A stretch of 64,000 nucleotides of DNA from Halobellus sp. MBLA0158. Lineage in GTDB: Archaea > Halobacteriota > Halobacteria > Halobacteriales > Haloferacaceae. Positions 1 to 64,000 of this stretch are shown here, in pieces (position 1 is the first letter of the stretch; each line of letters starts with the position of its first letter). Position numbers and translations under genes: made by a program. The notes beneath the pieces are model-generated. The model did not search any database and was not told the DNA's origin. It saw nothing but the letters and a program-made list of their open reading frames with translations. The stretch covers positions 1,364,001 to 1,428,000 of the forward strand of contig NZ_JBGNYA010000001.1 in assembly GCF_041477585.1 (NCBI RefSeq), given 5' to 3'.

Positions 1-356
1 TCGCGGGCCGCATCCAAGAGGTTGAGCGTACCATCGGCGTTCACCGTGTGGTATTCGCGCGGGGCTTCGATACTCGAGCGGACCCCCGCCTTTCCGGCTT
101 GGTGATAGACATAGTCGGCGTCGGCGACGAGCTCGGCGACGAGCTCGGCATCGCGGATATCACCGTTGATGAACTCGTAGTCGACGCCCTCGCGGGTGGC
201 CACCTCGCGGTGGCGTTCGCGGGTGTGCTCCTTGATCCGGAGATCATAGAAGGGATCCATCGCGTCCAGCACGGTCACGTCGTAGCCGTCTTCGAGGAAG
301 GCTTCCGCAAGGTGGCCGCCGATGAACCCGGCGCCGCCGGTGACGAGAATGTGCAT
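1..356 (-). CDS. NAD-dependent sugar epimerase/dehydratase, C-terminal part outside window
   Basis: Only the first 118 codons are present; the gene runs off the left edge. The protein starts MHILVTGGAGFIGGHLAEAF, the glycine-rich NAD-binding loop of extended SDR enzymes. Next come an acidic residue closing beta-2 (VLDAMDPF), a GDIRD stretch and the VYHQAGKAGVRSS segment usual in UDP-glucose or UDP-glucuronate 4-epimerases. The start is the only ATG that keeps the whole nucleotide-binding fold. It probably makes a sugar nucleotide for the glycan genes further right. The exact substrate cannot be told from this fragment. Confidence 0.85.
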   Translation of the reverse strand, partial: MHILVTGGAGFIGGHLAEAFLEDGYDVTVLDAMDPFYDLRIKEHTRERHREVATREGVDYEFINGDIRDAELVAELVADADYVYHQAGKAGVRSSIEAPREYHTVNADGTLNLLDAAR

Positions 357-547
357 ACTATTGCTGGGAGGGAGGTCGTTGAAAAACCTCGGATTTGACA
401 CACTGTGGGGGCAGCGATTGGGACGGGTGTTCGAAGCGGCGATGTCAGGGCCCGGCGATCGCGTGTGCACCCGGCGAGGAGATACGGTGCGGGCGTAGGT
501 TGGTGGCGACACGCGTTGCCACGACCGACGCGGGCGCGAGCAGGGAG

Positions 548-584
548 GTTCTGGAAACACACACTCGTAGTTCCGCTGGAACTA
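548..584. promoter_or_regulatory. Palindrome upstream of orc1, possible Orc-binding or autoregulatory site
   Basis: TAGTTCCGCTGGAACTA (568-584) is a perfect 7-3-7 palindrome ending 25 nt before the orc1 start. A half-related GGTTCTGGAAAC lies at 548-558. The TTCC-N3-GGAA core resembles the core of haloarchaeal origin recognition boxes. The G-rich flank usual for those boxes is not evident, and no long AT-rich unwinding element is seen. Origin function is therefore only a suggestion. Confidence 0.4.
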
Positions 585-609
585 TCCGAAACAAAGCCCT
601 TCGGAGGGT

Positions 610-1857
610 ATGACCGATTACGACGACCTGTTCGCCGAGACGGCCGCCTCGGACAGTCTCTTTGTCGACAAGCGGGCGCTCGATCCACTGCGCGAGCCCG
701 ACGAGATCGTGGCTCGCAGCGAGCAACAACAGCAGGTGGCGCGCTTGCTCAATGGGGTCCACGAGGGCTATCTCCCGACGACGGTCTCGATCTATGGCCC
801 GCCGGGGACTGGGAAAACCGTGACGACCCGCCGGGTCTGTGGTGAGTTTGCCGCGCGGACGGAGACGTTTGCGGTCGAGTATGTGAATCTCAAGGAATGT
901 CGGTCGCTGTTCAGTGCAGCTAACGAGATCCACCTCGAGTTGACGGGCACGAAGCGGGGCGCCTACGAGGGGTTGGATGGGGTCTTCGAAGGCATCTGGG
1001 AGGCGCTGGAGGCCTATCCCGAGTGGACGGTCCTCATCCTGGATGAGATCGATCACATCCAACACGACTCGAACTACGATCCCAACGACTTCTTCTATCG
1101 GCTGTTGCGCGGGGAGGGGAAACTGAAGCGAGACTTGAACCTCTCGGTATTCTTGGTGAGCAACGAATTGCTGGAAGTCGATCTCCGCTTGGACAGTCGG
1201 GTCAAAAGCGCGATGGACGGTGAGGAAGTATTTTTCCCGCCGTATGGCGTCGCGTTGTTGGAACGGATTCTGCGACCGCGGATCGAGCAGGCGTTCCGGG
1301 ACGGGGCGGTCCCGGATGCTGTCTTCGAATATGGCGTGCGGGAGGCGGCTCGCCGGTGGGGCGACGTCCGGAAGGCGTTGCGGTTGTTCCGGCAGGCCGG
1401 CGAGACCGCGACCGAACGGGGGCTCGAGGCAGTGACGCGGGAGTGTCTCGATGCGACTATCGAGACGACTGGGAAGGAGGCCGTGACCGAGAAGCTGTTG
1501 GCGCTGCCGTTCAATCACTTCCTGGTGTTGACCGGGGTGACCGGCTGGACCGAACGGCCGAGCGGCGAGATCAAACAGCCGGTGACCACGAGCGAGGTTG
1601 TCGCGTCCCTCCACCAGCAGAACTTGGCCGAGGAGTTTCTGTTGAGCGAGCGGGCCGTCCGGGAGTTGGTGACCGATCTCGAGACGATGGGGCTTGTCGA
1701 CACCTGGGTCGACTCCCGCGGCCGCGAGGGGCGGGTCAAACAGATCGAGACGTCGTTCGATCCCCAGTGGGTTCGCGATGTGTTGGAACGGTATGTCGCC
1801 GAGACGGAGCAGGTCGACCCCGAGTCGGTACTCGCCGATCCGGACGTGGGGTCGTAG
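610..1857 (+). CDS. orc1/cdc6: Orc1/Cdc6 family replication initiator
   Basis: A 415-residue AAA+ ATPase of normal length for haloarchaeal Orc1/Cdc6. Walker A is GPPGTGKT (residues 63-70), Walker B is VLILDEID (141-148), and a sensor-1-like FLVSN ends at about residue 185. A C-terminal winged helix lies at about 310-400 (TTSEVVASLHQQN, then ERAVRELVTDLETMGLVD). Family members bind origin recognition boxes and load the MCM helicase. Haloarchaea carry many copies, several on plasmids or beside mobile regions, so this need not be the main chromosomal initiator. A palindrome sits directly upstream. Confidence 0.95.
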   Translation: MTDYDDLFAETAASDSLFVDKRALDPLREPDEIVARSEQQQQVARLLNGVHEGYLPTTVSIYGPPGTGKTVTTRRVCGEFAARTETFAVEYVNLKECRSLFSAANEIHLELTGTKRGAYEGLDGVFEGIWEALEAYPEWTVLILDEIDHIQHDSNYDPNDFFYRLLRGEGKLKRDLNLSVFLVSNELLEVDLRLDSRVKSAMDGEEVFFPPYGVALLERILRPRIEQAFRDGAVPDAVFEYGVREAARRWGDVRKALRLFRQAGETATERGLEAVTRECLDATIETTGKEAVTEKLLALPFNHFLVLTGVTGWTERPSGEIKQPVTTSEVVASLHQQNLAEEFLLSERAVRELVTDLETMGLVDTWVDSRGREGRVKQIETSFDPQWVRDVLERYVAETEQVDPESVLADPDVGS

Positions 1858-2122
1858 TCGATCGGGATGTGTGGGGCCTGTCGCTGGAAAAATACCGGCA
1901 GGGAATGTAATGAGGGCACCTGGAGAGACTGAGCTGCGAGGCTCCAGTCGTGGACACGCCGAGCAGGAACCGTGCTCTCTGAGCGGGGAACTCACTATAT
2001 CTGCCGCGGAACTGCCGGCGACTCGCGATAATGTATCTTTCCGACGTGGAGCCGCGACCGTCCTGTCCGGCGTCCGGAATGATTAATGAGCTGGCACGTC
2101 AGCCACCACGCGTGGTCGCCTA

Positions 2123-2995
2123 ATGTCTCGGCTCCGCAGTCTGGGGTGTGTCTGTTTCATCCTGTTATTGACGCTTTCGGCCGTCTCGGCCGCGGATAGT
2201 GACGCCTATGGCGTGTCGGTTTCCCAGTCCGTTGATATCCCTGATCGGACCCTCGAGACCGACTCGGGCAACTACACGATCAGCGCCATCGGCCAGTACG
2301 CCGAGGGCGAGACGGTGACCGTCTCGACGACGGGGCCGGCGAACACCTCGTATGCCGTCCGGCTCGTCGATAGCCAGGAGCGCTCGCTGGTGACCGCCTA
2401 TGTCGAGGGCACCGGCACGCGGGAGTTCACGCTCGATCGGTACGTGCCGGGCACGTATGCGATCATCATCACGGCCGAAGACAGCGCCGAGGAGATCTAT
2501 GCGGTCGAGATTTTCGTGCTATCTGGGTACCGGGTCATCCATTCGACGCCCCGTGCGGTCGAACACAATACGACCCTTACAGTCGAGTTCCGCCTTGAGG
2601 AAGTGAGCGATGCGGTTGCCGGACCGCCGGCGAACGTGAGAGTCGCATTGGGCAACGCCTCGACGTCGCTGACGACCACTGCGCGGCGGACCGCGGGGCT
2701 CACATATACGGCCGAGATCGACACCCAGTCGTTGGCGCCCGGGGAGTATCGGCTCTATACCGGTGTGCAACGGAACACGACCGTCTATGGGTATGCCGAA
2801 CTCGTCGGGGTAGATACGTATGCGGTGACGGTTACGGAGCCCTCGACTCCGACGGCGACGACAACGGCGACGGCGTCATCCCAAAGCGAGACCCAAGAGA
2901 CAACGAGTGCGTCGACGCCCGGGGTCGGGGTGGTGGTCGCGCTTGCGGCCCTGCTCAGTGGTGTCGGTCTGCTGTCTGTCGGGCGGCGACAGTGA
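2123..2995 (+). CDS. Secreted surface protein with PGF-CTERM-like C-terminal anchor
   Basis: 290 residues. A hydrophobic Sec-type signal covers about residues 5-23, ending near SAVSAAD. The middle is beta-rich with several N-glycosylation sequons (NYT, NTS, NTT). A Ser/Thr-rich linker (about 240-262) leads to TPGVGVVVALAALLSG and an Arg-containing end. That tripartite tail matches the PGF-CTERM type processed by archaeosortase and attached to a lipid. The two central domains look like immunoglobulin-like beta sandwiches, but I cannot name a family. It stands alone between orc1 and a decayed gene pair. Confidence 0.7.
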   Translation: MSRLRSLGCVCFILLLTLSAVSAADSDAYGVSVSQSVDIPDRTLETDSGNYTISAIGQYAEGETVTVSTTGPANTSYAVRLVDSQERSLVTAYVEGTGTREFTLDRYVPGTYAIIITAEDSAEEIYAVEIFVLSGYRVIHSTPRAVEHNTTLTVEFRLEEVSDAVAGPPANVRVALGNASTSLTTTARRTAGLTYTAEIDTQSLAPGEYRLYTGVQRNTTVYGYAELVGVDTYAVTVTEPSTPTATTTATASSQSETQETTSASTPGVGVVVALAALLSGVGLLSVGRRQ

Positions 2996-3211
2996 GGGAT
3001 ATCGGCGGGGCCTAGCCCAGCTGGAACACCGACGTATTGCAGGTCTGCGGGCACCCACACTCGAGGCCCGAAAATTGTCGGACTGCTGGCTGTGGCAGTG
3101 GGTGCGGCTCGACGGGGTGTCTCCCCAGGCCCCTCTGATGTATCGAGTGCTTCCGTTGAACGCCAACGCGTCACAGTGACTTAAGTCTCGGTCGCATCTC
3201 AGGTTTCAGTA

Positions 3212-3464
3212 ATGTCGACCCCCGCCCGACGAGCGAACGAGACGAGATTCGCGGGCTCCTCGCCGACAACATCCGGGCGCTCGACGAGCGGATTCAACAG
3301 TCACGGACGGAGGGGCTCTCCGCGGAAACCGAACAGCTCCAACTCAAACGGCTCCGCACGTTGGCCCAGTTGGCGCGTCAATACCGGTTGTTGGTCGCGA
3401 CGCTGATGTCGGCGAGATGGAAGCCGATGTTGACCTGCTGCGAGGGGTTCTCTCGAAGGACTGA
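3212..3464 (+). pseudogene. Small acidic helical protein, broken by two single-base frameshifts
   Basis: Coding signal passes through all three frames: MSTPARR from 3212, then SERDEIRGLLADNIRALDER up to RQYRLLVAT, then DADVGEMEADVDLLRGVLS to the stop at 3462-3464. Each step fits loss of one base (near 3225 and near 3400). Joined, the pieces give a protein of about 83 residues, charged and probably helical. It ends 2 nt before the next ATG, so the two were probably one operon. Function unknown. Sequencing error could mimic the shifts, but the neighbour is also damaged. Confidence 0.6.
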
Positions 3465-3466
3465 CA

Positions 3467-4126
3467 ATGACGAAACAGCGACTCGAATCCGAAATCGACG
3501 AACTCAGCGACGAACTCTTGGGGGAGCTCGATCCGACCGACCGCGTCGGATTGATGCTGCGTGCCGAAGCGGGGGGCCGCGAAGCGTGGATCGATCGGCT
3601 TCGGCGGACCTGCCCCTAGGACACCTACGAGACCTACGACGTCGCATACACAAATCGGATGCAGCTCGCGCTCGTGTGGGCCTACGAGGCCCTATACGAG
3701 CTCCGGATCGTGTTGGAGCGCTATCGGCGTGCCGTACTGCAGCGCCAGTATGAACAGGCGATTTCGCTCGTCCCGGCCGAGGAGTTGGATTCGTTCGCAG
3801 AAGAGCTGCCGCCGGAGGCTGCGGCTGCCGAGCCGATCGAGTGGGTCGCACGGATGGCACGCGACTACTACGGCTGTGAGCAGTTTGCCGAAGAGGTCCT
3901 CGGGATATCGTTGGCTGAGTGGGTCGGCGGGGTGTCCGGAGGAGAAGCCGTCATCAAGGAGGCGGCCGAGGTGCTCGAACTGTATGCCTCAGCCCTCGAT
4001 ATCGGTGAGGGTGGTGCGAACGGCTCGGCAGACGTTATCGAAGTCGCGGCGGATGCCGAGGAGCTATTTGCCACGCTTCAGGAGGAATGGCGACAGGTGG
4101 ACGGGCCGCGTTTTGTGATGGATTAG
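3467..4126 (+). pseudogene. Uncharacterised haloarchaeal protein interrupted by an in-frame TAG
   Basis: One frame of 220 codons runs from ATG 3467 to TAG 4124, with a single amber codon at 3617-3619 (codon 51). Both sides look coding: before it an acidic MTKQRLESEIDELSDELLGE start, after it DTYETYDVAYTNRMQLALVW and a long helical domain. The amber probably replaced CAG. Without suppression only a 50-residue peptide is made; restart at ATG 3659 would give a 155-residue C-terminal part. It sits just after the frameshifted gene and converges on a small winged-helix gene. Family not recognised. Confidence 0.6.
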
Positions 4127-4344
4127 GGGGCACTTCCGTCTCGAGGGTCTTCGATGAGTTCGTAGAGTCCGCCGCCGAGCTGTCTGACGTATCCGTGTTC
4201 GACTAATCGCATCAATCGATTTCGAATATTACCCTTCGAGTAACCAGTTTCTTGCGAAATATATGCCGCAGTACACCTTCCTTTAGTTAGATATGAGAGG
4301 ATCTCACGATCCGTTGGGTTGAGTTGATCAGGATCTAGAGTCAT
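4123..4344 (-). CDS. Small winged-helix DNA-binding protein
   Basis: 73 residues from ATG 4344 (MTLDPDQLNPTDREILSYL). The frame stays open upstream, but that sequence is AT-rich and does not look like haloarchaeal protein. A MarR/ArsR-like winged helix fills the protein: DREILSYLTKGRCTAAYIS (helices 1-2), GYSKGNIRNRLMRLVEHG (recognition helix) and a wing ending YELIED. This short type is common in haloarchaea and is often annotated as a winged-helix or MarR regulator. Its stop overlaps the stop of the convergent gene by 3 nt. A regulator of a neighbour is plausible but not shown. Confidence 0.75.
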   Translation of the reverse strand: MTLDPDQLNPTDREILSYLTKGRCTAAYISQETGYSKGNIRNRLMRLVEHGYVRQLGGGLYELIEDPRDGSAP

Positions 4345-4534
4345 TACTCTGGATTTATTTTTAAACGAAAAAAGTGTGATGTACGGGCAGTCCAGAGTCA
4401 AAACGAATTGGATAAACGAATCGTAATAATTAACACGACGCAGGTATATGTGCAAGGCAGGAAGCGCGGTCTACAGGTCAGTAAATGGCCGGGTGGTGGT
4501 GCACCCAACCGTGCTTCTCCGGAGATGAGAAGCA

Positions 4535-4714
4535 ATGAGTACTACGAACGCGACGCTAGAAGAATATACCGACCAGCCATTGGGCTGCGACAACGATTGG
4601 TGTAACGGGCCGACGAGCGAGACGCTGCCGTGCTTCGATTGTTATGATCGAAGCCGGGAGTACCTCATCTCAACGAGTGAGGCAGCAGACACGGTCACGG
4701 AGGACAGTCGATGA
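4535..4714 (+). CDS. 59-residue Cys-rich protein, first gene of an overlapping operon
   Basis: Found by reading the sequence directly. The ATG at 4535 follows GGAGATGAGAAG, which carries a Shine-Dalgarno-like GGAG. The protein has two Cys pairs, C18/C23 (GCDNDWC) and C33/C36 (LPCFDC), spaced like a small zinc ribbon. Its TGA overlaps the ATG of the next gene (ATGA at 4711-4714), which strongly supports translation and coupling. No family recognised; nucleic-acid or protein binding through zinc is an inference. Confidence 0.65.
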   Translation: MSTTNATLEEYTDQPLGCDNDWCNGPTSETLPCFDCYDRSREYLISTSEAADTVTEDSR

Positions 4715-5118
4715 TCGGCGAGCACGGGCACTCGTGGGATCGCCCGAAGCCCGACCACGATCGCCGACAGGACGCAGCTGTGACGACGCCTCGACAATTA
4801 CTCACCGGCCTCGGGATCGGATTGGCCACGCTGGAGGTCCACTGTACGGGCTGCAACTGCCGAATGGGCGAAGGCGAGATGGTCTGGGTGTACGCCTACC
4901 GAGCTGCTGAGGATCCCGAGTGGACGATCACGCGGTGTTTCTGTGCGGCCTGTACGGATCGGCGGATCGAGACGCCCACGCTGGGGACGAGTGAAGTGCT
5001 CGCGGCGGCCCGGCTCAACGTCCGCTCGGTGGTGGACGAACAGCGCCACGAGCTCTGTTTGACCCACGTCGAGCCGTGTGCGTTCAGTCCGCTGATGGAG
5101 GGATATTCCTGTGAGTGA
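4711..5118 (+). CDS. Cys-rich putative zinc-binding protein
   Basis: 135 residues, start coupled to the upstream stop. Cysteines group as C45/C48/C50 (HCTGCNC), C76/C78/C81 (RCFCAAC) and C116/C123, with CE at the very end. The C48/C50 with C78/C81 spacing suggests at least one zinc site. The middle strand MVWVYAYRAAEDPEWTITR looks beta-hairpin-like. The last 8 nt overlap the GTG start of the next gene. Similar small Cys-rich proteins occur on haloarchaeal plasmids and proviruses, but I cannot name a family. Confidence 0.7.
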   Translation: MIGEHGHSWDRPKPDHDRRQDAAVTTPRQLLTGLGIGLATLEVHCTGCNCRMGEGEMVWVYAYRAAEDPEWTITRCFCAACTDRRIETPTLGTSEVLAAARLNVRSVVDEQRHELCLTHVEPCAFSPLMEGYSCE

Positions 5119-5713
5119 GGCTCGTTCGGGTGCCGATAGTGAACGGGCTGATATCGAAGAACGACTTACGGTTGTCGAACAACGGCTTGAGGCACTCCAA
5201 CGGGAGGTCCAGACTGCGACGAACCGCGATATTCCACTCCTGAAGGGCACCAACCGAGCGATTATGGCGGCCGAAATCGAGACCATCGACGAGTTGCCCG
5301 CTGCGGGGCGGGCGTTCGGCCAGCAACTCGTGGAACGCGGTGAGCGCTTGTCCAATGTGGAAGCACATATTGAGGTGTTGAACCAATCGGCGGATCCCTC
5401 GACGAAAGCCGAGAAGGTCGCGACGGTGCTTGCTTTCGCAGCGAACAAAGCAGGGGACGACGGCAAGGTTGCCGTCACGCCGGCAGAGATTCGTGGTTGT
5501 ACCGGTGTGTCACGGCGGTACGCCTACGATCTCGTGGAGGCGATTGCGGCGGATGTTGCAGGGGTCCAACTCCGGGAGTCCCAACAGGTCACGACTTGGA
5601 ACGGTACCAAACACAAGCAGAAGGCACTGCTCGTCGACTGTGAACAAGTTCACGGGCTGGAGGAGGCTGTGAACTCCTTCACCACGGAGGAGGGTGGTAG
5701 CGAGGGTCGGTAA
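5111..5713 (+). CDS. Coiled-coil plus winged-helix protein, third gene of the operon
   Basis: 200 residues from GTG 5111, chosen because GGAGG lies about 10 nt upstream and the overlap with the previous gene implies coupling. Residues about 12-36 (DIEERLTVVEQRLEALQREV) form a short coiled coil, and a second helical stretch follows at 75-95. The C-terminal half (about 98-185: KAEKVATVLAFAANK, then TPAEIRGCTGVSRRYAYDLV) has a helix-turn-helix arrangement with a wing. A DNA-binding oligomer is likely. With the two Cys-rich partners it forms a compact module of unknown role near orc1. Confidence 0.7.
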   Translation: MSEARSGADSERADIEERLTVVEQRLEALQREVQTATNRDIPLLKGTNRAIMAAEIETIDELPAAGRAFGQQLVERGERLSNVEAHIEVLNQSADPSTKAEKVATVLAFAANKAGDDGKVAVTPAEIRGCTGVSRRYAYDLVEAIAADVAGVQLRESQQVTTWNGTKHKQKALLVDCEQVHGLEEAVNSFTTEEGGSEGR

Positions 5714-5973
5714 CGCGTCGCGGTCGTAGAAACGCGGGTCGGATGGCTTCCAATAGTATTCGATTCACATCGTGTGCTATTGGAACCAACTAGGCAAGAG
5801 ACGTGGGCACGGCATTTGTATTCCATAATCGCTGTACAAAACGCACTTGAGTACTCACCAACGTTCCGTAAATGTGTGGTGAACTACTTCATTCGATGTA
5901 CCATCGAGTTTGTGATCCTGGTCGTCAGTTGGTGATCAGCTTATGTTTCGATAAGCTGCGAATAATTCTCCTC
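5714..5973. other. Intergenic region with a 9-bp inverted repeat
   Basis: No gene is seen. TTCCAATAG (5748-5756) and CTATTGGAA (5777-5785) are perfect inverted repeats with a 20-nt spacer, 35 nt after the operon stop. The pair could be a protein-binding site or a hairpin ending the operon; no U-tract follows, so a simple terminator is not clear. The rest is AT-richer and marks the edge of the glycan island. Confidence 0.45.
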
Positions 5974-7035
5974 TTATTGTCGGACGACATCGAGATATTG
6001 CCCGGCGACAGCTCGCCACGTCGGGAGTGAGACGGTGGACCGCTCATCGCGTAGTGTCTCGATAGCCGTCGCAATTTCTGCCGTGTCATCGGCGACGAGC
6101 GATCCGGTTGCGTCGTACGTCTTTAGGAGGTGTCGATGCGAGGGGATATCCGAGAGAACGACGGGGAGACCAAAGGAGAGCGCTTCGGCCGTCGCGACCG
6201 GCATCCCTTCGTAGGCCGATAGACTGGCGAACACGTCGGCATCCGCGAACCACCGCCACTTCTCCTCGTCGCTGACGTATCCGAGCGTACGCAGCCGCTC
6301 GGAGGCGTGGGCCTCGACGGCCTCCCGACGTGGCCCGTCGCCGGCCATCACGACGTAGGTGTCGTCGCGTTCGTCCGTGACGGTCCGCATCAGCTCGGCG
6401 AATCGGACGGGTCGCTTCTGGTTGGTGAGGCTCCCGATGTTGAACACGACGGTGGCGTCTTCGGGGATATCGTATTCATCCCGTATCGGATCAAAAGTCT
6501 GGTCGGTCGGCGTGAAGATCCCGTTCGGGACGTACGTCGCCCGGTCGACGCCGAACGGTTCGATTTCCTCGTTCAGGTGTGGCGAGACGACGGTGTAGTG
6601 CGGGCCGGCGGCGTCAAGGGAGGCGAGCTTGCGGTGGAATCGGGCTTCGGCGGTTTTCGTGAGCCAGTAGTACGGCAGTAGGCGTTTGGGATAGATGCCC
6701 TCGCGGACGAGTTCGTACTCGCGGCCGAGCGTGGTATGGACCGTCGCGACGACCTTGTTCCAGAACGCCTCATCGGTCGTGGGGAGTGCGGGCGCGATCG
6801 GCTGGTGAGTCCAAATGAGGTCGTAGTCATCGTGGTTGGCAGCGATGGCTTTGAGCGTGCGGTACCACCAGACGGCGATGCCGGGGACGCCGACCGTGAT
6901 GGGGCCGAGGCGGGCGGCGGCTCCTTTGGCGAGAACGTATTCGACCTTGTGGCCCATTTGTTCCCATTCCTCGCCGACGCGTTCTGCCATCTCGCGGATG
7001 CCGAGGCGGTGGGGAGTGACGACGAGGCAGTTCAT
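5974..7035 (-). CDS. GT-B (GT4-like) glycosyltransferase
   Basis: 353 residues from ATG 7035 (MNCLVVTPHRLG); an in-frame upstream ATG would add 11 residues with no family counterpart. The N-terminal Rossmann half holds the acceptor side. The C-terminal half has the GT4 signatures VFNIGSLTNQKRPVRFAELM, VMAGDGPRREAVE and the EX7E-type ASLSAYEGMPVATAEALSFG. It should transfer a sugar from a nucleotide donor at the inner face of the membrane, in surface-glycan assembly. It is divergent from the next GT2 gene. Donor and acceptor are unknown. Confidence 0.88.
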   Translation of the reverse strand: MNCLVVTPHRLGIREMAERVGEEWEQMGHKVEYVLAKGAAARLGPITVGVPGIAVWWYRTLKAIAANHDDYDLIWTHQPIAPALPTTDEAFWNKVVATVHTTLGREYELVREGIYPKRLLPYYWLTKTAEARFHRKLASLDAAGPHYTVVSPHLNEEIEPFGVDRATYVPNGIFTPTDQTFDPIRDEYDIPEDATVVFNIGSLTNQKRPVRFAELMRTVTDERDDTYVVMAGDGPRREAVEAHASERLRTLGYVSDEEKWRWFADADVFASLSAYEGMPVATAEALSFGLPVVLSDIPSHRHLLKTYDATGSLVADDTAEIATAIETLRDERSTVSLPTWRAVAGQYLDVVRQ

Positions 7036-7134
7036 ATGATTACGAGAGGGATACTTCCTTGTTCCCACTGTCCGGTAGATTAGTGCTTCGACTGAAAGTC
7101 AAATGATAAGATGGTGGCTGTTGTGAGATCCGGT

Positions 7135-8094
7135 ATGCCGAGTCTGTCTGTGGTGATTCCGACCTACAACCGATCCAGATTTCTCGATGGAGCTATCGAA
7201 ACGGCAGTCAACCAGACGTATACGGATCTCGAAGTCCTTGTCGTGGACGACGGCTCCGAAAAGGAGTATGCAACAGAGATCGTCGAGCAGTATCCGACCA
7301 ACGTCCAGTGTATCGTTCACGACGAGAATCGGGGCCTATCAGCAGCGCGCAACACCGGGATCGCCAACGCGGACGGGGAATACATCGCGTTCCTAGACGA
7401 CGACGATCGGTGGCACGAAGCCAAACTAGAAAAGCAGGTGAAGACCTTGGAAGCTTCCCCGGAGGCCGGACTCGCGACGTGTCGCCTCGCCTCGATCGAC
7501 GGCGACGGGAACTTGCTGCGCTGTGACGGGGATGTCGTAGACGGTGATATCTCGGACGAGATCTACACCCGGAACCTCATCGGGACGCCTTCGCGAGTGA
7601 TGGTTCGTCGGGAGGCTCTCCCAGGGAAGGGACCCTTCGATGAGGACCTCCCGACGAAGCAGGACTGGGACTTCTACATTCGGCTCTGTCAGGAGTGGCG
7701 CGTCGTGGGTGTCGGTGATATCCTCTGTTTTCGGACGCGCCACGGCGGGATGGCAAGCGATCCGGCAGACGCCGAAGACGACAATAATCGGGTGATCGAG
7801 AAGCATCGTGACGAGATCGAACGGCGAGGACTGGAGTCGGAAACGATGGCGAACTACAACGAGAAGGTCGGCGTGACGTATTTACTCGATGGACAGGTCC
7901 GTTCGGCCAGAGAATTTTTATGGAGAGCATTTTCTGAGAAGCCATCGAATACGAGGCTAGCGCTGGTAGGCCTTAGTTTGGCTCCGATCGGTTTTTTTGA
8001 GCGTGCTCTGAGGACGAAGCGGTGTTACGAGCGAATAAGTAGAGATTGTGAATCAGAGATTGATTGGGGAAGAGTCAATGGAATAACTAAATAA
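7135..8094 (+). CDS. GT2 family glycosyltransferase
   Basis: 319 residues from ATG 7135 (MPSLSVVIPTYNRSRF), the standard GT2 start; an ATG at 7111 would add eight residues. GT-A features: VVDDGS (donor base contact), AARNTG and the metal-binding FLDDDDRW. The region near GTPSRVMVRREALPG, followed by EDLPTKQDWDFYIRL, matches the acceptor-side ED motif. The C-terminal 80 residues are a helical tail whose codons become AT-rich, and composition changes sharply just after this gene. Confidence 0.88.
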   Translation: MPSLSVVIPTYNRSRFLDGAIETAVNQTYTDLEVLVVDDGSEKEYATEIVEQYPTNVQCIVHDENRGLSAARNTGIANADGEYIAFLDDDDRWHEAKLEKQVKTLEASPEAGLATCRLASIDGDGNLLRCDGDVVDGDISDEIYTRNLIGTPSRVMVRREALPGKGPFDEDLPTKQDWDFYIRLCQEWRVVGVGDILCFRTRHGGMASDPADAEDDNNRVIEKHRDEIERRGLESETMANYNEKVGVTYLLDGQVRSAREFLWRAFSEKPSNTRLALVGLSLAPIGFFERALRTKRCYERISRDCESEIDWGRVNGITK

Positions 8095-8198
8095 GCGCTG
8101 TGAATAATATATTCATAGACTCTTGCACTAATTTTTGTTTAACTTACAAGCTGTGAAACTGAATCGAGTTTGTAGAATGACAATAGACAACTTACCTG

Positions 8199-8212
8199 AC
8201 AATTTATATAGA
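8199..8212 (+). promoter_or_regulatory. TATA box of the FkbM-type gene
   Basis: An AATTTATATA tract at 8201-8210 lies about 27 nt before ATG 8233. This is the spacing of leaderless haloarchaeal promoters and supports that start. There is no Shine-Dalgarno sequence between them. Confidence 0.5.
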
Positions 8213-8232
8213 CGGAGACAGGATAAATCATT

Positions 8233-9066
8233 ATGTTACACTCTCTTGCAAAGCGAGTATATCATAGCCATCTATATTCATTACTTGAAGACATCGGTGT
8301 TAGCGATTCCTTTGCAGATGTGTACTGGCGAATCCAGTTCGCGTTTTCTGAGGATGTTGTAACTCGAACAGTAAATGATATCTCTGCATCTTTCTATACT
8401 AAAACAAGATCAGAATTCACCCGGTTTCGAGACCCCACTCTCAACGGAGAGATTAAGGTTCTTGAAGAGATTCTAGAGAGTTTAAATACGGATGACGTGT
8501 TTTATGATATTGGAGCGAACGTTGGTCTACACGCTTGTTTTGCGTCCAAGATTATTAATTCAGGCTCTGTCGTCGCGATTGAACCACACTCAAAGAGTGC
8601 ACAAAGACTGAATGAAAATATTGGATTGAATAATGAAAGCGTGATTATACGAGAAGTAGGTTTTTCATCAGAAAATACATCCGCGAAGCTTGTCATACCA
8701 ACAGACCAAGCCGGAAGTGTCGGAGATGTCCGGCCTGAATCTGGTAATCATAGGGAAAAACATCCCGAGATCCAGCTGGTTCGGGGCGATGATAAAATAA
8801 TAGATGATAATCTTCCGGTTCCAGATGTATTGAAGATTGATGTCGATGGGGGTGAATACGACGTGTTAGCAGGACTGAGACGAACAATTGAATCGGGAGG
8901 ATGTCAAACAATATTCTGTGAAATTCATCCAGGCGCACTAAAAGATTATAATACAACCGAATCGGATGTATTGTCGTTGCTTCAGGATTGGAAATACTCA
9001 ATTACCAAGATGGAGATATCTCATAACTCACGTATAGACGAATATTACATCCGGGCAGATAAGTAA
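8233..9066 (+). CDS. FkbM family SAM-dependent methyltransferase
   Basis: 277 residues. SAM-binding motif I is VFYDIGANVGLHACFASKI (about residues 89-107), motif II is VVAIEPHSKSAQRL, and LKIDVDGGEYDVLAGLRR is the FkbM-typical post-motif. FkbM proteins O-methylate sugars or related groups, and in haloarchaea they sit in N-glycan and surface-polysaccharide loci. This is the first gene of a clearly AT-rich block (8.1-11.1 kb) followed by two glycosyltransferases on the same strand, so it was probably acquired with them. Confidence 0.85.
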   Translation: MLHSLAKRVYHSHLYSLLEDIGVSDSFADVYWRIQFAFSEDVVTRTVNDISASFYTKTRSEFTRFRDPTLNGEIKVLEEILESLNTDDVFYDIGANVGLHACFASKIINSGSVVAIEPHSKSAQRLNENIGLNNESVIIREVGFSSENTSAKLVIPTDQAGSVGDVRPESGNHREKHPEIQLVRGDDKIIDDNLPVPDVLKIDVDGGEYDVLAGLRRTIESGGCQTIFCEIHPGALKDYNTTESDVLSLLQDWKYSITKMEISHNSRIDEYYIRADK

Positions 9067-9086
9067 TCTGTGATTTTAATACAGAA

Positions 9087-10205
9087 ATGGATATAGCATT
9101 TGTAAACCGTGCACTTGGGATGCGCAGAGGGGGCGGTGAAATATGGGATATAGAAATGTCAAGGGCTTTAAATAAGATGGGTCATAATATTACCCTATAT
9201 ACTGGCAAACCTCTCAGTGGAGATATTTCCAAACCATCTGATTTGCCAACCATAAAAGTTACATCACCGTTTCTTTACGACCTCGGCTATGCTGCCCCCA
9301 TTGGTGTGGGCGGATTAATTACCGATATTGATCGGCAGTTGTTTATTACTCAACTGAGGAGGCATCTTGCTGATAATTATGATATTGTTCAAATCAATGG
9401 ATGTCCAGAAACGCTCCGAATTAGGAATTCGGTAGAATGTCCTATGACGATCAAATTAAATGGTCCTCCCCACTCTTTATTTTACGACTACATACATCCT
9501 ACCAAATCCTCCTATTCCTGGTTAAATCAAGCAGATGGGATAGTAACGAACCAAATTACCGCCAAAAAAATCCGGGCCGAAACAGATATTAATCCAACAG
9601 TTTTGCCCCCCGGTGTTGACACGAATCGGTTTACGCCAAAAGAGAATTCAACTGAAAGACCAAACCCATCAATTCTTTGGGTTGGACGGTATGTCCCTGT
9701 GAAAAATTTATCTGAATTGTTAGATGGGTTCAATAACTTACGAGAGCGGGGAATTAATGCAGAGTTGGTTTTAGTCGGTGAAGGCCCATTACAGAGTAAA
9801 ATAAAAAAGAGAGCAAAGTCGTACGATCTTAAGGATTCAATACGATTTGAAGGATATATTCCGAATAATAAGCTTCCTACATATTACAGTGAAGCCGATA
9901 TTTTCGCTCTTTCTTCTCATCACGAAAGTTTTGGGATGGTTTTGTTAGAAGCTATGGCATGTGGAACACCTGTTGTAGCACCACGGATTGACTATATCCC
10001 TGAGATCGTGACCGACGGACAAGCCGGTTTACTATATGAGCCAGGGTCTCCCGGCGATTTGAGTGACAAACTGAGACAGCTATTAGAAGATCCTAAACGA
10101 AGGAATGAGATGAGTCAATATGCGCGTAAAACTGTAACCTCTCAATTCAAGTGGGAACAGCAAGCTAAGAAATTACTTGATTATTATGAGAGAATTATAC
10201 AGTAG
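9087..10205 (+). CDS. GT4 family glycosyltransferase
   Basis: 372 residues, 20 nt after the methyltransferase. N-terminal GT-B start with a glycine-rich loop (RGGGEIWDIEM). PPGVDTNRFTP opens the donor domain, SILWVGRYVPVKNLSELL and LVLVGEGPLQSKI follow, and ESFGMVLLEAMACGTPVVAP is the EX7E donor-binding motif. A retaining transferase using a nucleotide sugar is expected. AT-rich codon use agrees with the neighbours and differs from the 32-40 kb genes. Confidence 0.9.
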   Translation: MDIAFVNRALGMRRGGGEIWDIEMSRALNKMGHNITLYTGKPLSGDISKPSDLPTIKVTSPFLYDLGYAAPIGVGGLITDIDRQLFITQLRRHLADNYDIVQINGCPETLRIRNSVECPMTIKLNGPPHSLFYDYIHPTKSSYSWLNQADGIVTNQITAKKIRAETDINPTVLPPGVDTNRFTPKENSTERPNPSILWVGRYVPVKNLSELLDGFNNLRERGINAELVLVGEGPLQSKIKKRAKSYDLKDSIRFEGYIPNNKLPTYYSEADIFALSSHHESFGMVLLEAMACGTPVVAPRIDYIPEIVTDGQAGLLYEPGSPGDLSDKLRQLLEDPKRRNEMSQYARKTVTSQFKWEQQAKKLLDYYERIIQ

Positions 10206-10252
10206 ATGGACCAAATAATAGAGTTTATTAATATCGTGAAAGATCACATATT

Positions 10253-11104
10253 ATGGTAACGTATTCCATTGCAATCTGCAATTACAATATGGGAGAAACA
10301 ATCGAGGAGTCATTAAGAAGTATATTGAATGCGGTAGATGATCGTTTCGAGGTTGTCGTGGTCGACGGTGGATCGACAGACGATAGTATAGATATTCTAC
10401 GAAAAATTAATCAAGAATATGAGTGTCTTAGATTCATCTCATTGCCCCAGAGCAAAACTCGTAAATTAGGAAGGGATCGTGATATATCTATTAGGTATTC
10501 TAACGGAAAATATGTTTTATTGCATATTGATTGTGATGACAAATATGATGAGCGCATTGTTGATTTGGCAGAAGCTTATAAACAGATGGATGAAAAGATT
10601 GACTTTCGATTCGGATTAACTGGAGGTCACGTGACAATTGCACGACGCGATTTTCTCCTTGATATCGGATCTTACCGAAATATTTCCGCTGCAGAGGATC
10701 TGGATTTATGGCGTCGAATGATGGCTGTTGATGGTTATATTAATCTGAAATGCGAGGTGCTGTATAACAAGATTGGATATAATAAAAGTTATGCAGAATT
10801 ATTGAAAAGAATACTAGATATGCGTGTTTCTGAATTCCAAACAGGTATGAGTTATAGGAGCTTTGTTAGAACAAGAATTTCGGAAAAAACAATATATAAG
10901 ACACTCATTGCGATAGCTATAGCGACAATAGCCTATCCAATTGCTATGACAAAGCCGAGTTTCAAGAAGCCAAGCGGTGGCTTTCACAGATATGAGAAAT
11001 ATATGAGATACAGGTCTAAACACACGAGGGCACCAGAAGAGATAGAAAAAAAGTATAATATTGACATAGATTGGGGGAATATTAAGGAAGACTCCCAAGA
11101 TTAA
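10253..11104 (+). CDS. GT2 family glycosyltransferase
   Basis: 283 residues. GT-A motifs are ICNYNMGETIEESLRSIL, VVVVDGGSTDDSIDIL and LLHIDCDDKYDERIV (the DxD equivalent is DCDD). AEDLDLWRRMMA is the acceptor-site ED motif. A hydrophobic helix at about 219-238 (TLIAIAIATIAYPIAM) could touch the membrane. A TTTATTAATA box lies about 25 nt upstream of the ATG. It closes the AT-rich FkbM-GT4-GT2 block, and IS debris follows directly. Confidence 0.85.
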   Translation: MVTYSIAICNYNMGETIEESLRSILNAVDDRFEVVVVDGGSTDDSIDILRKINQEYECLRFISLPQSKTRKLGRDRDISIRYSNGKYVLLHIDCDDKYDERIVDLAEAYKQMDEKIDFRFGLTGGHVTIARRDFLLDIGSYRNISAAEDLDLWRRMMAVDGYINLKCEVLYNKIGYNKSYAELLKRILDMRVSEFQTGMSYRSFVRTRISEKTIYKTLIAIAIATIAYPIAMTKPSFKKPSGGFHRYEKYMRYRSKHTRAPEEIEKKYNIDIDWGNIKEDSQD

Positions 11105-11189
11105 ACGATAGTGCTGGAACGGGAGAGAATCGATTGCCGTCGCGGTCATTGTCTCAATATGGTTGAGACAGCCAACGCAAAACAACTGA

Positions 11190-11250
11190 TTGCCGTTCGT
11201 CGTTGCTACCATCAACTACAAACGTAGAGACAATCCGGGAAGTACGATCA
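11190..11250 (+). pseudogene. C-terminal scrap of a DDE transposase
   Basis: The frame VVATINYKRRDNPGSTII matches the end of the transposase remnant at 16731-16999 (LVVAINYECGDNPEHD) in position and wording. Only the last 20 or so residues remain. It belongs with the N-terminal remnant about 200 nt downstream, with the middle of the gene lost or rearranged. Confidence 0.5.
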
Positions 11251-11399
11251 TTCCGTGTAACAAGAGTTCTATGACATCTTCGTTAAGGATTAGGGAAGAT
11301 CGGCGTTGCCTCTACTGGTCGACCCGGCAGTGTCTTATCGCGATCGGACTAATCAATGAGATATTCTCAGACGGTGTTGGCGGTAGTAAATCATTAGTT

Positions 11400-11690
11400 G
11401 ATTGTACAGACGTAGCTGTAATGGTTCTTCGACCGTTGGATCGGGCCTTTCGACGCATATTGATCGGCAGATCTCATCCTCATATCGGTTAATCAATGCA
11501 GTAAGTCAAGTCAAGCAGGCCGCGACAGGCGGCCTGCTAAACGAATCGGTCAAAGACTTCGTTAACGATGTGTTCGAGGTTGTGAGAAAGCGATCGACTA
11601 CCACGTCAACGGCGGTCGATCGAAGTCACAGCTCAACCAGACAATCGTGTTTCGAGGCTCTCGTTTAACGGGAAGAATGCCGTAGATGTC
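11400..11690 (+). pseudogene. N-terminal remnant of a DDE-type transposase, inverted copy of 15185-15545
   Basis: The stretch from about 11510 to 11650 is nearly identical, in reverse orientation, to 15260-15410. Shared frames read KDFVNDVFEV, then YHVNGGRSKSQLNQTI. Several frame breaks remove any full ORF. Upstream text RPLDRAFRRILIG pairs with RWIGALRSVLIG of the other copy. I read both as N-terminal ends of the same haloarchaeal transposase, of a family I cannot name. They flank the IS6, GT8-like, GT2 segment as inverted repeats. Confidence 0.55.
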
Positions 11691-11894
11691 TTTGTAGTAA
11701 CAGTGAGAAAGGCATCAACTTTGGCGATTCACAGGGCGCTACCTGCCGTGAATCAGGCCGTCCCGCGGCGAGTCGCTAGAGGGTATTCGGATGTTCTCCG
11801 CCGAGGAAGGGACGAAGTTCGATGACGAAGTTAAGCCAGTTATTGGGGTATGGTTGAAGACTTCTCCGAGCAACTAGGGAAGTCTGGAGCGATG

Positions 11895-12586
11895 CCTCGT
11901 GTTAAGTTTGGCATTGATTGCACCAGACGGCGAAGGCTTGGAGCCACGATTCTGCGGTTGGTGGCTCCACGTTGCTGAACGTATTTGAGAACGAAGAGGT
12001 TCGTCGTTTTACCTCTCTAAATACACGTTCGACGGCATTCCGATTTCTATGACGTCTCATCTGAAATCGGAGCCCAAGCCGTTCCAGCGCAGCTTTGAGG
12101 TGATGCGCTCCATCGACGAGGAACGTTGCCTGCTCGACCTGCTGTTTGTCGCGGAGTTCGCAGAAAAACAGCAGGGTGAGTTGCGTGGTCCTGGTCTGAA
12201 ACAGCCTGACGTGGAGGAATTCGTTCGTGTCTGGATCGGCAGCGGCGTACAGCCAGTGGCGCTGATCATTAATCCGAATCACCGTCTCGTCGACCGCAAT
12301 CTGATTCGGGGCTTTGTCGCCCGCTGGCTGTAGATCGGCCTTCTGGACCCAGTTGTGAATAGCGGTTCGACTTCGTTCGACACCTAATTTTTCAAGTCGC
12401 TGTTTGGTATTCGAAAGCGATAAGCCAGCAAGATGGGGCTGAATACCCACTTCAATCGCGTGCCGGGGTGTCCGCTCTCGCTGCACAAATTCCAAGTCAA
12501 TCCACTCGATACCACCGCCGAGGCGGTCGAATTCGGTCATAGATCATCCGAACCAACGGCCGCCTCATTCCTAACTTAACACGAGG
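11895..12586. mobile_element. Complete IS6-family insertion sequence with target duplication
   Basis: 692 bp. The ends are perfect 14-bp inverted repeats, CCTCGTGTTAAGTT (11895-11908) and AACTTAACACGAGG (12573-12586). GGAGCGATG flanks both sides (11886-11894 and 12587-12595), agreeing with the 8-9 bp duplication of IS6 elements. The single gene inside is intact. It is inserted beside an older IS1595 fragment. Of the elements in this window it is the only one that looks fresh enough to be active. Confidence 0.9.
11902..12540 (-). CDS. IS6-family transposase
   Basis: 212 residues, normal for the short haloarchaeal IS6 group. The N-terminal HTH part (RLEKLGVERSRTAIHNWVQK) precedes the catalytic core. 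The DDE triad is D in IAVDETVIRI, D in FLVDGAHHL and E in NAVERVFREVKRR. LYAAADPDTNEFLHVRLF is the usual RNase-H-like strand pair. A decayed relative lies at 40905-41539 in opposite orientation. It catalyses replicative transposition, which forms cointegrates. Confidence 0.92.
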   Translation of the reverse strand: MTEFDRLGGGIEWIDLEFVQRERTPRHAIEVGIQPHLAGLSLSNTKQRLEKLGVERSRTAIHNWVQKADLQPAGDKAPNQIAVDETVIRINDQRHWLYAAADPDTNEFLHVRLFQTRTTQLTLLFFCELRDKQQVEQATFLVDGAHHLKAALERLGLRFQMRRHRNRNAVERVFREVKRRTSSFSNTFSNVEPPTAESWLQAFAVWCNQCQT

Positions 12587-12640
12587 GGAGCGATGAATAA
12601 CCACTTATTATCAACTGGAACACGACCACCGACCGACATT

Positions 12641-12790
12641 CATGAGGAGAGATTCGTGTTAGAAGAGGACGTTCACACCAACCAGACGGAGCGTCTCTGG
12701 TCACTGTTGGAAATCCAGAAGTTCTGCGGTCTGTCGAAGCAGGGCTTGGAGCAGGGAGATCGCACCACGGATCCTGCGATCATTACACCT
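12641..12790 (+). pseudogene. IS1595-family transposase C-terminal remnant
   Basis: The frame HEERFVLEEDVHTNQTERLW, followed by QKFCGLSKQGLEQ, matches the conserved end of haloarchaeal IS1595 transposases (the VHTNxxExLWSL motif carries the final acidic residue). Only about 50 residues remain, with frame breaks at both ends. The IS6 element landed 45 bp upstream. Confidence 0.65.
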
Positions 12791-12915
12791 TGTCGGGTTA
12801 TATGCTCATTGATTGCCTCACCTCTCAATGTTTCTCGTTAGTCTGTATAAGAAGTGCTTACGTAACCATTAAATAGTTGAAAGAGGCTATCAGTCATCAA
12901 TTCACAACACAAAAT

Positions 12916-13836
12916 ATGAGTCAAAATAAGACGTCTGGAGATCTCGGTTTTTTATATATTGCTATGGGAAACGATTATTTCAGGGAAGCCGAGAAATCAG
13001 CCGAAACTCTTCAAGATGAAATGCAAGACTTTCCCATCACACTAATAACAGATAAAAAAGAATGTCATTCGGAACATTTTGACTCAATAAATGTCGTTGA
13101 GGATGTTAGCTACTCTTTCGGTGATGTTGTGAATTATATTGATCAGTCTCCCTATGATAAAACAGTATATCTAGATACAGATATTTATATACAAAGTGAT
13201 ATTTCAGAGGTATTTAATATGCTGGAGGAATGTGACATAGCAGCTAGTGTAGCTGAGAATAAATGGCATATGCAGCACTATGATCTTGAACATCCAGTAA
13301 AAGGAGTTCCCGAAGCTTTTCCTTGGTTCAATGGAGGAGTAATTGCGTTCACTAAAAATAAACGGACTAGTCGATTCTTTGACCTTTGGAGATCTGAATA
13401 TCGTCAAGATGTTCAAAATGGTATAATTCATAATATGCCATCTCTCAGATGTGCTTTATATTTCAGTAACATACAATTGGCACCACTTCCGCGCCGGTAT
13501 AACTGTCTAGTTCGAGCGGCGAATAAAACAACGGGACAAATCAAAGTGTTTCACGGCCGTCTTGAAGCATTTGATGCTCTGGGTGCATCGAAAGAGGCAG
13601 ATATCCAAATAGCAACAAAAGTGTTGAATAACACAACGGATCCTCGCATCTACATTCCTTTAACTGACGGATCATTTGAAATAATCGATGAAACTCCAGT
13701 GTCTATTAGAACACGGTATCAATCATCAAACTTAATATACCGATTAATTGGTTCCATCCAACAGCACGGAATTAAAAATACTCTTCAGACAATATATAAT
13801 AAATCCCTTGGTTATCTTAATAATTTTTATAACTGA
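12916..13836 (+). CDS. GT-A glycosyltransferase of GT8-like type
   Basis: 306 residues from ATG 12916; a TTG 13 codons upstream would extend into non-coding-looking sequence. TVYLDTDIYIQSDISEVFNM holds the DxD metal site (DTD). FPWFNGGVIAFTKNKRTSRF is the FNSGV-like donor-contact segment and IKVFHGRLEAF the HxxG-like C-terminal motif, as in GT8 and the wider nucleotide-diphospho-sugar transferase group. AT-rich, unlike the GC-rich core. It ends exactly where the convergent GT2 stop begins. Confidence 0.78.
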   Translation: MSQNKTSGDLGFLYIAMGNDYFREAEKSAETLQDEMQDFPITLITDKKECHSEHFDSINVVEDVSYSFGDVVNYIDQSPYDKTVYLDTDIYIQSDISEVFNMLEECDIAASVAENKWHMQHYDLEHPVKGVPEAFPWFNGGVIAFTKNKRTSRFFDLWRSEYRQDVQNGIIHNMPSLRCALYFSNIQLAPLPRRYNCLVRAANKTTGQIKVFHGRLEAFDALGASKEADIQIATKVLNNTTDPRIYIPLTDGSFEIIDETPVSIRTRYQSSNLIYRLIGSIQQHGIKNTLQTIYNKSLGYLNNFYN

Positions 13837-14853
13837 TTACGATATGTAATTCTGATATATCTTTTTAGCTAACTTAACTGTGGAGACGGGAAACCAAGAA
13901 CATAAATATAATATATAATAACTCACCATATTAGGACTTCCTCTAATACCCGATTTACAAAACGTTCTAGCTAAACTCGGATGTTTGTTACTTATTAAAA
14001 AGGCAATTATTCGCAATCTAATCTCTTGTGAAGAGTTCAGTTCTATAGCTTTTCGGAACCTTGACTTAGCTTTTTCAACTTCACCTAAATCAATATGTGC
14101 TCTACCAATATCGTAGTGTCGTTTCCCAACAGCTTTATTTGATAACACATCTCTGTGCTTTTCGATTATCCGTTGTGTCCCTTCGATTATTATTCGGTTA
14201 TCTTTGCTTACTTGATTTTCGCTATCATTATGTCTCATATAGAGTGGATCACTTGTCGCAAATAAATCGTATTTTGATAATATTTGTAAGACAAAGTCCA
14301 AATCAGTTTGTTTTATAATACTTGTATCGTGATAACCGATACTATTCAAAATATCACTTCGAAAAGTTAATCCCGTACAACTCCAGAGGCCGTGACCCTC
14401 TACCGAAAGATCGCTAACTGACACTTTCCCATAGTTAACACCCGTACTAGTGGTTCCATCAATTCGATCATCATAATTATCAGCCATTACTCCTCCTATG
14501 GTGTCAGGCTGTCCGTTTAAAATTTCTACTACTGTTGCCAAATAATTTGGTAGAAATTCATCATCTGAATCTAAATAAGAGATCAAATCGCCCGATGATT
14601 GTTTCAATCCAGTATTTCGAGCAACATTTTGGCCCTTGTTCGTATCGTGCTTGACTAGAGTTAAATTACACTTATTCTTGTAACTTGAGACGACCTCTGG
14701 GGTTGAGTCGGTAGATCCGTCATCTACTACAATAATCTCAAAATTTTTATACGTTTGGTTTAGCACACTGTCGATTGCGCGACCAATAACATCAGCTCTG
14801 TTGTAGACTGGTATGACAACACTAACACCTGGTATATCTATATTTGTATCCAT
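13837..14853 (-). CDS. GT2 family glycosyltransferase with helical tail
   Basis: 338 residues. GT-A signatures: VSVVIPVYNRADVIGRAIDS, IIVVDDGSTDSTPEVV, ARNTGLKQS and LISYLDSDDEFLPNYL (DSDD metal site). KQTDLDFVLQIL is the acceptor-side motif. The last 90 residues (DIGRAHIDLGEVEKAKSRFRKA) read like a TPR helical pair. Codons are AT-rich. It converges with the GT8-like gene with no spacer, so the two probably arrived together. Confidence 0.88.
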   Translation of the reverse strand: MDTNIDIPGVSVVIPVYNRADVIGRAIDSVLNQTYKNFEIIVVDDGSTDSTPEVVSSYKNKCNLTLVKHDTNKGQNVARNTGLKQSSGDLISYLDSDDEFLPNYLATVVEILNGQPDTIGGVMADNYDDRIDGTTSTGVNYGKVSVSDLSVEGHGLWSCTGLTFRSDILNSIGYHDTSIIKQTDLDFVLQILSKYDLFATSDPLYMRHNDSENQVSKDNRIIIEGTQRIIEKHRDVLSNKAVGKRHYDIGRAHIDLGEVEKAKSRFRKAIELNSSQEIRLRIIAFLISNKHPSLARTFCKSGIRGSPNMVSYYILYLCSWFPVSTVKLAKKIYQNYIS

Positions 14854-15184
14854 ATTTCAGTTACTTAATACTCCTAAGCCATTTTGATTCAAGTGACTGC
14901 TGACTATTCACTGATATTGATTTTAGCTCAATCAATACCTCTACTAATTAGTTCTGTTTGAGATTTTCATAGAACAGTTACCACATCAGAAAGTAGGGTG
15001 AATGCTGGGGTAACATAAGTTCAACGGCCCTGCAGAATGATCCTTCGGTAGAGACGTTCCTCAATGTCGTGGAGACGGAGACGCTATGGGTTATTTGAGA
15101 CCTTTCCTTCAGTTCCTGGTAGATTCGGTCTGTGCGCCCCGTCTTCACCGGGGCGAACACAAGACTAAGAGGCACCAGAGATGA
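14854..15184. other. Intergenic region with one short open frame of unclear status
   Basis: No convincing gene. A 65-codon frame on the minus strand (15175 to 14978) contains LVFAPVKTGRTDRIYQELKE, which could be another transposase fragment because it directly abuts the remnant at 15185-15545. I could not match it to a family and do not call it a gene. Confidence 0.35.
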
Positions 15185-15545
15185 TGCATAGATTCCACCA
15201 TTACTGATACACCAAGATATCTACGGCATTCGTCCGGATGAACAAAATCATCGGAACATTATTGTCTGGTTGAGCTGTGACTTCGATCGACCGCCGTTGA
15301 CGTGGTAGTCGATCGCTTTCTCACAACCTCGAACACATCGTTGACGAAGTCTTTGACCGGGCCTCCGGCGCGGTCTGGTCAACCTGACTTACTGTTGATT
15401 CAACCGGGTGAGGACGATACCCGCCAATCAAGACGCTTCGAAGTGCTCCGATCCAACGGCTGAAGAGTACTACCATGGCTAAGGCTGCACGATCGTTTCT
15501 ACCGGACAAAGGATCCCGATTGCAGCAAATTTCACTTAGAGTATG
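15185..15545 (-). pseudogene. N-terminal remnant of a DDE-type transposase, second copy
   Basis: Mirror of 11400-11690. A 75-codon frame (from 15548) reads VVLFSRWIGALRSVLIGGYR, then the frame shifts and VNGGRSKSQLNQTIMF follows. Nucleotide identity with the other copy is highest over the KDFVNDVFEV to KSQLNQTI part. The IS630 element begins 15 bp away, one of several places where elements stack on each other. Confidence 0.55.
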
Positions 15546-15559
15546 CAAGTGCCAGAAGA

Positions 15560-16724
15560 GACGGCGAGTGCGTCACGTAGTACGTAAGGGAAGTTATGGA
15601 ACAGGCGTGCGAAGGGTACTATAAGTGGCGATCGTCAGAAAGATGTCGTTCGACATCTCAGCGAAGAGGACCTCAATCGATTGCTGGCGGAGGTAGACGA
15701 CCCGAAGGTCGTCCCCCGTCCCGCCTTCGTGAAAAAACCTCTACGAGGGCGATACGATGGAAGAAGCCGCTAGGCGCGTCGGCAAGTCCAAAGCAACCGG
15801 GAGTCGCTGGCTCCAGCGGTGGAACGAAGATCGTCTCGGACAGCTCACGCCGAACTTCGGGGACGGACGTCCTCCGAAGCTCGGCGAGGATGAGCAAGAC
15901 GAACTACTCGAACTCCCCCGCAACGGTCAGCCGTGGAAAAACCAGGAAATCCAGCACCTTCTCAACGAGGAGTTCGACGTCGAGTACCATCCAGTCTACC
16001 TCAGCGAACTCCTCGACAACCTCGGTCTCTCCTACTCAATTCACGGACAAAGCGCCCCTCGCGTCCAGAAGATGCCGAAGAGATTCTTGACGAACCACTC
16101 CGACGACCCGCACAACAAACGCGACGGTGATGACGAGGAAGGGTGGGTCGTTGACGATGACATCTGCAATGACGGCGGCACCGTTCTCGGCTTCTTCGAT
16201 ACGTCACATCCCAAGCCGTGGGACAATTCTCACCGGGTGTGGTACGTCGATGATCCACACATCGAACGACCGCTGGTTCACGTCCACGAACCAGCGGTCG
16301 GATTCTACGCCCTTGACGGTGAGAATGTCGTTACCTTCACCGAAGATCAGACGAAAAAGCGGATCTGTAACTGTCTCGAACGGATCCGCGAGCAGAATTC
16401 CCGCAAGCGGATTCTGCTCGTCTTGGACAATTATGTGGCGCACACGTGCGAGTATACGCCCAAGCGTGCCCACCAACTTGGCATCCATCTCGTGTTATTA
16501 CCGGTTGGATCGCCCAATCTCAATCCCATCGAACAGGTCTGGAAACAGCTGAATGGGAAGCATCGCCGCTCATCGACGAGAGCGCGGAACTCAGCCGTGC
16601 TCTCGTCGATGACCTTTTTAAACAACTCACCTCCAAGCTGAGTTTTGCCCGATCTTGGATCGACGAGTTCCTCGGCAATCGCTTGCAGTTCTTATCTTAA
16701 TCACTACGTGACGCACTCGCCGTC
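15560..16724. mobile_element. IS630-family element with long perfect terminal repeats and a broken transposase
   Basis: About 1165 bp. The ends are perfect 22-bp inverted repeats (15560-15581 and 16703-16724; inner part ACTACGTGACGCACTCGCC at 16703-16721). No TA duplication is evident at the tips, so the exact outer edge may be a few bases off. The transposase inside has two frameshifts, so the element is not autonomous, but its ends could still be mobilised. A fragment of a related transposase lies at 27779-27838. Confidence 0.8.
15620..16700 (+). pseudogene. IS630-family transposase with two frameshifts
   Basis: Three joined frames give a protein of about 350 residues. The N-terminal HTH part reads RHLSEEDLNRLLAEVDDPKV. 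An extra A in the A6 run near 15733 shifts the frame to MEEAARRVGKSKATGSRWLQ (from 15757). The DDE core includes ILLVLDNYVAHTCEYTPKRA, then VGSPNLNPIEQVWKQL, the usual D and E region. Near 16550 a second shift moves to SRALVDDLFKQLTSKLSFAR and the stop at 16698-16700. It is probably inactive. Confidence 0.8.
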
Positions 16725-16730
16725 GAATGT

Positions 16731-16999
16731 GGATGGTCGGCGACAGCGCATACAACACACTCGACTGGTACGATCACCTGCTAGCCGCCGGGGTCGTGCC
16801 AGTCGCTCCGTACAACGAGCGAAACACAGACGAGCCGAAAGATATCGAGTAAAGGGTGAAGACCGCATCAACGAACGGCGTCCACGCACGAGCGCAGGTG
16901 TTCCTTGCGCTGTGCCTTCGCCTCGTCGTCGCGATTAACTACGAATGCGGAGACAATCCAGAGCACGATCATCGCGGTGTGAGAAGAGTCCTGTGACAC
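16731..16999 (+). pseudogene. C-terminal remnant of the unnamed DDE transposase
   Basis: The frame MVGDSAYNTLDWYDHLLAAG, then APYNERNTDEPKDIEYRVK, shifts and continues to ARAQVFLALCLRLVVAINYE and stops near 16998. An internal deletion has removed the catalytic middle. The end matches the scrap at 11190-11250, tying the two islands of debris to one element type. Confidence 0.6.
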
Positions 17000-17017
17000 C
17001 CTCTCCGTTCATCAGAG

Positions 17018-18805
17018 CTACGTCTGAATCGCATACAATTCCGCGTATTTACCACCTTTATCGACCAGTTCCTGGTGTGTTCCTGTTTCAGTAATTTCTC
17101 CTTGCTCAATCGTATAGATACAGTCAGCACCTTGTACAGTAGAAAGTCGATGTGCGATTGCTATAATAATACGGTCGTCGTCAAGTTCCTCAATAGCAGC
17201 GTGAATTTGCTGTTCGAGGTTTGAATCAAGGTCACTCGTCGCTTCGTCAAGAATAAGAACATCGCTGTCAGCTAGGAGGGCTCGCGCGAGTGCGACGCGT
17301 TGTCTTTGGCCCCCGGAAAGTTTGACTCCGTCATCTCCCAAGACAGTGTCGAAACCGTCTGGAAGATCGGGGAGGAACTCAGTCACTTTCGCGATTTCGG
17401 CAACATCTCGTACCTCCGACTTCTGGACTACCGCACCCATCGTAATATTGTACCAAAGTGTATCGTTGAAAATGAAGGGGTCCTGGCGAACCATCGCGAT
17501 TTTTTTTCTCCAATCACGGACGTCAAATTCACCGACAGGAATCCCGTTTGCAAGGATCTCTCCGGAGTCAGGGTCATACATACGCGCAAGGAGCGAAACA
17601 ATAGTTGATTTGCCTGCCCCCGACTGACCGACGAATCCGACGAACTCACCTCTGTGAGCCTCAAACGAGATGCTATTTAAGACCTGTTCGTCGTCTGTAT
17701 ATGAAAATGACACATCCTCAAAAGCAATCGACGTAATTGTGTCAGGTACCAAATGATCTTTCTGTCGGTCTTCCTTCCTTTCACGGAGGTGTTCTATAAA
17801 TTGCTGTGTCCGTACAAGATGAGGGAGATTTCCGTTAATGTTATAGAATCTTGAGTTCATATTACTGACTCTGGGTGCAAGTCTGAACATAGCGAACAGG
17901 AATACACCAAGCGTGGCGATTGGGAGAGAAAGAACGCTGATCGCAACATAAAGCAGACCGAACAGCATTAACGCTACCAAGAGTTGATAAAAGCTCGTAA
18001 TCGCGGCTTCATTTCTATTTAGACTAATACCTGAATCGGTATAAGTGTCGACTGATTTCCGGAATTCCGAATAAATATCATCAACCACCCCGAATAATTT
18101 GACTTCTCGTATTCCTTGTGTTCCTGCCTGTGTTTTCTGTTGGATGCGTTCGTTGGCGTTTGCAACTCGATCACCGACCGCATACCCCGGTTCAAGTATA
18201 TTTTGAACGAAGTATGATATGCCGCCCAATAATACCGCTCCAGAAATAGTTAGCCAAGGAGCTACAATCAGGGCAACTGAGACATACATCAAACTGAGAA
18301 GGATCTGTTGTAACAGTTTTACGATGCCATTGATAACTCTCCCGGCATACCGTGTTTGAGTAATAATCGCATTGAGAATCTCATCGGAGCCTTTGTCATC
18401 ATAATATGAAATTTGAGCTTCAAGTGCGGCCTCGAAAGATCGTGTTTTCATATTTCTTTCATAATCCTTACTCAGAATCACTGCCAACCACTTAGCACCG
18501 AATGTCGAGGAGTACCGAATAATCATTACTCCTGATAAACCGAGTATTAAGTATTCCAAAGTGAAAGGTACTCCAAGAAAAGAGTAGAGTGCAAAAAAGA
18601 ACCCAGCGATTCCAGCCGGGTTGTCACTCGGGATACCACCTTCCTGTGCTGCTTCGATAATAGGCAACAAAAAAGTCAAGCCAATAGCCTCAAGAAGCGT
18701 CGCGAACACGCTGAAGACCACGATAAAGGCCGTGAAGCCTGGTCGGTATTGTGCGACCTTGGATAGAGCCACTAATTTATCCTTACGAGTTATATTTTCA
18801 TTCAT
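17018..18805 (-). CDS. ABC exporter, fused membrane and ATPase domains, flippase-like
   Basis: 595 residues: six-helix ABC1 membrane domain (about 1-330), then an ATPase. Walker A is GQSGAGKST, the Q-loop is MVRQDPFIF, the signature is KLSGGQRQRVALARALL, Walker B is VLILDEATSDLD and the H-loop is IAIAHRLS. This half-transporter layout (works as a dimer) is that of MsbA and of PglK, which flips lipid-linked oligosaccharide in Campylobacter. Placed among glycosyltransferases, it is a good candidate for moving a dolichol-linked or other lipid-linked glycan across the membrane. That role is inferred from context. Confidence 0.85.
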   Translation of the reverse strand: MNENITRKDKLVALSKVAQYRPGFTAFIVVFSVFATLLEAIGLTFLLPIIEAAQEGGIPSDNPAGIAGFFFALYSFLGVPFTLEYLILGLSGVMIIRYSSTFGAKWLAVILSKDYERNMKTRSFEAALEAQISYYDDKGSDEILNAIITQTRYAGRVINGIVKLLQQILLSLMYVSVALIVAPWLTISGAVLLGGISYFVQNILEPGYAVGDRVANANERIQQKTQAGTQGIREVKLFGVVDDIYSEFRKSVDTYTDSGISLNRNEAAITSFYQLLVALMLFGLLYVAISVLSLPIATLGVFLFAMFRLAPRVSNMNSRFYNINGNLPHLVRTQQFIEHLRERKEDRQKDHLVPDTITSIAFEDVSFSYTDDEQVLNSISFEAHRGEFVGFVGQSGAGKSTIVSLLARMYDPDSGEILANGIPVGEFDVRDWRKKIAMVRQDPFIFNDTLWYNITMGAVVQKSEVRDVAEIAKVTEFLPDLPDGFDTVLGDDGVKLSGGQRQRVALARALLADSDVLILDEATSDLDSNLEQQIHAAIEELDDDRIIIAIAHRLSTVQGADCIYTIEQGEITETGTHQELVDKGGKYAELYAIQT

Positions 18806-19300
18806 CCATAAACGTCGTTAGGTGGTACACATCTTATAATTGGCGCCAGGAACGAAAAGTGCCAGTCGCAATCAAGATCATATTGATAGTGAATCGTATT
18901 CGATGCTCAGTTAAGCAGCAAGGCGATTGATGCTGAGTAGCGAATCAGCGTGGAGGCGGAACGCGATGCGGAGCTCAACCCCGACGAATTCCGCATCATA
19001 ACATAGCGTCCCGAGCGTATAAGTACTCATAAAGCTGCAGCATCAGATGCGGTCGAAATCGTTCCTGGTTCGGATGACTGGTGCTCCACATCAGGTTTCT
19101 GTCCCAGATTGTCTTGAGATGCCGCTCAACGGGGGCATCGTGTAACTTAGTCCAAAATTCCAGGCATCAAGCGACACAAGTTGCTGAGGCATCCCGACGA
19201 ATGCAGGTTGTTTAGTCACAATCGATAGCAGAAGGCAGGATGGTTTCCATACTATGGAGTCTTTTTGCTAGGTTGAGCAAGAACGCGTCAATCAGCATCA
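18806..19300. other. Decayed sequence, no intact gene
   Basis: No open frame longer than about 60 codons. On the minus strand a broken frame reads AFVGMPQQLVSLDAWNFGLS, then GAPVIRTRNDFDRI with stops between. This looks like an old gene or transposase but I cannot assign it. No terminal repeats seen. Confidence 0.4.
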
Positions 19301-20266
19301 TCATAGAACACCAACACTTTGGTACCAGTTGTACGCGTCTTTGACCGTTGTACGGAGCGATCTCTGTTTGGCCGGTGCTGCGTTCGTGAATCTTTCAGGT
19401 ACTGTACCACGTTGTACCCCTGATCTGAATTCTGCGCCATTTATCGGATACAACCCACGGTTGTGAAGTCGATTTACTATGGGAGACAACCCGATCGAAA
19501 CAACGGAACGGGGAATCGGAGGAACGAAACAGTTGTCGTCGGCCACCGCTGCAATCGTACGGTACAGGGTGCTCGCAGAATGATTCTCACCGGAGACCAC
19601 AAACCGATTGGTCCCGATTTCGTTAAGCGCAGTTCGGAGCGTGTCAACGACATCAAAAACGTGAACGATGTTGTACTGACCAGGAATATATAACGGTGGA
19701 ACCAGGAGACGATTCGCTGCCACCCGCTGGAAGAGGTTGAAATGATTCAATCGGTAATCCCGTGGTCCAATGACGTACGTCGGATGGATAATAGACCAAT
19801 CGAACGGCCAATCCCCGTGAACTATCTCTTGGTCGGCTTCATACTTGGTGATTACGTACTGATTGTCTACCGTGTCATCATACAGGTCGGGATGTGCATT
19901 GATCGTGCTCGTAAACACGACTGTCTCGATATTGTGGTCAGCCGCTCGTTCAAGCAGTAGTTGCGTCCCTGAGACATTTACTTCTCGTATGAACCCCTCT
20001 TCATTTTCTGCCTGTTGTTCGGTGTCATTGTCGTAGCCAGGATAGACAGCAGCGAGATGGATAAGTGCATCTGCCCGTCGTAGACCATCCTCAAAACTAC
20101 CGGGCTGGGTAAGATCACCATACACTGTCTCGACCCCTGCCGGCAGCATCTCCGTCTGTGAAGACTCCCGAACAAGTGTCAGAGGCTCAAATGAATTAGT
20201 CGTCTGCAGTTTGTGAACGAGGTTGAGCCCGATGAATCCTGTCGAACCTGTTACTAAAACTTTCAT
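19301..20266 (-). CDS. NAD-dependent epimerase/dehydratase (extended SDR)
   Basis: 321 residues from ATG 20266 (MKVLVTGSTGFIGLNLVHKL); a TTG two codons earlier overlaps the previous stop. GSTGFIG is the nucleotide loop, DLTQPGSFEDGLRRADALIH closes the Rossmann half, VVFTSTINAH holds the catalytic Ser/Thr and YVITK the Tyr-Lys pair. It follows the Gfo/Idh oxidoreductase directly, so the two should act on the same sugar nucleotide or an intermediate. Substrate unknown. Confidence 0.85.
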   Translation of the reverse strand: MKVLVTGSTGFIGLNLVHKLQTTNSFEPLTLVRESSQTEMLPAGVETVYGDLTQPGSFEDGLRRADALIHLAAVYPGYDNDTEQQAENEEGFIREVNVSGTQLLLERAADHNIETVVFTSTINAHPDLYDDTVDNQYVITKYEADQEIVHGDWPFDWSIIHPTYVIGPRDYRLNHFNLFQRVAANRLLVPPLYIPGQYNIVHVFDVVDTLRTALNEIGTNRFVVSGENHSASTLYRTIAAVADDNCFVPPIPRSVVSIGLSPIVNRLHNRGLYPINGAEFRSGVQRGTVPERFTNAAPAKQRSLRTTVKDAYNWYQSVGVL

Positions 20267-20268
20267 AT

Positions 20269-21315
20269 TCAACTGCTCCCAGCGTCGTAGACATCCTCAA
20301 TTGTCTGTGTAATCGCCAGTCCCTGGGTCACAGGCGCATATGTTTCATCATCGCCATTGATACAGTGTGTGATAAAATGATTTAGACGTCTACGCTCGTA
20401 GTTATCCTCGGTCCGGCCCCACAATTGATAGAGTGGACCCAACTGCAAACGGGGTAACTCACCATTTTTGTACTGTAGTTTGTGCCCGCGGACGTTACCC
20501 TGCAGCCGTTCGTCGTTGAATCTAAGTATCCCGTCAGTTCCGACCAGTTCGTTCAAATGATACCATCTATCGTGTGTCCAGCCCACTGAAACGTTCACGT
20601 CGATGCCTTCATAATTGAGCCCGATCGTCGCAATATCCTCAACAGACGTGGTATTCTTGAACCGGAGTTCAGCGGATGTCACCCTCGGTTGAATATCGAA
20701 TATTGTGTGATAAAAATCGAATATATGGGGACATTTGTCCTTGACAACGCCCCCTCCGGATACATCCGGGTCGAAATACCATCCTGCAACAGGTGGTGAT
20801 GAGAAAATTGTTGTATGTGCCTCCACGATATCTCCTAAGAGACCTGCGTCAACCATCTCGATGACTCGTGTAAAATTCGACATAAACTGGTATGCGTATC
20901 CGAGCAGCGTGACAATTCCAGACTGCTGTGCCGCCTCAACCATCCGTTGTGCCTCAGTCGGCGTGAGTGCAAGAGGTTTTTCACAAAATATATGACAATT
21001 ATTATTTGCCGCCTGAATAAAATATTTTTTATGTGTGCTCGGTGGTGAACAGATACTCACGAGGTCGAGGTCCCCAGAATCAATCAACTGAGAGCCATCA
21101 CGATACGTGGCGAGTCCGCTAAATTTGGATTCAAGGTAACTACGTCTTTCTTCATCGGGGTCAGCAATTCCTACGAGGTCCACCTTTTTATGTTCAGTAT
21201 AGGCGGGCAAATGAGCTCGTTCAGCGATATTACCACCACCGATTACGCCAGCGCGCAGTTGTTCCGTGGAAATTTGTCTTGAACTATCCAATGAAGATAC
21301 GTTATTCTGATTCAT
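20269..21315 (-). CDS. Gfo/Idh/MocA family oxidoreductase
   Basis: 348 residues. The Rossmann domain (about 20-145) starts LRAGVIGGGNIAERAHLPAY and ends with the family EKP signature (CEKPLALTPTEAQ). The C-terminal beta-sheet domain has GGGVVKDKCPHIFDFYHTIF, which supplies the usual Asp/His active-site residues. Such enzymes oxidise or reduce sugars and sugar nucleotides with NAD(P). Its stop lies 3 nt before the next ATG, so it is co-transcribed with the SDR, suggesting a two-step modification of an activated sugar. Confidence 0.87.
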   Translation of the reverse strand: MNQNNVSSLDSSRQISTEQLRAGVIGGGNIAERAHLPAYTEHKKVDLVGIADPDEERRSYLESKFSGLATYRDGSQLIDSGDLDLVSICSPPSTHKKYFIQAANNNCHIFCEKPLALTPTEAQRMVEAAQQSGIVTLLGYAYQFMSNFTRVIEMVDAGLLGDIVEAHTTIFSSPPVAGWYFDPDVSGGGVVKDKCPHIFDFYHTIFDIQPRVTSAELRFKNTTSVEDIATIGLNYEGIDVNVSVGWTHDRWYHLNELVGTDGILRFNDERLQGNVRGHKLQYKNGELPRLQLGPLYQLWGRTEDNYERRRLNHFITHCINGDDETYAPVTQGLAITQTIEDVYDAGSS

Positions 21316-21388
21316 AATTATATTCTATTATTCCATAGGCGAGACGAATCGTCGATTATCAGAGTAGTCTGATACCTCACCAGTCGAC

Positions 21389-22804
21389 TCACATATATCC
21401 CAACCGCTCTAATCGATCCCTTGTCACGTCGCTTACTTGATCCTGAGAACAATCGGTTTGCTTCGACCTCGACTTGTATATCGAAATTGGGACCTCAAAT
21501 AACTCCGACGCCCACGCCGGGATTTGAGAGTTCTCGTCTGATTCATCCTGCCAACAAGGTTGATTCTGATTAAGTATGTATGTGTCTACGTTTCCGAGTG
21601 TATCCCAGACGATTTTTTTCTGTCCTTCATAGACACATCGAATCATACGGTCCCAGTACTCAGTGTCTTCATCGGGACGATCAACAGTCCCACTTTTACC
21701 AATGACCTCTGCAGGGATCCGGTCTGTGAAAACGTCAGGCGTATCATCTTTGACTAATGAGTGTATTAGTTTCGGTAGTTGGAGATGGGAAAAATATTGC
21801 GTTTCAGTAGTGCTGTAGCCGCTTGGCGGATTAATTATGGCAAATGGGACGTGCAATATCCCCTCTGTAAGACTACTTGTATGACCGAAGAGATGGTTGT
21901 CAGCCTTGTATGCTAGGTTGTCGCCGTGATCTGCAGTGATGATAACTGTTGTCGTATTATCAGTGTTGTTAATCAACCACTCTATGAGCATCGATAACTT
22001 TCGATCAAGATAATCAATAGCGGCGCTGTAAAGTTCCCGGTGGTATTTCACGCTATCTGGCAAGTGTTCACTTGACGTCTCACTCAATTGGATTCTGTCC
22101 GTCCCGGAGTCATAAGAATTCCAAGTGTATGGGGCGGAATGTAATTCCTTGTCAAACCCTAAAATGTGTTGGAGTGGCCCGTGCGCGTCCATATAATTCG
22201 CGAATAAGAAGAATGGCTCTGAACTAGCTTGGACGCGTTTCTTGATCTTTCTAGAAATAATTGTTGCTCCTTCATCCCAGATCTTTGGGATAGGGATCCC
22301 CCGCAGTGCACTATTTATTTTGGCAGTCACCCCGTTGGCAACACTCTTTAGTCGATGTTCTTGCTGGACAACGGTTTTAAGAAACCGAAGATATTCCGAA
22401 ATACCGCTCGCATCGGATTCTCGGCTGAATTCCATCATATCAAGCCCGTCGGGAAACCGACGATGTGGTGCAATGTCGTGAAATTCATCAAAGAAGCGAT
22501 CGAAACCGTAAGCAGAACCAGCATACAAATTTGAACTGACACCGATAGAATAGTGGTCAGGTAGCTGAGTAAATAGGGTCTCTGATGGACTAAGCGTCGA
22601 AAAGTCACGATTATGTGTATGAATACCGTGCTGATGAGGAAGCTGACCAGTTATCATACTCGCGTGGCTTGGCAGACTCCAGCCACTCGCTGCTCGACAC
22701 TGTGAAAAAATTACCTCGGCACGTTTGTTGATTTTGGGTGCAAACTCATCAAAAAAATCCTTGCGAACAGTATCAAGGCAAATCAAAACAACATTTCGGG
22801 CCAT
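21389..22804 (-). CDS. Sulfatase-family (alkaline phosphatase superfamily) protein
   Basis: 471 residues. MARNVVLICLDTVRKDF is the N-terminal metal site. SGWSLPSHASMITGQLP holds the nucleophile position (Ser in SxPS, with His where classical sulfatases have Arg). FANYMDAHGP and TVIITADHGDNLA are the other metal ligands. No signal peptide is seen, so it is probably cytoplasmic or membrane-associated. The family cleaves or transfers sulfate or phosphate esters; in glycan islands a transferase role is possible. It ends RDRLERLGYM, a tail shared with two other proteins here. Confidence 0.82.
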   Translation of the reverse strand: MARNVVLICLDTVRKDFFDEFAPKINKRAEVIFSQCRAASGWSLPSHASMITGQLPHQHGIHTHNRDFSTLSPSETLFTQLPDHYSIGVSSNLYAGSAYGFDRFFDEFHDIAPHRRFPDGLDMMEFSRESDASGISEYLRFLKTVVQQEHRLKSVANGVTAKINSALRGIPIPKIWDEGATIISRKIKKRVQASSEPFFLFANYMDAHGPLQHILGFDKELHSAPYTWNSYDSGTDRIQLSETSSEHLPDSVKYHRELYSAAIDYLDRKLSMLIEWLINNTDNTTTVIITADHGDNLAYKADNHLFGHTSSLTEGILHVPFAIINPPSGYSTTETQYFSHLQLPKLIHSLVKDDTPDVFTDRIPAEVIGKSGTVDRPDEDTEYWDRMIRCVYEGQKKIVWDTLGNVDTYILNQNQPCWQDESDENSQIPAWASELFEVPISIYKSRSKQTDCSQDQVSDVTRDRLERLGYM

Positions 22805-22843
22805 TTACGAAACATATATCATTTCTAATATTTATATTATGGG

Positions 22844-23544
22844 TTAACTGCAAGATAAAATTGTTGCAAGGTAGAGCATCGCATTGTGAAACGCTGCGAA
22901 GGCTTTGACCCAACGGTCGACTGATTTCCACGAGCTATAGTGGGGGAACCGATTGTAGAAAAGCCTGGTTCGATATTTCAACGGGCCGAACCACGCTTCG
23001 ACGAGAGACCGTTCCACCCACGTTTCTCGCCGTGACTCACAGAGTTCGAGGTCATCAAGCGGCCAGTTGTACCACGGACCGCGATCGGCGAGGACAACAG
23101 GATCGCCACGACAGCGCTTCAACACTTGGTTGATGAAGAGCAACGCGTCAAGATCAGATCGTCCGGGTGAGACCTCGATGTGGATGACTGAACGTCTCCA
23201 CATCGATCACTGCCCAGACGTAGATCTCGGTCTTTTCGACGTTCAGCTTTGTCTCATCGATTGCGACTGTCGAGTGGTGATCGAGGTCTGGATCGAACAG
23301 GTGCGCCAGTTTGTGATACCACTGGCGCACGGCCTCATACGACCGCTAGATCACCTTCTCTATGCGCCGATACGACAAGCCGGTATGATACAAAAACGCT
23401 GCATCAACACGCTGTTCGGCGGCATATCTTCACGCGAAAGTATTTTTTGCTCGCGTGCTTGCTCAACCACACGGCCGAGCATTGCTGAGTCACCAATTTA
23501 CCCTTGCTCGGCCGCTTCCTTCACGTTAGGTTGACACCCTTACC
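22844..23544 (-). pseudogene. IS6-like transposase copy (DRGPWY type), frameshifted
   Basis: Reads from ATG 23482 towards 22844 in several frames. Pieces are EQKILSREDMPPNSVLM, then LAHLFDPDLDHHSTVAIDET (first Asp), IHIEVSPGRSDLDALLFINQ, VVLADRGPWYNWPLDDLEL (second Asp) and ERSLVEAWFGPLKYRTRLF (Glu). Breaks lie near 23390 and 23185. The right end TTGACACCCTTACC (23531-23544) pairs with GGTAAGGGTGTCAA at the left end of a second copy (30272), defining the terminus. The 119-residue frame 22844-23203 is its C-terminal third. Confidence 0.75.
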
Positions 23545-23592
23545 CCGAGGAACCCCGGTAAACATAAACCACGACGACAGATACTATCCCTT

Positions 23593-24321
23593 ATGAAGAT
23601 ACTCATCACGATGGCGGGACGCGGGAGCCGCTTCCGTGAAGTCGGCGTATCCCGGCCGAAACACGAAATCGAGGTCCGAGGTGAGCCGATGTTCGATTGG
23701 GCGATGCGGAGCCTAGAAGCGTTCTTCGACGAGGAGTTCGTATTCGTGGCCCAAGCGGAGCACTCGCCGACCGCGTTCATCGACGCCGCGACGACGCGTC
23801 TTGGAATCGGCTCCTACAACGTTGTCATCCTCGACGAATACACGGCCGGGCAGGCATCAACCGCGATGGCTGCCGCCGATTCGATTGGCTCCGACTCGGC
23901 CGTCGCGATATACAATATCGACACCTACATCGAAGAAGGAGCGCTGACGCCCGATGTCATCGAGGGTGACGGATTCATTCCGACGTTCTCTGCCTCCGGG
24001 ACCCGGTGGAGTTTCGTCGAAACCACTTCCTCCGGTGAGGCTACTGCCGTCTCGGAGAAGGAGAAGATATCGAACGAGGCCACGGTAGGGTTCTACTATT
24101 TCGACCGGTGGGCGCATTTCGTCGACGCCTATCGAGAACGCGCAGACTCCGTTGAGGGAGAATATGGCGAGACGTACGTGGCACCGCTGTACAACCATCT
24201 CATCGAGCGAGGCGGCCGAGTGACGACGTACGAGCTTGACCCGGAAGACGTGCACGTGCTCGGAACGCCGACGGACCTTGAGCGGTTCGACGGGACGTTC
24301 GATCCGATGGATCAGACGTGA
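23593..24321 (+). CDS. Sugar-phosphate nucleotidyltransferase
   Basis: 242 residues. It begins MKILITMAGRGSRFREVGVS, the signature GxGxR loop of NTP transferases, followed by RPKHEIEVRGEPMFDWAMRS. AIYNIDTYIEEG holds the DxD-like metal site, EKEKISNEATVGFYYFDRW is the substrate lid, and YVAPLYNHLIERG the C-terminal helix. It is related to small cytidylyl- or thymidylyltransferases of capsule and phosphocholine loci. TGATG coupling with the next gene points to one pathway that makes an NDP-activated group. Nucleotide and substrate are unknown. Confidence 0.8.
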   Translation: MKILITMAGRGSRFREVGVSRPKHEIEVRGEPMFDWAMRSLEAFFDEEFVFVAQAEHSPTAFIDAATTRLGIGSYNVVILDEYTAGQASTAMAAADSIGSDSAVAIYNIDTYIEEGALTPDVIEGDGFIPTFSASGTRWSFVETTSSGEATAVSEKEKISNEATVGFYYFDRWAHFVDAYRERADSVEGEYGETYVAPLYNHLIERGGRVTTYELDPEDVHVLGTPTDLERFDGTFDPMDQT

Positions 24322-25982
24322 TGGCGCCGCAAATCGAGAAGGACGAGGTTCTCCTCGTTCCCTCCGCGGTGATTGTTCCTGACGAGCTACGGCTCGATGT
24401 CGGCTCGGTCCCGTCGGGTATGATCACGCTGCGCGGAAAGCCGATGTTGGAACGTATTGCCGCAGCGTACACGGATTTGGACGTCACCAGAGTCGTCGCC
24501 GCCGACACGGGGCGCGAGCGCATCGAACAGTACGTCTCGCGAAGCGAGTATGACTGGACTGTCGTTGATGTTGCCGGAACGGAGAGTCTTGCAGACACGG
24601 TAGAAATGGCACTTTCGGCTTTCCCTGCCGCCGACCTACGCAACACGGGGCTCTACGTGAACTTCGCGGACACGCTTGTCTCTCCCGTCCGCACCGTAGC
24701 GAGCGGAGACTACGTTCCATACAGAGTAGAAGACCGAACTTACCGCTGGACGGCGTTCGAGATTAAAAACGGAGACATCGAAGATATCACCCCGAAGTAC
24801 GAGCGCGCCTCGTCTGGCCCACGTCCGGTATTTGTCGGTCAGTTCGGCATCTCGTCGGCGGATGCGTTATTAACGGCACTCCGAAATGCAGATAGCGACT
24901 ATATCCCTCGGTTCTACGCCGGGTTACGGGCGTATCTTTCGGAGCGAACGTACGACCTATGGGAACCCAACACGTGGATCGACGTCGGCCACTTGGACAC
25001 CTACCATATGGCGAAGAAGCAATTCTTGAACACCCGCGAGTTCAACGAACTCCACGTCGATAGCGGGAAGAACGTCATCACCAAGCGGAGCAACGACGCC
25101 GAGACGCTGATAAGCGAAATCAACTGGTATAACCAGGTGCCGTCCGCTCTCCAGCCGTATCTCCCACGTATCTACGACTGGTCGACTGACGGTGAGAAGC
25201 CGTTTGTGCAGATGGAGTATATCGGCTATCTCTCCCTGAGTGACCTCCAGTTGTATGGTTCGCACGGACAGCACCTCTGGAACAGGATATTTTATCGCTT
25301 GATGCAGATGCTCGCGGAGTTCCGGGAGTTTACGGTCACCGACACGGAGAAGATTTGCGACGCGCTCAAGTCGATGTATGTCGATAAGACTCGGCGACGA
25401 TTGAATACACTCCGTGACGACGAGCGCTTTGAGCCGTTCTTCGGCCGGGATGAAGTTGTCGTTAACGGGGCCTCACACCCCTCCTTGGGCGAATTCCTTG
25501 GGCAGCTCGATTCGATAGTTGAGGAGGAGTCACTACTCTGCCGGGGCGAATTCACGATCATCCACGGCGACCTCTGCCTGCCAAACATCCTCTACGATCC
25601 GCGCAACCAGATCGTCAAACTCATCGACCCGCGCGGAGCGTTCGGCTCGTTCACGGTATACGGCGATCCGCGATACGATCTCGCGAAGCTACGTCACAGC
25701 TTCGTTGGGCACTACGAACACCTGATAAACGGCCAGTTCGACGCCTTCCGACTCGGAGACCGAGAGCTTTCGTACGACGTCCACGTTACGGACGAGCAAC
25801 AGCGCCGGGAGGCTCGGTTCGACACAGTTCTCGAAGAGGAGGTTCAGGACTCTCTTTCCCAGATTGAGCTGATTGAGGCGCTCCTCTTCTTGAGTATGGT
25901 CCCGCTCCACTCGGATAGCTATGAGAGACAGCTCTGTATGCTCTCTCAGGGTATCGAGAAGATCACGCCATTTGTCCGCTGA
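24321..25982 (+). CDS. Fusion of a degenerate nucleotidyltransferase domain and an APH/choline-kinase-like kinase
   Basis: 553 residues from ATG 24321 (TGATG overlap; a GTG one codon earlier is possible). Residues 1-220 keep the nucleotidyltransferase outline (GMITLRGKPMLERI, LWEPNTWIDVGHLDTYHMAK) but lack the GxGxR catalytic loop, so activity is doubtful. From about residue 250 a kinase follows: FTIIHGDLCLPNILYD (HGDxxxxN catalytic loop) and VKLIDPRGAFG (the DFG-like DPR). YDLAKLRHSFVGHY is the helix after it. Small-molecule phosphorylation is expected. With an active nucleotidyltransferase before and a phosphatase after, it forms a three-gene cassette. Confidence 0.75.
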   Translation: MAPQIEKDEVLLVPSAVIVPDELRLDVGSVPSGMITLRGKPMLERIAAAYTDLDVTRVVAADTGRERIEQYVSRSEYDWTVVDVAGTESLADTVEMALSAFPAADLRNTGLYVNFADTLVSPVRTVASGDYVPYRVEDRTYRWTAFEIKNGDIEDITPKYERASSGPRPVFVGQFGISSADALLTALRNADSDYIPRFYAGLRAYLSERTYDLWEPNTWIDVGHLDTYHMAKKQFLNTREFNELHVDSGKNVITKRSNDAETLISEINWYNQVPSALQPYLPRIYDWSTDGEKPFVQMEYIGYLSLSDLQLYGSHGQHLWNRIFYRLMQMLAEFREFTVTDTEKICDALKSMYVDKTRRRLNTLRDDERFEPFFGRDEVVVNGASHPSLGEFLGQLDSIVEEESLLCRGEFTIIHGDLCLPNILYDPRNQIVKLIDPRGAFGSFTVYGDPRYDLAKLRHSFVGHYEHLINGQFDAFRLGDRELSYDVHVTDEQQRREARFDTVLEEEVQDSLSQIELIEALLFLSMVPLHSDSYERQLCMLSQGIEKITPFVR

Positions 25983-26020
25983 CCGAAAGACATTCGGGGT
26001 CAACCCAGTATCCAAGGAAT

Positions 26021-26425
26021 ATGAAACCGCCCGCGGACAAGCGAATTGTCTTCGATATTGATGGCGTAATATGCAAGAAAGATGATAGGAAAGACTACTC
26101 CGAACGAGAGCCTCATACAGAAGTAGTAGAGCAACTCCGGGAGTACGACGATCAGGGATACTACATCATCCTCTACACCGCTCGAAATATGAATACGTAT
26201 GAGGGACGTATCGGTCGAATCAACGCGGACACGGCCAAGACGCTGTTGCAGTGGCTCGAAGAACACGATATCCCGCACGACGAGATTCATTACGGGAAAC
26301 CGTGGTGTGGCCACGAGGGATTCTACGTCGACGACAAGGCCATTCGGCCGTCCGAGTTACTGGAAAACTCGCCAGACGAAATCCGTGCAATTCTTGATGC
26401 CGAAGATGAGTTTATGAATAGTTAG
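26021..26425 (+). CDS. Small HAD-superfamily phosphatase
   Basis: 134 residues. IVFDIDGVIC (residues 9-18) is HAD motif I with the nucleophile and acid/base Asp. IILYTARNMNTYEG carries motif II (Thr), HYGKPWCGHEGFYVDDKAIR gives the Lys and motif IV Asp pair. No cap domain, as in small capsule-locus phosphatases. It lies 38 nt after the kinase fusion on the same strand. A role in removing phosphate from an intermediate of the same pathway is inferred from that order. Confidence 0.82.
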   Translation: MKPPADKRIVFDIDGVICKKDDRKDYSEREPHTEVVEQLREYDDQGYYIILYTARNMNTYEGRIGRINADTAKTLLQWLEEHDIPHDEIHYGKPWCGHEGFYVDDKAIRPSELLENSPDEIRAILDAEDEFMNS

Positions 26426-26532
26426 TATGAGACGTCCGAGAGACATACGCGGTGCTCATTTGGGGCTTACGCGGTGATGGGGATGTCTGCTGCGATGGCT
26501 TCATAGTCTAGCCATCGCTCTATATCCCCACT

Positions 26533-26778
26533 ATGAAAAATACAGTTATATTCAGCGGGCTCCCGCGGAACCCCGATCTCTTCGAGCAATCAGGGTCGGA
26601 GATGGCGGATCTATGCGGCGACGGCGTGCTTGAGCGGATACTGTTCGTGACGTTGTGAGAGCACTTCGACGAGCACCCCGAACTGGCGCGAACGCTTGCC
26701 AGATACGACGTCGAGGATATCACGGTCCCGGAGTCACCGCTCGCTGGAGACGAGAACATCTGGCACCAGGGAGCCTGA
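26533..26778 (+). pseudogene. Truncated gene fragment with in-frame TGA, possibly a WavE-type surface-glycan protein
   Basis: From ATG 26533 the frame reads MKNTVIFSGLPRNPDLFEQS, then a TGA at 26656-26658 (codon 42), then EHFDEHPELARTLARYDVED and SPLAGDENIWHQGA to TGA 26776. Both sides are coding-like and in the same frame. The opening and the GDENIWHQ end are reminiscent of WavE-like proteins of polysaccharide loci, but I am not certain. The gene stops where IS5-type sequence begins, so its 3' part was lost. Confidence 0.5.
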
Positions 26779-26909
26779 GAAAGAGTCACGTACGAAGTAG
26801 CAAGGGCGGGATGCTCTTATGCCGTAGATTGACTCTATGGCTCTGGTGAATCGCTGTACTGCAGCAGGATAGGTCGTCAATCAAAAGGAAGTGAAGCGGG
26901 AAACCCGCG

Positions 26910-27702
26910 GTGGTTATGTCGAAGATCGCCCGCTTCACAACGAAAGCGGTCACGTTAGCTAAAAATGTTGTTGGTGGCCGAGGCGAAGTCGCCGCCCCCG
27001 AAGGGGATGGCGGCTTCCCCGATCACGCTCTTGTATCGCTTTACTGTCTACAGATTTACCTCGATAAGTCGTACCGCAACGACCTCGATCTGCTGAGTGA
27101 AGTACCGCATATTCTCGCCGATATCGGCCTCAAAGAGGGGGATCTCTCTAACCACTCGACGTTGGTAAAGGCGTTTGATAGCTTCGAGATGAAGATCTGG
27201 CGAGTGCTGCTGCGCCTGTCGGCGCAGCTGCACGACCCGAGCGGTCACGCCGCCATCGACGCGACGCTCTTCGACCGCGAAAACGCCAGCAAGCACTACT
27301 GCTGCCGGACGAATTATCGCGTTCAAACACTCAAAGGGACCGCTCTCGTCGATACAGTATCTCAAGCTGTCCTTGACGTTTACTGTACGACTGAGAAAAA
27401 CCCACGACACACAGCTCGGCTGGCAGGTCTCCTGCCGCAACGCAGGCGACCTGACCAGCCTCGCCGCTGACAAGGGCTACGATTGGATGGATTTACGCGA
27501 GAAACTGCGTGAAGAAGACGTGAGACCGCTGATTAAGCATCTCATCTTCCGGCCCATCGACCACGCGCATAACGCGCGGGTTGATGAGCCTCGCTATCGC
27601 CAGAGATCAATGTATGAGACCGTTTTCTCGTCGATCAAGCGCACGCACGGCGACGCCGTGCGTGCGCGAACGTGGTACGAGAATTTCGTGAACTCGTCTT
27701 GA
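26910..27702 (+). pseudogene. IS5-family transposase with one frameshift
   Basis: The first frame (26916-27470) reads MSKIARFTTKAVTLAKNVVG, LHDPSGHAAIDATLFDRENA (first Asp) and YRVQTLKGTALVDTVSQAV. Near 27385 it shifts to RNAGDLTSLAADKGYDWMDL (second Asp), RPLIKHLIFRPIDHAHNARV and RQRSMYETVFSSIKRTHGDA (Glu). The order and wording match haloarchaeal IS5 elements. One shift separates the two halves, and the 3' end is followed by an IS630 scrap. Confidence 0.8.
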
Positions 27703-27778
27703 AATGTGTCGTTCACAACATCAGGCGTGCCGCAACATAGCCAGATCAACCGCTATATGGCGATTCACCAGAGCCCTC

Positions 27779-28075
27779 GTCTTGGACAAGCACGGGTCAC
27801 ACATCTGTGAGTACACGTGCAAGCGAGCCCACCAACAATATTCTACCCAAGAGCGAATATTGAGCAACCGCCGATACAGTTGGTCAAGATACTCACAAAG
27901 ACAGTGAATCGCAACGATAACCCAGTCAGCGTAGCCATCGTCCCGCTCCTGAAGCGGTGGCTGAGGCTCACCGACGACAGACTTTTGAGATAAATCGACG
28001 CATTTGCCGGTGAAGCGGGCGAGTTGGGTGGGCGTACCCGACTCGTTCCCGCTTCAACCACTCATAATCCTCGAC
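27779..28075. pseudogene. Nested scraps: IS630 core fragment (+) and IS5-type N-terminus (-)
   Basis: On the plus strand 27779-27838 reads VLDKHGSHICEYTCKRAHQQ, matching VLDNYVAHTCEYTPKRAHQ of the IS630 copy at 16422. On the minus strand about 28065-27850 reads TQLARFTGKCVDLSQKSVVG, then GYADWVIVAIHCLCEYLDQL, the start of an IS5-type transposase different from the one at 26910. The join carries CTCTTGGGTAGA in reverse, the end sequence also seen at 30874 and 32320. Confidence 0.6.
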
Positions 28076-28113
28076 AGCAGCGTCTCTCGCTAGCGTCTAG
28101 ATATGACCCGGTG

Positions 28114-28125
28114 GGTTTAATATCC
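28114..28125 (+). promoter_or_regulatory. TATA box of the 28147 gene
   Basis: TTTAATAT at 28116-28123 lies about 28 nt before ATG 28147, the leaderless spacing. It supports that ATG over an in-frame ATG at 28024 that lies inside IS5 debris. Confidence 0.45.
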
Positions 28126-28146
28126 TCTAATCTTCACTCAAAATGG

Positions 28147-29289
28147 ATGATTGGCATCTCCGTTTCCCTGTATGATAAATTTGACGATTTAAGTATAGCT
28201 CACGATATAATACGTCATAATTGGGAAGATGAGTACTATATATCAGTGTGTTCAAACCATCCTGATGCATCTGAACGAATTAATGAACTTGACCTCGAAA
28301 TAGATTCTTTCCAACGAGGTGCACAGATTCCTTTTGAGGATAAAATGGAAGACCGACATAAGCGGACGAATTTCTTATTAAGGGTAAATGATACTATTCG
28401 AACAGCTATCAAAAATGCATTCACTGAGGATGCTGTGGATTATGTTCTTCATTTGCATTCGGATGCGTGGCCCCTATCAGAGCAAAGTCTGAAAGATCTA
28501 ATCAGGGATATGGACAATCGGAATGCGGACGTAGCATTCAAAGTAGATACACGTAAGTTCCTAAATAATTATCCACCAGGACACATTATGGATCAGTTTA
28601 TGATCTTTAATGTCAAGTCTTGCTCCTCAAATAATCTGTTCGAACGAAGTATTTTAGACTTTCCACCAGGCATTCACTCTCATAGACTGATTATGATGGA
28701 ATGTATCGTTACCCTGGGCTGGGATAGTCTCTACCATTATTCAAATCGTACGGAGGAAACATTTTGGGACGGGAAGCCAATTCCATCAACTGGCCGAATT
28801 GTTAGACCGATGGTATATAACCCAAGTTTTGATCAACTTCACGTTGCTACAGAGGACTTTCCAAATAATCTAGGTAAGTCTTTGCAGTCGCATTACCTAA
28901 AAGAATATGGATTAACTGATGGAAACTATATAAAGGAGTTGATAAATAACCACTCGGCCTCTGCTACCGACCTATTCCATAATTTAGATGTATTTTACAA
29001 TGAATTGGATCGGGAGCTCAAATGGTACTATGGATTATCCACGGAGTCAATGGGAAGAGAAACCCCTAAAATTAAATTATATACTGATTTGCCTCGTCTT
29101 GAAAAGACAAAAAAAATAGTTCGTCATAATGTAGATAATATGTTAAGGGGTAGCTACAATCGAGTCAAAAATATGCTTGGCGGTGCCAATCCGAATTCGT
29201 CTATAGAAGCGGGATCCGCGGATCTGCTACTACATAATTATTATGAGGACATATTAAATACAGAGGAGCTTCCAGATGACATCTCATAA
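28147..29289 (+). CDS. Probable GT-A type glycosyltransferase
   Basis: 380 residues. It starts MIGISVSLYDKFDDLSIAHD, after which an SVCSNHP segment follows the first beta strand. VDYVLHLHSDAWPLSEQSLK places an HSD in the usual DxD position. ADVAFKVDTRKF and the MDQFMIFN segment fit the acceptor half, and GKPIPSTGRIVRPMVYNPSF a later loop. The C-terminal 90 residues are basic and helical. AT-rich codons match the 8-11 and 13-14.8 kb blocks. The family is not certain; a GT2-related transferase is the best reading. Confidence 0.6.
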   Translation: MIGISVSLYDKFDDLSIAHDIIRHNWEDEYYISVCSNHPDASERINELDLEIDSFQRGAQIPFEDKMEDRHKRTNFLLRVNDTIRTAIKNAFTEDAVDYVLHLHSDAWPLSEQSLKDLIRDMDNRNADVAFKVDTRKFLNNYPPGHIMDQFMIFNVKSCSSNNLFERSILDFPPGIHSHRLIMMECIVTLGWDSLYHYSNRTEETFWDGKPIPSTGRIVRPMVYNPSFDQLHVATEDFPNNLGKSLQSHYLKEYGLTDGNYIKELINNHSASATDLFHNLDVFYNELDRELKWYYGLSTESMGRETPKIKLYTDLPRLEKTKKIVRHNVDNMLRGSYNRVKNMLGGANPNSSIEAGSADLLLHNYYEDILNTEELPDDIS

Positions 29290-29351
29290 ATCAACTTTCT
29301 CAAAAACTGGATAGGCAGATATCATAAGCAAGATAAACGGTAGTGATAATT

Positions 29352-30239
29352 ATGTATTCACCAAAACAAATCCTGAAAGGATTAAAAAACCCGGGGCTTG
29401 TGGCCTTAGAACTGTTCAAAATAATTAATCAGAGGAGATAAAGTAAAATTATTGAAAAAGATTGGGATAACCTAATTATCCTTGATGCTTGTAGGTATGA
29501 TATGTTCGAAGAGTTGAATACGATATCCGGGGACCTTCAGGCAGTATATTCAATGGGATCGACCACCGGAGAATTTCTGACAAAGAATTTTTCTACCGGG
29601 ACATATCCAGGAACAGTATATATCTCTGCGAATCCTCACATCCAAACTCATAATATCGGTCAAAGATTTCACGCATCCGTTCGGTTATGGGAGGAAGAGT
29701 GGGATGAAAAACTCCGTACAGTACCACCAAAGCGAGTAGTCCAACGAGCCAAAAATATCGAAAAAATCTATCCAAACAAACGTTTGATTATTCATTTCAT
29801 CCAGCCTCACTACCCCTTCATAGGGAAGACAGGACAAAAGATACGCCATAGCTCAATGACTGGCAATGGAATAATCAAAAATGAACGTTCCTACTCCTCT
29901 ATTTGGGACCGCTTGGAAAGTAATGAAATTAGTCAAGATCAGGTCAGAAAAGCATATCGAGAGAATCTCCAATTGACACTACCACACGTTCAAAACCTTT
30001 CAAAGAGTTTAAAGGGGAAAACAGTCGTAACTTCCGATCACGGGAATGCGTTAGGTGAATGGGGTATATATGGCCATCCCGGGAGTACATATATACCACC
30101 GCTGGTAAAAGTACCTTGGCTTGTTATCACAGACGCCGTAAGAAAAGAGATCGTTGAAGAGACTATGAGTGATGGTCATAAACAAACATCATCTAAAAAA
30201 ACGGAGGAGAGATTGGAAGCATTAGGATATAAAAGATGA
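29352..30239 (+). pseudogene. Sulfatase-family gene with an early in-frame TAA
   Basis: One frame of 296 codons from ATG 29352 (MYSPKQILKGLKNPGLVALE) to TGA 30237, with a single TAA at 29439-29441 (codon 30). After it comes IIEKDWDNLIILDACRYDMF, the family's first metal site and CR motif. IHFIQPHYPFIGKTGQ and TVVTSDHGNALGEWGIYGHP are the later ligands. No start codon lies between the stop and the active-site motif, so restart at 29502 would lose it. The tail KKTEERLEALGYKR is intact. A single nonsense change or sequencing error explains it. Confidence 0.7.
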
Positions 30240-30271
30240 TTTTAAAATATATAGTAATGGTGCTAGTCGTC

Positions 30272-30873
30272 GGTAAGGGTGTCAAAGCTAGAGGATCGCA
30301 TTGTGAAACGCTGCGAAGGCTTTGACCCCCTCCCCGCTCGACTGATTTCCAGAAGCCAGTGGGAGAACCGGTCATAAAAGAGCCTGGTTCGGTATTTCAG
30401 CAGGCCGAACCAAGCCTCGACGAGAGACCGTTTTTCCACGTTTCTCGGCGTGACTCACAGAGCGAGGTTATCAAGCGGCCAGTTATACCAGGGACCGTGA
30501 TCCACGAGAACAGCAGGATCGCCGCGACAGCGCTTCAACACCTGCTTTGATGAAGAGCGACGCTCGAGGTCAGATCGGCTGGCCGAGACCTCGATGTGGA
30601 TGACTTCGGACATCTCCATATCGATCACTGCCCAGACGTAGACCCGGTCTCGTCGACGTTCAGCTTCGTTTCATCGATTGCGATCTTCGAGTGGAGATCG
30701 GCCTCGGGATCGAACAGGTGCGCTAGGTTGTAATCACTGGCGTACGACCTCGTACGACCGTCGATCACCCTCTCTTCCCGCCGGTACGAAAGCCAGCATA
30801 GTACAAGAACGCTGGATGAACACACTGCTCCATTGGCGTATCTCCACGCGAAAATTTCTTGTTCGCGTGTCGC
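30272..30873 (-). pseudogene. Second IS6-like (DRGPWY type) copy, main part
   Basis: It begins with the end sequence GGTAAGGGTGTCAA (30272) and reads in minus-strand pieces: SYASDYNLAHLFDPEADLHS, KIAIDETKLNVDET, VLKRCRGDPAVLVDHGPWYN and SLVEAWFGLLKYRTRLFYDR. Several frame breaks and a changed DHGPWY. The copy stops at about 30873 inside the N-terminal coding region; its other end lies at 32316-32395, so a later element split it. Confidence 0.7.
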
Positions 30874-31119
30874 TCTTGGGTAAGCGATTGTTGGTGAAGT
30901 CATAGAGCAGTTTCGAGGATGATTTTGAGTTCCTTTGTTTTGCCGCTGGATGACTGTAGTTTCAGACGCTCTCACTGGAGGATCCGTCAAGCTAACCGGG
31001 ATTTGGGCGCCGTCTGGCGATATGGGATAGGTCAGACGGTAGCGGTGATGTGTCGAACCCCTTCCAAACAACACGTAGAAGATCCTGACGTACCCGCCGC
31101 CGGACGGTGCGGACGGGTA

Positions 31120-31815
31120 CGCCAAGTGGACACAGATCGCGTTGTTTCTGTTCCGCGTTGAGTTGGAAAAGAGTCTCCGTGAAACGGAAGACTATCTCAA
31201 TGAGATGCCCGGTATCCTCACCATATTTAATCTCGACGAGGCACCACATTACAGTTCGTTCTGCCGGCGGGAAGACGAGTATCGGATGTGTGAACTTCGC
31301 CGCCTGTTCCGCGCTTCGGCGGAGCAGGCGGTCTGGAGCGTTGAAGCCGCAATCGATGCAAGTGGCTTCCAGCGTGATCAGACCAGCTATCACTACCGTG
31401 ACCGTGCGAATTACTCGCTCCAGTCGATGAAGTCAACAATCTTGATCGACGTGAGCTCCTAAGCGATCAAAGACGTTCATAACACGACGAAGAAAGTGTG
31501 GGACCGCCACATCGGGATGCAGGTCTTCCGCCGGAACGCGGAAGATTTCCAGGTGCTATCTGCTGACGCGAACTACTCGTGTAGCGATATCCGTGAAGAG
31601 TGTCGCTCCAACTCAACACGACCACTGATCAAACACAGGGAACAAAAACCGTTGCAGAAGCTCACAACGCTCGTATGAACGAGGACTACAACCAACGCTG
31701 GATGAGTGAAACCGGCTTCTCGCAGTTGAAAGAAGACGACGGCGAGAAACTCCGTACCCGGAGCTGGCACGGCCAGTTCCGGGAACTGACTCGGAAGTGC
31801 ATCGTGCAAACCTAG
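31120..31815 (+). pseudogene. IS5-type transposase, several lesions
   Basis: The frame from 31142 reads LFLFRVELEKSLRETEDYLN, SVEAAIDASGFQRDQTSYHY (first Asp) and STILIDVSS, then a TAA near 31459. It resumes with HIGMQVFRRNAEDFQVLSAD (second Asp), then shifts near 31640 to AHNARMNEDYNQRWMSETGF (Glu) and ends IVQT at 31813-31815. No start codon with family-like N-terminus is visible. Related to, but distinct from, the copy at 26910. Confidence 0.7.
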
Positions 31816-32039
31816 CGCAGGCGACGAGCCCTAACTCGCCGCCTGCTCCCTTTCTACGGACGTATCCGAGAGAGGCATCGCCGTCGTCACCGAAACAACG
31901 AAGCAAGATACCATAGTTTTGACTCTTCGCCAACCGCCGTGATTGACGGCTACTATTTCTTCTGACTGCTAGATCGCGCCTCGGACAGCGTGAGACTACA
32001 AACAACCGCTCCTACCCTGTCGCTGTCTTGCGTTCAACA

Positions 32040-32226
32040 AGACATTTTGAGTGCTTCCTCGCCGGAATTCTAGCGGATACGTTAGCGACGCTGAAATGCT
32101 CTGAAGTAGGGTGTGAGCCTGTCTTTGGAGACGCCTTGATCGGCGAGAATCAACGTCGCGCCAGCGAATCTGCTGCAACAAGTTTGCGGCCCGACGCTCC
32201 GAGACGAACGTCTTGATTGGGAACAT
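32040..32226 (-). pseudogene. IS1595-family transposase N-terminal remnant
   Basis: From ATG 32226 the minus strand reads MFPIKTFVSERRAANLLQQI, then RWRD, the conserved start of haloarchaeal IS1595 transposases. The frame then breaks (TLILADQGVSKDRLTPYFRA is out of frame). It complements the C-terminal scrap at 12641-12790 but is not from the same copy. Confidence 0.6.
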
Positions 32227-32310
32227 TATTCGTCGGGTGACGCGAATGCATCATCTATGCCCGCTGTGATGTCCAGTGACTGCTGAGATCTGATTAACAA
32301 TCCTCTACCC

Positions 32311-32395
32311 AAGAATGTCGCGTGCTTTCTCAACCACGCAACGAGCATTGCTGAGTCACCAACATACTATTGCTCGGCCGCGCCCTTCACGCTAA
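32311..32395 (-). pseudogene. Far end of the second IS6-like copy
   Basis: TGCTTTCTCAACCACGCAAC, GAGCATTGCTGAGTCACCAA and TTGCTCGGCCGC repeat the N-terminal end of the copy at 23460-23530 almost base for base. It continues the copy at 30272-30873 across the inserted IS5-type block. Confidence 0.65.
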
Positions 32396-32440
32396 ACTGG
32401 TACAAAATGCGTTCAATTCCATAGTATTACATTGCGCGTC

Positions 32441-34624
32441 TCAGCGCATAAATGAACTACTTCGGTTATAGTAGATGTCGCTCCCAGCCGAGGCATAGAT
32501 TTTATTCATCTGATCAACCGGTCGTGCCGGTCTACTGTCACAGGATCCCTGTCGAACGATCGGTTCTCGGCTGATATCCGTGCAGTTGTACATTCCGCTG
32601 ATGACCTGCTGACTGCTGTAATGGTGGTACGCCTCTCCACCACGGTCCCCGCTATCAAGAAACTCCGAAGCCCGAATGTCGTAGATAGTGTCATAGTACA
32701 TCGACCAGAAGTATTTCTTTTGGGCGAGATTTCCGTCTTCGATCACCTCCCCCTTATCGATCAGAATATTCGGATGGTATTCGTTCGTCACCGAGCCATA
32801 CAGTCCGACGTTCAACACGAAGTACGCGAGGACGAACCCGAGCGCAGCGATTCGCCCCATCCGCCGAATATCGTCCCGGTCAACGTACCTTGCCACGAGT
32901 GTGAGTCCGTTCCGAATCGTCAGTACCAAAAACGGCGCGAAGAACAGCAACGCCGGCATCAAGGTCCGTGCGGTGTTGAGTTTGTCAACGCCGACGAACG
33001 TGCCCCCGAAGACGCCAAGAAACGCCGCACTATACAGCAGATACTCGACTCGCACGCGTAATTGATCACCCGAGCCATTATCCGCCGCCGCAAGGACTCC
33101 GCGCCTGAGTCGTTCTACGAACCGCCTCAGCCCGAGGGCGCCGATACTGATCCCTGCGAACGCCCCCAGTGCAATATTGAGCGACTTCAGCCACCGGATC
33201 GTATCTGAGGTGTACTGTGTAACCACATACTTAGTCGTGGTCGAATCCTGTGCTGAGACAACAGCACTCTGTCCGTAAAAATCCCGCCAAAGATCCGTAA
33301 AGAATCCATACGAGAACGACACGACCCGGGCGAACGCTCCCGCACGGTAGACGATGAACACGTACCACAGGAACACTATCAGCCCGAAAACCAGTACGAC
33401 AAGGGTGGAAGTATGTGCATACCGATTCGTTTGTGTGGGGCCGAATAAGATCCAGTTGCCGACGAGCACCAATCCGACTGCAGCCAAGACAATGTAGGCT
33501 GTCCCGTAGTGGGAAACTACGAGTCCGCCTAAGAAACAGAAAGTGAGCAGGCGTCGTTTCGATCGCGTCAAATTCCGGTCTACGATGGTGACAGCGACGA
33601 GTGACAGGAACAATAGCGCGCCGTTCGTCCGGCTATTCCACGACAGAACGGTAAAGAACGAAAAAAACGACATCGGTAGTAGCGCCGCGATGAAGGCGTC
33701 GCGTCTGTCGACGACAGCCTGATAGGATTTGTAGAACGCAACGGGCGCGAACGAAAACAGGATCGGGCTGACCGTTTTGAACTCCCAGAGTAGACTGAGA
33801 TCCGCAAGCACCGAATAGATCGGATGTAACAACACGATCCGCAGCATCGCGTTTTTCATCCATTTGCCGCCGATACTAGCATCCCAGACGCCGTTTTCGA
33901 CGACGAGCGTCGCCAAGCGGAGTTCCTTCGGGGCGTCCCACGCCAACACGTGGGTCAACACCGAATTGTGCAACAGCAGCGATACCGCGATCACCCAGAT
34001 CGCCAGCGGGAAGAACCGCTCGGGGAGATATCCCAGATACGCCGCGATAGCGATGAACCCAAGCCCCGTCAACACGATAAGAATCAGACTGTTATTCCCG
34101 AATCGGGTGACAAGCCGGGCTCCGAGGATGGCGGCGAACGGAACACACAGCAGGCCGAGCGGCCACGGGTGCCAGACTCCCTCAATAATGGACTCCAGTA
34201 CCACCGTTCTGGAGTCATTCCGGGTCGTGTGTGCCCATAATAACACCCCAAGACCGGCCAGAATCATCACTAGGAGAATCCCCTCCCTGAACACCGGATC
34301 GATACCGACGGCAGGCAGGAACGTATTGAGCACCACGCCGTAGCCCATCAGCAGACAGAGACTCAACCCGAGCGAGTAGAGGAACGCGATCGTCGTCTCT
34401 CGGGGGTCAATCTGCAGGAGCCTGAGCGAGAGATAGCCAGGCACGAGCGACAACACCGGGACGACAATCACTGGTCGCAATAGGCCGACGTCAACAACGG
34501 TGATATCGACAAAAACAATCGATCCAAAGAGAGCGATGGCAACGCCAAGAAGGTGAGTCTCCTGGGTCCAGCGCTGACGTGCCGTCGCCCAACGAACCAC
34601 GCTGCGTGAGATACTTGGCTCCAT
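32441..34624 (-). CDS. Large polytopic membrane protein, DUF2206-like
   Basis: 727 residues with about 15 or more hydrophobic segments, for example FGSIVFVDITVVDVGLLRPV, GFIAIAAYLGYLPERFF and MPALLFFAPFLVLTI. The soluble C-terminal part (about 640-727) has YYDTIYDIRASEFLDS. Length and layout fit archaeal DUF2206 proteins of surface-glycan and S-layer loci, which have been thought GT-C-like; I see no certain DxD catalytic loop. It may assemble or export a glycan. Composition is GC-rich again, marking the end of the AT-rich blocks. Confidence 0.65.
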   Translation of the reverse strand: MEPSISRSVVRWATARQRWTQETHLLGVAIALFGSIVFVDITVVDVGLLRPVIVVPVLSLVPGYLSLRLLQIDPRETTIAFLYSLGLSLCLLMGYGVVLNTFLPAVGIDPVFREGILLVMILAGLGVLLWAHTTRNDSRTVVLESIIEGVWHPWPLGLLCVPFAAILGARLVTRFGNNSLILIVLTGLGFIAIAAYLGYLPERFFPLAIWVIAVSLLLHNSVLTHVLAWDAPKELRLATLVVENGVWDASIGGKWMKNAMLRIVLLHPIYSVLADLSLLWEFKTVSPILFSFAPVAFYKSYQAVVDRRDAFIAALLPMSFFSFFTVLSWNSRTNGALLFLSLVAVTIVDRNLTRSKRRLLTFCFLGGLVVSHYGTAYIVLAAVGLVLVGNWILFGPTQTNRYAHTSTLVVLVFGLIVFLWYVFIVYRAGAFARVVSFSYGFFTDLWRDFYGQSAVVSAQDSTTTKYVVTQYTSDTIRWLKSLNIALGAFAGISIGALGLRRFVERLRRGVLAAADNGSGDQLRVRVEYLLYSAAFLGVFGGTFVGVDKLNTARTLMPALLFFAPFLVLTIRNGLTLVARYVDRDDIRRMGRIAALGFVLAYFVLNVGLYGSVTNEYHPNILIDKGEVIEDGNLAQKKYFWSMYYDTIYDIRASEFLDSGDRGGEAYHHYSSQQVISGMYNCTDISREPIVRQGSCDSRPARPVDQMNKIYASAGSDIYYNRSSSFMR

Positions 34625-34710
34625 ACGAACCTGTCACGCTCACACAAATTCTCTATCCTCTTAGGCCTACCTCTGGCAGCAACTCCTCAATTGGAAGAGA
34701 CCGATAGCTT

Positions 34711-35229
34711 GTGAATGAGCTACACTCAGCGCTGCTTCAATTACCCTTCCAAATTCCAGCAAGCAAACCATTAACTCCAGGGCCTCCATTCCTCCGATCA
34801 GCCGTGCAAGACCGACGGCGCAACGTTGCCACGTGGATCCTCGCCGCGGTACTGGCCCTTTCGATCCTCAGCGTGGGCTATCTCGCCGCGAACCCAGCGT
34901 TGACCACCACCGGCCAGACGGAACTGTACTTTCCGGACGTCGGCAACACCACCACAACCACGGCCCAACCCGGAGCCACAGTCCCACTCATCGTCGGGAT
35001 TGCCAACCACGAACACCACCCCATAACCTATCGGCTCGTCGCGACGAGCGGTGGCACCGAACTCGCCGCGCGCTCGATCCGCCTTGCAGACGGTGACAGG
35101 CGGAACGTCTCCATCCCCATCACGGTCCCGACCGACCCCGGACGGTACCGGATCGACGTCACCCTGTATTACGAGGCGGAACCCGACTCGGAGCTGACGA
35201 TCTGGCGGTGGATTCGAGTCCAGGGCTAA
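34711..35229 (+). CDS. DUF1616-like membrane-anchored protein
   Basis: 172 residues from GTG 34711; an alternative GTG at 34801 would begin just before the membrane helix. One TM helix at about 41-60 (TWILAAVLALSILSVGYLAA) is followed by an outside domain: TELYFPDVGNTTTTT, then VPLIVGIANHEHHPITYRLV and TVPTDPGRYRIDVTLYYEAE. These are the C-terminal features of haloarchaeal DUF1616 proteins, common in N-glycosylation loci, but the usual N-terminal helices are missing, so this is a short form. Role unknown. Confidence 0.65.
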   Translation: MNELHSALLQLPFQIPASKPLTPGPPFLRSAVQDRRRNVATWILAAVLALSILSVGYLAANPALTTTGQTELYFPDVGNTTTTTAQPGATVPLIVGIANHEHHPITYRLVATSGGTELAARSIRLADGDRRNVSIPITVPTDPGRYRIDVTLYYEAEPDSELTIWRWIRVQG

Positions 35230-35666
35230 GCCACCCCCTGTGGTTCGTCGTGGGATGCGCTACGATAACTCGGGGTGAGCCGATCGTCGATTCGGACGGC
35301 CCAGCCCCGAATTCAACCAGCTTAGGGATCGAATGGATCCACCTGAAACGGGGAAGCGAGAGCGATTCTTTCCCCAAAGCGATTGACCTGACCGTTCGGT
35401 TCCCTTCGAGCGGATGGTCGTCCTCAACGGCCACCCAGTGATCTGAGAAACGAAGCGACCTATCGACGATCCGGAGGCCAAAACGAGTCCTACTCGATTC
35501 ACGAGCGTTCCCGCCCCAACTCACTGCACGAGAACCGAGTTGGAGTTCCGACGGATGCGACCGAGTGGATACCGCTGTCGAGCGATCATCAACTCCGATC
35601 TCAGCAGAGATACCCTAGAGCGGCTGTCAATCATAACGCACCGCGTGCAGATATGTTCCCTACCGC
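35230..35666. other. Intergenic region, no gene seen
   Basis: 437 nt. Only short open frames that run against codon bias. CCAACTC and GAGTTGG (about 35517-35545) make a small inverted repeat with a 16-nt loop that might end transcription of either flanking gene. No IS end recognised. Confidence 0.4.
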
Positions 35667-36173
35667 TCACACCTCCGGGCGGTCTCCCATCTGGGACCGA
35701 TGTATGAGCCACACAATCCCAGCAACCACCCCCGTGACCAGTGTCGGCTCCGGTTGGGTACTCAGATAGAGCCCTGGGCTCGGTATTTTATACTGCAAGA
35801 GCGGCCACAGGAGCTGTTGGTTACTGCGACCCATCGGAGTCAGCAACATCATATCAGCAACCGAGTGGCTCACCGCCCCCACTGTGAGCATCACCCCACC
35901 CTTCCGTCGTTCGGACGCCGATAACAACACCACACCGATCAGGATGCTCACCACCAGTCCCCCGCCGGTATGCAAACTCCCCCACGCGAACGGAATCCCC
36001 AGGAGCTGTTCGACCGTCCGCCCCGGCAGGAGCAATCGCACTTTGACCAAGTCGGGGATGAACGCCCCGACCATCCCGAGGGTAAGATACGGACTTGAGA
36101 TCCATTCAAACCGCCACGACAGCACCCGACAGACACTATACGCGATGAACGTATGGGCCAGGAGGTCAGGCAT
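35667..36173 (-). CDS. DUF457/YdjM-like membrane-bound metal-dependent hydrolase
   Basis: 168 residues. MPDLLAHTFIAYSVCRVL gives the N-terminal His; FIPDLVKVRLLL supplies the PD pair. SLHTGGGLVVSILIGVVLLS and VGAVSHSVADMMLLTPMGRS hold the remaining His and Asp positions within four or five TM helices. The family (DUF457, LexA-binding inner-membrane type) is typical of such spacing. Substrate unknown. The start is preceded by AAGGAGG-like sequence, supporting ATG 36173. Confidence 0.75.
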   Translation of the reverse strand: MPDLLAHTFIAYSVCRVLSWRFEWISSPYLTLGMVGAFIPDLVKVRLLLPGRTVEQLLGIPFAWGSLHTGGGLVVSILIGVVLLSASERRKGGVMLTVGAVSHSVADMMLLTPMGRSNQQLLWPLLQYKIPSPGLYLSTQPEPTLVTGVVAGIVWLIHRSQMGDRPEV

Positions 36174-36700
36174 TGTCGCCTCCTTGGGGTGCCCTTAATC
36201 AGCGTCCAGACGCGACGAGCGGTAAGCGGCCGCTCACGACGCACAAAACACACCCGAGACCACTCGAGTGTCCAGTGCCGTACTAACCGACCCAAGACCC
36301 ACAGGCCAGCCAGAAACGACACCACCCACGTATACCACAAGCCACTCCGAGGCACGACAAAGGCATTGTGACTGTCGATCGTCCGCAGTCCGGTCAAGAT
36401 CCCATACACACGGACCTTGTCACCGATTGCGGGAGCAAGCGGGGTCCCCGTAATCGTAAGCGTATGCGTGCCCCGTCGCGTCCGGACCGCAATGACGATC
36501 GGTGAGCCCTGCTGGACGATTCCGCCGGTAACGACGCGCTCGCCACGGTATGTGTCCGGATGTTCGATAAACGCATCCGCACGCGGATAGACGCCAGCGT
36601 CCGGGTTCACTGGTTGCTGTGCGTACAGCGGAAACAACGCCGAATGGCCGATAAGAAGCAGCACAAGTACACATATACGCCCGCGTGCTGTCGTAATCAT
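35948..36700 (-). CDS. Membrane-anchored OB-fold-like protein, 3' end uncertain
   Basis: 250-codon frame. The first 170 residues look real: a signal-like helix (VLVLLLIGHSALFPLY), an OB-like domain (YRGERVVTGGIVQQGSPIVI, then IGDKVRVYGILTGL) and a TM helix (WYTWVVSFLAGLWVLGRLV). After LIKGTPRRRQ the frame runs for about 75 codons inside the next gene in another frame and is basic and unlike protein. The natural stop was probably lost near 36180, so the true product may end there. Confidence 0.5.
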   Translation of the reverse strand: MITTARGRICVLVLLLIGHSALFPLYAQQPVNPDAGVYPRADAFIEHPDTYRGERVVTGGIVQQGSPIVIAVRTRRGTHTLTITGTPLAPAIGDKVRVYGILTGLRTIDSHNAFVVPRSGLWYTWVVSFLAGLWVLGRLVRHWTLEWSRVCFVRRERPLTARRVWTLIKGTPRRRQCLTSWPIRSSRIVSVGCCRGGLNGSQVRILPSGWSGRSSPTWSKCDCSCRGGRSNSSWGFRSRGGVCIPAGDWW

Positions 36701-37178
36701 CCGCAGTAGTCCACGATAGCATTCTTAGAATAATTATACTTTACCGTACCAGAGGTGGGCCGTCCCGACGTGTGCGAGGGACGAATACGCGATACCAGCC
36801 AACCTGCGTTGGGTCACAACGGAACCGACCGGCGTACCCCCACGCAATCGCCCACGCCCGACTCCAATACTCGAACGACAGCAGACAACTCGACCAGCGA
36901 CGCCGCACGGACACTCTCACCCTGAGACGACTACAGAGATGGCAGTGTTGTCCGAACAGCGTGAGATAGCCATCCCCCTTGGTCGCCGACGACCGCGCTC
37001 GAATCGCCGTCCACCATCGGGTTTGGCTGATTCCGGACGGCCCCAGGGCAAACCACCCTATCGTAGGGGCCCGAGACGGATTCGGCGCTGACCAGTTGGC
37101 GGTGGATGTCTGTCCAGAGCCACGACCCCAATCGATCAGATCGGTATCACTATCACGGCCCCGTGGGATCGGACTGAT
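36701..37178. other. Gene-poor stretch with one Trp-rich open frame on the minus strand
   Basis: A minus-strand frame from about 37070 to 36741 reads PTIGWFALGPSGISQTRWWT, then GDGYLTLFGQHCHLC and AWAIAWGYAGRFRCDPTQVG. Codons are not absurd, but no start codon is visible unless it runs opposite the 37179 gene. I do not call it a gene; it may be the relic of one. Confidence 0.35.
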
Positions 37179-37406
37179 ATGACTGAGTCCCAGACCACGA
37201 GCGCCGTCGAGGTTCCGACCGAGGTGCTCGAGCAGCTCGAGCACCGCGTGACCCAAACCGAATTCGAGGATACCTCGGCCTACGTCACGCATCTGCTCGA
37301 GGAAGTCCTCTTCCAACTCGAGCAATCCGCGGAATCAGAGGTCGAGTCCGTCGACGAACAGCAAGTCCAAGAACGGCTCAAATCGCTGGGCTACCTCAAC
37401 GAGTAA
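37179..37406 (+). CDS. 75-residue acidic helical protein, putative ribbon-helix-helix-like
   Basis: Residues 8-45 (VEVPTEVLEQLEHRVTQTEF, then TSAYVTHLLEEVLFQLE) have the strand-helix-helix outline of a small ribbon-helix-helix domain. It ends ERLKSLGYLNE, the same RLxxLGY tail as the sulfatase-like proteins at 21389 and 29352. It is the first gene of a plus-strand run leading to a glycosyltransferase, an epimerase and a sulfatase. The same kind of small gene is often found beside haloarchaeal sulfatases. Function unknown. Confidence 0.65.
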   Translation: MTESQTTSAVEVPTEVLEQLEHRVTQTEFEDTSAYVTHLLEEVLFQLEQSAESEVESVDEQQVQERLKSLGYLNE

Positions 37407-37468
37407 CACTATATGACAGCCGGATTGGTGTCGTCCCTCAACAAGGATCCTCAGTTACTAGCACTACT

Positions 37469-38614
37469 ATGAAGATCGCGTTCCTGTATGATGCCGTCTA
37501 CCCCTACGAGAAAGGTGGTGCCCAAAAACGCATCTGGGAACTCGCCCGCCGGCTCGCCGACGATCACGACGTCCACCTGTATGGGATGCATTACTGGGAC
37601 GGGCCCGCCGTCATCGAACGGGAGGGTGTCACCCTCCACGGCGTGTGCGAACCCCGCGAGCTCTACGTCGACGGCCGCCGATCGATCCCACAAGCGATCG
37701 CCTTCGCCCTGCGTGTGCTCCCGCCACTCCTGCGAGAGGATTTCGACGTCGTCGACTGCCAGGAGTTTCCGTACTTTCCCTGCTTTTCCGGAAAGCTCCA
37801 CGAACTCGTTCGTGGCAGTACCCTGGTTATCACCTGGTATGAGGTCTGGGACGACTACTGGTACGAGTACCTCGGTCGGAAGGGCCTTTTCGGCAAGGCG
37901 GTTGAACGCGCTACCCTCCGGCTCGCGGACACCATCGTCCCGATCTCCGAGTACATCGCCGCGGACCTCCGCGAGCTTGGCCGCACGGCGGGTCTCGAAG
38001 TCGTCGAGAACGGAGTCGATTTCGAGCGCCTCCAGGAGATCCCGGCAGCGGACGCCGACTGGGACGTCATCTACGTCGGCCGGCTGTCCGAACACAAGAA
38101 CGTCGATCTCCTGCTTGAGGCGATCGCAACCGCGACAACGCAGCTGGATCGGGACCTCAGTTGTGGCATCATCGGCGACGGCCCGGAACGCGAACAACTC
38201 GAAGCCGACGCCGCCGACCTCGGCGTTGAGGACCAGGTGGAGTTTCTCGGATTTGTCGAGGCGGACGCAGACGTCATCGGCAACATCAAGGCCACCTCGG
38301 TGTTCGTCCTGCCGTCAATCAGAGAAGGCTTTCCGAACACGATCCTGGAAGCGAACGCGTGTGGCGTCCCGAGCATCGTCGTCGACCACGCGGAGAACGG
38401 CTCGACGGCCGTCGTCGAGGACGGCGTCACCGGCTTCATCACGGAGGTCTCCAGCGAGGCAATCGCCGACCGGATCGTCGACTGTCTCACCGACGACGAC
38501 CTGCTCGCCGATCTGTCCGCGGGCGCGAAAGCATTCGGCCGCGACCACGACTGGAACGTGATTGTCGACGAATTGGAAGAAGTATATTCAAGTGTTGTCC
38601 AGCGAGAACGATAG
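37469..38614 (+). CDS. GT4 family glycosyltransferase
   Basis: 381 residues. YPYEKGGAQKRIWELARRLA is the N-terminal glycine loop, VVENGVDFERLQEI opens the donor domain, WDVIYVGRLSEHKNVDLLLE and CGIIGDGPEREQLE follow, and SIREGFPNTILEANACGVPS is the EX7E motif. GC-rich codon use agrees with the 32-40 kb block. It lies 6 nt before the epimerase, so the three genes 37469-40818 are an operon. Linkage and donor unknown. Confidence 0.9.
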   Translation: MKIAFLYDAVYPYEKGGAQKRIWELARRLADDHDVHLYGMHYWDGPAVIEREGVTLHGVCEPRELYVDGRRSIPQAIAFALRVLPPLLREDFDVVDCQEFPYFPCFSGKLHELVRGSTLVITWYEVWDDYWYEYLGRKGLFGKAVERATLRLADTIVPISEYIAADLRELGRTAGLEVVENGVDFERLQEIPAADADWDVIYVGRLSEHKNVDLLLEAIATATTQLDRDLSCGIIGDGPEREQLEADAADLGVEDQVEFLGFVEADADVIGNIKATSVFVLPSIREGFPNTILEANACGVPSIVVDHAENGSTAVVEDGVTGFITEVSSEAIADRIVDCLTDDDLLADLSAGAKAFGRDHDWNVIVDELEEVYSSVVQRER

Positions 38615-38620
38615 CTATCG

Positions 38621-39556
38621 ATGGAACACGACGATGTCCTCGTTACTGGTGGGGCGGGATTTATCGGCTCCCGATTCGTCGAGGAGTTAGCCCAAACCGA
38701 CGCGAACGTCATAGCGGTCGACAACTGCTTTGCCGGCGAGCCGTCGCTAGTCCCCGAGGACGTGCGCTTCGAGCACATCGATATCCGGAGCGCAGAGTTC
38801 AGGGAATTGGTTCGGACGGTTGAACCGGACGCGATCGTCCATCTGGCGGCGATCCACTACATCCCGTACTGTAACGAACACCCCGAGGAAGCGTTCGCGG
38901 TGAACGTGATGGGGACGCGAAACCTCCTAGCTGCCGCGCGAGAACTCCCTGACCTCGAAACGATGGTCTTTGCCTCCTCGGCAGCCGTCTACCCGCCGAG
39001 AGAGGGCCCGAACAGCGAGACCTCCGAGACTGGCCCGACGGACATCTACGGACAGACGAAACTGATCGGCGAGGATCTGATGGAACTGTTCGCCGAACAG
39101 ACCGCCACACCCACCGTCGCCGCGCGCCTGTTCAACGTCTATGGGCCGAACGAGACGAACGAGCACTTGATTCCCGCGGTGCTGAAACAGGTCCGCGACG
39201 GAAAACGCGAAATCGAACTCGGGAACCTCACACCGAAACGGGACTTCATCCACGTCTCGGATGTCGCGAATGCGCTCGTGACCCTTCTCAACGGAGCCGA
39301 CGGAGGCTACAGCGCCTACAACGTCGGCACCGGAACGGAATATTCGGTCCGGGAGATCGTCGAGAAGACGAGCGAGGCGCTCGGTGAGGGGATCGAGATC
39401 ACCCAAGCCGACGACCGCGTTCGTGAGAGCGATCGCCCACATCTCCAGGCCGATATCTCGCGGATCCGTGCGGACTTCGGCTGGGAACCGACGGTCGAAT
39501 TCGTCGAGGGCCTCAAGGACTTGCTCCACCACGACGAAGAGGTGCTCGTGACGTGA
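38621..39556 (+). CDS. NAD-dependent epimerase/dehydratase (UDP-glucose 4-epimerase-like)
   Basis: 311 residues. VLVTGGAGFIGSRFVEELAQ is the NAD loop, AVDNCFAG the acidic strand end, VFASSAAVYPPREGP the catalytic Ser and YGQTKLIGEDLMELF the Tyr-Lys pair. RDFIHVSDVANALVTLLNGA and GTEYSVREIVEKTSEALG are typical C-terminal features of UDP-hexose epimerases. It overlaps the next gene by 4 nt (GTGA) and so is coupled to a sulfatase-like protein. Confidence 0.87.
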   Translation: MEHDDVLVTGGAGFIGSRFVEELAQTDANVIAVDNCFAGEPSLVPEDVRFEHIDIRSAEFRELVRTVEPDAIVHLAAIHYIPYCNEHPEEAFAVNVMGTRNLLAAARELPDLETMVFASSAAVYPPREGPNSETSETGPTDIYGQTKLIGEDLMELFAEQTATPTVAARLFNVYGPNETNEHLIPAVLKQVRDGKREIELGNLTPKRDFIHVSDVANALVTLLNGADGGYSAYNVGTGTEYSVREIVEKTSEALGEGIEITQADDRVRESDRPHLQADISRIRADFGWEPTVEFVEGLKDLLHHDEEVLVT

Positions 39557-40818
39557 CTCAACGCAACATCGTTTTAGTCACTTACGACAGCCTCCGTGCC
39601 GATCACTGCGGGCACCTAGGCTACGATCGGGACACGACGCCACATCTCGATCGGATGGCCGCCGACGGAATGGCTTTCCCGAACGCGATCGCGCCGGCCT
39701 CCCGGACGAACCCATCGATGGCGGGAACCTTCACGGGCGAGCCGATGGTCGCCAGAGCTCGGGTCGCCGATCCCTCTCACTCCCGGCGACACTTGGCCCG
39801 ACACGGCACGCTCGCAGAGGAACTATCCGCCCAAGGGTACACGACGGGGGCGTTCAATCCGAACGCGTATGCCTCCCGCCACTACGGGTTCGACCGCGGG
39901 TTCGATCACTTCGAAGACTTCCTCTTCTCAACAGAGTGGTACCAGGAGATCTTCCAGAATCACCTCTCGGAGTCGACCCTGTACACGCTCGTCCGGAACT
40001 TCAGGAACTATCTCCGCCGTGAGGAGGCGTTCAAAACGTGGGATCGCTACATCGATCAAATCGAGGAGTGGGTCACATCTCAGAGCGAACCCTTCTTCCT
40101 GTGGATCTTCTCGCTCGACACGCACTTCCCTCACCTCACGCCGCAAGAACACCGGAAATGGAGTTCCCTGTTCCAGCAGTACTACTACAACTGGCGCTGT
40201 AATCAGCTGATTGATGAAATGGAGCCTGACCTCTCCGAGAAAGAAATCCAGAAGATCATCGACATCTACGACGATTCGATCCGGTTTGGCGACGTACTGC
40301 TATACGAACTCCAAGAGCGGCTGGCCGAATACGACCCCGTCTTCATCGCGTTCGGCGATCATGGGGAAGCATTTGGCGAGCGCGACATCTACGGCCATTT
40401 CTATCCATCTCTGTACGAGGAGAACGTCCACGTTCCGCTGGTCGCCTCTGAGCCTCTCGAATGCGATGGCGACCCGTCTCGGCCTATCTCGCTCACGCAA
40501 ATCCCGAAGATAGTCAAGCACTTCACCGACCAAGAGACGCGACCCCAGCTCGGCACGTGGACTGTTGCCACCGACTACGACGGGCGGAACGATCGAAATC
40601 TGATCGCCGTCCGTACCAAGAATACGAAACAGATCGCAAGCTGGAAAAACGGGGAACTGACGAGCACCGAGACGTACGCGCTGGATGGGCAAATAGAAGG
40701 CACTCCACTGTCTGAAGACAGCGAACTCCACGATACGTTGAGACCGATCGTTCAACGACGCTACAACCACGAAGCGGAAATTCTCTCGATTCGATCCAGC
40801 GTGACAGAATTCGTATAG
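39553..40818 (+). CDS. Sulfatase-family (alkaline phosphatase superfamily) protein
   Basis: 421 residues from GTG 39553 (GTGA overlap). VLVTYDSLRADHCGHLGYDR is the first metal site. ASRTNPSMAGTFTG holds the nucleophile region (Ser and Thr where sulfatases have Cys/Ser-x-Pro). FLWIFSLDTHFPHLTP, VFIAFGDHGEAFGERDIYGH and LYEENVHVPLVA complete the family. No signal peptide. Unlike the other two sulfatase-like genes here it has no RLxxLGY tail (ends SSVTEFV), although a 75-residue protein in the same gene run carries one. Confidence 0.85.
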   Translation: MTQRNIVLVTYDSLRADHCGHLGYDRDTTPHLDRMAADGMAFPNAIAPASRTNPSMAGTFTGEPMVARARVADPSHSRRHLARHGTLAEELSAQGYTTGAFNPNAYASRHYGFDRGFDHFEDFLFSTEWYQEIFQNHLSESTLYTLVRNFRNYLRREEAFKTWDRYIDQIEEWVTSQSEPFFLWIFSLDTHFPHLTPQEHRKWSSLFQQYYYNWRCNQLIDEMEPDLSEKEIQKIIDIYDDSIRFGDVLLYELQERLAEYDPVFIAFGDHGEAFGERDIYGHFYPSLYEENVHVPLVASEPLECDGDPSRPISLTQIPKIVKHFTDQETRPQLGTWTVATDYDGRNDRNLIAVRTKNTKQIASWKNGELTSTETYALDGQIEGTPLSEDSELHDTLRPIVQRRYNHEAEILSIRSSVTEFV

Positions 40819-40855
40819 TCCACAGCGTACAATTTTATCTCCGTTACTTTTGATC

Positions 40856-41543
40856 GTGTTTAGTTAAGGATGAAGAGTGAGGCGGGGTGATTTTGTGGTG
40901 CTCTATGCCAAAAATCGCCCGCCTCAGCGGATGCACGGACTGGATTGATTTGGATTTTGTGGAGCGCCAGCGGACACCCGAGCGTGCGATGAAACTCGGT
41001 ATTTAACTGCAGTTAGCGGGTTGTCGCTCAGGAATACCGTCTCGATTCTCGAAGAGTGGAGTGTCGAGCGCTCGCCGAAGGCGATTCACGATTGGGTGCA
41101 GAAGGCCGAGTTACAGCCTACAGCGGGTCGAAACCCGAATCACGTTGCGCTCGACGAGACTGTGATTCGAATCGACGATCAGCAATTCTGGCTGTACGCC
41201 GCCGCTGATCCTGAGACAAACGATCTCCTGCATCTGCGACTGTTTGCAACGACGACGACCGCACTGACCGAAATCTTTCTGCGTGAACTGCGCCAGAAAC
41301 ACGACGTCGAATCCGCCGTGTTTCTGGTCGATGGCGCTCAACACCTCCAAACTGCGCTGGCCAGAACTTCACTCCGATTTCAAACCGAACAGAATGGAAA
41401 TCGGAACGCCATCGAGCGAATCTTTCGAGAGCTCAAGCGTCGAACCTCCTCGTTCTCGAACTGTTTCAGCCACATTGAGCCGCAAACTGCCGAAAATTGG
41501 CTTCAAGCATTTGCCGCCTGGCTCAATGCTCCAAACTAAACAC
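40856..41543. mobile_element. Decayed IS6-family element
   Basis: About 688 bp bounded by GTGTTTAGTT (40856-40865) and AACTAAACAC (41534-41543), perfect 10-bp inverted ends. No target duplication found, so one flank may have rearranged. It is the inverted relative of the intact element at 11895-12586; together they roughly bracket the glycan island. Confidence 0.75.
40905..41539 (+). pseudogene. IS6-family transposase, nonsense and frameshift
   Basis: From ATG 40905 it reads MPKIARLSGCTDWIDLDFVE to RAMKLGI, then TAA at 41004-41006 (from CAA) and, about 20 bases later, loss of one T in GGGTTG. The rest is open (from 41021): HVALDETVIRIDDQQFWLYA, VFLVDGAQHLQTA and GNRNAIERIFRELKRRTSSF carry all three DDE residues. 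The two lesions remove the HTH start, so the transposase is probably dead. Confidence 0.85.
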
Positions 41544-41561
41544 TACCGACAGGAGGTGCTG

Positions 41562-41575
41562 AACATATATACCCG
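41562..41575 (+). promoter_or_regulatory. TATA box of tfs
   Basis: CATATATACCC, with TATATA at 41566-41571, lies about 31 nt before ATG 41599. It is only 20 bp after the IS6 end, so the element may have landed just upstream of, or replaced, older promoter parts. Confidence 0.5.
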
Positions 41576-41598
41576 ACAACTGCGTATTCGTGTTCTGA

Positions 41599-41916
41599 AT
41601 GCAATTCTGCGACGAGTGCGGTTCGCTGATGCACACGGACGGCGACGCGTGGGTGTGTCGTTCCTGTGAGTACGAGGCGCCGCGAGATTCGCAAGCGGAA
41701 GCGGCGATGGCGACCCAGGAGGGACAGCAGGACGACGGGGCACCCGCCGTGGCCGACGCGACGCAGGGCTCCACCGAGACGATGCAGGAGCCCTGCCCGG
41801 CGGACGATTGCGACAGCGACCGAGCCTACTACGAGATGATGCCGAAGCCGGGCGGCTCCTACGAAGTTCGGCTGTTCACCTGTGTCGAGTGCGGCCACAA
41901 GTGGCGCGACTCCTGA
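41599..41916 (+). CDS. tfs: Transcription factor S / RNA polymerase subunit M-like protein
   Basis: 105 residues with two zinc ribbons. N-terminal CDECGSLMHTDGDAWVCRSC (C4/C7 and C20/C23) is joined by an acidic linker to the C-terminal CPADDCDSDRAYYEMM, then FTCVECGHKWRDS. TFS rescues backtracked archaeal RNA polymerase; the catalytic DE pair of TFIIS-type hairpins is not obvious here (the position reads MMPKPGGSYE), so this paralogue may regulate rather than cleave. Haloarchaea often have more than one copy. Promoter is directly upstream. Confidence 0.82.
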   Translation: MQFCDECGSLMHTDGDAWVCRSCEYEAPRDSQAEAAMATQEGQQDDGAPAVADATQGSTETMQEPCPADDCDSDRAYYEMMPKPGGSYEVRLFTCVECGHKWRDS

Positions 41917-42051
41917 CCGCACGTCCCAAACCGTCGCATAACTGTCCACAGACCGCGGCATCACCCCCTTAACTCTCAGGAGGGGTCAGTTCGGAGAGCC
42001 CTCATATCTGTCGGCACAATAACAATATACTGAAACAGATATTGCGTTACT

Positions 42052-42550
42052 ATGAGCGGATCGAACCCTACGTCAGAACAGATCGTCAAGACCTACATCG
42101 ATATCTGGAATACCTGGGACTATTCACGGATCCCCCGCGGTGGTTGCGGATTCGTTCGTCGTTCACGATCCAGCGATCGGTGAAACTGTCGGCGGCGGAC
42201 CCGCAGGGGAGGCACACGGTCGGGACGGCCTGAAATCGTTTATGAAGCGCGTCGAAAACGGATTCCCCGACTTTCAAATCGCCGTCGAGGACCTACTCGC
42301 CGGTGAAACGATGGTAATGGACGAAGCAACGCTGACTGCCACTCACAAGGGCGAATTCAAAGGTGTGCCCCCAACAAACAATCGTATCGAACTCCAGCTA
42401 ATGGCGAAATTCCGGGTTGAGGACGGTCAGGTCCAAGAACACCGTGTCTATATCGATCAGCAGGAATTTCTGCAGCAACTCGGTCTTACCTTCCCGGACG
42501 TCCTCGCACAACTCCCAACCTTGGCATATAGAAAAATTCGGACGGAGTGA
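42052..42550 (+). pseudogene. SnoaL-like (ester cyclase) protein with a +1 frameshift
   Basis: The frame from ATG 42052 reads MSGSNPTSEQIVKTYIDIWN, then TWDYSRIP. One extra C in the C5 run at 42132-42136 shifts it; from 42140 VADSFVVHDPAIGETV and HGRDGLKSFMKRVENGFPDF, then DEATLTATHKGEFKGVPPTN follow to the end. This is the NTF2-like fold of SnoaL/ester-cyclase proteins with its usual HxxP start. A sequencing error in the homopolymer is possible, otherwise it is a recent pseudogene. Confidence 0.65.
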
Positions 42551-42724
42551 TGGTCGCTCAATAGAATCGACTACCACCGATTGGTTCGCAGAGTCGTTCT
42601 AGCAGTCAGTAGGAACTGCGAGCTAGGCGAGCAGTATCCGACAGTCGAACGCATCCTTGACGGCCGACTGACACCACCAGCCCACTCGTAGAGTGCGAGC
42701 GAGTCTAGCAATCGTATTCGAGAC

Positions 42725-43684
42725 TCACGGAGTCACGACGAGTTTCCCGACGTAGCCGCCAGCGAGGATTTCCTGGTGAGCGCGGGCGGCGGTATCGAAC
42801 GAATAGGTCTCGGCGACGACAGCCGTCAACGCGTCCTGCCGCAGCAGTCGAGCGAGACGGTCCAACACTGGACGCCGAACCGGGTGGTTGTCCATCTTCA
42901 ACGGTCGGATGGACACTTCCTTGTTGTAGAAGGGCCGCCCGTTCGTCTCGGGGATGTGGCCCATCGTACTGATGATCTGCCCACCCTCTGCGACGACTTC
43001 GAGATCCAGGCTGAGGTACTCTTCGAGCCGATGGTCGAGGACCGTGTCGACGCCGGCACCGTCGGTCGCGGTGAGGATTTCGTCGGCGAGCGCGTCACTG
43101 TCGTAATCGAGCACGGTGGTCGCACCGAGATCCCTGAGTCGATCGCGCGCCGCGTCGGTGCCGGCGGTCGCAATCACCTCGGCGCCGCTGTGCGCGGCGA
43201 TCTGCACTGCGAGGTGCCCGACGCCGCCGGACCCGCCGTGGATCAGGACCCGATCGCCCGCCTGGATCCCGGCGAGCTCTTCTAGAGCTGTCCACGCCGT
43301 CGCACCGACGTTCCCGATGGCTGCGCCGACCGTCCACGAAACATCACCGGGCAGGTGTGCGACTTTCTCGGCTGGGACGGCGGCGTACTCGGCGAACGTT
43401 CCGCCGTCGGCCCGGTCCATCCCGGAGAGGAAGACGCGGTCGCCCGGCTCGAACTCCTCGACGTCCGCTCCGACTTCCTCGACGAATCCCGCGCCGTCGC
43501 CGCCGGGAATCGTCGGGAGCGGCAGGTCGCCGTACTGGCCGGCGCGGAACAGCACGTCGACGCGGTTGACGCTGGCCGCCCGGATTTCGACGAGGATTTC
43601 GTCGCGGTCGGGCGTCGGCCGTTCCACGTCGTCGACCTGGAGCACGTCCGCGTCGCCGTGTTCGTGGTAGCGGACGGCTCTCAT
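42725..43684 (-). CDS. NADPH:quinone oxidoreductase-like MDR enzyme
   Basis: 319 residues. Zinc-free MDR type: MRAVRYHEHGDADVLQVDDV, AASVNRVDVLFRAGQYGDLP and FVEEVGADVEEFEPGDRVF form the GroES-like domain. VLIHGGSGGVGHLAVQIAAH is the NADPH loop, and VLDYDSDALADEIL the following strand. These enzymes reduce quinones or enones with NADPH. It faces a Bat-type regulator gene, which may control it. Substrate unknown. Confidence 0.88.
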   Translation of the reverse strand: MRAVRYHEHGDADVLQVDDVERPTPDRDEILVEIRAASVNRVDVLFRAGQYGDLPLPTIPGGDGAGFVEEVGADVEEFEPGDRVFLSGMDRADGGTFAEYAAVPAEKVAHLPGDVSWTVGAAIGNVGATAWTALEELAGIQAGDRVLIHGGSGGVGHLAVQIAAHSGAEVIATAGTDAARDRLRDLGATTVLDYDSDALADEILTATDGAGVDTVLDHRLEEYLSLDLEVVAEGGQIISTMGHIPETNGRPFYNKEVSIRPLKMDNHPVRRPVLDRLARLLRQDALTAVVAETYSFDTAARAHQEILAGGYVGKLVVTP

Positions 43685-43871
43685 CGCTTGCCCACCTCGG
43701 GTTGGGAAGCCGCCGTGGCACTTGACTGGACGGTTCGCCGCCGCACGTCGGTCGTGACTGGGTCCGTCGTCATCACATCCGAATGATACAGGGCGATCGG
43801 CGTAGCGATTCTGTGGAGTATGCTCCAGGGGTTTATGTGGTCAGCCGTGAGGCGTGTCAAACGAGATACGT

Positions 43872-44546
43872 ATGAAACACATCCGGATCACCGTCCGTCC
43901 GGACCTCGACCGAGCGCCGGAGTTTCTCCGGTACTTGCTGGAAGCGACCGCCGTCGACGAGGCACGCGCGATGGATTGGAACCGCGGGGAGTCGGCGCGC
44001 TCGACGCACCTGTACGCGATCGACGGCGACGGGGCGACGTTCGTCGAGTTGGCGCGCGAGACGCCCGGCGTCGAAGCGGTCGAACGCGCGGCTACCGATA
44101 CGGGCGTGACGTACGCGCTCATCACGTTGCGGGACGCGGCGGTTCCGATCTTCGGCGGGTCTGCGACGGCGATCGATCGCGCTGGACTGGTGGTGCGACG
44201 CCCGCTCGTGTACCGCGAGGGTCGGATCCACGGACACATCGTCGGCGACCCGGCGACGTTACAATCGGCGATCGACGGCCTCCCGGCGGCGGTGACCGTC
44301 CAAATCGACGCCATTCGGGAATTTCCGAGCGCCGAGGTGGATCCGTCGACGACGCTGAGCGACCGCCAACGGGAGGCGCTACAGGTGGCCGTCGAGTTGG
44401 GATACTACGACACGCCGCGTGAAGCCACACACGCTGACGTCGCAGCGGAGTTAGGCTGTGCGCCGAACACGGCGAGCGAACACCTCCAGAAGGGCGAAGC
44501 GAAACTCGTCAGGGCCGGGCTTGCTTCGTTCACGTCGTCACTGTGA
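43872..44546 (+). CDS. Bat-type (HTH_10) transcriptional regulator
   Basis: 224 residues from ATG 43872 (MKHIRITVRPDLDRAPEFL); a GTG six codons earlier adds no family sequence. The N-terminal sensor-like part has no PAS or GAF signature I can name. The C-terminal STTLSDRQREALQVAVELGY and THADVAAELGCAPNTASEHL, then QKGEAKLVRAGL is the HTH_10 domain of bacterio-opsin activator homologues. It lies between a divergent MDR gene and a P450 90 nt downstream, either of which could be its target. Confidence 0.88.
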   Translation: MKHIRITVRPDLDRAPEFLRYLLEATAVDEARAMDWNRGESARSTHLYAIDGDGATFVELARETPGVEAVERAATDTGVTYALITLRDAAVPIFGGSATAIDRAGLVVRRPLVYREGRIHGHIVGDPATLQSAIDGLPAAVTVQIDAIREFPSAEVDPSTTLSDRQREALQVAVELGYYDTPREATHADVAAELGCAPNTASEHLQKGEAKLVRAGLASFTSSL

Positions 44547-44603
44547 GCCTGTTGGTACCGTACCTAATCTCCGGGCTGAACCGGGCGGACTCGGATATCG
44601 AAA

Positions 44604-44616
44604 AAACTCTTTTAGT
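44604..44616 (+). promoter_or_regulatory. TATA-like box of the P450 gene
   Basis: CTCTTTTAGTG near 44603-44614 lies about 27 nt before ATG 44637, suggesting a leaderless transcript distinct from the upstream regulator gene. Confidence 0.4.
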
Positions 44617-44636
44617 GACAACTTATACACATATGT

Positions 44637-46025
44637 ATGGTAGATGATGATATGGGTCCAGAGACGGGGGCAAGCGGAAGCGGAGGTACTGGGGATCTAC
44701 CACCAGGCCCGGACGGGCTGCCGATCCTCGGAAACACCCACCAGTACATCAAACAGCCGATAGGGTTCTTCGACGAACTGATCGAATACGGGGACGTCGT
44801 CCACTGTGAGTTCCCGCGTATCGATGCCGTCGCGGTCTTCCACCCCGACTACGTCGGGGACGTACTCCTGGGTCAGGGCACCTACGAGCGGTGGAACTTC
44901 GACGAACTCAAAGACCTCCTCGATTACGAGATCGCGCCGCGGGGCCTCACGTTCACCCGCGGCGACGAGTGGAAACGACAGCGGCACTTCCTCCAGCCGA
45001 TGTTCGGACTGGACCGGCTGAAAGGGTTCAGTTCGGCGATGACTACCGCCACGGAACGGATGATCGCAGCGTGGGACGACGGCGAGGAACTCGTGCTCAA
45101 CGAGGAATTTTCCTGGCTGACGCTGTCCATTCTGACGAACTCGCTGTTCGATTTCGACCTCGGAGAGCGTCGACAGGTGATCGCTGACGCCGCCGACGAA
45201 CTGCAGGCGATGGCCGATATGAGCGGGCTGAGCGCCGTGGAACTGCTGCTGCCGTCGTGGATCCCGACGCATCGGAACCGTCGGTACAGCCGAGCGATGG
45301 ACGCCTTCGATGCGACCGTCGAGACACTCATCGAGGAGCGGCGAGCGAACCCGGAGCGGTACGACGACTTCCTGACGATGATGCTCGAAAAAGAAGACGA
45401 CCACGAGTACTCGATGAGCGACGAGGAGATCCACGATCACCTGATCACGTTCCTCATCGCCGGCCACGAGACGACCGCGATGGCGCTGACGTTCACGTGG
45501 CTGTTGCTCGCGCGCAACCCGGAGGCGCGCGAGCGCGTCGAGACCGAAGCCAAAACCGTACTGGACGGGCCGCCAACGGCTGCGCACCTCTCCGAGCTGA
45601 CGGTCACAGAGCGCGTCGCCAAGGAAGCACTGCGACTGTACCCGCCGGCGGGGATGCTGTTCCGTGAGGCCGTCGAAGAGACGGAACTCGGCGGCTACCG
45701 GATCCCGGAGGGGACGAAAATCCTGCTCCCGCAGTTCACCGTACACACTGACGATCGGTGGTTCGACGCGCCCGAAGAGTTCCGACCCGCACGCTTTAGA
45801 TCCGAACGCAGCGACGACCGCCCGGACTTCGCGTACTTCCCGTTCGGCGGCGGGCCCCACCAATGCATCGGGATGCACTTTGCGATGATGGAACTGAAAC
45901 ACATCATCCCGATCCTCGCCCGACGCGTCGATCTCGAATTGGTGAGTTCACCGACCCCGGACGTGAATATGGAACTGACGTTACAACCCGCCGAAGACGT
46001 CCGAATGCGCGTACACAAGCCTTGA
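44637..46025 (+). CDS. Cytochrome P450
   Basis: 462 residues, full length. The proline-rich start LPPGPDGLPILGNTHQY, I-helix FLIAGHETTAMALTF (oxygen-binding Thr), K-helix KEALRLYPP (ExxR), meander FRPARF and heme loop YFPFGGGPHQCIGMHF (axial Cys) are all present. No membrane helix at the N terminus, so soluble. Haloarchaeal P450s of this type hydroxylate or desaturate isoprenoid or fatty substrates; none is shown here. No ferredoxin or reductase gene lies nearby. The Bat-type regulator upstream may control it. Confidence 0.93.
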   Translation: MVDDDMGPETGASGSGGTGDLPPGPDGLPILGNTHQYIKQPIGFFDELIEYGDVVHCEFPRIDAVAVFHPDYVGDVLLGQGTYERWNFDELKDLLDYEIAPRGLTFTRGDEWKRQRHFLQPMFGLDRLKGFSSAMTTATERMIAAWDDGEELVLNEEFSWLTLSILTNSLFDFDLGERRQVIADAADELQAMADMSGLSAVELLLPSWIPTHRNRRYSRAMDAFDATVETLIEERRANPERYDDFLTMMLEKEDDHEYSMSDEEIHDHLITFLIAGHETTAMALTFTWLLLARNPEARERVETEAKTVLDGPPTAAHLSELTVTERVAKEALRLYPPAGMLFREAVEETELGGYRIPEGTKILLPQFTVHTDDRWFDAPEEFRPARFRSERSDDRPDFAYFPFGGGPHQCIGMHFAMMELKHIIPILARRVDLELVSSPTPDVNMELTLQPAEDVRMRVHKP

Positions 46026-46224
46026 CGCCGTGACAGCAGACCGCGCCAAGCGGGTCTCACAGTGGTCGTAGAGATACACGGAGAAGCCAGCGGAGGTGAT
46101 ACTGCAGCGTCCCTTGGGCGTACGTTAGATCATCGAGCAACGCGCGAAAGTGAACGCCCGACGTGTCGGCTATCCGCTGGTAGATCGCCCGCCGTGAGGC
46201 CAGTTCGATCCGGATCTGACATAC

Positions 46225-46401
46225 TCACTCCCGTGTCAACGCGACGAAAAACGCCAAGAGGCCACCGAGAATCAGGATCGCGCTCCCGTGTTCGAGCAAT
46301 TCTAGAGTGGCGTACGGGAAATACGGAAGCAACGGATATTCGAGAAACACGATGAGCCCGTAGACGGCGAACATCCCGTAGCCGAGCGTGACGATTCCCA
46401 T
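46225..46401 (-). CDS. 58-residue membrane protein paired with a winged-helix regulator
   Basis: Read directly from the sequence: ATG 46401 to TGA 46225. MGIVTLGYGMFAVYGLIVFL is one TM helix and HGSAILILGGLLAFFVAL a second, with a short loop (EYPLLPYFPYATLE). It starts 10 nt after the stop of the regulator gene, so the two form an operon. Haloarchaea often pair an ArsR-like regulator with a small two-helix protein of the DUF7521 kind, and this looks like such a pair. Function unknown; a membrane sensor or modulator of the regulator is an inference. Confidence 0.6.
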   Translation of the reverse strand: MGIVTLGYGMFAVYGLIVFLEYPLLPYFPYATLELLEHGSAILILGGLLAFFVALTRE

Positions 46402-46411
46402 ATTGTGGCCG

Positions 46412-46780
46412 TCACTCGGACGCGCGTTCCGGTGCCTGATGCGTCGCGTCGGCGAACCGGACGACCAGCTCTTCCGTTGTGACGGCGTACACGGTCATTT
46501 CCTTTCCCTTTTCGGAGTACCACGTTCCGACCGGCGTGACGAGATCGACGTCACGTAGCCGGTCTAAGTGGTACGTGACGTTCTGGATCGACTGCCCGAT
46601 TGCGGTCGCAACGTCGGACGCCGTCCCCGGGTCTCGTTTGAGCGTGGTCAGGATTTCCTGTGCGGTATCCGATGACAGGACTTGGAGGACCTCGGGGGGA
46701 TTCTCGCCGCCGACGACGACGTCGGTCTGTTTCTCGGGAGCGTGTTCGACTGACGGCTGGTGTGGGAGCGCACTGGACAT
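46412..46780 (-). CDS. ArsR-like winged-helix transcriptional regulator
   Basis: 122 residues from ATG 46780 (MSSALPHQPSVEH); longer in-frame starts would cross the operator. VLQVLSSDTAQEILTTLKRD is helix 1-2, TASDVATAIGQSIQNVTYHL the recognition helix, and VTPVGTWYSEKGKEMTVYAV the wing. The C-terminal VRFADATHQAPERASE is short. Its start faces the GbsR-type gene at 46914, with a 10-bp inverted repeat between them, which either could bind. Confidence 0.82.
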   Translation of the reverse strand: MSSALPHQPSVEHAPEKQTDVVVGGENPPEVLQVLSSDTAQEILTTLKRDPGTASDVATAIGQSIQNVTYHLDRLRDVDLVTPVGTWYSEKGKEMTVYAVTTEELVVRFADATHQAPERASE

Positions 46781-46800
46781 TGACTTGGATGATCCGTTTT

Positions 46801-46826
46801 GTTTGTTCGGCTCATCCCGAACAAAC
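46801..46826. promoter_or_regulatory. 10-bp inverted repeat operator between divergent regulators
   Basis: GTTTGTTCGG (46801-46810) and CCGAACAAAC (46817-46826) are a perfect 10-10 repeat with a 6-nt spacer. It sits 20 nt before the ArsR-like start and 88 nt before the GbsR-like start. A dimeric winged-helix protein, encoded on either side, is the expected ligand. Confidence 0.65.
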
Positions 46827-46913
46827 GAATCAAACAATTTAATACTTATGGAGTCTTTGCCGTAGATATGACTCAAGAGGGGACTCATCACGCCGGCACA
46901 CGAGGGAGTTCAT

Positions 46914-47420
46914 ATGAGTAACGGGGACCGTGACCTCGCAAGCGAACGCGTCATCGAATCGCTGGAACAATCGGCCGAGGTGTATGGGCTGAGCCGCTCG
47001 GCTGGACGCATCTACGGCGTCCTGTATTTTGCCACCGAGCCGCTCTCGATTCCAGAACTGGTCGAGCAGACCGGCTATGCCAAGTCCACTGTGAGTAACG
47101 TAACCCGGACGCTCACACGGATCGGGCTGATCCATCGGCGCTCCTCGGACGGCGGCGGGCGGCGAGTACAGTTCACGGCAGAACGCGAGATCTGGTTCAT
47201 CCTCCAGGACGTCTTCCAGCAGTACATCCAACGCGAGATCCAGACGACCCTGCGAACGATCCGGCGAGCGGAAAACCAACTCTCGGACTCAGATACCAGC
47301 GACGCCGAACGGATCCGTGACCTCCGAACGACCTACGAAGATTTCGAGGAGATCGTCGAGCTCGCATCGAACCTCTCCGCCGCCGAACTCCGTGAGGCGC
47401 TCGAAACGTACGAGGAGTAA
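46914..47420 (+). CDS. GbsR/MarR-family transcriptional regulator
   Basis: 168 residues. The winged helix lies at about 20-80: YGLSRSAGRIYGVLYFATEP, SIPELVEQTGYAKSTVSNVT (recognition helix) and RIGLIHRRSSDGGGRR (wing). Residues 85-165 are a long helical dimerisation part (YIQREIQTTLRTIRRAENQL). This outline is that of GbsR-type regulators, linked in other microbes to compatible solutes or multidrug genes. GGGAG sits upstream of ATG 46914. Its neighbour shares the 10-bp inverted repeat. Confidence 0.85.
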   Translation: MSNGDRDLASERVIESLEQSAEVYGLSRSAGRIYGVLYFATEPLSIPELVEQTGYAKSTVSNVTRTLTRIGLIHRRSSDGGGRRVQFTAEREIWFILQDVFQQYIQREIQTTLRTIRRAENQLSDSDTSDAERIRDLRTTYEDFEEIVELASNLSAAELREALETYEE

Positions 47421-47431
47421 GTCCGGTTCGC

Positions 47432-47983
47432 TCACCAATAGACGGTGTAGGTACAGCGGTCCTCCCCGTTCCGCCGACAGGTAGAGCCCGTCTCTTCGAT
47501 GAACACGAACGAATCCATCGACGCGTACTGTTCCGCGACGCCTCTGATCAGACCTCGATCGAACGGACACGGGTACGGGTTGTAACACGTGACTGTCCCG
47601 GCCCGGTCGTCGGTCTGCTCGAATCGGTACCACCCGATCTCGCCGCCGCGGTGGTTCCGTTGATACGCCTCGTCGATCGACCGTAGCCCTTCCGGGACCG
47701 TGTCGAACTCGTTGGGCCACTCGGCGGCGTCCGGAATCTGTTCGCCGAGACGGTCCAACACGTGCGGTTGCAGTTCCTCGGCGATGGCTTCGAACGCGTT
47801 CAACCACGCCTGTTGCGGATACCACTCGTCGGGTGCGGGGTCGGTAATCCCCTCTTCAGCCAGCGCCTGCAACGCTTGCTCCCGATACGCGTCTGAGAAC
47901 TTCCCCATCCCCTGTTCGACGATCGTCAGGACGGTTTCGCCGTTGATCTCGACGGTCGGGTCGAACGCTTCATACGAGGCCAT
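47432..47983 (-). CDS. V4R/4-vinyl-reductase-like protein with Cys motif
   Basis: 183 residues from ATG 47983 (MASYEAFDPTVEINGETVL); seven more codons are open upstream. The C-terminal CYNPYPCPFDRGLIRGVAEQ, then TGSTCRRNGEDRCTYTVYW resembles the V4R small-molecule-binding fold, where such cysteines bind a ligand or metal. The N-terminal half is helical. It converges on the GbsR-type gene with an 11-nt gap. Ligand unknown. Confidence 0.6.
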   Translation of the reverse strand: MASYEAFDPTVEINGETVLTIVEQGMGKFSDAYREQALQALAEEGITDPAPDEWYPQQAWLNAFEAIAEELQPHVLDRLGEQIPDAAEWPNEFDTVPEGLRSIDEAYQRNHRGGEIGWYRFEQTDDRAGTVTCYNPYPCPFDRGLIRGVAEQYASMDSFVFIEETGSTCRRNGEDRCTYTVYW

Positions 47984-48091
47984 CACGCCAAAACTTCCGA
48001 TCAACAGACATAAATCCCGCAGGTATGCGGTTCATCGCCGTCGAGAAACAAGACGAACACTCGAAACGGGTCGATACGTTGATCGGGTCAT

Positions 48092-48304
48092 CTATCCGGT
48101 GCCGTCTTCGAGATCGCTGATCGTCCCCTCATCGATCGTGATCCGCATCGAATCGCCCGGTTCGATTTCGGTGCAGGGGAGCGTGTCTTCGGGCGTGATG
48201 AGAACTGATGGAGTACACGTCGGAGACACGAACGCCACGAGGTCTTCTGTACACGTGGCAACGGTAGCGGGATATGTGCCATCAGAGATGTCGTGATGAC
48301 CCAC
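48092..48304 (-). CDS. Small Cys-containing beta-rich protein
   Basis: 70 residues from GTG 48304 (GHHDISDGTYPATVATC); the frame is open further upstream but overlaps the divergent SDR promoter. The body is beta-rich with three Cys (TVATCTEDLVAFVSPTCTPS, then LPCTEIEPGD) and a C-terminal DSMRITIDEGTISDLED that fits haloarchaeal bias well. It is short and unplaced in any family, so the start is unsure. Confidence 0.5.
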   Translation of the reverse strand: MGHHDISDGTYPATVATCTEDLVAFVSPTCTPSVLITPEDTLPCTEIEPGDSMRITIDEGTISDLEDGTG

Positions 48305-48448
48305 GTCGTAATCGGCGCCCCCCAGAGACAAAGTAAATCGCCTGTTAAACTGCTCGGACGAGGACTTGGAACTGAACTGCAGCGGAGCGAGACCGATCTG
48401 GTGGTCGCCGGGCAAGAGCCTTTTCCGACTGGTACCCGACCGTCGGAT

Positions 48449-49237
48449 ATGGACCTCGATCTCGGACTGGAGGGCAACGTAGCGCTGGTCACCGGAAGCG
48501 CCACGGGCCTCGGCCACGCCTGTGCGGAAGCGTTCTCGCGTCAGGGCGCGGACGTCGCCCTCGCCGCGCCGAACCTAGACGACCTCGCGTACGCCGGCGA
48601 CAGGCTCGACGCGCTCGGTGAGGGGGACATCTTCGGTCTCGAACTCGACGTCCGCGACCCCGACCACCTGGCGGTCCTCGTCGAAGAGACCGTCGACCAG
48701 TACGGTGGCATCGACCATCTCGTCACGGGGCCCCGACCGCTCGAACCGGGGCGGTTCCTCGACGTCTCCGACGAGGACTGGTTCCGGGGGTTCGATCGGC
48801 TGTTTATGAGCGTCGTCTGGGCCATCCGCGAGTCCGCCCCGCACCTCGAAGCCTCCGATGCGGGCACGGTCGTCACCGTCGCCAACCCCGCCATTCCGGC
48901 GCTCGCGGACGAGCTGTCGGTGGCGACCGCCTACGGGCGAGCGGTCCAGGGGCTCACCGAGAGCCAGGCGACGGCGTTCGCGCCGGATGTCCGCGTGAAC
49001 GCGGTCGCTCCGGGGCCGCACGAGACCGCGGACCTGGAGGGGCTCCTCGCTCGACGCGTCGACGCCGGCGAGTTCGAGGACCTCGCGTCGGCCTGGGAGG
49101 CCGTGCTCGCGGACTGTCCCTACGAGTCGCCGGGGGATCCGCTCGACCTGGGGGCGGTGGTCACGTTCCTGTCCAGCCGGCACGCGAGCTTCGTCAACGG
49201 CGCGACCGTCCCGGTCGACGGCGGATCCGGGATCTGA
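48449..49237 (+). CDS. SDR-family protein lacking catalytic Lys
   Basis: 262 residues from ATG 48449 (MDLDLGLEGNVALVTGSATG), where family homology starts; 52 more codons are open upstream. GSATGLGHA is the cofactor loop and LDVRDPDHLAVL the acidic-strand neighbour. The NxAG strand reads LVTGPRPLEPG, the Ser strand VTVANPAIPA, and the YxxxK motif AYGRAVQG: Tyr is present, Lys is Val, and the Ser is not obvious. DVRVNAVAPGPHETA and the C-terminal FVNGATVPVDGGSGI are normal. It is likely inactive as a standard reductase or uses a different mechanism. Confidence 0.75.
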   Translation: MDLDLGLEGNVALVTGSATGLGHACAEAFSRQGADVALAAPNLDDLAYAGDRLDALGEGDIFGLELDVRDPDHLAVLVEETVDQYGGIDHLVTGPRPLEPGRFLDVSDEDWFRGFDRLFMSVVWAIRESAPHLEASDAGTVVTVANPAIPALADELSVATAYGRAVQGLTESQATAFAPDVRVNAVAPGPHETADLEGLLARRVDAGEFEDLASAWEAVLADCPYESPGDPLDLGAVVTFLSSRHASFVNGATVPVDGGSGI

Positions 49238-49321
49238 GAGGCCCAGCCGAAGCCCGGCTCGGGGGATCGCTGACGACGCCGCGCAGCGACCGAGCCTCCC
49301 GGCGCCGGAAGGCGGAGTCGG

Positions 49322-50215
49322 TCACGAGAGGTGATCGAGGAGCGCGTCGGTCACCGCTGCCCGCTCGTGATGCACCCAGTGGGACGCCTCCGGGAACGTC
49401 CGCAGCCGGCCGGTCTCGCAGTAGTCGAGGCTCCGTTCGGCCATCGAAGGCACGAGGCCGATGTCGTCTTCACCCCAGCAGATGAGCGTCGGCTGTGTCA
49501 CGGTGTCGCGCGCCGGGCGCTCGGACCGCCGGAAGCCGCGGTACCAGTGTATCCGCGGTTCGACGCCGGTGTGTCGCCACGCCGCCTGATACCGAGCGAT
49601 CGTCTCGTCGTCGAAGGTACCGGGATTCGAGGAGAGCTCCAGCGTCGCGACCATATTGTCCATCTCGTTTCGGCGCAGCATCCACTCGGGGAGCTTCGGG
49701 AGCTGATAGAACCAGACGTACCAGCTCCGAACGATCTGTCGGAGGCTGGACCGAAGCGTCTCCCGATACACCGTCGGGTGGGGGACGTTGCAGATCCCGA
49801 GTCGGTCGACGACTGCGGGCTCGCGGAGGGCGACGTTCCAGGCGACGAACGCGCCGAAGTCGTGTCCGACCACGTGGGCCGACTCGCGCCCCTCTGTGTG
49901 GATCAGTCCGCAGACGTCGGCGACGAGGTTCGACTGCCGGTAGGCGTCGATCCCCTCGGGCGCCTCGCTCAGATTACAGCCCCGCTGGTCCGGGACGACG
50001 ACGCGGTAGCCGGCGTCGGCGAGCGCGACGATCTGCTCGCGCCAGCCGTACCAGAAGTCCGGATGCCCGTGCAGCAGGACGACGAGGGGCGCGTCCGGCT
50101 CGCCCGCCGTCACCACGTGCAGTCGGACGCCGTTCACCTCGCGGTAGCCGGATTCGACGTCGCGGTCGGCGAGCAGCGATGCGTCAGTCTTCGCGGGCGG
50201 TGTCGTAGCTGACAT
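49322..50215 (-). CDS. Alpha/beta hydrolase, epoxide hydrolase-like
   Basis: 297 residues. The oxyanion loop is VVLLHGHPDFWYGWRE, the nucleophile elbow is VVGHDFGAFVAWNV (Asp, not Ser), the acid is in LICWGEDDIGLVPS and the His in FPEASHWVHHERAA. An Asp nucleophile with HGxPDFWYxWR is the pattern of soluble epoxide hydrolases and haloalkane dehalogenases. PDQRGCNLSEAPEGIDAYRQ is also typical. The cap runs about 140-215. Substrate unknown. Confidence 0.87.
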   Translation of the reverse strand: MSATTPPAKTDASLLADRDVESGYREVNGVRLHVVTAGEPDAPLVVLLHGHPDFWYGWREQIVALADAGYRVVVPDQRGCNLSEAPEGIDAYRQSNLVADVCGLIHTEGRESAHVVGHDFGAFVAWNVALREPAVVDRLGICNVPHPTVYRETLRSSLRQIVRSWYVWFYQLPKLPEWMLRRNEMDNMVATLELSSNPGTFDDETIARYQAAWRHTGVEPRIHWYRGFRRSERPARDTVTQPTLICWGEDDIGLVPSMAERSLDYCETGRLRTFPEASHWVHHERAAVTDALLDHLS

Positions 50216-50425
50216 CTGTGTTCGTGTGGGAACGGTTCGAAGTCCGTGCTCGGATCGGCCGTCGCTCTGACAACTGAGAGTACGCGACGGGACCGGATAG
50301 GCCGGCTGCCGTAGGTGTGTGGTGATTTTTATATCGGCACGCGAGCGTGCTCGTCGTCGAGAGACTCATCATCTGAATCCGGCCGCGGCGGAAGGCTTAC
50401 CTCGCCGGCGGGCGCCCCTGACGGT

Positions 50426-51271
50426 ATGCAGTCGCTGCCGGAGACCCCGGAGCTGACGCCGCCGACGGACCTGTCCGGCCACCTCTGGGTGCAGGAGCTC
50501 CCGACGGGGGGACGGCTCCGGTTTCAGGTGACGGCGGCCGGCGGACTCGCGTTCGCTACGCCGGACGAGACGAGCACGACCGTCACGGCGCTTTCGGCCC
50601 CGTATCGGCGCGCGGCGTGGCGACTCCGGGAGGCCCTCGACCGCGACGCGGTCCGGTCTGCGGTCGACGATCCGGAGACCATCACGTTCGTCGGGCGAGC
50701 CACGTGGAACGAGGGTATCGACTACCCGTGGCGCGACGTCCCGGCGTTCCTCGGCAGCGACGTCTGGAGCGACCGGACGGATCGGTTCCTGCCGCCGGAT
50801 ACGGCGACGGCGGCGTTCGAACGGCTCGGCGTGCCGACTCTGCCCGCCGTCGCGAAGGAACAGCCCGTGTCCCACACCGACCTCTCTCAGTATACCGACC
50901 CCGACGGATTCCCGTCGTCGGCGTGGCGCGACGGCCGCGCCGCCGGCGTCCTCCTCCGCGACAAGACCGGGACGCGCGCCCAGGCGTGGCGCCCCGTCGC
51001 GACGGCCACCGGATCGGACCGCGACGACCCCTCCGTTGCGGACGTCGTGACGCGATACGCGACCGAAGAGCGCATCGCCGAGACGGTCGCGCGCCTGGAC
51101 GCTACCGAGTACGCTCCGTCGGTCGAGGCCGTACGCGACCGCGTCGTCGCCGACATCGCCCGGGAACGCTACCCCGAACTGTACCGGGACGGCGACCCCG
51201 TCGTGTCGATGCGAGCGCTCGACTCCGCGATCGCGGAGTCGGTCCAGCGGTACCTCGCCGATCGCCCGTGA
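50426..51271 (+). CDS. RNA-ligase-like (nucleotidyltransferase superfamily) protein
   Basis: 281 residues from ATG 50426 (MQSLPETPELTPPTDL). RLRFQVTAAGGLAFATPDET lies where motif I and the following strands occur. FVGRATWNEGIDYPWRDVPA and DVWSDRTDRFLPPD are conserved in haloarchaeal homologues as I recall them. GRAAGVLLRDKTGTRAQAWR matches motifs IV-V of RNA ligases. The adenylated Lys of KxDG is not visible, so activity is uncertain. It is followed 39 nt later by a BtpA-family gene. Confidence 0.55.
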   Translation: MQSLPETPELTPPTDLSGHLWVQELPTGGRLRFQVTAAGGLAFATPDETSTTVTALSAPYRRAAWRLREALDRDAVRSAVDDPETITFVGRATWNEGIDYPWRDVPAFLGSDVWSDRTDRFLPPDTATAAFERLGVPTLPAVAKEQPVSHTDLSQYTDPDGFPSSAWRDGRAAGVLLRDKTGTRAQAWRPVATATGSDRDDPSVADVVTRYATEERIAETVARLDATEYAPSVEAVRDRVVADIARERYPELYRDGDPVVSMRALDSAIAESVQRYLADRP

Positions 51272-51310
51272 GCGGAGTCGATTAAGTCTCTCGAACGGTG
51301 AGACAGCGGT

Positions 51311-52108
51311 ATGGACATCTTCGGCTCGGAGACGCCGATCATCGGAATGGTACACCTGCCGCCGCTCCCGGGCGCGCCCGGCTTCGACGGCGACAGGGGC
51401 GCGATCCGCGACCGACTCCACCGGGACGCGTCGGCGCTCGAATCGGGAGGCGTCGACGGGATTATGCTGGAGAACTTCGGCGACGCTCCCTTCTACCCGG
51501 ACCGGGTGCCCCGCCACGTCGTCGCCGACGTCGCGGCGCTCGCGGAGTCGCTCCGCGAACGCGTCTCGATCCCCTTCGGCGTGAACGTGCTCCGAAACGA
51601 CGCCCGGAGCGCGCTCGGCGTCGCCGCCGCGACTGGCGGGGCCTTCGTCCGCGTGAACGTACACACCGGGGCGCGACTGACCGACCAGGGCCTCATCGAG
51701 GGGACGGCTCACGAGACGCTGCGGCTCCGCGAGCGGCTCGACGCCGACGTCGCGATCCTCGCGGACATCGACGTGAAGCACTCCGCACCGGTCGCCGAAC
51801 GGCCGCTCGGCGAGGTCGTGAGCGAACTCGTCGAGCGCGGCGGGGCCGACGCGGTCGTCGTGAGCGGCACCGGCACGGGCGAGGCGGTCGAGACGGACGC
51901 CCTCGACGCCGTGGTCGAAGCCCGCGACGCGCGCGGCCTCGACGCGCCGGTCCTGGTCGGCAGCGGCGTGACGCCCGAGACGGCGCCCGAACTCCTCTCG
52001 GTCGCCGACGGCGCGATCGTCGGGACGGCGCTCAAACGGGGCGGCGAGACGACGAACCCCGTGGACGAAGCCGCGGTCGAGCGCCTCGTCGACGCCCGCC
52101 CTCACTGA
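51311..52108 (+). CDS. btpA: BtpA/SgcQ family TIM-barrel-like protein
   Basis: 265 residues. The start ETPIIGMVHLPPLPGAPGFD and the pieces GGVDGIMLENFGDAPFYPDR, VNVLRNDARSALGVAAATGG and ILADIDVKHSAPVAERPLGE, then VVVSGTGTGEAVETDAL are the BtpA family signatures. BtpA helps photosystem I stability in cyanobacteria; SgcQ relatives sit with sugar genes in bacteria. Here it converges with a PfkB kinase (7-nt overlap at the 3' ends), a pairing seen with sugar or nucleoside salvage. Catalytic role not known. Confidence 0.88.
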   Translation: MDIFGSETPIIGMVHLPPLPGAPGFDGDRGAIRDRLHRDASALESGGVDGIMLENFGDAPFYPDRVPRHVVADVAALAESLRERVSIPFGVNVLRNDARSALGVAAATGGAFVRVNVHTGARLTDQGLIEGTAHETLRLRERLDADVAILADIDVKHSAPVAERPLGEVVSELVERGGADAVVVSGTGTGEAVETDALDAVVEARDARGLDAPVLVGSGVTPETAPELLSVADGAIVGTALKRGGETTNPVDEAAVERLVDARPH

Positions 52109-53031
52109 GTCTCCAGGAACTCCCGCACCGCGGACTCCGAGGGAAGGCGGCCGCGTGCGCCGTCGGCGGTGCAGTTGAGCGCCGCCGCGGCGGCCGCAAA
52201 GCGACCTGCTGCCGCCGGCGACTGCCCGCCGAGCACCCACGTGTGGATCAGCCCCGCGGTGAAGGCGTCGCCGGCGCCGGTCGTGTCCGTCACGTCCACC
52301 TCGAAGGCGGGCACCTCGGTCACCGCCCCCTCGTCGAGGAGGACCGCGCCGTCGCGCCCCCGCGTGACGGCGGCGCGAGAGACGCCCCGTCGCGCGAGGG
52401 CAGTTACGGCCTCCTCGACCCCGCCGCCGAAGTACGACTCGGCGGCGACCTCACCGACCACGAACAGATCGATCACGGGGAGAAGGCGATCGATAGTGGC
52501 CGGCGTCGTTCCCCGGCCTTCGAGCTCCGAGAGCGGCCCCGCGAGGTCGAACACGAGCGTCGAGACCGGTCCGCGCTCGCGCGCGTCCACGAGTCCGGAG
52601 ACCACCTCGTCGGGAGCGTAGGCGCTGGTGAAGACCGTTCCGGCCTCGCCCGCGTACTCGACGTCGGCCTCGTCGAGCCGAAGCTTCGGGACGCTGTCCC
52701 CGCCGGCGACGATCATTCGCTCGCCGTCCGGACCGCGGAGGACCAGCGTGTACGACGACTCCTCGGGGCCGGAACGGACCCGAGTGCAGTCGATCCCGCG
52801 TGCGCGGAGGTCATCCTCGATCTCCTCGGCTGCATCCTCGCCGACGCGCGTGACGATGCCCGTCTCGTTCCCCAGCGCGGCGAGCCCCGAAGCGACGTTC
52901 GCGGCGACGCCGCCCACTTCTGTCGCGTGATCGCGGACGAACGCCCCGCCGTCGGGCTCTGGGAGGTTCGAGAGCGCGTACAGGTGGTCGATGACGGCAC
53001 TGCCGACCGAAACGACGTCGAGCGAGGCCAT
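52102..53031 (-). CDS. PfkB-family carbohydrate kinase
   Basis: 309 residues from ATG 53031 (MASLDVVSVGSAVIDHLYAL); the open frame upstream is not conserved-looking. GGVAANVASGLAALGNETGI is motif 1 (substrate side) and DVTDTTGAGDAFTAGLIHTW is motif 2 with the catalytic Asp and anion hole. The middle VFDLAGPLSELEGRGTTPAT is the lid region. It phosphorylates a sugar or nucleoside with ATP; ribokinase-like and ADP-ribose-salvage kinases are possible. The neighbouring BtpA gene suggests a shared route. Confidence 0.9.
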   Translation of the reverse strand: MASLDVVSVGSAVIDHLYALSNLPEPDGGAFVRDHATEVGGVAANVASGLAALGNETGIVTRVGEDAAEEIEDDLRARGIDCTRVRSGPEESSYTLVLRGPDGERMIVAGGDSVPKLRLDEADVEYAGEAGTVFTSAYAPDEVVSGLVDARERGPVSTLVFDLAGPLSELEGRGTTPATIDRLLPVIDLFVVGEVAAESYFGGGVEEAVTALARRGVSRAAVTRGRDGAVLLDEGAVTEVPAFEVDVTDTTGAGDAFTAGLIHTWVLGGQSPAAAGRFAAAAAALNCTADGARGRLPSESAVREFLETQ

Positions 53032-53308
53032 TGCGTCTCCTCGGAGGTGGGACTCTACGACCATACAGGCGTTGCTGTTCGTCGCTCCGTGCGGGACGCG
53101 GTGACGAGATTCGAGAACGTCGACGGCGACCGAGCGAAACGGTGGAGGGCCGAAGCGGGGGGATGCTTCCGCATCCATTGGTTCGTTCACGTGACAGAGA
53201 TACAAGAGCACTCCGCTGACAAAGAAGCACCATTGAGAACGTAAGTAATTGTAACATCATCAACGAAACGACCGCAGTATCTATACTGTACCCTCACGAA
53301 GCGATCCT

Positions 53309-54151
53309 ATGACCGACGAGGAGCCAGCCCCGACGCCCGCGGACGACCGATCGAACGCGACGACCGAGGACGAAACAGCGGCGGACGAGTCGGTGTCGTT
53401 CGAGGGCCTGACCGTGTCCGATCGGGTCCACATCGTCCCGCTGGGCTACGAATACGAACGCGTGACCGTCCCGGCGATCCGGATGCGGGCCGACCGCGTG
53501 TACCTCGTGTACCACGAGGGCGACGACCCGGCGAAGCGGCCAGAGTACTACGCGGACATCCGCGAGGATCTCCGCGCCGCCGGCATTGCTGTCGATGACG
53601 ACACCGTCTGCAACATCTTCGATCTGTACGACACGCTCCGGACGGTCGCCGAGCTCATCCAGGCCAACAGGGAACACGAGGTGTACGTGAATCTGGCATC
53701 TGGTGGGAAGGTCACCGCGATCGCGGGGATGATCGCGTGTATGGTCACGGGCAATGCCGAGCCGATCTACGTCAGCGCCGCCGAGTACGGACAGGACAAG
53801 GAGGTCCCGGTGGCGAAAAACGTCACCAGCGTGTCCCGCCTGCCGACGTACCCGATCCAAGCGCCGTCTCGGGACCCGCTTCGCCTGCTCCGCTACGTCG
53901 TCGAGGACGGCCCGGTCACGAAACAGGAGTGCATCGAGTTCGCAGTCGGCGCCGGTATCGACCCGCTCGCCGGCCACAGTGAAGACGACACGCGCGGGCT
54001 GTATCGGCTGCTCGACTCGCACCTGCTGAACTCGCTGCGCGACGACGGGTACGTGGAGACGTTCAAGAAGGGCCGGAACAAGTACGTCGAAGCCACTGTC
54101 GAAGGGGAAAACACCCTCGAAGCGTTCGCGTATCTACTCGACGAGGACTGA
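53309..54151 (+). CDS. DUF6293 / HFX_2341-type regulator with CARF-like domain
   Basis: 280 residues. A disordered acidic start (1-36) is followed by a Rossmann-like domain: RVHIVPLGYEYERVTVPAIR, DRVYLVYHEGDDPAKRPEYY, HEVYVNLASGGKVTAIAGMI (the GGK ligand loop) and AEPIYVSAAEYGQ. This is the CARF-like fold found in DUF6293 and Csa3-type proteins. From about 185 a winged helix runs (PLRLLRYVVEDGPVTKQECI, then LNSLRDDGYVETFKKGRNKY). A ligand-controlled regulator is expected. No CRISPR genes are near. Confidence 0.75.
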   Translation: MTDEEPAPTPADDRSNATTEDETAADESVSFEGLTVSDRVHIVPLGYEYERVTVPAIRMRADRVYLVYHEGDDPAKRPEYYADIREDLRAAGIAVDDDTVCNIFDLYDTLRTVAELIQANREHEVYVNLASGGKVTAIAGMIACMVTGNAEPIYVSAAEYGQDKEVPVAKNVTSVSRLPTYPIQAPSRDPLRLLRYVVEDGPVTKQECIEFAVGAGIDPLAGHSEDDTRGLYRLLDSHLLNSLRDDGYVETFKKGRNKYVEATVEGENTLEAFAYLLDED

Positions 54152-54476
54152 TTTGATTGATAGTAAAGTAGAAATATAATTCATAGAAAATATGAGATAC
54201 AAAAATAGAATGTATTAGCAGGTATAGATAGCATAAATTAGCTACGGGAAGGTGTTTTGAGAATTCCAGAAATATACCGAAACAGGTTTGACATATTTAG
54301 AAGATATATTAGTAGTATTTATTTCTGATATGAATACTGCGATATCTGAGGGCGGCTACGATCACTCATCTATGCCCGGCCGAATATTCGATCAGTGTTC
54401 GAATATTTTTGTGCATCTTCTAGGAGCCATATTCCTGTACTAGGATACTGTTTTGTAACTGGATGATATATCATCG
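54152..54476. promoter_or_regulatory. AT-rich intergenic region with a 9-bp inverted repeat
   Basis: 325 nt, far more AT-rich than either neighbour and with no gene. AATATTCGA (54383-54391) and TCGAATATT (54399-54407) are perfect inverted repeats with a 7-nt spacer about 70 nt before the next start. A TTTTGTAACTGGATGATATATC promoter-like stretch lies just before the ATG. Regulation of the 54477 gene is likely. Confidence 0.5.
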
Positions 54477-55313
54477 ATGTCTATGGGAGTGACAACCACG
54501 CCTGGCGCGAACGTGGAGGAGGTGGTAGACACGACACAGCGCGTCGTACAACACGAAATCACTCGCACGGAGCGGGAGAAACGAGCATTCGCCGACTTCG
54601 CGTCACGTATTCGGCAAATCGACACCCGAACGGACCGCTTCACTGCCGGGAGTGATGATGTCGCTTCACGGCCGGTGCTGACAGCGGGAACGGATCCGTG
54701 TTCCGGTGTTGGGGGGACCGAAAGCGGCATCTCCGAGCAGATTCGGGAGGCATTTCGATCGACCGTGATGTCGCTGCCGTTCTTCGAAGATGAGTATGCG
54801 GAATCCTACCGGGAGGCGCTCCGGCGGGAGTTCGGGCCGGAGTTCGAGACCGTTCTGTTCAACGACGAGTGCTTCACGCCCTCGGCCAAGGACGCCCTCC
54901 TCGATCGGATAGACCGCGCGAAACAGCAGCGGAATTCGCTGCTACGGAGTTGCGAGCGGGAGCTCGAATCGGTAACCGACGTCGGTGCGGAACTGGAATC
55001 GATCGCCGAGGAAGTGCGATTCTACGAGGATGCCCACTTTGCGGAGCAGGATTTCGGCACCTTGGACGCGTACCGTTCTCACCTGCTTAGACTTGAGGAC
55101 GCCTGTGAGGACCTCACGGCGGACCGCCAAGCGACGATCCGGCATCACCGGACCACACACGGACTCACGCAGGACTGCTGTGATCTCCCGGAGTACCTCT
55201 ACGACGACTTGGAGCACAATTATCCGATCCTGTATCTCTGTAGCGACGTCCTGGGGCGGGTGCGGGAACTCCACGACCGAACAGAGACTGCGATCGTCGC
55301 GACGTTCGAGTGA
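54477..55313 (+). CDS. Coiled-coil protein, DUF7260-like
   Basis: 278 residues. Mostly helical: VVDTTQRVVQHEITRTEREK, then AFADFASRIRQIDTRTDRF form the first coiled coil; SFFEDEYAESYR-like helices (PFFEDEYAESYREALRREFG) and KDALLDRIDRAKQQRNSLLR continue. Cys are scattered (C139-like NDECFTP, DACEDL, QDCCDLPEYLYDDL). The N-terminal part matches the haloarchaeal DUF7260 group as I remember it. No transmembrane helix. The first ATG (54477) or the GTG two codons later could start it. Function unknown. Confidence 0.55.
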   Translation: MSMGVTTTPGANVEEVVDTTQRVVQHEITRTEREKRAFADFASRIRQIDTRTDRFTAGSDDVASRPVLTAGTDPCSGVGGTESGISEQIREAFRSTVMSLPFFEDEYAESYREALRREFGPEFETVLFNDECFTPSAKDALLDRIDRAKQQRNSLLRSCERELESVTDVGAELESIAEEVRFYEDAHFAEQDFGTLDAYRSHLLRLEDACEDLTADRQATIRHHRTTHGLTQDCCDLPEYLYDDLEHNYPILYLCSDVLGRVRELHDRTETAIVATFE

Positions 55314-55429
55314 CGGACTGCGATCGACCGCCGACTTTCACTCGCCGTGACGACAGAGGAGGTACGAAAACGAGGCTGATGATGGATACCCTGAGGCGCG
55401 TGTGTCGAAAAAGTCCGGAGCCAGTGCGT

Positions 55430-56293
55430 TCAGATGCTGGTCGTCCGGAACCCTTCGAGGAGGTACTTGCGAAGGAAAATGACGAAAATGAACGCCGGAA
55501 TGACGATGAGAGTACTCGCGGCCATTATCTGTCCCCAGAAGACCCGTTGTCCCTCCGAGAACGTGAATAGACCGACTGTGAGCGGCCACTTGTTCCGCGC
55601 CGACATCAGCACCTTCGGAATGGTGTACTCGTTCCACGAGATCGCGTAGGAAAACAGCGCCACAGCGATCATTCCGGGCTTCGCTATCGGGAGCGCGACG
55701 TCCTTGAACGCCTCAAATCGCGTCGCACCCCTGATACGAGCGGATTCCTCCAGCGTCTGTGGGACTGTCTGGAAGAACTGCCACATCAGCCACAGGGAGA
55801 AGGGCAGCGACAGCGCGGTCTCGGCCAACACGAGACCGACGAGGTTGTTGGTGAGACCGATCTCGCTCCAGATGATGAACATCGGAATCGAAAGCAGGAT
55901 CGCCGGGAACATATAGCCGAACAGGACGAGCCGGGCGAAGCGACGCTTGAACCGGAAGTCGAGTCGGGCGAGCCCGTATCCGCCCAGCGTGGACAACACC
56001 ACGGTGAGCGTGACGACGCCCAGCGAGACGAGGACGCTGTTTTTGTAGAAGGTGAGGAAGTTGGTGTCGAACAGAAGCGTCTCGTAGTGCGTGAACGAGA
56101 TCGTCCGGGGAATCAGCTGCACGGACTGGACGAATATCTGGTCCTGCGGCCGGATGGATGTGTGGAACATCCAGAGGATCGGGAGCGCGATGGCCGCGAG
56201 CACGAGCAGTGTGAATCCCGCGAGAGTCAGTTTCCAGAGCTGTTCCACCCGACGGTATCCGATGACGGACGCGAGGTCTGACTGTGAGCTCAT
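55430..56293 (-). CDS. Carbohydrate ABC transporter permease, MalG-like
   Basis: 287 residues with six TM helices (first LTLAGFTLLVLAAIALPILW). The EAA loop reads EESARIRGATRFEAFKDVAL, the MalG-type cytoplasmic loop that docks on the ATPase. The C-terminal helix ends QIMAASTLIVIPAFIFVIFL. It overlaps the preceding permease gene by 4 nt, so coupled. With 56290-60063 it forms a CUT1-type importer. Confidence 0.92.
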   Translation of the reverse strand: MSSQSDLASVIGYRRVEQLWKLTLAGFTLLVLAAIALPILWMFHTSIRPQDQIFVQSVQLIPRTISFTHYETLLFDTNFLTFYKNSVLVSLGVVTLTVVLSTLGGYGLARLDFRFKRRFARLVLFGYMFPAILLSIPMFIIWSEIGLTNNLVGLVLAETALSLPFSLWLMWQFFQTVPQTLEESARIRGATRFEAFKDVALPIAKPGMIAVALFSYAISWNEYTIPKVLMSARNKWPLTVGLFTFSEGQRVFWGQIMAASTLIVIPAFIFVIFLRKYLLEGFRTTSI

Positions 56294-57249
56294 TCGGCAC
56301 GCACCTCCTCGGCGGGCTGTAGGGTACGGAAGTAGATCACCGCGACGCTAGCCAGTATCACGAAGAGCAGCGTCGACATCGCGGCCGCTTTCCCTAACCG
56401 CGTCATCCCGAAGGCGAGTTCGTACGCATAGATCGGCGCCGTACGAGTGGCGTCGCCCGGTCCGCCACCGGTCAGCACCCAGACGATGTCGAATTTATTG
56501 AACATCCACACGCCGCGAAGCAGCAGCACGATGAAGATCACGCTCTTTAGGTTCGGCAGCGTGATGTCCCGAAACACTTGGTAGCGAGACGCTCCGGCGA
56601 CTCTGGCGGCCTCGTAGAAGTCGTCCGGGATGCTCTGTAACCGTGCGAGCACCATTATCGTCACGAATATCGTGAACTTCCAACTGCTCGTCAGAATCAC
56701 CGCGATCATTGCGGTGCTGTGTCGTCCGAACCAACTGAACGGCCCGCTGAGAATCCCGAAATCGATGAGCACGCGGTTGATGATCCCCCACTGCGCGTTC
56801 CCCATCCAGAGAGCCATAAATCCGAGCACCGCGGTAGGGATCATATACGGCAGGATGACGACCGTCTGGACGAGACGCGAGAACCGGAACTCTCGGTTGA
56901 TGAGGAGCGCGATACCCGTCCCGACGACGAGCTGGAACGCCGTCGATCCACCGGCAAACACCACGGAGCGCCACAGCGAGGCCCAGAAGGGACCTTCGCC
57001 GAGCAGTTCGATGTAGTTGTCCAGGAAGACGAACTCCCACTGGGGCACGAACACGGGAATCTCGTAGAACCCAGCGGCGATCGCCCAGACGATCGGACCG
57101 AGCGTGATGAACACGAACAACAGGAGCGCCGGTAGGATGGTGAGAGCGGCCATCACCCGCCGTTCCGACAGCGTTCGATACAGCCGGTCCCGATACTTAC
57201 GGCCCCGTTCCGGCCGACCCTTCAGGTCATCTGAGACTTCTGTGGCCAT
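56290..57249 (-). CDS. Carbohydrate ABC transporter permease, MalF-like
   Basis: 319 residues from ATG 57249 (MATEVSDDLKGRPERGRKYR); an upstream ATG would add nine hydrophobic residues next to the SBP gene. Six TM helices (MAALTILPALLLFVFITLGP first) and an EAA loop YEAARVAGASRYQVFRDITL before the last two. FNKFDIVWVLTGGGPGDATR is the typical MalF C-terminal stretch. It pairs with the MalG-like permease to form the membrane channel. Confidence 0.92.
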   Translation of the reverse strand: MATEVSDDLKGRPERGRKYRDRLYRTLSERRVMAALTILPALLLFVFITLGPIVWAIAAGFYEIPVFVPQWEFVFLDNYIELLGEGPFWASLWRSVVFAGGSTAFQLVVGTGIALLINREFRFSRLVQTVVILPYMIPTAVLGFMALWMGNAQWGIINRVLIDFGILSGPFSWFGRHSTAMIAVILTSSWKFTIFVTIMVLARLQSIPDDFYEAARVAGASRYQVFRDITLPNLKSVIFIVLLLRGVWMFNKFDIVWVLTGGGPGDATRTAPIYAYELAFGMTRLGKAAAMSTLLFVILASVAVIYFRTLQPAEEVRAE

Positions 57250-57309
57250 CGATAGCAGGTAACACGTATTCTTCAATAATCTTTTTGTTACGACACCGGG
57301 ATTGGCCCG

Positions 57310-58782
57310 CTACGACCGCGCCTGATCGATAACCGACTGGATCTGACTGGCGTACTCTTCGACGATCGTCTCCGGATCCCGCTCGTTGATCGTGGCGTCG
57401 TTGAGGATGTCGACAAGGAGCTTGGAACTGTAGATCGTGCCCGCGTACGGGTTCGGGGGCGACGTCTCCTGACTGAACGGGAGGATGTCGTCTGCGAACG
57501 CCAGCGAGGTCTCGATGTCCGAATCGGACCACGCGTCGTCGAGGTTCTCCAGCCCCTGTTGGTACCTGGTGTTCTCCCGGATCGACGGGTAGCTCGGATT
57601 GTTGTGGATCGGCGTCAGCAAGAGCAGGTCGATGAAGTACTCCTCCTGGAAGAGATAGCTGATGAACGCGTTGCCGGCCTCCACGTTGGCATCCTCGAAC
57701 GTCATATACGTGATCGCGTTGGCGTGGTGCTGGGAGGTCCGGTTTTGGGGGACCTGGGACGCCCGGACGTCGCCGGCGAACTCCTTGCCCTGTTGGACCG
57801 ACTGGACCTTCGGTCGGGCCCCGACGTAGCCCGCCTCGGCGGAGGTCTGGTTCGGTATCGCCTGGACTTGTTGGGAACAGGCGGCGTTCGCGTTCGTCGG
57901 GGAGTACTGGTAGAGGTCGCTGAAGAACTCCAGGGTCTCGATCCACCGCTGCTTGTTCTCGCCCTGATTCATCACACACTGGACCTCCCCGTTGTCGTCG
58001 CGGGCACACACGCGCCCCTCGTTCGTGTACAGATACGCGAGGAAGAACGAGTCCACACAGAGCGCCCGGCCGAGCGGGATCGACGTCCCGCGGATGCCGT
58101 CGGGGTCGTCGGCCTGCTCCGCGTAGTTCAGCATATCGTCCCACGTCTCGGGATTCCCCTCGTAGATATCCTCCCGGTACCACTGTCCCGACGGATTGAT
58201 CCAACAGGGAACGGCGTAGTCCGTCCCGTCGACCTGGACGCGGGTTCCGTCTACGGGGTCGCCGTATCGGTCCTGCATATCGCTCATCGCCGAGTCGACC
58301 GACCCGGCGACGCCCTGGTTCTGCAGTTGCACGACGCGGGTCTGGACCGCCTGCATCACGTCCGGTGGATCACCAGCCTGGAGCAGCTGCGACAGGCGGG
58401 GGCCCTGTTCGCCGAGATTGACGAGATCGAGGTTCACCGTCGCGCCGGTGTCGCTCTCGAAGTCCTCTTTCACGCGCTGGAAGAACTGGGTGAACTTCTC
58501 GCTGGATTCGTCGGTCAGGAAGTGGACCTCCTGACCGCTGAGGTCGGGCCACTCGCCGCTCCCGCCGGCACTCCCGCTCGTCGAACCGGAGGTTCCCCCG
58601 CTCGACGTGTCGTCGCTTTCTGTATTGCTGTTGTTGGAACTCGAACAACCCGCTAGTCCGGTCACCCCGGCTGCTCCGCCGGCGACCTTTATGAATCGCC
58701 GGCGATCGAAGCGACAGCCACACTCGTTCGAGTCTACACCCTCTTTGCTCCGCTGGTCAGACCTATGGCTTTCGTCTGCCAT
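57310..58782 (-). CDS. Sugar ABC transporter substrate-binding protein, Tat lipoprotein
   Basis: 490 residues from ATG 58782 (MADESHRSDQRSKEGVDSNE). CRFDRRRFIKVAGGAAGVTG is a twin-arginine signal, ending at the lipobox LAGCSSS, and a Ser/Gly-rich linker follows. Then a Bact-type two-lobe binding fold: VHFLTDESSEKFTQFFQRVK and VPCWINPSGQWYREDIYEGN, then WDDMLNYAEQADDPDGIRGT. Family 1 sugar-binding proteins fit. It lies outside the cell anchored by lipid. Ligand unknown; Trp-rich sugar-stacking sites are present. Confidence 0.9.
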   Translation of the reverse strand: MADESHRSDQRSKEGVDSNECGCRFDRRRFIKVAGGAAGVTGLAGCSSSNNSNTESDDTSSGGTSGSTSGSAGGSGEWPDLSGQEVHFLTDESSEKFTQFFQRVKEDFESDTGATVNLDLVNLGEQGPRLSQLLQAGDPPDVMQAVQTRVVQLQNQGVAGSVDSAMSDMQDRYGDPVDGTRVQVDGTDYAVPCWINPSGQWYREDIYEGNPETWDDMLNYAEQADDPDGIRGTSIPLGRALCVDSFFLAYLYTNEGRVCARDDNGEVQCVMNQGENKQRWIETLEFFSDLYQYSPTNANAACSQQVQAIPNQTSAEAGYVGARPKVQSVQQGKEFAGDVRASQVPQNRTSQHHANAITYMTFEDANVEAGNAFISYLFQEEYFIDLLLLTPIHNNPSYPSIRENTRYQQGLENLDDAWSDSDIETSLAFADDILPFSQETSPPNPYAGTIYSSKLLVDILNDATINERDPETIVEEYASQIQSVIDQARS

Positions 58783-58926
58783 ACTCTGACACATTGTTTA
58801 TTACTATATATACCTTATGTTTATTATACAATAAATTATACATAAATAACAATCCGATCGCCGGACGCGAAGATCAGATCGTCGGGAAGGGGCGGCGCTC
58901 GATCCGGACTGCTACTCGCCCCCGGA

Positions 58927-60063
58927 CTAGACGTGGTCCTCTGCGTCGATCACTTCCCTCGCTGCCGTCGGGTTGCGCTGGCTCCGGCCGACCAGCCGCG
59001 TGGTCTCGCGATCGAACAGGTGGAGTTCACGCGGATTCAGGTGGATGTCGACCTCGTCGCCTTCGGCGACGTCGCTGTCCCGTGGGATCAGCGCTGCGAG
59101 TTCGCCCTGCGGGCCGTCGATCGTCGCCAGCGCCCGGTCGTCGAGCGGTTCGATGAGGCGGACCGTGGCGGTGAACGATCGGTCCTCTCCCGCGAACGAG
59201 ACGTGTTGCGGGCGGACGCCGAGTATCGCTTCTTCCCCCTCGAACTGGCTCGCAGTCCGCTCGATCGGGAACTCGATCCGACTCCCCTCGACGTCGACGA
59301 CTGCGGTCTCGTCACCCCACTCGACGACTGAGCAGTCGAGGAAGTTCATACTGGGGTTCCCGATGAACTCGGCTACGAACGTATTGTTCGGATACAGGTG
59401 TACCTCGTCGACGTCGCCGATCTGTTCGATTTGCCCCTCGTTCATGACGATGATCCGATCGCTCATCGTCATCGCTTCTTCCTGATCGTGCGTGACGTAG
59501 ACGGCCGGTTGGCCCAATCGCTTGTGAATCCGCTGGATCTCCTTGCGGATGTCGATCTTCAGTTTCGCGTCCAGATCGCTCAGCGGCTCGTCCATCAGGA
59601 ACGCGACCGGATCCCCCACGACGGTCTGTGCGAGAGCGACTCGCTGTTGTTGACCACCGCTCAGGCTCCCGGGGTACTTGTCCAGGGACTCCCCGATTTG
59701 CATCACCTCAGCCGCCTCCTCTGCGGCCTCGCGGCGCTCGGACTTCGGGACTCCCTTGACCTTCAGCGGATATTCGATGTTCTCCCGGAGCGTCATATGT
59801 GGGTACAGCGCGATGCTCTGGAACATCATCGCGAGGTTCCGGTCGTTCACCGGAACGTCGGTGACATCCTGGTCGTCGAACAGGATCCGACCCTCGGTCG
59901 GCGTCTCGAGGCCTGCGATACACCTGAGGGTGGTCGTCTTCCCGCACCCCGATGGCCCCACGATCGTCAGAAACTCGCCCTCGCCGACCTCGAAGCTGAT
60001 GTCGTCCACGGCGACGAGCGAACCGTACGATTTGGTAAGTGACTCCACCTCAATACGCGTCAT
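58927..60063 (-). CDS. Sugar ABC transporter ATP-binding protein, UgpC/MalK-like
   Basis: 378 residues from ATG 60063 (MTRIEVESLTKSYGSLVAVD); 11 more upstream codons are not conserved-looking. Walker A is GPSGCGKTTTLRC, Q-loop MMFQSIALYPHM, signature GSLSGGQQQRVALAQTVV, Walker B AFLMDEPLSDLD and H-loop TVYVTHDQEEAM (with VYVTHD). A C-terminal TOBE-like regulatory domain runs about 240-378 (ILGVRPQHVSFAGEDRSFTA). It powers the importer and is the first gene of the operon. The SBP gene follows after a 144-nt AT-rich gap that may hold an internal promoter. Confidence 0.93.
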   Translation of the reverse strand: MTRIEVESLTKSYGSLVAVDDISFEVGEGEFLTIVGPSGCGKTTTLRCIAGLETPTEGRILFDDQDVTDVPVNDRNLAMMFQSIALYPHMTLRENIEYPLKVKGVPKSERREAAEEAAEVMQIGESLDKYPGSLSGGQQQRVALAQTVVGDPVAFLMDEPLSDLDAKLKIDIRKEIQRIHKRLGQPAVYVTHDQEEAMTMSDRIIVMNEGQIEQIGDVDEVHLYPNNTFVAEFIGNPSMNFLDCSVVEWGDETAVVDVEGSRIEFPIERTASQFEGEEAILGVRPQHVSFAGEDRSFTATVRLIEPLDDRALATIDGPQGELAALIPRDSDVAEGDEVDIHLNPRELHLFDRETTRLVGRSQRNPTAAREVIDAEDHV

Positions 60064-60208
60064 ATCGAGAGTAGTCACTCTCCCGCTGTAAATCACTTTC
60101 CCAATCTATCAGATCGAATTTATGAACGGCGGTCGTGAGCCCGGATGCGACGAGGGTCCAGCCGACCGGTAGAATAATACCGCAGGACCGTCACCAATCG
60201 AGTGCGTT

Positions 60209-60988
60209 ATGACCGAAAGACTGTCCGGTCAGACGGCCATCGTCACCGGCTCGAGCGCCGGGATCGGAGCGGCGATCGCGAAACGATTCGCGGCCGAGGG
60301 GGCGAACGTCGTAACCAACTCCCGGTCGTACGACCGCGCCGAAACGACGGCCGCAGAGATCCGCGACGAGGGAGGCACAGCAGTCGCCATCGAGAGCGAC
60401 GTCACGGACTACGATCAGATGGGATCGCTCGTCGAGGCGACGGTCGAGGAGTTCGGAAGCCTCGACATTATGGTGAACAACGCGGGCGTGACCGAGATCG
60501 CCCCCGCCGAGGAGTTCGATCCCGAGGCGTGGCGACACGTCATCGACGTCGACCTTACCGGCGTCTTTTTCGGCTCCCAGGCCGCCGGACGCCAGATGAT
60601 CGAGCAGGGGACCGGTGGGTCGATCCTGAACATCTCCTCGATGCTGGGTCAACAGGGACTTCAGAAGCGGGCGCCCTACTGCGCGGCGAAGGCCGGCGTC
60701 GACAATCTCACTCGGACCCTCGCGGTTGAGTGGGCCGAACACGACATCCACGTCAACGCGCTCGCGCCGGGGTTCATTCAGACCAACATCACCGAACAGA
60801 CCCAGTCAGCCGCCGATTACACCGACGAGGACATCCGCAGTCGGACGCCGCTCGGCCGCTACGGGAGCCTCGAAGAGATGGGCGAGTGCGCGACGTTCCT
60901 CGTCAGCAACGATCACTACGTCACCGGCGAGGTGCTCCGGGCCGACGGCGGTTGGACCGCCTTCGCCTGGGGGCGGCGTGACGAGTAG
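60209..60988 (+). CDS. Short-chain dehydrogenase, sugar dehydrogenase-like
   Basis: 259 residues. GSSAGIGAAIAKRFAAEGAN is the cofactor loop, MVNNAGVTEIA the NNAG motif, ILNISSMLGQQGLQKRAPYC (Ser) and YCAAK (Tyr-Lys) the catalytic set. ALAPGFIQTNITEQ is the post-active-site helix. The end YVTGEVLRADGGWTAFAW is typical of glucose 1-dehydrogenase and 3-oxoacyl-ACP reductase relatives. Set divergent from the ABC operon by 145 nt. It probably oxidises the imported sugar. Confidence 0.9.
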   Translation: MTERLSGQTAIVTGSSAGIGAAIAKRFAAEGANVVTNSRSYDRAETTAAEIRDEGGTAVAIESDVTDYDQMGSLVEATVEEFGSLDIMVNNAGVTEIAPAEEFDPEAWRHVIDVDLTGVFFGSQAAGRQMIEQGTGGSILNISSMLGQQGLQKRAPYCAAKAGVDNLTRTLAVEWAEHDIHVNALAPGFIQTNITEQTQSAADYTDEDIRSRTPLGRYGSLEEMGECATFLVSNDHYVTGEVLRADGGWTAFAWGRRDE

Positions 60989-61067
60989 TCGGAGTCGGGT
61001 AGTCGGCTCGCGACCCTGTCGGAGAACCGATCCGCGATCAGTTTTTGCGAGCTTCCGGAACGACCGA

Positions 61068-62132
61068 CTAGTTCGGGAACGAAACGTCGTAGTACTCGGC
61101 CAGAGTGCGAAGGCTCTCCACTGTGCTCGGCTGGAGTTCGACGCCGTTCTGCGCTTGCTCTCTGTACTTCGCGGTCTCGATCTCGCCCGGGAGCTTCACC
61201 TCGTCGAACCCCTCGCGGGTCTCGACGGCTTTGAGCTGGTCGATGTAGTCGTCGACGTCCGCCTTGAACGTCTCGACGTCCCGGAACGCCGATACGTCGA
61301 TCGCCGCGATGAAGTGACCGAGACGCATCGGCTGGTCGTAGTCGTCGTAGAGGGGTCCGATTTCCGGGCTGGTCCCGACACCGGAGAGCAGCCCGCACAG
61401 GACGTCCACGACGACCCCCAGCCCGTACCCTTTCGGTCCTCCGACCGGCCGGACCGCGACGGCCTCGTGGGGATCCGTCGTCGGCTCGCCCTGCTCGTTC
61501 ACCGCCCAGTCCGAGGGTATCTCGGTGTCCTCCCGTCGCGATTCCTCCTGGATCCGACCCATCGCAACGATGCTCGTGGCCATATCGAGCGTGATCGGGA
61601 ACGAGCGGTTCGTCGGGACCGATACCGAGATCGGATTCGTCCCGAGGAACGGCTTCGACCCACCGAACGGGATGACGTCCGAGCCGACGTTCGTCATCGC
61701 GATCCCGATGAAATCCTCGTCGGAGGCATATTCGGTGTAGTAGGCGGCCGTCCCGAAGTGGTTGCTGTTCGTCACCGAGGCCATCCCGATCCCCGCTTCC
61801 CGCGCTAAGTCCATCGCCTCGTTCATCGCCAGGTACGCGGCGCTCTGGCCCGGTCCGTCGTCTGCGTCGACCATCGCGGCCGCCGCATCGATCGGCGTGA
61901 CCGAGATGTCGGGATCCGGATTGAATCCGCCCCCCTCGAACTTCTTCATATACACTTCGAGTCGCGCGACCCCGTGCGAGGAGACTCCCCGCATATCCGC
62001 CCGGACGAGGCCGTCGGCGACTCTGTGTGCGTGCTCGTCCGCGACACCGCCTTCGGTGAGCACCGTTTCGACGAACGATCGCAGTGACTCGCTATCGACG
62101 TGAACTGGACTATCTGCTTTCGGTTCGGACAT
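61068..62132 (-). CDS. Ldh/MDH2-family NAD(P)-dependent dehydrogenase
   Basis: 354 residues. VRADMRGVSSHGVARLEVYM is the SHG catalytic motif of the malate/L-lactate (MDH2) family, ASVTNSNHFGTAAYYTEYAS the NSNHFG cofactor loop, MTNVGSDVIPFGGSKPFLG, then TNPISVSVPTN and GPKGYGLGVVVDVLCGLLSG other family stretches. Members reduce or oxidise 2-keto acids, including diketogulonate and sugar-acid routes. It converges with the SDR gene above and lies 111 nt after the other SDR. Most likely one step of sugar-acid oxidation; substrate unsure. Confidence 0.9.
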   Translation of the reverse strand: MSEPKADSPVHVDSESLRSFVETVLTEGGVADEHAHRVADGLVRADMRGVSSHGVARLEVYMKKFEGGGFNPDPDISVTPIDAAAAMVDADDGPGQSAAYLAMNEAMDLAREAGIGMASVTNSNHFGTAAYYTEYASDEDFIGIAMTNVGSDVIPFGGSKPFLGTNPISVSVPTNRSFPITLDMATSIVAMGRIQEESRREDTEIPSDWAVNEQGEPTTDPHEAVAVRPVGGPKGYGLGVVVDVLCGLLSGVGTSPEIGPLYDDYDQPMRLGHFIAAIDVSAFRDVETFKADVDDYIDQLKAVETREGFDEVKLPGEIETAKYREQAQNGVELQPSTVESLRTLAEYYDVSFPN

Positions 62133-62243
62133 ACTCCCTCGCGACTTGCTCGGTTGAACTCATGTGTTCTTTCGCTCCGTGTTCTCGGGGGCTGGTCTGA
62201 TGGCGTCTCCCGGTGCTGGGACGTCGTGGACGGTCGCGGTCTT

Positions 62244-63008
62244 CTACTGCGCGGTCGTTCCCCCGTCGATGTTCACGACGGCGCCGTTGACGTTCCGGGC
62301 GCCCTCCGATGCGAGGTACGTGGCCAGTTCCGCGATGTCGCTGGGTTCGTTCAGCCGGCGGATCGGGATTGCCTCCCGTCGCTCTTCCACCCACTCGGGG
62401 TTTTCCTCTCTGACTTCCTCGTTTATCGCCGTCTTCGTGGTGCCTGGGGCGATCGCGTTCACGTTGACGCCTTTGGGTCCGAACTCCACGGCCAGCTGGC
62501 GGGTCAACGCGTTGACGCCACCCTTGCTCGAACAGTAGACGGGGAGATTCTCGATGCCGCGCTCGCCCGCCTCCGAGGAGATGTTGATGAGCGTCCCGTC
62601 GGTCTCGACGAGCGACGGGAGCGCGGCCTTGGCGAGCCGCATCGGCCCGGTGAGATTGACGTCGATCACCAGTTCGATGTCCGATTCGTCCGTCTCGGTG
62701 ATCGGTCCCCGCGTCATCGCGCCGGCGCTGTTGAATGCGATGTCCAACGGACCGAACTCTTCGATCGCGGCCTCGACAGCGGCATCCACCGTAGACTGAT
62801 CGGTCAGATCACACTCGACGAAGGCGGCCTCGCCGCCGTCCTCCCGGATGACCTCGTGAGTCGGTGTTCCGCCGGACCGCGGCTCCTCGCGGATGTCCCC
62901 GACGACGACCTTCGCGCCTTCCCGACCGAACCGTTCGGCAACTGCCCGTCCGATTCCCGAGGAAGCGCCGACTACGAACGCTACGTCACCGTCTAGCTGA
63001 TCAACCAT
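62244..63008 (-). CDS. Short-chain dehydrogenase/reductase
   Basis: 254 residues from ATG 63008 (MVDQLDGDVAFVVGASSGIG); TATA (GATATTTATA on the minus strand at 63040-63031) lies about 27 nt upstream, supporting this start. GASSGIGRA is the loop, FNSAGAMTRG the NAG strand, LINISSEAGERG (Ser) and YCSSK the Tyr-Lys pair. VNVNAIAPGTTKTAI is normal and VVNIDGGTTAQ closes it. It faces iclR, with three IclR-like palindromes between. Confidence 0.9.
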   Translation of the reverse strand: MVDQLDGDVAFVVGASSGIGRAVAERFGREGAKVVVGDIREEPRSGGTPTHEVIREDGGEAAFVECDLTDQSTVDAAVEAAIEEFGPLDIAFNSAGAMTRGPITETDESDIELVIDVNLTGPMRLAKAALPSLVETDGTLINISSEAGERGIENLPVYCSSKGGVNALTRQLAVEFGPKGVNVNAIAPGTTKTAINEEVREENPEWVEERREAIPIRRLNEPSDIAELATYLASEGARNVNGAVVNIDGGTTAQ

Positions 63009-63086
63009 ACCCGGGCTATTGAGATAGAAATATAAATATCTTACCCGGACTCCGTCGAGCGGTCTCATAGCTGTCCCGAGCAGTTG

Positions 63087-63101
63087 TCCAACACTGTTGG
63101 A
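63087..63101. promoter_or_regulatory. TCCAAC-N3-GTTGGA palindrome 1
   Basis: TCCAACACTGTTGGA is a perfect 6-3-6 palindrome 79 nt before the divergent SDR start and about 50 nt upstream of its TATA box. It is repeated at 63335 and 63462. Confidence 0.6.
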
Positions 63102-63334
63102 AGATGTGTGTGATTAATCATCAGAGACATCTCGCCGCAGACGCCGCAAACGGGCCTCTGTGTCTGAATCTTCCGAATTGAGGCGTTCTCCGACCACGGG
63201 AGAAAGCATCACCATCGTTTACCAGCCGATTCATCCGTTTAGCTCCTGTCAATCCCTTCGGGATACTTGACTGCGCCGTCGAACGGGCTCCGAAGACGGT
63301 GAAGAGTGCGGCAAAACCCCGGCAGAATCGGCCG

Positions 63335-63349
63335 TCCAACGACGTTGGA
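63335..63349. promoter_or_regulatory. TCCAAC-N3-GTTGGA palindrome 2
   Basis: TCCAACGACGTTGGA, a perfect 6-3-6 palindrome with the same half-sites as the one at 63087. It lies midway between iclR and the SDR gene. The stretch 63102-63526 holds no gene. Confidence 0.6.
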
Positions 63350-63461
63350 TCGAGTGATCGTCGAATTCGGCGGAAGTGTTCTATCTTTCAAGAACAGTAT
63401 ATAACGAATGATCGCTGTGGTTTGTCGCCGACCGTTCCGTTCGATTTCCTCGGTGTCGTAA

Positions 63462-63476
63462 TCCAACAATGTTGTA
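63462..63476. promoter_or_regulatory. TCCAAC-N3-GTTGGA palindrome 3 (one half-site variant)
   Basis: TCCAACAATGTTGTA keeps the left half-site and 4 of 6 bases of the right. It lies about 20 nt before the iclR TATA-like box, a position suited to autoregulation. Confidence 0.55.
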
Positions 63477-63492
63477 TCGATTCACCGGATCA

Positions 63493-63506
63493 TAACCTAT
63501 TTTTAT
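63493..63506 (+). promoter_or_regulatory. TATA box of iclR
   Basis: ACCTATTTTTATGC at about 63495-63508 lies about 27 nt before ATG 63527, fitting a leaderless transcript. Confidence 0.45.
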
Positions 63507-63526
63507 GCAGGTATCGATCATCGCGT

Positions 63527-64000
63527 ATGGCAAAGAAAGAGAATCAGGGTGGCTCACGAAACCGCATCAAAGCCATCAGTACGATGTTCACGATCGTCGA
63601 CGGCCTGCGGGAGTTGGAAACGGCCGGCGTGTCGGAACTCGCTGACCACCTGGATATGCCGTCGAGCACCGTCCACATCTATCTGAAGACCTTGGAGGAG
63701 GAGGGATTCGTCCTCAACGACGACGGCCAATACCGTTCCAGTCTGCGGTTCTTGGAACTCGGCGGGGACATCCGGCAGCGGATGAGCATCTTCCGCACCG
63801 TTCGTCCTCAGGTCGACGAGCTTTCGGCCCAGACGAACGAGGTCGCCAACCTCGGAATCGAAGAGGACGGCAAACGGGTCCTGTTGTACACCTCGGAACC
63901 CTCGGAGGGCGTGTTCGACAATTCACCCGTCGGACAGTACACGCATATGCACTGGACCGCGCTCGGAAAAGCGCTCCTCGCGCAGTTGCCCGACCAGCGA
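63527..64000 (+). CDS. IclR-family transcriptional regulator, C-terminal part outside window
   Basis: 158 codons visible. RIKAISTMFTIVDGLRELET, then GVSELADHLDMPSSTVHIYL (recognition helix) and LKTLEEEGFVLNDDGQYRSS are the IclR-type winged helix (about 12-70). From about 85 the ligand-binding domain begins (FRTVRPQVDELSAQTNEVAN), then HMHWTALGKALLAQLPDQR at the window edge. IclR proteins bind small organic acids or sugars. Three TCCAAC-N3-GTTGGA palindromes upstream are likely its sites. Confidence 0.92.
   Translation, partial: MAKKENQGGSRNRIKAISTMFTIVDGLRELETAGVSELADHLDMPSSTVHIYLKTLEEEGFVLNDDGQYRSSLRFLELGGDIRQRMSIFRTVRPQVDELSAQTNEVANLGIEEDGKRVLLYTSEPSEGVFDNSPVGQYTHMHWTALGKALLAQLPDQR

Follow-up and report, generated by a model that had tools for sequence, protein, structure and literature searches.

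What would a haloarchaeon make with an active-looking nucleotidyltransferase (NT), a fusion protein joining an NT-like half that lacks the nucleotide loop to a kinase, and a HAD phosphatase, all encoded side by side? Such a set lies in the window, a 64,000-nucleotide stretch of the genome of Halobellus sp. MBLA0158. The original prediction, which knew of no comparable haloarchaeal system, read it as a set that could activate and attach a small phosphorylated group, with a logic like that of phosphocholine or phosphoramidate decoration of bacterial capsules. Its description of the genes (three of them, with a TGATG coupling, a 553-residue fusion and a 38-nt gap) agrees with the sequence in every detail. 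Left out was a fourth gene, here called G4 (28147-29289), which is parted from the HAD gene by an inserted element (26839-27775). The features are as follows:

23593..24321, + strand: NT (P0001), 242 aa, with an intact G-x-G-x-R...PK loop and the NIDT and EK motifs
24321..25982, + strand: fusion (P0002), 553 aa, made of a pseudo-NT half and a kinase half
24321..25025, + strand: pseudo-NT half of the fusion, N-terminal, residues ~1-235, without nucleotide loop
25029..25982, + strand: kinase half of the fusion, C-terminal, residues ~237-553, APH/methylthioribose-kinase-like, with HGDLCLPN and IDPRG
26021..26425, + strand: HAD (P0003), 134 aa, HAD-III phosphatase, EcbF/BcbF-like, a TIGR01689 relative
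26839..27775, no strand assigned: inserted element bounded by 16-bp inverted ends, GGCTCTGGTGAATCGC, with a transposase-like ORF broken across two frames
28147..29289, + strand: G4, fourth cassette gene, ~380 aa, with an HLHSDAWPL motif

The ATG of the fusion at 24321 sits within the NT stop (TGATG overlap), and the gene for the HAD, which has the DxD motif, starts 38 nt past the fusion stop. The proteins were searched against Pfam, NCBIfam and PDB, and the structures of the NT and the fusion were predicted, giving two confident models (one of pLDDT 95.0, one of 96.9). The NT loop reads MAGRGSRF...PK, unbroken on inspection, and this protein is predicted to be catalytic. Its best match, by sequence and by structure, is the NDP-sugar pyrophosphorylase 4evw of V. 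cholerae, at 31% identity; 4evw is a structural-genomics target with no substrate known to us. The HAD matches TIGR01689 (EcbF-BcbF) over residues 7-130 of 134 (E 6.9e-45), its nearest PDB entry by sequence is 1xpj, and D12, D14, K93, D104 and D105 are invariant among 73 aligned sequences. It resembles the EcbF/BcbF capsule biosynthesis phosphatases over its whole length, with the catalytic residues kept, but scores below the curated cut-off of that family (152.1 vs 162 bits). In the fusion, the G-x-G-x-R position reads 'LLVPSAVIV..' instead, and the pseudo-NT half has conserved D117-T118, W143, G173 and W219-x-D221-x-G223. The structure search gave GlmU and the CTP:inositol-1-P and LicC cytidylyltransferases as neighbours of this half, and methylthioribose kinase and aminoglycoside kinases as neighbours of the other, which matches the APH family at 2.8e-8 and is predicted from its fold to be a small-molecule kinase of the APH/methylthioribose type. 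No match was returned by a Pfam search of the G4 protein. Cell-wall recycling of the MurU/AmgK/MupP type was considered and rejected, with the NT far under the MurU cut-off (22.3 vs 250 bits).

Part of this evidence would suit an activated compound that is no sugar but a small phosphorylated group, for example phosphocholine or phosphoramidate. LicA/LicC phosphocholine decoration likewise joins an APH-like kinase and an NT in decorating a surface, the kinase fold is common to APH-type and choline kinases, and LicC is a structural neighbour not only of the fusion but also of the NT (rank 18). However, the structure closest to the NT remains a sugar-nucleotide enzyme, the family search listed no choline/ethanolamine kinase match for the fusion kinase, and the one homologue for which a genetic phenotype exists, KfoE of E. 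coli K4, works in fructosylation of a capsule. We consider activation of such a group hardly probable. What stands of the original prediction is a linked set with an activating role, most likely in building a surface glycan; the small phosphorylated group does not stand, since neither phosphocholine- nor phosphoramidate-like chemistry finds family support.

Nor is the cassette confined to haloarchaea. A scan of one genome per species (84,980 species) recovered at least 377 relatives of the fusion in bacteria and archaea, and gene neighbourhoods were counted in the best 80 loci among them. There, pseudo-NT and kinase share one ORF in 72 of the 80; the NT is present in 76, the HAD in 64 and both in 62. 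Fusion and partner are co-directed in 139 of 140 pairs and at most 100 bp apart in 104, and HAD and NT form a single ORF in seven loci. The two halves are never found in one ORF in eight loci, several of which have the kinase alone, so the kinase can occur separately from the pseudo-NT. In bacteria, the cassette is situated in capsule and O-antigen loci, next to WavE, CDP-glycerol-type transferases, ABC exporters or flippases. Because the same three genes occur together in most of the 80 loci, in many phyla, and because NT, fusion and HAD each have a high-confidence model or match, their linkage in the window is not due to chance. The window set is a haloarchaeal representative of a capsule cassette that is widely distributed, and a chemistry can be proposed for it.

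Within the haloarchaeal class, the full fusion was found in 5 of 391 genomes, the HAD in exactly these five, and G4 in six (all five plus one other). With genomes treated as independent, overlap with the fusion by chance would have a probability of ~1e-11 for the HAD and ~8e-11 for G4. A neighbourhood search in other archaea, as originally proposed, placed the NT next to the fusion in all four haloarchaeal relatives checked; the HAD adjoins the fusion in L008/L019, L009 and L010 and lies beyond G4 in L011. G4 belongs to the cassette together with NT, fusion and HAD, and is a candidate transferase for the activated sugar. In the tree, the haloarchaeal fusions form one clade together with that of an Anaerolineales bacterium, at whose locus a G4 homologue is placed between HAD and fusion; both the shared clade and this homologue fit a transfer between bacteria and haloarchaea.

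The element at 26839-27775, which parts the HAD from G4, raises the question of whether the window locus is decaying and non-functional. Genome G023, with a mere G4 fragment at its cassette and a longer copy elsewhere, could be read in the same way. However, all four genes of the window are open and conserved, with G4 intact downstream of the element, and a full or nearly full G4 away from the cassette is found in G119 as well as in G023. Decay is, in our assessment, improbable.

A phenotype is available from E. coli K4. Its chondroitin synthase KfoC (PDB 2z86, 1455 bits) identifies E. coli locus L210 as a K4-type capsule locus. The primers with which kfoE was deleted, as given in PMC7429809, match L210 at the ends of the fusion gene, one stretch (50 of 50 nt) immediately upstream of the fusion start and the other (50 of 50 nt) a short way into the NT gene; therefore, KfoE is the fusion homologue, and it is this gene that was deleted in the published non-fructosylated K4 strains. 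Deletion of kfoE abolishes fructosylation of the K4 capsule, leaving non-fructosylated chondroitin, and KfoE is named a fructosyltransferase in the literature (PMC7925653, PMC7429809). Since the NT start codon was lost in the same deletion, the published phenotype tests fusion and NT together. Region 2 of K4 and the window hold the same three adjacent proteins, with homology near full length for the HAD (47% identity, E 4e-43) and the NT (35%, E 1e-50) and over 550 columns for the fusion (25%, E 3e-48), and in K4 they lie in a capsule locus. The two differ in host, in gene order (HAD-KfoE-NT, with KfoD, in K4; NT-fusion-HAD in the window), in the presence of G4 in the window set and in the clade of the fusion. 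Regarding two findings that would speak against the original prediction, homologues do belong in part to a characterised pathway, through KfoE, but the genes are far from unlinked elsewhere.

Taken at its name, KfoE and with it the window fusion would itself transfer fructose, and the end of fructosylation upon kfoE deletion is what such a role would give. The name is not backed by the predicted fold, which combines an NT with a kinase, has complete kinase motifs and includes no glycosyltransferase domain beyond the NT-like half; moreover, a transferase would leave the HAD and NT partners unexplained. We regard this role as very unlikely. From its fold and motifs, which point to an NT-like domain and a small-molecule kinase, KfoE is predicted to serve more probably in the activation of fructose than in its transfer. 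KfoD-like proteins, which have a domain common to L210, L209, L016, L017, L015, L214 and L098, are candidates for the actual fructosyltransferase; KfoD itself has no Pfam match. G4 and KfoD gave no match to each other in a direct BLAST comparison. G4 as a relative of the bacterial L014/L056-type cassette neighbours was also tried and rejected (0.1% probability in profile comparison). In E. coli WP7-S18-ESBL-09, an IS1 element splits the K4-type fusion gene (L210, 9270-11615), and this strain may therefore make a non-fructosylated capsule.

A search of the accessible papers found no description of a donor for fructose in bacterial capsules, and we know of no biochemistry of these cassette enzymes. 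We hypothesize, giving it an even chance, that the cassette supplies a surface glycan with a nucleotide-activated sugar, most likely fructose. We infer the following scheme, including its step order, the nucleotide, the heteromer, the transferase role of G4 and the use of fructose in the archaeon. The kinase half would phosphorylate the anomeric (C2) hydroxyl of Fru-6-P and the HAD would take off the 6-phosphate, or else the HAD would act before the kinase; together they would convert Fru-6-P to Fru-2-P. The NT would then form NDP-fructose from fructose-2-P and a nucleotide, while the pseudo-NT half, itself inactive, would bind the active NT as a partner and guide it. Fructose would be transferred by a separate protein: G4 in haloarchaea, and in bacteria one resembling KfoD or WavE. 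A similar logic operates in the ADP-heptose pathway of HldE and GmhB, where a kinase yields a sugar bisphosphate, a HAD removes the distal phosphate and an NT activates the product; the HldE kinase, however, is of another family, and the NT fused to it is active. More tentatively, the cassette may represent an undescribed route to NDP-fructose, widespread in both bacteria and archaea, in which an anomeric C2 kinase fused to a dead NT is heteromeric with a live NT and KfoE is the activating enzyme rather than a fructosyltransferase. If NDP-fructose is made, it would be a new sugar nucleotide and would explain a gene set found in hundreds of species; if the route is real, fructose-type surface decoration would extend to haloarchaea, and a further case of dead-enzyme partners for nucleotidyltransferases would be added.

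The identity of the sugar deserves separate treatment. Since the window fusion lies outside the KfoE clade, which separates at 100/100 in the tree, and since its identity to KfoE is low, fructose in this archaeon is put forward as roughly as likely as not; we are considerably more confident of a sugar-nucleotide pathway serving a surface glycan. A point against fructose is that the haloarchaeal fusions form a deep clade apart from the KfoE-like fusions, so the substrate could have changed. The same logic might serve another ketose or aldose in the haloarchaeal/Chloroflexota clade, for example a pentulose, a heptulose or arabinose. Partner transferases differ as well (G4, WavE and KfoD types), and the cassette is carried by the E. 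coli O78 and O20/O137 O-antigen loci, whose published repeats contain, to our knowledge, no fructose. On the other hand, fructosylation is the sole phenotype known for the family, and the catalytic residues of kinase, NT and HAD are conserved across clades. We consider a different sugar unlikely, but worth keeping in mind.

Fructose finds some backing in other E. coli loci. The K52 and K11 capsules contain fructose. Locus L209, whose cassette occurs in 37 E. coli genomes, one of them labelled O15:H18 strain ST69, probably corresponds to K52, the commonest K locus in CC69 (PMC13171598). The link between K52 and L209 is supporting evidence for fructose rather than proof. Plasmid locus L017 looks similar to group 3 loci borne on plasmids, K11 among them. 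The core fructose of V. cholerae may also be made by the same cassette, an idea given no weight here.

Why would the fusion keep an NT-like half without a nucleotide loop? The loop is intact in none of 76 aligned fusion homologues, and D117, W219, D221 and G223 are strictly conserved among them; this half is therefore constrained and not drifting. A second cassette type combines a loop-altered NT with an intact NT, either as two genes (haloarchaeon G117, Ruegeria, Roseinatronobacter) or in one fused ORF (Rhizobium, Sinorhizobium):

L204, 7515-8959 (G117): second-type locus
L216, 3239-4723: second-type locus
L217, 2941-4753: second-type locus
L218, 2939-4768: second-type locus
L219, 3242-4735: second-type locus

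A HAD-family phosphatase adjoins in all four bacterial loci and WavE in two, and in G117 a G4 remnant follows the NT pair. By profile score, these loop-altered NTs resemble active NTs more than they do the pseudo-NT half, so the loop may have been altered on more than one occasion. The presence of both forms in one polypeptide argues, at the level of gene architecture, for physical pairing of altered and intact NT, and the recurrence of such pairing elsewhere, including one-ORF fusions, suggests that the window NT and pseudo-NT may form a heteromer with an inactive partner. GDP-mannose pyrophosphorylase offers a parallel, its inactive paralogue GMPPA being paired with the active GMPPB, and structures of this type are matched by both window models (7d74 for the NT, 7d72 for the fusion). 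It differs in that the inactive NT of the window is fused to a kinase; we know of no feedback role for an inactive NT of the window type.

A few further occurrences were noted. Viral contigs searched with the NT (P0001) gave no match. Proteins homologous to the kinase half are encoded by many phages, T4-like and Enterococcus phages included, and some of these proteins also have an NT-like half (records H9-H28, loci L099-L178). Contigs of Enterococcus pallens carry three copies of the cassette (L052, L053, L057). Finally, haloarchaeon G041 combines an NT whose loop is intact with a kinase in one fusion, encoded beside a KdsC-like HAD phosphatase (L012, 7376-9620), possibly a related pathway.
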